Assembly: GCA_015491705.1 (NCBI GenBank)
Contig: WFVK01000061.1
Coordinates: 1-14,294 of the forward strand
DNA length: 14,294 nucleotides
Source: Nitrospirota bacterium
GTDB taxonomy: Bacteria > Nitrospirota > Thermodesulfovibrionia > UBA6902
Reading direction: 5' to 3'
Position numbers and translations under genes: made by a program. The notes beneath the pieces were generated by a model, which had not been told where the DNA came from, did not search any database, and was given only the letters and a program-made list of their open reading frames with translations. Below, piece after piece: positions 1 through 14,294 of this stretch (its first letter is position 1; the number at the start of each line of letters is the position of its first letter).

Positions 1-1
1 G

Positions 2-22
2 CATAACCTTAACGTTGCATAA
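2..22 (+). CDS. C-terminal end of an upstream gene (partial, tentative)
   Basis: Only the last codons are in the window. The frame ending in TAA at 20-22 reads HNLNVA. I propose it as a coding end because the same tail, encoded by the same repeat arm, ends the GT9 gene at 1521-2606 (GLNVA), and close variants end 342-1457 (KRNVA) and the WbqC-like gene (GLNAA). An earlier GCATAA at 1-6 in another frame could equally be the true stop. The product cannot be named from six residues. By context it is probably another glycan gene. Confidence 0.3.
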   Translation, partial: HNLNVA

Positions 23-25
23 ACC

Positions 26-100
26 GGCCGGAGAGCCCATCGTAAAACCTTTATAAAGCGATGGGATATCGGAAATACGTCTCTGTTGCAGGAAGTAACG
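26..100 (+). repeat. 75-nt direct repeat, copy 1
   Basis: This stretch aligns without gaps to 227-301 at roughly 80% identity. Shared blocks include CGTAAAACCTTTATA, AGCGATGGGAT, CGGAAATA and GTCTCTG. Copy 1 has a perfect 7-bp stem, 36-42 (CCCATCG) with 59-65 (CGATGGG). That pairing is not preserved in copy 2, which argues against a conserved RNA fold there. A diverged inverted version lies at about 140-189 on the minus strand. Confidence 0.7.
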
Positions 101-226
101 GGGAGTGAAATTGCAAAAGAGGTTGATATGCGTGCGGGGTATTTCCTCAGGGAATCGCAGATAAAGCTTTTCCGCCGGGCTCTCCGGCCTGCGGGCGATG
201 GTGTTATGCAACTATAAGGATAAGCA

Positions 227-301
227 GGCAGGAGAGCCTCCCGTAAAACCTTTATAGAGCGATGGGATGCCGGAAATATGTCTCTGCCGCAGGAGTCAAC
301 G
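227..301 (+). repeat. 75-nt direct repeat, copy 2
   Basis: This is the second copy of the 26-100 repeat, starting GGCAGGAGAGCC and preceded by a degenerate gene-end arm (GGATAAGCAGGC). It lies just before the first GT9 gene, and the longest reading frame of that gene (ATG at 267) begins inside it. I take the repeat as untranslated and prefer the start at 342. The whole 23-341 stretch is accounted for by these repeats plus the ribosome-binding region. No convincing sigma-70 promoter was seen in it. Confidence 0.65.
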
Positions 302-341
302 TGAAGAAGAGGGGCGCCCTCCGTGCCCGAAGGACGTGTTG

Positions 342-1457
342 ATGATCAGGTGCCTGCTGAAAAGGGGATACCTCGCAACAAGAAAGCTGGCCATGCTGCC
401 GTTCCGGGCATTCGTAAAAGAGGTGATGCCGGAGACGGCAGGGTTGAGAAACATACTTTTCCTGCGGCATGACGGCATAGGGGATATGGTGCTGTCCACG
501 CCGGCCTTCAGGGCACTGAAGGAAGGCATGCCGCATGCGAGGCTTACGGTACTTGCAAGTCCCCGCAACAGGGACATACTTTCCGGGAATCCGTTTGTGG
601 ACGAGGTGATGCTGTATGAACCGGGCCTTTCAGGCACGGTGAAGATTATAAGAGAGCTGCGGCGCAGATCATTCGATATTGTTATAGATCCCTTCCTCAG
701 CTATAAATTGCACACCGCCTTACTTGCCGTTCTCTCAGGTGCGGGGTACAGGCTGGGCTTTGCGGTCTCCGGCAGGGAAGTGTTTTTCAATCTCAGGTGC
801 CCGGAAGGCGACGAAAGGAGGAGCGTTTCCGCGCAGACACTTGATATGGCAAGGGCCCTCGGCCTGAATCCCCGGGATTCCATGCCCCGGCTGTATGTCT
901 CCGGAAGGGAGCGCGAGGAGGCGTGGGAGAATCTCCGGAAAAAGGGGGCAGTTAAAGGGGATATTCTGGTCGGAATTCATCCGGGGGGGCGTTATGAGAG
1001 CCAGCGGTGGCCTGCCGGCAGATTCGCCATGGCGGCGGATTACATGATATCCGTATACAGGGCAAGGGTTGTTCTATTCGGCGCAGAGGACGACAGGGAA
1101 ACCGTACGGTTCATCAGGAAAGTCATGTCCAACCGGCCCTTACTGATGGACGAAGCGGGCCTGCGGGCGTTCATTGCAGCCCTGAGCTGCTGCAGCCTCC
1201 TGATATGCAACAATTCCGGGCCGCTCCATATAGCTTCAGCCCTTGGTATTCCTTCCGTATCCACCATGGGGCCTACGGCGCCCCGGCTCTGGTGGCCCGA
1301 GGGCGAAGGCCATATTGTTATCAGGAAGAATCTGCCGTGCAGCCCGTGCGGTCTTCCAGCATGCAGGTCTCACGCGTGCATGAAACTGATTTCAGTGGAA
1401 GAGGTGTTGCAGGCGGCGGGTTCGCAGCTTGAGAGAATAAAGCGTAATGTTGCATGA
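342..1457 (+). CDS. Glycosyltransferase family 9 (ADP-heptose:LPS heptosyltransferase-like), copy 1
   Basis: The 371-aa GT-B enzyme is of the heptosyltransferase superfamily, which moves a sugar (classically ADP-heptose) onto the LPS inner core at the cytoplasmic face. The N-terminal acceptor-side motif RHDGIGDMVLSTP is at about 42-54, HPGG at 213-216 and the nucleotide-binding loop NNSGPLHIASALG at 290-302. A Cys quartet C333, C336, C341, C346 sits near the C terminus. I chose ATG 342 because AAGGA at 330-334 is well spaced; an in-frame ATG at 267 would add 25 residues encoded by a repeat. About 40 residues precede the usual GT9 start and contain a basic, hydrophobic helix that may contact the membrane. 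The tail NVA and its TGA come from the gene-end repeat arm. The exact donor sugar cannot be told from sequence. Confidence 0.88.
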   Translation: MIRCLLKRGYLATRKLAMLPFRAFVKEVMPETAGLRNILFLRHDGIGDMVLSTPAFRALKEGMPHARLTVLASPRNRDILSGNPFVDEVMLYEPGLSGTVKIIRELRRRSFDIVIDPFLSYKLHTALLAVLSGAGYRLGFAVSGREVFFNLRCPEGDERRSVSAQTLDMARALGLNPRDSMPRLYVSGREREEAWENLRKKGAVKGDILVGIHPGGRYESQRWPAGRFAMAADYMISVYRARVVLFGAEDDRETVRFIRKVMSNRPLLMDEAGLRAFIAALSCCSLLICNNSGPLHIASALGIPSVSTMGPTAPRLWWPEGEGHIVIRKNLPCSPCGLPACRSHACMKLISVEEVLQAAGSQLERIKRNVA

Positions 1458-1504
1458 GCCGGCGGGGAGGGCTGCCGTAAACCCCTCATGCTTTCCTGCC
1501 GGCT
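1445..1504 (+). repeat. Gene-end palindromic repeat, copy at first GT9
   Basis: The left arm TAATGTTGCATGAG (1445-1458) contains the TGA stop of the GT9 gene. GCATGAG (1452-1458) pairs perfectly with CTCATGC (1485-1491). As an alternative, AGCCGGCGGG (1457-1466) pairs with CCTGCCGGCT (1495-1504) with one G-U. The two pairings are mutually exclusive. CCGTAAACC in the loop resembles the CGTAAAACC block of the 75-nt repeats. There is no T-tract, so it is not a classical terminator. Confidence 0.65.
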
Positions 1505-1520
1505 GGCTGAATAACAGGCA

Positions 1521-2606
1521 ATGACAGAAAAAATTCTGGTGATAAACCTCGGGGGTATCGGCGATATCCTCCTGTCCGTGCCGGCGCTTCGCGCCCTCCG
1601 GCGGCGTTATCCTGAGGCGCGCATATCGCTGCTGGCCGTGCCGCGCACGGTTGAACTGGCGGGAGAGTTTGATTTCATAGATGAGGTCATATCATTTGAA
1701 TTTTATGACGAAGGGTCAAGGGGGTTTACTGCGGGGGCCGGTGCGGGAAAGCTGATTGGTCTTTACAGGTTTCTGCGGGACCTCAGGATGCAGCGGTTCG
1801 ACATGGCCCTGAATATGCGGACCCTCGTCTCCTGGGTGAGCGCTGTTAAAATGGCCGTGTTTTTCCGTGTTATCGGGGCTGGACACAATGTCGGCAGGGA
1901 TACGCAGGGGAGGGGCTTTTTCTTTGATACGAAGATCCGGGAGACCGATGCGGGGCGGAAACACGAGATGGAATACGATCTTGATATGGTAAGTGCACTG
2001 GGGGCGGATATTGCAGACATGGACATGGATTTGAAGATTCATGATAAAGATATGAGGAGTATAAGCCGTATTTTAAAAGACAGTGGAATATGCAGGGATG
2101 AGATCATAATCGGCGTCAACCCCGGTGGAATGCGCTCCCACCGCTGGCCGCTGAAGAATTTTGCCTCGGTCATGAACATGCTTGCCGGAAGGCTGAAGTG
2201 CAGGTTTGTGGTCACCGGTGGGGCGGCGGAGGCTGATCTGGCCGGGAGGCTGGAGAAAATGGTTAATACACGGATAATTGATCTTACAGGCAGGACCACG
2301 GTAAGGGAACTGACCGCACTGATAAAAAGATGCAGCCTCTATATCACCAATGATACGGGCCCCATGCATATTGCAGCGATATTAAAGACCCCCCTCGTCG
2401 CCATATTCGGGCCGGGCTATCTCGGGCGTTTCGACCCGCGCCGTATTTCCGGCAGGGCGGTGGTTTTTCACAAAGGGGCGGAATGCGCGCCGTGCAATAA
2501 AACGGTATGTGACTCCTTAAGATGTTTTGAGGGAATTTCCCCTGAAGAGGTGGCGGATGCATCTCTTCAGTGCTGTAAATCATCCATCGGCCTTAATGTG
2601 GCATAA
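1521..2606 (+). CDS. Glycosyltransferase family 9 (heptosyltransferase-like), copy 2
   Basis: This is a 361-aa GT-B glycosyltransferase of the same family as its upstream neighbour but clearly diverged. Motifs are LGGIGDILLSVPALRAL at about 10-26, VNPGG at 199-203 and NDTGPMHIAA at 277-286, the donor-nucleotide loop with the canonical D(T/S)GP form. C322, C325, C330 and C335 form a Cx2Cx4Cx4C cluster with the same spacing as in copy 1. The start is at the family's usual place, immediately before the first beta strand, with only a weak AGG upstream. The last residues LNVA and the TAA stop lie in a copy of the gene-end repeat. Two adjacent GT9 genes suggest sequential sugar additions, as with heptosyltransferases I and II, but specificity is not assignable and no gene symbol is justified. 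Confidence 0.88.
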   Translation: MTEKILVINLGGIGDILLSVPALRALRRRYPEARISLLAVPRTVELAGEFDFIDEVISFEFYDEGSRGFTAGAGAGKLIGLYRFLRDLRMQRFDMALNMRTLVSWVSAVKMAVFFRVIGAGHNVGRDTQGRGFFFDTKIRETDAGRKHEMEYDLDMVSALGADIADMDMDLKIHDKDMRSISRILKDSGICRDEIIIGVNPGGMRSHRWPLKNFASVMNMLAGRLKCRFVVTGGAAEADLAGRLEKMVNTRIIDLTGRTTVRELTALIKRCSLYITNDTGPMHIAAILKTPLVAIFGPGYLGRFDPRRISGRAVVFHKGAECAPCNKTVCDSLRCFEGISPEEVADASLQCCKSSIGLNVA

Positions 2607-2639
2607 ACGGGTGGGCAATGGTTTCATGCAACTGTAAGG
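2591..2639 (+). repeat. Gene-end palindromic repeat, compact copy
   Basis: The left arm CCTTAATGTGGCATAAAC (2591-2608) encodes the final LNVA and TAA of the GT9 gene. The right arm GTTTCATGCAACTGTAAGG (2621-2639) is its near-perfect reverse complement, leaving a 12-nt loop. The arm sequences match those of the 1-219 element, so this looks like the same terminal arms with a minimal interior. The following 37 nt before the next gene hold GGAGG at 2654-2658, too far from the start (about 18 nt) to be an ordinary ribosome-binding site. Confidence 0.75.
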
Positions 2640-2676
2640 GTTATAAGAGACAGGGAGGCTTTTACAGCGTACTGAT

Positions 2677-3744
2677 ATGAATGATCTGAAAAGAGATTAT
2701 CAGGACTTAAACCTCGTATGCCCCCTTTGCAAATCGCGCCTGTCTGCAGGTGAATGTTCATTCACCTGCACTGCCTGCGGCAGAGAGTGGCCCCTGCAGC
2801 AGGGGATCGTGAATTTCACCGTCTCCGCCGACACCTATTGGGGAGAGTATCCCGAGGATGTGATGGACGGACTGATCTTGCGGTGCAGAGAGGCCGGATG
2901 GAAGACCGCCCTTAAGGAATTTTTCGCGGAAAAAGACCCCCCGTATTATGACTACATTGTTAAGGAGGACAGGGCGGGCTGGCATTTTATCATCCCCCTG
3001 CACAGGGATGTGCGTGTGCTGGATGCGGGTTGCGGGTGGGGCACTCTGTCTTTTGCGCTGTCGAAGATTTACAGGGAGATAGTGGCCCTTGATACGGTCC
3101 GGCAGAGGGTGCAGTTTATTGATATCAGGAGAAACAGTGACAATGCAGGTAATATTTTCCCGGTTCACGGCCAGGTGAATTACATGCCCTTTCCGGATGA
3201 ATACTTTGACCTTGTCGTCTTCAACGGCGTCCTCGAATGGATACCCTGCATTGAAAAGGAAAAGGAACCGTGTGTTTCACAGATGGAGGCCCTGGATGAG
3301 GCAAGGCGCGTTTTAAAGAAAGGCGGACACCTGTATCTGGCCATGGAGAACAGGTGGTCGGCCATGAATTTCCTGGGATTCAGAGATCCCCATTCAGGGT
3401 TGCGCTTTGCTCCGCTGCTTCCGCGTTCCCTCGCTGATATATACAGCCGGCGTGCCAGGGGCAGGGATTTCAGGGAGTATACGTACACTTACCGTGAACA
3501 CCGGAGGATGTTAAGGGACGCCGGTTTTACCGGCATGAAGTTTTATGCGCCGCTGCCGTCCTACCGGAACTTTTACTATATCCTGCCGGTTGACAGTCCT
3601 TCGGTGATCAGGTTCTTTCTGGACCACCTGGTGTCCCCGAGGAACAATCTGCAGAGCTTTTTTGTCCATGCCGCCAATCTGTTTTTTCTTTACAGGTATG
3701 CAAGGTATTTTGTTCCCGATTTCAGTATAGTGGCCAGGAAATAA
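2677..3744 (+). CDS. Class I SAM-dependent methyltransferase with N-terminal zinc ribbon
   Basis: The 355-aa protein has a Trm112/rubredoxin-like zinc ribbon at its N terminus (C15, C18, C31, C34), then a Rossmann methyltransferase core with SAM motif I VLDAGCGWG at about 114-122, an acidic residue after beta 2 (ALDT, about 137-140) and post-motif FDLVVFNGVLEW at about 177-188. The C-terminal 130 residues are aromatic- and Arg-rich and unlike a simple ubiE-type enzyme. Zinc-ribbon methyltransferases of this shape occur in surface polysaccharide loci, where they are thought to methylate sugars or lipid-linked intermediates; the substrate here is unknown. The stop is 2 nt from the start of the kinase gene, so the two are probably co-translated and may act on the same molecule. 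No other in-frame start lies nearby. Confidence 0.8.
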   Translation: MNDLKRDYQDLNLVCPLCKSRLSAGECSFTCTACGREWPLQQGIVNFTVSADTYWGEYPEDVMDGLILRCREAGWKTALKEFFAEKDPPYYDYIVKEDRAGWHFIIPLHRDVRVLDAGCGWGTLSFALSKIYREIVALDTVRQRVQFIDIRRNSDNAGNIFPVHGQVNYMPFPDEYFDLVVFNGVLEWIPCIEKEKEPCVSQMEALDEARRVLKKGGHLYLAMENRWSAMNFLGFRDPHSGLRFAPLLPRSLADIYSRRARGRDFREYTYTYREHRRMLRDAGFTGMKFYAPLPSYRNFYYILPVDSPSVIRFFLDHLVSPRNNLQSFFVHAANLFFLYRYARYFVPDFSIVARK

Positions 3745-3746
3745 CC

Positions 3747-4595
3747 ATGTTTGAGCACAGGGGGGAAATCGGCAGCAACTGTATGTTCCACGGCAGCAAC
3801 AGCAGGAACACACTCTTTGTCTTTCAGGACGGTGATGCCGTCCCTTCATACCTGATCAAGATTTATGACAGGTCGCGGGAATCTCATTTGAGGCATCTCC
3901 GCGAACTGACGGAAAGGATAAACCTTCACGGCTCAGATTTGCTCAGGGGTTCCGTCCCCCGCGTCCTGCGCTGCGAAGAGGCAGACGGTTTTTACTTTGT
4001 CCACGAGGAATATATCGATGCAACGCCCATGGAGATGGATGCCCGCAGGTGGGGATTGTCATGGAAAAGAAACTTTCTGGATAACCTGAACCTGGCCGCC
4101 GCCTGGATAGGGCACTTCCATAAAAATTTCCGTGGTGGAAAGAGGTTCCTTTTCACCGGGGAGTATATAAGGTCTCTTGTTGAAAAGACGGCGGTGTTTA
4201 CGGAGCCCCTTTTTACTGAAATACCTGACGGGGATGTGGAAGTTGGCTCCGTGGTATCCCACGGCGATTTCAGGCCGGCCAATATACTGAAAGGGCGTAA
4301 AGGGATTTCTGTGATCGACTGGGATGACTTCCGGCTGGAGGGACTGCCGCTTTTCGACCTGATGGAGTTTGTCCTCCGTTATGTTCATTCGCACTATAGA
4401 CTCGAGAAAGAGAAGGTCGTGCTGGATCGGGAAGTCTTTCTGAAATACTTCAACATGTTTTACGTTAAAAAAAACCGGCTGTCCGAATCTGTCAGGAAAT
4501 ATATAAGGTCTTACGCCGGCTGTGCGGGTTTGAATGAAAAAGAGAGGGATACGCTGCTGTTGCTGTGGCTCTGTAATATGCTGCATATCTCTTGA
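3747..4595 (+). CDS. Aminoglycoside/choline phosphotransferase-fold kinase
   Basis: This 282-aa protein has the APH (protein-kinase-like) fold. The probable ATP-binding lysine is K38 (YLIKIYD). The catalytic Brenner-type loop is HGDFRPANIL at 172-181, with D174 as base and N179, and the metal-binding Asp is in VIDWDD at 189-194 (D191). Such enzymes phosphorylate hydroxyls of small molecules or sugars. In a glycan locus, LPS-core or sugar kinases and choline-kinase-like roles are more likely than drug resistance. The start ATG is 2 nt after the methyltransferase stop, indicating tight coupling. The final residues NMLHIS are encoded by ATGCTGCAT, faintly resembling the gene-end repeat. The substrate is unresolved. 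Confidence 0.78.
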   Translation: MFEHRGEIGSNCMFHGSNSRNTLFVFQDGDAVPSYLIKIYDRSRESHLRHLRELTERINLHGSDLLRGSVPRVLRCEEADGFYFVHEEYIDATPMEMDARRWGLSWKRNFLDNLNLAAAWIGHFHKNFRGGKRFLFTGEYIRSLVEKTAVFTEPLFTEIPDGDVEVGSVVSHGDFRPANILKGRKGISVIDWDDFRLEGLPLFDLMEFVLRYVHSHYRLEKEKVVLDREVFLKYFNMFYVKKNRLSESVRKYIRSYAGCAGLNEKERDTLLLLWLCNMLHIS

Positions 4596-4645
4596 ACTTG
4601 ATGCGGGAGGGGGTATCCTCTGTAATATCGCACAGGTAATGCCAT

Positions 4646-5305
4646 ATGCTTGAGAAGATATATTACCGGCTCCACAGAATGACATCAGGGCCTGGGGAAG
4701 AGGGAGAATATTCCTCCGGCTACTGGCAGCGCAGGATAAGGGAACGTGCCGTGGAGATTTGCAGGCAACACAGAGGCAGGCTCCTTGATGTGGGCTGCGG
4801 GGAGGGGCTGTTTCTCGGCCGGATGATGACGGCCCGCCCTGATCTGCAGGTGTGGGGGGTGGATGAATGGGAAGGGATTCTGTGCAGGGCGGAGAAAAGG
4901 ACGGCACGTATAAACTCCGGGGTGCGGTTGTTGAGGGCTGATGCCTCTGAACTGCCTTTTGAGGATGGATCTTTTGACGTGGTGGTGTGTATCAATGTGC
5001 TTTTCAATATGGAGTCAATCAGTGTGGTAAGGTCCGCCTTAAAGGATATGGCGAGGGTCTGCAGGAAAGGTGGAAGGGTCATCTTCGATTTCCGCAATTC
5101 CCTGAATCCCCTGCTTGCAGTCAAATACAGGCTTGCCGCCTGTTACGATCCGACTGTCAGGGGCCTGCCTTTAAATACATATGAACCTGATGATATAAGG
5201 GAAATTCTGGGAGAGACGAACCTTGACGTCGCCCGCGAGGAAGGCATGTTTTTTGCCGTGCGGAGATTTGCGCCCGTTATCATGATGGAAACAGTCAAAA
5301 AATGA
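4646..5305 (+). CDS. Class I SAM-dependent methyltransferase (UbiE/type 11-like)
   Basis: The 219-aa cytoplasmic methyltransferase has SAM motif I LLDVGCGEG at 46-54, the acidic residue D73 after beta 2 (WGVDEW), motif II region ADASELPFEDGSFDVVVC at about 98-115, and KGGRVIFDF at 141-149 as motif III. The substrate cannot be read from sequence. TGA overlaps the start of the aminotransferase by 4 nt (ATGA), and that gene in turn overlaps the radical SAM gene. The three are therefore translationally coupled, and the methyltransferase may act on the amino sugar they make. The 50-nt gap upstream has no strong ribosome-binding site. Confidence 0.8.
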   Translation: MLEKIYYRLHRMTSGPGEEGEYSSGYWQRRIRERAVEICRQHRGRLLDVGCGEGLFLGRMMTARPDLQVWGVDEWEGILCRAEKRTARINSGVRLLRADASELPFEDGSFDVVVCINVLFNMESISVVRSALKDMARVCRKGGRVIFDFRNSLNPLLAVKYRLAACYDPTVRGLPLNTYEPDDIREILGETNLDVAREEGMFFAVRRFAPVIMMETVKK

Positions 5306-6486
5306 TCAGGAAGATACCGGTCATCGGGTACAGGATAAGCCTCGCCGCCCTGGTTTCAGGCGTTACGGGTTTTTTTTCGCGCGGAGACAGGGATGAATTC
5401 AGGGATATCCTGGCCGGATTTGTTCAGTGCAGACACTCATGCCTGGTGAATTCGGGAATATCGGCCTTCTATCTGGCCCTGCTGGCGCTTAAAAAAATCT
5501 CCCGCCGCACGGAAGTGATCCTTCCCGCCTACACGGCGCCGAGTCTCGTTGTGGCCGTGAAAAAGGCTGGCCTTAAACCCGTGCTTTGCGATATCTCACT
5601 GAAAGATTTCAACATGGACATGCATGCGGCGCGGCAACAGGTTTCACGTAAGACCCTTTGCATTGTCTGCGTCCATATGTTCGGCATACCCGCCGGGGAT
5701 ATCGTGCGGTTTAAACACGGCCTGCCGGAAGATGTCTTTTTGATAGAGGACTGCGCGCAGGCCATGGGTTCTGAAATAGCGGGCAGGCCTGTAGGCGGTT
5801 TCGGCGACCTCAGTATTTTCAGCTTCAACAGGGGAAAAAACCTGCCGGCTGCCGGGGGCGGCGGGATATTCACGAACTCCGGCGTGCTGGCCCCCGTGAT
5901 GGAAGAGGTCGCCGGTGAACTGAGTGTCCCGGGACCAGGTTATGAGCTCAGGCTGTTTCTCGGGTTTGTCTGTCTGTTCATACTCTTCAGGCCGTTCTAT
6001 TATTCGCTGCTTTATCCCCTTGTTTGCAGATTCAGGGATGAGGGTGTCCCGGAGGATTTCACGGCAGAGGGATATACATCTTTGCAGGCAGGGCTGGGAA
6101 AGAGCCTTTTTGAAGGCTTTGGTGAATCATGTATGCAGAGATATGAGAATGCCATGGCGCTCATTGATGCGCTGGGAAACATGAAAGGGATAATTCTCCC
6201 CTGCATCCGCGATGATCTGCTCCCGGCGTTTAACCGCCTTCCGGTGCTGATAGAAAGTCCCGAATCAAGAAAAAGGGCCGAAAAGGAGCTCATGAGAAAC
6301 GGCATCGGCGTGTCCGGGCTGTATTTCAGACCGCTTCATCATATTTTTGACCTCGGATACAGCAAACGCGAGTTCCCGAATGCCGTCTACCTTGCAGAGA
6401 GGCTGCTGACCCTGCCGTCACACCCGCTCGTCGACAAGGAGACACTGGAAAAGATGTCCGCCCTGATCGGAAAGGTGCTGTCATGA
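5302..6486 (+). CDS. DegT/DnrJ/EryC1/StrS-family PLP aminotransferase with hydrophobic insert
   Basis: The 394-aa protein is of the sugar aminotransferase family that aminates nucleotide-linked ketosugars. Landmarks are the substrate/PLP strand VNSGISAFYLAL at about 49-60, ILPAYTAPS at about 73-81, the pyridine-nitrogen aspartate in IEDCAQAMGS (D150), and the Schiff-base lysine in FSFNRGKNL (K179) followed by the GGGG loop. Unusual for the family is a strongly hydrophobic segment at about 216-243 that could lie in or on the membrane. The N terminus (PVIGYRISLAALVSG) also differs from the usual family start. The start overlaps the methyltransferase stop by 4 nt and its own stop overlaps the radical SAM start by 4 nt. 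A run of eight T at 5370-5377 early in the gene is a possible slippage site. Confidence 0.85.
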   Translation: MIRKIPVIGYRISLAALVSGVTGFFSRGDRDEFRDILAGFVQCRHSCLVNSGISAFYLALLALKKISRRTEVILPAYTAPSLVVAVKKAGLKPVLCDISLKDFNMDMHAARQQVSRKTLCIVCVHMFGIPAGDIVRFKHGLPEDVFLIEDCAQAMGSEIAGRPVGGFGDLSIFSFNRGKNLPAAGGGGIFTNSGVLAPVMEEVAGELSVPGPGYELRLFLGFVCLFILFRPFYYSLLYPLVCRFRDEGVPEDFTAEGYTSLQAGLGKSLFEGFGESCMQRYENAMALIDALGNMKGIILPCIRDDLLPAFNRLPVLIESPESRKRAEKELMRNGIGVSGLYFRPLHHIFDLGYSKREFPNAVYLAERLLTLPSHPLVDKETLEKMSALIGKVLS

Positions 6487-7628
6487 TACCCCTGCGCAAT
6501 GCAAGGAGGTTTTTTTACAAGGCATGCAGGCAGCCGGGTTATGCATTCAGGGTCTTTTTCAGGAGGAGCGGCGCATTTGCCGGTTACCTGCTCTGCAACG
6601 GCAGGAGCCGTTATCCCGAGGCCATAACCCTCTTCCTGACACATCGCTGCAACCTCCGGTGCAGGATGTGCGGCCAGTGGGGTGAGAACGGAATTACGAA
6701 AAGACGGCCAGTCCGATATATAAACGAGTGCCTGCCGTTTGAAGAGCTGAAGAAAATAATAGATGACATTGCACCATTCAGGCCCAATATCACCCTGTTC
6801 GGCGGTGAGCCGCTGTTGCATAAGGACTGTGTCGAAATAATAAGATACATACATAAAAAGAATATGCACTGCCTGATGATAACAAACGGTTCGTTAATCG
6901 AAGGCGTTGCCCGGGAACTGGTGGATTCCGGCCTTGATGAACTGAACGTGTCCGTGGACGGAAAGGGGGCCATGCATGATGAAGTGCGGGGGATGCCGGG
7001 CCTGTACGAAAAGATAATAAACGGGCTCAGGCGGGTGAATCATTTCAGGGCGCGGAGAGACAGCAGGAAACCGCTGATTAATCTGCAATGCACGGTCACC
7101 GGCCATAATTATCGTCACCTCCACCAGATGGCGGGCGCGGCCCGGGAGGCAGGCGCCGACTCACTTACATTTCATAATCTTATTTTCATCGGCAGGGAGA
7201 TCATGGCGGGACAGCGGGAGACGGACAGATTGTTGAACTGTTCTTCCGAAAGCTGGGAGGGGTTTGTCTCGGACCCCTGCATAAACCCTGATGTGTTATA
7301 TGCGACGATTCAAGAGATAAGGAAAAACCGGGACGGGCTCCCCGTGGATTTTTATCCTGATTTTTCTCTTGATGAATTGAGGAGATATTACCTGGAGCCT
7401 TCAGGCGGATGTTCAGGCAGGTGTGTGAGTCCCTGGATGGCGGCTTATGTCTTTCCCGACGGAGAGGTGCGGCCCTGTCTGAATATGGACTATTCCATAG
7501 GCAATGTCATGAGAGAGAGATTTTCCGTGCTGTGGAATAATGCCAGGGCGGTGAAGTTCCGCAGGGCACTCAAGAAAAACGGAATATTTCCCGTATGTAT
7601 AAGGTGTACGGAGCTGTACAGGTATTGA
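6483..7628 (+). CDS. Radical SAM enzyme with SPASM/Twitch-like C-terminal domain
   Basis: The 381-aa protein carries the radical SAM CxxxCxxC motif in THRCNLRCRMC (C56, C60, C63), which binds the SAM-cleaving [4Fe-4S] cluster, then GGEP at 107-110 and SVDG at about 157-160. The C-terminal region has C310, C314, C332, C372 and C375 in a layout typical of SPASM/Twitch auxiliary-cluster domains (VFPDGEVRPCLN, then FPVCIRC). Family members include peptide maturases and sugar/cyclitol dehydrogenases such as BtrN. With a DegT aminotransferase directly upstream (ATGA overlap) and no candidate precursor peptide nearby, oxidation or rearrangement of a sugar is the more likely role. This is inference. 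A 50-residue N-terminal extension rich in Arg and aromatics precedes the barrel. Confidence 0.85.
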   Translation: MIPLRNARRFFYKACRQPGYAFRVFFRRSGAFAGYLLCNGRSRYPEAITLFLTHRCNLRCRMCGQWGENGITKRRPVRYINECLPFEELKKIIDDIAPFRPNITLFGGEPLLHKDCVEIIRYIHKKNMHCLMITNGSLIEGVARELVDSGLDELNVSVDGKGAMHDEVRGMPGLYEKIINGLRRVNHFRARRDSRKPLINLQCTVTGHNYRHLHQMAGAAREAGADSLTFHNLIFIGREIMAGQRETDRLLNCSSESWEGFVSDPCINPDVLYATIQEIRKNRDGLPVDFYPDFSLDELRRYYLEPSGGCSGRCVSPWMAAYVFPDGEVRPCLNMDYSIGNVMRERFSVLWNNARAVKFRRALKKNGIFPVCIRCTELYRY

Positions 7629-7636
7629 TATGAAAA

Positions 7637-7695
7637 CCTGCATGCTGCACGGGGACGGCCCGGCCGAAGCCTTTAAAGGTTAAAGCAGCAGCAGG
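7637..7695 (+). repeat. Degenerate gene-end palindrome
   Basis: CCTGCATGCTGC (7637-7648) pairs with GCAGCAGCAGG (7685-7695) with one gap. The left arm resembles the CCTGATGCTGCATAAG arm at 11345-11360. It sits 8 nt after the radical SAM stop and its right arm runs into the purine-rich ribosome-binding region of the GT4 gene, so folding could affect GT4 translation. Confidence 0.45.
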
Positions 7696-7703
7696 GGGGG
7701 GAG
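7693..7703 (+). promoter_or_regulatory. Ribosome-binding site containing a run of eight G
   Basis: AGGGGGGGGAG directly precedes ATG 7704. The Shine-Dalgarno match lies within the homopolymer at 7694-7701. Length variation in the tract would change SD spacing without altering the protein. Confidence 0.6.
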
Positions 7704-8915
7704 ATGAGGATCGCACAGGTAGTGACACGCATGGACTGGGGAGGTCCGCCGGATATTATCAGGACGATCTGTAAATCTCTTGCCTCCTCCCATAATGTGA
7801 AACTGATAACCGGCCCGACCGCCTTCCCGAGCCTCAGGACAAGTAATTTTCTGGATGAATTCAGGGATGGGCTGATCACGGTCCCACACCTGAAGAGAGA
7901 TATTAATCTGTTCCAGGATTTTCTGGCGCTTGCAGAGCTTTACCGTATATTCAAGAGAGAAAAGTTTGATGTTGTGCACACGCACACCGCCAAGGCGGGT
8001 TTCCTCGGAAGGATAGCCGCGCGGCTGGCCGGTGCCGGCAAGATCGTTCATACGCCGCACGGCCACAACTTTTACGGTTATTTCGGCCGGGCCGCCAGCA
8101 GGCTTCTGGTTGTGCTGGAGAGGCTTGCGGCCCGGATTACGGACAGGATAATTGTGCTGACGGAATCGGAGAAAAGAGACATGATTGACTGTAAAGTCGC
8201 CGGGGCCTCGCACATACTGGTCATCGACAGCGGCGTGGATATTGAGGCCTACACGGAGGTCGATATTGACGCCGGGAAAAAACGGGATGAACTGCGGGCC
8301 GGACGGGATACCTCCCTCGTGGGCATGATCGGCAGGCTGGAGCCGGTAAAGGGCCCGGAGTATCTGGTAAAGGCGGCGAGACTCGTGCTTGATGAATGCC
8401 GCAGGGTAAAGTTCCTGGTTGTGGGAGAAGGATCGCTGAGGGCCGGGCTGGAGTCCCTCTGCAGGGAGGCGGGAATTTCCGGCAAGGTTATCTTTACCGG
8501 CTGGAGAGAAGATATTCCGGAGATTTTAAGTTTGCTGGATATAGTCGTCCTGCCGTCGCTTAATGAAGCGGTGGGACGCGTGCTGATCGAGGCCGGCGCC
8601 TGCGGAAAGCCGGTTGTGGCGGCAGGTGTAGGCGGAATACCGGATATAGTAAGGGATGGACGGACAGGGATGCTGGTACCGCCCGGGGACGCGGTCAGCC
8701 TGTCACGGGCGGTTGTCGACCTCCTCGGTGACACGGAGAAGAGAGTGCGGATGGGCGAAGAGGCCAGGAGATGGGTGCGGAGATTCAGTTCCGACAGGAT
8801 GGTGAGGAAATTTTCAGGGGTCTATGAAGGACTGGCCGCTGAAGACCGGACCTCGGGGATAATGTTGCATAAACGGGCATTGCAGCCTGCCGGAAAGGAC
8901 GGTTGCCGGGAATGA
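7704..8915 (+). CDS. Glycosyltransferase family 4 (group 1) with repeat-derived C-terminal tail
   Basis: The 403-aa GT-B retaining glycosyltransferase uses nucleotide-sugar donors at the cytoplasmic membrane face. The N-terminal acceptor domain starts MRIAQVVTRMDWGG and contains HTHTAKAGFLGR at about 92-103 and HTPHGHNFYGYF at about 116-127. The donor domain has GRLEPVKG at 210-217, VGEGSLR at about 240-246, and the EX7E signature E288 to E296 followed by GKPVVAAGVGGIPD. The family fold ends at about 378. The last 20 or so residues (including GIMLHKRALQPAG) are encoded by a copy of the gene-end repeat read in a frame that avoids its stop. The stop overlaps the start of the WbqC-like gene by 4 nt. 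Acceptor and donor are unknown. Confidence 0.88.
   Translation: MRIAQVVTRMDWGGPPDIIRTICKSLASSHNVKLITGPTAFPSLRTSNFLDEFRDGLITVPHLKRDINLFQDFLALAELYRIFKREKFDVVHTHTAKAGFLGRIAARLAGAGKIVHTPHGHNFYGYFGRAASRLLVVLERLAARITDRIIVLTESEKRDMIDCKVAGASHILVIDSGVDIEAYTEVDIDAGKKRDELRAGRDTSLVGMIGRLEPVKGPEYLVKAARLVLDECRRVKFLVVGEGSLRAGLESLCREAGISGKVIFTGWREDIPEILSLLDIVVLPSLNEAVGRVLIEAGACGKPVVAAGVGGIPDIVRDGRTGMLVPPGDAVSLSRAVVDLLGDTEKRVRMGEEARRWVRRFSSDRMVRKFSGVYEGLAAEDRTSGIMLHKRALQPAGKDGCRE
8860..8892 (+). repeat. Gene-end repeat copy inside the GT4 coding end
   Basis: TAATGTTGCATAAACGGGC (8860-8878) is the standard left arm. Here the GT4 frame reads ATG TTG CAT AAA (MLHK) rather than GTT GCA TAA, so it passes through. 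CGGGC (8874-8878) can pair with GCCTG (8885-8889). No distal right arm was found. Confidence 0.6.
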
Positions 8916-9628
8916 TCGTAACAGTTCATCAGCCTCAGTATATACCGTGGCTCGGTTATTTCGACAAGATAGACAGGAGCGACTGTTTCGTGTTCCTGGA
9001 CCAGGTTCAGTACAAGGCCAGGGAATACCAGAACAGAAACATGATACGCACCGACAAAGGTCCGCTGTGGCTGACAGTGCCTGTCGTGTCAAAGGGGAGG
9101 GGCAGGCAGAAGATATGCGATGTGATGATAGACGACAACTCAGGCTGGCGGAAACGGCACTGGAGGAGTCTTCAGACATGGTACGGCAGGGCGGAGTTTT
9201 TCAGGGATTACGCCGGATTTTTTGAGGCGGTGTACAGCCGGAGATGGGAGAGGCTGATAGACCTGAATGTGTGCATCATCAGATTTTTCCTGAAAGTGTT
9301 CGGGATACGGGCAGCAGTGTATTTCGAATCGGAGCTGAACATCCATGCCGGCAGGACGGACCGGATTATACAGATATGCAGAAGGCTCGGTGCGGATACC
9401 TATCTGTCGGGCACGGGCGGGAAGAATTACCTTGAAGAGCGCAGGTTCAACGAGGCCGGGATAAGGCTGCAATACCAGGATTTCATTCATCCATGCTATA
9501 AACAGCGGTACACGGAAAAAGACGGCCTTTTTTTTCCGAACATGTCATCTCTGGACCTGTTATTCAATAAAGGGGGTGCGAGTATAAATGTCCTCAGAGG
9601 TGCAGGCGCCGGCCTTAACGCGGCATAA
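8912..9628 (+). CDS. WbqC-like family protein
   Basis: The 238-aa protein is of the WbqC-like family, found in O-antigen and other glycan loci, whose biochemical role is not firmly established. The N-terminal signature VHQPQYIPWLGYFDKI is at about 5-20, with FLDQVQYKAREYQNRN at 28-43, the conserved YLSGTGGKNYL at 164-174, and MSSLDLLFNKG at 211-221. I chose the ATG at 8912, which overlaps the GT4 stop by 4 nt (ATGA) and matches the family's usual start. An in-frame TTG at 8903 would add three residues. The last residues LNAA and the TAA stop come from the gene-end repeat arm. Coupling to the GT4 gene suggests both act on the same sugar unit. Confidence 0.85.
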   Translation: MIVTVHQPQYIPWLGYFDKIDRSDCFVFLDQVQYKAREYQNRNMIRTDKGPLWLTVPVVSKGRGRQKICDVMIDDNSGWRKRHWRSLQTWYGRAEFFRDYAGFFEAVYSRRWERLIDLNVCIIRFFLKVFGIRAAVYFESELNIHAGRTDRIIQICRRLGADTYLSGTGGKNYLEERRFNEAGIRLQYQDFIHPCYKQRYTEKDGLFFPNMSSLDLLFNKGGASINVLRGAGAGLNAA

Positions 9629-9637
9629 ACAGGCAGG
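9613..9637 (+). repeat. Gene-end repeat, left arm only
   Basis: CCTTAACGCGGCATAAAC (9613-9630) followed by AGGCAGG. It encodes the terminal LNAA and the TAA of the WbqC-like gene. AGGCAGG matches the copies at 226-232 and 11361-11367. No complementary right arm appears before the next start at 9673, so the copy appears truncated. Confidence 0.65.
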
Positions 9638-9672
9638 GGCAGGAGCAATTCAAAGACAGGGGGTCCTGGAGT

Positions 9673-10287
9673 ATGAACATACTGGCGGTAGGCGCACATC
9701 CGGATGACATTGAATTCGGATGTGGAGGGACACTTATCAAGTATGCCGAGAAGGGACATGATGTTTTTCTCCTTGTGTTAACGCGGGGCAATGTCGGCGG
9801 CGACCCTCGCGTCAGAACGAGGGAGCAGGAGGAGGCTGTGAGGTTCATGAAAGCCAGGAAGGTTTTCTGGGGGGACTTCGCGGATACCGAGATCCCGCTT
9901 AACAATGAATTGATCGCTGTAATAGAGAATGCCGTGAATGAGACGAATCCTCACATGGTCTTTTTCAACTATATTGACGATGTTCACCAGGACCACAGGA
10001 CAGCGGCCCAGGCCACTGTATCGGCAACGAGGTACCTGAAGGAAGTCCTGTATTATGAAGTGCCGACCACGCAGAATTTTGAGCCGGATGTGTTCGTGAA
10101 TATCACGGATGTCCTCGATAAGAAACTGGACCTCCTGAAACTGCACGCCTCACAGGTGGATAAGACGAGGGTGGAAAATCTTACCATAGTAGAGAGCGCC
10201 CGCTCATGCGCCAATTTCCGGGGCTTCCAGGGCAGGGTGAAATATGCGGAGGGATTCAAGGCCCTGCGCATACTGAAGGAGATATAG
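9673..10287 (+). CDS. PIG-L family zinc-dependent N-acetylglucosamine deacetylase
   Basis: The 204-aa LmbE/PIG-L enzyme removes an N-acyl group from an amino sugar conjugate. Zinc-site motifs are AHPDD at 8-12 and HQDH at 105-108, and GCGGTLIKYAEKGHDV follows the first motif as usual. Length is somewhat short for the family but complete, ending in a conserved-looking FRGFQGRVKYAEGFKALRI stretch. Position next to a WecA-like transferase suggests deacetylation of a lipid- or nucleotide-linked HexNAc during glycan synthesis. A BshB1-type bacillithiol role is possible but no BshA or BshC partner is recognisable. GGGGG at about 9659-9663 is the likely ribosome-binding site. The gene ends 4 nt before the next start. 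Confidence 0.85.
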   Translation: MNILAVGAHPDDIEFGCGGTLIKYAEKGHDVFLLVLTRGNVGGDPRVRTREQEEAVRFMKARKVFWGDFADTEIPLNNELIAVIENAVNETNPHMVFFNYIDDVHQDHRTAAQATVSATRYLKEVLYYEVPTTQNFEPDVFVNITDVLDKKLDLLKLHASQVDKTRVENLTIVESARSCANFRGFQGRVKYAEGFKALRILKEI

Positions 10288-10291
10288 GGTT

Positions 10292-11341
10292 ATGAACCCG
10301 CTGATCCCTTTACTGTTTTCCCTGCCGGCGGCTTATCTTTCAACATTCCTGTTCAGGAGAATCGCACTGCTGTGCAATGTCATGGATGTCCCGGACCACA
10401 GGAAGATACACCTGAACCCCATGCCTCTGCTCGGGGGGCTGGCGGTGTACGTTGCTGTAATCCTGGGGGTGGCATTTGCCCCTGCGGTCCTGCGCCATAT
10501 ACCCGGCATACTGGCAGGCGCAACGGTAATTTTAATAATCGGCGTCGTGGACGACTTTATGGGGCTTCCCGCAGCCGTAAAGCTGACAGGCCAGCTCGTT
10601 GCCGCGGCAATAATGATTTATTCCGGAGTGCGCGTCAGCTTTTTCCCTGATACATGGGCGGGTTACGCAGGGGAAATCATACTGACGCTGGTATGGGTCG
10701 CGGGCATTACCAATGCCGTGAATTACCTTGACGGAATAGACGGCCTGGCAGCAGGCTCCACCGCCATCAGCGCGGCTTTTTTTGTTATCGTCTCCTACAT
10801 CACCGAGCAGCCTCTGACAGGCATGACGGCCCTGATTCTGCTGGCAGGGTGCCTGGGGTTTCTGCCGCATAACTTTAAACGTGCAAGGATTTTCCTGGGA
10901 GATGCGGGCAGCACCTTTTTGGGCTTTATGTTGGCGGGAATAGCCCTTGCAGGCAACTGGGCCGAAGACAATATATTAAGGCTGAGCATCCCTGTACTTA
11001 TCCTCGGTGTGCCCATTTTTGACATGACCTTTACCACTGTAATGAGAATCAGGGAGAAAAAGGTCGGCACTGTTATGGAATGGCTTGAATACGGCGGCAA
11101 GGACCACTTTCACCACCGCCTTGTTGCACTGGGGCTGCGGCCCGCAGGAGCAGTGTTTTTTATCTGGTTCATTTCAATTGCCCTCGGCATAAGTGCAATA
11201 ATAATAACTTATGCGGAAAAGAGAGTCGAAGGTATATGGGCGATCATCCAGGCAGCCGTTATTTTCGGGGTAATCGCGGTGCTGATGGTTGTCGGGGCAA
11301 GGCGCCGCAGCGGCCGGAACATCCCGGACGGGGAAGGGTAG
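10292..11341 (+). CDS. WecA/TagO/MraY-family undecaprenyl-phosphate sugar-1-phosphate transferase
   Basis: The 349-aa polytopic membrane protein transfers a HexNAc-1-phosphate from UDP-sugar to undecaprenyl phosphate, the first lipid-linked step of O-antigen-type glycans. Motifs are DVPDHRKIH then PMPLLGGLAVY (about 32-53), the magnesium-site DD in VVDDFMGL (D87, D88), NAVNYLDGIDGLAAG (141-155), FLGDAGSTFLG (201-211) and the cytoplasmic HHRL at 274-277. About ten hydrophobic segments are visible. The HHRL form and the PDHRKIH motif fit the WecA/TagO branch rather than peptidoglycan MraY. Its gene follows the deacetylase by 4 nt. It is the last plus-strand gene and converges on clpX. Confidence 0.88.
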   Translation: MNPLIPLLFSLPAAYLSTFLFRRIALLCNVMDVPDHRKIHLNPMPLLGGLAVYVAVILGVAFAPAVLRHIPGILAGATVILIIGVVDDFMGLPAAVKLTGQLVAAAIMIYSGVRVSFFPDTWAGYAGEIILTLVWVAGITNAVNYLDGIDGLAAGSTAISAAFFVIVSYITEQPLTGMTALILLAGCLGFLPHNFKRARIFLGDAGSTFLGFMLAGIALAGNWAEDNILRLSIPVLILGVPIFDMTFTTVMRIREKKVGTVMEWLEYGGKDHFHHRLVALGLRPAGAVFFIWFISIALGISAIIITYAEKRVEGIWAIIQAAVIFGVIAVLMVVGARRRSGRNIPDGEG

Positions 11342-11344
11342 GCC

Positions 11345-11405
11345 CTGATGCTGCATAAGCAGGCAGGCGAACCCCCCGCCGGTGTCTTTATGCCGCTGTA
11401 TAAGG
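11345..11405. repeat. Gene-end palindrome between convergent operons
   Basis: The left arm CCTGATGCTGCATAAG (11345-11360) pairs with CTTTATGC and its flanks (11386-11405). Inside, CAGGCG (11364-11369) pairs with CGCCGG (11377-11382) with one mismatch, enclosing a C-rich loop. Neither side carries a T-tract. It could limit read-through or protect 3' ends on both strands. Confidence 0.6.
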
Positions 11406-11424
11406 CAAGGGGTTAATCACTCTA

Positions 11425-11461
11425 AGAACGGGCGGGGTTATGCTGATTCGGCCTGTTTTTT
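11425..11461 (+). terminator. Candidate intrinsic terminator of the glycan operon
   Basis: ACGGGC (11428-11433) pairs with GCCTGT (11451-11456), with one G-U, and weaker pairs extend outward. It is followed by six T at 11456-11461. The loop is long (17 nt). The structure overlaps the last codons of clpX on the other strand. Confidence 0.45.
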
Positions 11462-12694
11462 ATAGGTCAGGATCGGTTTTTCCTTCTTTGTTATAACCTC
11501 TTCGGTTATAAGGCACTCCTTGATGTTTGTCTGCGAGGGCACTTCATACATGATGTCGAGCATTACGTCCTCAAGAATCGCCCTCAGTCCCCGCGCACCG
11601 GTCCTGCGCCTTACCGCCTCTTTTGCTATGGCCGCAAACGCCCTGTCGGTGAATTTCAGCTTGACATTGTCAAAAGAGAGCAGTTTCTGGTACTGCTTTA
11701 TCAGTGCATTCCTGGGCTCGGTGAGGATCCTTATCAGCGCGGATTCTCCGAGCTCGTTCAGTGTCGCTATAACAGGAAGCCGTCCCGTAAATTCCGGTAT
11801 CAGGCCGTAGCGGATGAGGTCCTGGGGCTGCACCATCTTCAGGATGTCGCCTATCTTCTTTTCGCGCATGCCCGCGGGCACGGAGCCGAAGCCCACGGTT
11901 TTCTTGCCTGCCCTCTCCTCGATGATCTTCTCCAGACCCACAAAGGCGCCGCCGCAGATAAACAGAATATTCGTCGTGTTTACCTGCAGGAATTCCTGCT
12001 GCGGGTGCTTTCTGCCGCCCTGCGGCGGGATATTGGCCACTGTCCCCTCTATGATTTTCAGAAGGGCCTGCTGGACGCCTTCGCCGGAGACGTCCCTTGT
12101 GATGGACACATTTTCGGTGCGGCGGCTTATTTTGTCTATTTCATCGATATATATGATGCCGCGCTGCGCCCTTTCCACATCGTAATCCGCCGCCTGCAAG
12201 AGTTTGAGGATTATGTTCTCAACGTCCTCTCCCACATACCCCGCCTCTGTCAGTGTTGTGGCGTCGGCAATGCTGAAGGGGACATCGAGTATCTTTGCAA
12301 GCGTCTGGGCCAGTATGGTCTTGCCCGTGCCTGTCGGGCCGATGAGCAGGATGTTGCTTTTCTGCAGCTCCACGCCGGACTTCTGGGGGCTGTTTATCCT
12401 CCTGTAGTGGTTATGCACCGCGACTGAAAGTATCTTTTTTGCGGTGTCCTGCTCAATGACATAATCATCGAGAAATTTCTTGATCTCCTTGGGAGTGGGT
12501 AGCTTCCGCGAGACGTTTATATCAAAGGATGATTCAAACTCTTCGGCCATTATCTCGTTGCACAGCCCAACGCACTCATCGCATATGTATACCGTCGGGC
12601 CTGCGATGAGCTTTCTGACCTCTTTCTGGCTCTTGCCGCAGAAAGAGCATTTCAGGAAATTATCATGTGAATGTATCATGTTCTTGTTACCCAT
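11438..12694 (-). CDS. clpX: ATP-dependent Clp protease ATP-binding subunit ClpX
   Basis: The 418-aa AAA+ unfoldase feeds substrates to ClpP. The N-terminal zinc-binding domain has C16, C19, C38 and C41 ([12 protein letters not shown]). Walker A is GPTGTGKT at 119-126, the pore loop GYVG at 152-155, Walker B IIYIDEID at 180-187, the RKH loop GGRKHP at 226-231, and sensor 2 GARGLR at 366-371. A glycine-bearing GFGS stretch at about 268-271 corresponds to the ClpP-binding loop region. Length is typical. ATG 12694 overlaps the end of clpP by 8 nt, and with no clear Shine-Dalgarno in the stretch before it, translational coupling is likely. An in-frame ATG five codons later is an alternative start. 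Confidence 0.98.
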
Positions 12695-13292
12695 TGTTGC
12701 TTGAAGGTTTTTTAATGGTTTCTATTACTTCATCAACGATGCCGTATTCCCTGGCATCGTTTGCGGACATGAAGAAATCCCTCTCTGTATCCAACTGCAG
12801 CTTTTCAAGAGGCTGGCCGGTGTGTCTTGACAGGATTTCATTCAGTGTCTCTTTCATCTTCAGAATCTCTTTTGCATGTATCTCCACATCCGTTGCCTGG
12901 CCGTGGAAACCGCCCATGGGCTGGTGTATCATTATCCGTGAATGCGGCAGGACATAGCGCTTACCCGTTGTCCCCGCGGTCAGGAGCAGCGCCCCCATGC
13001 TGGCCGCCTGGCCGATGCAGTATGTGGCGATGTCGGATTTGACATACTGCATGGTGTCATAGATGGCAAGGCCCGAAGAAACAATGCCGCCCGGTGAATT
13101 TATGTAGATATGAATATCCTTTTCCGGGTCTTCGGTCTGGAGGAACAGCAGTTGCGCTATCACGGTATTGGCCACCATGTCGTCTATGGGGCTGCCGATG
13201 AAGATTATCCTGTCCTTAAGAAGACGGGAATATATGTCATAGGCCCTTTCGGTCCTGCCGGTTTGTTCTATAACAATTGGGATCAGACTCAT
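12687..13292 (-). CDS. clpP: ATP-dependent Clp protease proteolytic subunit ClpP
   Basis: This 201-aa serine protease forms the tetradecameric chamber that works with ClpX. The catalytic triad is S98 (GQAASMGA), H123 (MIHQP) and D172 (ERDFFMSA). The N-terminal [20 protein letters not shown] is typical, including a short propeptide-like start. The open frame extends 24 codons upstream to 13364, but ATG 13292 has a strong AGGAG at 13298-13302 five nt away and gives the family's normal length. It lies 40 nt after the trigger factor stop and overlaps clpX. Confidence 0.98.
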
Positions 13293-13297
13293 GTTTT

Positions 13298-13302
13298 CTC
13301 CT
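13298..13302 (-). promoter_or_regulatory. Ribosome-binding site of clpP
   Basis: AGGAG on the minus strand, 5 nt before ATG 13292. It decides the start in favour of 13292 over the upstream in-frame codons. Confidence 0.85.
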
Positions 13303-13332
13303 CGGGGATTGATATTGCCCTGTCCGGGCGGT

Positions 13333-14294
13333 TTACGATTCGCTCTGGATTGTCGCCTTCTCAAGTACGAAGTCCAGCACCTTGTCGGCCAGCAGCCTGC
13401 TCTTCATCGCCTCCATTGAACCTTCCCTTACCGCATACAGCTTTCTCACATCTTCCGGCTTGAGATTGTTGCGTGCGGCGATCTCCTCTATCGCCCTGTC
13501 GACCTCTTTCTCGCTTACCTGTATGTTTTCCTTTTTGGCGATGGCTTCAATGATGATTACACCCTTGACGTTTTCCTTCGCCTTCAGTGAGTATTCTTTC
13601 TGGAGTTCTTCATCCGGCTTTACGGCCTCGCCTTTTTTCACGGCCTCTTCCTTTGCGCGTTCGACAAGGGAGGCTATTTCACTGTAGACCATGCTGCCCG
13701 GAACATCGATGTCATGCCTTCTTATCAGCTCGTCCAGTATTTCCCTCTTGTAATCTATCTCTATCTGGCCCTTTTTCCTGTTGCTTATATTTTCACGTAT
13801 CCTGTTCCTGAGCTCTTCCATATTATTGCAGCCCGCCTCTGCCGCGAGTTCATCGTCAAGAGGCGGGATGTTCTTCTTCTTTGTCTCGGTTATCGATACC
13901 TTGAAACTGACTTCCCTGCCCGCCACGGTCCTGTTCGGGTGATCGTCTTCAAATTTAAGCGTTACGGTGACCGTGTCGCCTTTTTTCTTCCCGGCCAGGG
14001 CATCGCTGAATTCCCGGGGCATTGCGTCGGAGCCCAGCACAAACGGAAATTCACGGTAGGACAGTTCTTCCCTGGGCTCGCCGTCAATAAACGCCTCGCT
14101 GTCAACAATGGCCATATCGCCTTCCTTCAGCTCTTCGTCGGAGACTGAATAAAGGGCCTTGCTCTCCTGCAGCCGCTTCAGGGCGTTTTCCACTTCCTCG
14201 TCCTCTACCGTAAATGTCTTCTCTTTCAGGACAATGCCTTCATAATTGATTTCTTTTATTTCAGGCCTTACCTCTATTGTCACGCTGAATGAAA
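13333..14294 (-). CDS. tig: Trigger factor (partial, N terminus outside window)
   Basis: About 319 codons of the ribosome-associated chaperone and peptidyl-prolyl isomerase are present. The frame stays open to the window edge (SFS precedes [16 protein letters not shown]), and the ribosome-binding N-terminal domain of about 110 residues is missing, so the apparent GTG start at 14283 is internal. The FKBP-like domain is visible ([17 protein letters not shown], then [33 protein letters not shown], and the following PPLDDELA). A helical, charged SurA-like C-terminal region follows, ending KATIQSES. It is the first gene of the tig-clpP-clpX operon, whose promoter lies outside the window. Confidence 0.95.

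Follow-up and report, generated by a model that had tools for sequence, protein, structure and literature searches.

Copies of a dispersed palindromic repeat that lie in gaps between tandem genes, in three genomes of one Nitrospirota genus, almost all point the way the neighbouring genes are read, with 116 paired copies in the same orientation and 4 opposite. The repeats are very probably a non-autonomous MITE family moved by an IS1380-type transposase, with mobilisation in trans suggested by sequence. For the co-orientation itself, purifying selection has about an even chance of being the cause. As a whole, an IS1380-driven MITE with purging of opposite copies is the best explanation, to which we would give a probability of roughly 0.75. 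Bacterial MITEs are usually taken to be orientation-blind, and co-orientation is not expected of ordinary mobile DNA.

The window, that is the whole 14,294-nt stretch of DNA analysed, carries 14 genes as called by our own simple hexamer model. A left-arm matrix detects six arms in it, all on the plus strand and three with a right arm, which bears out the positions of about 7, 1445, 2591, 8860, 9613 and 11345 given in the original prediction. The three single arms score 20-30, and the best score on the reversed window is -3; a degenerate copy suspected at 7637 scores about -23 and a possible trace at 4577 about -24, both far under threshold, and both were rejected. The features are as follows.

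3..6, no strand: left copy of the 4-bp target duplication ATAA, by direct reading, repeated at 220-223
7..219, plus strand: complete type A element, 213 nt, left end CCTTAACGTTGCATAAAC, right end TTATGCAACTATAAGG
220..294, plus strand: older type A copy, truncated, 84% to positions 13-87 of the 213-nt consensus
1442..1459, plus strand: single left arm, no right arm above the matrix threshold
2591..2639, plus strand: complete element, 49 nt, both arms by matrix
8857..8874, plus strand: single left arm within the 3' end of the glycosyltransferase gene 7704-8915, no right arm above the matrix threshold
9613..9630, plus strand: single left arm, no right arm above the matrix threshold
11343..11405, plus strand: 61-nt-class element, complete but degenerate, 1 nt past the stop of a glycosyltransferase (PF00953) gene

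The element at 7-219 matches the own-genome 213-nt consensus at 96%. The right ATAA copy of its target duplication (220-223) forms the first four bases of the older truncated copy, into whose left end the element inserted. Three copies supply the stop codon of the gene upstream: TGA at 1455-1457 in the arm at 1442-1459 ends a glycosyltransferase (family 9) gene with the tail RNVA, TAA at 2604-2606 in the 49-nt element ends another glycosyltransferase (family 9) gene with the tail LNVA, and TAA at 9626-9628 in the arm at 9613-9630 ends a WbqC-like gene with the tail LNAA. The arm at 8857-8874 is read through by its gene (SGIMLHKRA...). Host genes here take stop codons and C-terminal tails from mobile DNA. 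For the element at 11343 the matrix model sets the end at 11403 (61 nt), the right end being degenerate, and an end at 11405 takes TAAGG as shifted by 2 bases. The inverted right arm described earlier is present at 7-219, 2591-2639 and 11343-11403 but none passed the matrix at 1442, 8857 and 9613, so that ‘complete’ applies to three of the six; the intervals then reported are distances between the two arms of one element.

The proposed tie to the glycan cluster does not hold, since the family is genome-wide. The pattern TAAYGTTGCATAAAC occurs 194 times with at most one mismatch in the own genome (2.26 Mb, 409 contigs), far from the chance frequency indicated by a single match of the reversed pattern, and with at most three mismatches the window has 4 matches against 0.01 expected. 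No Rfam match above the gathering score was found in the window among 4227 families, in keeping with the earlier view of a real dispersed palindromic family that is not a named one. Exact matches number 110, 182 and 85 in the three genomes of the genus (G000, G001 and G002), and beyond the genus they occur in 4 of 117 genomes (three in G106 and one each in G017, G027 and G030; 120 genomes were searched). The left end is also common to two Desulfobacterales, one Deltaproteobacteria and three Nitrospirae/Nitrospirota bins, but the interiors differ. The family explains an assembly break at a repeat.

Matrix scans, in which arms up to 420 nt apart could be paired, covered 441 kb of G000 (contigs picked for exact matches), 257 kb of G001 (contigs C1-C20) and 485 kb of G002 (14 stretches picked for matches plus 20 contigs by number). 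In that order they gave 66, 19 and 97 copies with both ends (182 in total), 84, 25 and 54 single left ends, and 38, 11 and 47 single right ends. The first 119 paired copies, from G000 and the first G002 set, span 42-351 nt without a transposase gene, and cluster at lengths of 45-52, 57-67, 86-96 and 213-214 nt. An exact 4-bp duplication flanks 31 of these 119 (most commonly TTAA, 12 cases, then TAAA, 7) and is absent from 88; the shuffled mean is 9.9, with a maximum of 18 in 1000 shuffles, a chance level that is high because the insertion sites are A+T-rich. Duplication lengths of 3, 5, 6 and 7 did not rise above chance in the same 119 copies. The two ends are consistently unlike (CCTTAAY versus CCTTACA); terminal inverted repeats are present, with an end helix 87.4% paired in 30 copies, and over the 182 paired copies the two ends covary weakly (11.37 of 14 versus 11.27 shuffled, with 11 of 1000 shuffles as high).

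Close relatives differ in which gaps carry a copy. Among 108 orthologous adjacent gene pairs from three genome comparisons (reciprocal best hits), an element end is found in one gap in 28, in both in 15 and in neither in 65, where absence means no end over threshold, so that degenerate copies would score as absent. A lack of presence/absence variation between close relatives, which would have told against the original prediction, is not what is seen. The first 15 of the 28 differing gaps were aligned; the clearer cases are L043 2511-2566 versus L185, for an 87-nt copy, and the clpP-tig gap, the others being too diverged for breakpoints. The clpP-tig gap holds a 60-nt copy in the sister genome G002 and none that could be detected in the window; the reported freedom of tig-clpP-clpX from copies thus stands for the window but does not extend to the sister genome.

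A candidate driver came from a search of 61 genomes for the transposase domain PF13701. Locus L201 of G002 holds a 1531-bp element with the ends CCTTACAGTGGCATAAAA and CCTTAATGTGGCAAAAAA, TTAA on either side and an open 481-aa transposase of the IS1380 family inside. The protein scores 234 bits on the NCBIfam IS1380 model (cut-off 180) and also passes Pfam PF13701, and the ends of the element match the two unlike repeat ends at 17 of 18 and 15 of 18 bases. A partner with matching ends in the same genome is found in G002 only: no close relative of this transposase was found in the draft of G001, and G000 yielded nothing nearer than a distant IS1380 gene (25-29% identity) with other ends. Both genomes are drafts of 85-89% completeness, and the driver in them is absent or unassembled. 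As other partners, the own-genome IS1380 gene (C299) and an IS1380 fragment in G002 (C95) were rejected for want of such ends; in L136 two arms enclose an IS3-type gene that was taken, by reading, for an insertion into a copy, and the other 57 of 58 wide arm pairs were judged, on their first 90 residues only, to enclose host genes. The original prediction had missed the target duplication, the IS1380 partner and how strong the orientation rule is.

In tandem gaps, the ratio of same to opposite orientation amongst paired copies is 40:2 in G000, 13:0 in G001 and 63:2 in G002, for a binomial p of about 1e-29 if copies are treated as independent; the opposite copy at L064, one of the four, resembles a false pair. 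Left out of this count, from the 182 paired copies, are 21 at contig edges, 30 in divergent gaps and 11 in convergent gaps. By size the ratios are 17:0 (36-55 nt), 20:0 (56-75), 33:2 (76-110), 8:0 (111-205), 24:1 (206-220) and 14:1 (>220), and single arms in tandem gaps give 67:6 for left and 41:9 for right. The placement at gene ends noticed earlier is confirmed in that copies often lie just past stops on the gene strand (at distance 0 in 12 of 116 and at distance 1 in 10), but they also lie in leaders between divergent genes. In the divergent gaps of the first set, 12 of 16 copies are nearer the start to which they point and none is within 85 nt of the other start; in its convergent gaps, 6 of 8 are nearer the stop of the co-oriented gene.

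Opposite copies, paired and single ends together, make up 1 of 56 in gaps below 50 nt, 2 of 42 at 50-100, 2 of 56 at 100-200, 6 of 59 at 200-400 and 8 of 30 at 400 nt or more, which is 5 of 154 in gaps under 200 nt against 14 of 89 in longer ones (p = 0.0008, copies treated as independent). The best 30 of 44 own-genome 213-nt matches (95-100% to the consensus) comprise 13 same and 1 opposite in tandem gaps, 8 same and 2 opposite beside a single neighbour, 4 convergent and 2 divergent, both of the last pointing to the nearer start; the 13 of 14 recent type A copies (95-99% to the consensus) overlap the 116:4 set. The control repeat family, with only 3 matches, was too rare to provide an orientation control from another repeat.

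The 213-nt consensus is matched in 12 of the 37 genomes of the family (three of them of the own genus) and in 5 of 15 genera; outside the genus its interior is mostly 69-78% identical, in some cases over short stretches only. Orientation was counted at 44 outside places in seven genomes, with G011 and G024 (one short match each) left out, and gave 31 same and 2 opposite in tandem gaps, besides 6 divergent, 4 convergent and 1 at an edge. Three copies in G106 with another interior look co-oriented by reading, outside the gene-model scoring. Three genomes show the orientation rule with many copies, and relatives from three other genera show it with fewer.

In the preferred explanation, an IS1380-type DDE transposase would act on the ends CCTTAAYGTTGCATAAAC and CCTTACAGTTGCATAA, and copies would insert at TWAA with duplication of 4 bp. 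Inside transcription units only copies in one orientation would survive, because the opposite strand would carry something harmful to an operon, be it a structured RNA, a wrong-strand promoter or a signal for processing or termination. Purging of copies that place the other strand in the mRNA is preferred because the rule relaxes in long gaps, although the gap-size trend is equally expected if insertion is guided by transcription. Selection would also need to be fast, as 13 of the 14 recent copies are already co-oriented. This early bias is just what biased insertion would give, with a transposase complex bearing two unlike ends reading the direction of transcription, left end first; the 31 of 33 copies following the same rule in other genera, the three G106 copies and the constant difference between the two ends would also suit it. 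Set against this are a target, TWAA, that is nearly palindromic, and the existence of opposite copies, relatively commoner in long gaps, though these are also compatible with it; IS1380 elements are not known to read transcription on insertion. Biased insertion, with an R-loop, contact with RNA polymerase or an open non-template strand as the conceivable cue, is possible but rather improbable. REP/BIME-type palindromes, which a RAYT transposase spreads, are likewise small, extragenic and numerous, but are an extremely improbable source, because a 4-bp duplication and two unlike ends are common to the repeats and an IS1380 element, and the GTAG/CGTC foot (motif as given in the part consulted of PMC3733652) is by reading absent at the repeat ends.

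What the other strand might carry was sought amongst terminator-like and sigma-70-like sites, and no harmful signal of either kind was identified. Terminator-like sites number, sense-antisense by class, 0-0 of 23, 2-0 of 34, 18-6 of 49 (76-110 nt) and 10-7 of 76; intrinsic terminators were rejected as the cause of orientation, as such sites are not common to all size classes. G+C skew, or Rho acting on C-rich untranslated RNA, was rejected because the 76-110 class is co-oriented 33:2 although it shows no skew (positive in 18 of 49). Sigma-70-like sites with at least 9 of 12 matches number 1-0, 0-0, 0-0 and 16-10 by class, and with at least 8 of 12, counted with no shuffled baseline, 5-1, 8-0, 11-3 and 57-47; the small sense excess at the lower cut-off is what a promoter directed at the genes might give, and opposite copies would be harmful in that case too.

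The 213-nt form has a strong compensatory stem. In 30 diverse copies, the same sequences on which the structure was chosen, both sides change at 17 of the 33 pairs of the inner helix, and over all 45 pairs 122 cells are changed on both sides against 40.7 shuffled; the covariation score is 0.249 against 0.113 shuffled and is destroyed by sliding the partner, whilst further pair types (38 versus 41.3 shuffled) are not above expectation. These 30 belong to a set of 60, left from 70 copies after removal of 10 rows by length and core motif. RNAalifold did poorly on the first 70-copy alignment because of insertions. Parsimony on a FastTree tree of the 60 copies gives 42 exact double changes at 24 pairs, and on the gene strand 30 pair changes to A-C against 8 to G-U (p = 0.0005), whereas unpaired apical transitions are even (156 versus 168). 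A hairpin under selection in mRNA is expected to show G-U more often than A-C, and the reverse found here speaks against one acting there. It is therefore very unlikely that copies are kept as sense-strand hairpins serving as terminators, processing sites or stabilising sites, for all that they are read in sense, often just past stops, and have more sense than antisense terminator-like sites in the 76-110 class; outside that class such sites are scarce, some copies occupy leaders between divergent genes, and many orthologous gaps have no copy.

The same asymmetry, with G-U allowed on the other strand, would fit an RNA of that strand, its single-stranded DNA hairpin or an accident of the subset. 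In one such reading, the 213-nt form would specify a structured RNA on the strand opposite to the neighbouring genes, with the shorter forms as deletion derivatives; the interior kept across genera, the exact double changes, the even apical transitions and a consensus fold that is more stable antisense (-37.9) than sense (-33.0) are in its favour. Even so it is unlikely. The asymmetry is missing from the 76-110 class (raw counts of 21 G-U and 13 A-C in 33 of 49 elements) and is thus not general; folded singly, 70 copies are lower in sense in 34 and in antisense in 28; exact compensation is also produced by DNA-level correction of palindromes; and the window has no Rfam match. RNA stability favours sense in the 36-55 class (17:3) and above 110 nt (61:12), and antisense in the two middle classes (18:11 and 25:15). 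That the 213-nt form is a putative mobile gene for a structured RNA, read opposite to the host operon and acting in trans, is distinctly unlikely. If it were so, many mRNAs would carry the complement of the 213-nt RNA, one expressed copy or the IS itself could reach much of the transcriptome, and damage to mRNA by the folded strand would explain the purging of copies in the other orientation.

With about 97% of tandem-gap copies co-oriented and many replicates per genome, the family may serve to measure the effect of transcription on transposon insertion or survival, and IS1380 becomes a candidate driver of the repeat family. IS1380 elements normally have CC ends and a 4-5 bp duplication. The L201 partner passes the IS1380 model, has ends that begin CC and shows a 4-bp duplication; the repeats, unlike the family, have no transposase of their own. 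Amongst the matches listed (8 of 2994 records), the L201 transposase is 21-26% identical to plasmid proteins; ISEcp1, itself of the IS1380 family, is among the plasmid matches. The ends of ERIC and Correia appear to differ from those of these repeats. IS1380 elements have been found over-represented between same-strand genes, the direction of the IS itself not being given in the part consulted (PMC9208149).

Among the matches listed in searches of the open-access literature we found no such family in Nitrospirota and no MITE with such an orientation rule, including in the parts consulted of PMC3049150, PMC3110155, PMC2229807, PMC1590033 and PMC9208149; the available portion of PMC10969869 makes no mention of orientation or IS1380, and that of PMC13367494 describes an orientation bias of another kind. 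ERIC (RU-1) and Correia (NEMIS) are, like these repeats, palindromic mobile repeats that can be co-transcribed, and the orientation of ERIC determines its effect on mRNA; a near-total orientation rule was not found for them in the text available (PMC2229807). RUP and BOX, MITEs of Streptococcus pneumoniae for which a partner has been proposed, are similarly short, non-autonomous, intergenic and of many copies, with IS-like ends. As far as the available part of that source goes, BOX, RUP and SPRITE do no more than mirror coding bias (leading strand, 61-63%), and gaps between convergent genes are enriched in them, whereas here 97% of the paired tandem-gap copies follow the direction of the genes (PMC3049150).

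Among the 116 co-oriented tandem copies of the element, that is, paired copies reading in the gene direction between same-strand genes of the source genome and its two sister genomes, there are 11 at which the upstream gene terminates within the element, either 6 or 16 nt into it. The element sequence at these gene ends is CCTTAA or GCATAA. Thus, at these loci of the three genomes, the stop codon of the upstream gene comes from the element.

The source genome also carries a sub-type in which a CCCTGTTTGAGGTTCAGGGGTT-like block replaces the core of the complete 213-nt form, type A (e.g. at loci L064, L090 and L060). In samples of the three genomes, all but one of 27 matches to this block lie close to an element end. 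The source assembly breaks at the type-A repeat, since a contig end cuts 12 of the 44 type-A matches in that genome; the window itself starts 6 nt ahead of a type-A copy. A type-A copy with an interior typical of the source genus is also found on L115, a contig of the ‘Deltaproteobacteria’ bin M_MaxBin.025 (JAADFL). This bin belongs to the same sample series but bears the name of another phylum, and L115 is probably a misbinned contig.

At L201, the sister-genome locus with an intact IS1380 copy, a 188-aa open frame lies on the minus strand, behind and near that copy; it presumably resembles a PIN-domain protein.

G106, a relative outside the genus, has an additional repeat with the left end of the element and an interior beginning GYACTCATRTTTAATCCGTCATTC. 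It occurs three times (L179, L180 and L181, the same G106 contigs as L133, L161 and L120), and all three copies, judged by reading, lie in the gene direction. On L179 (5419-5990), the peptide RNPLFIRSYVLT is repeated in two frames; it appears to be the translation of a CRISPR-like array.

A different repeat, sharing the end CCTTAAYGTTGCATAAACAACATGGC with the element, is present in Desulfobacterales and Deltaproteobacteria records (L167, 4747-4898; L106, 1514); the L167 repeat is a foldback with TGAA on each side. The family of ends extends beyond the order of the source genome.
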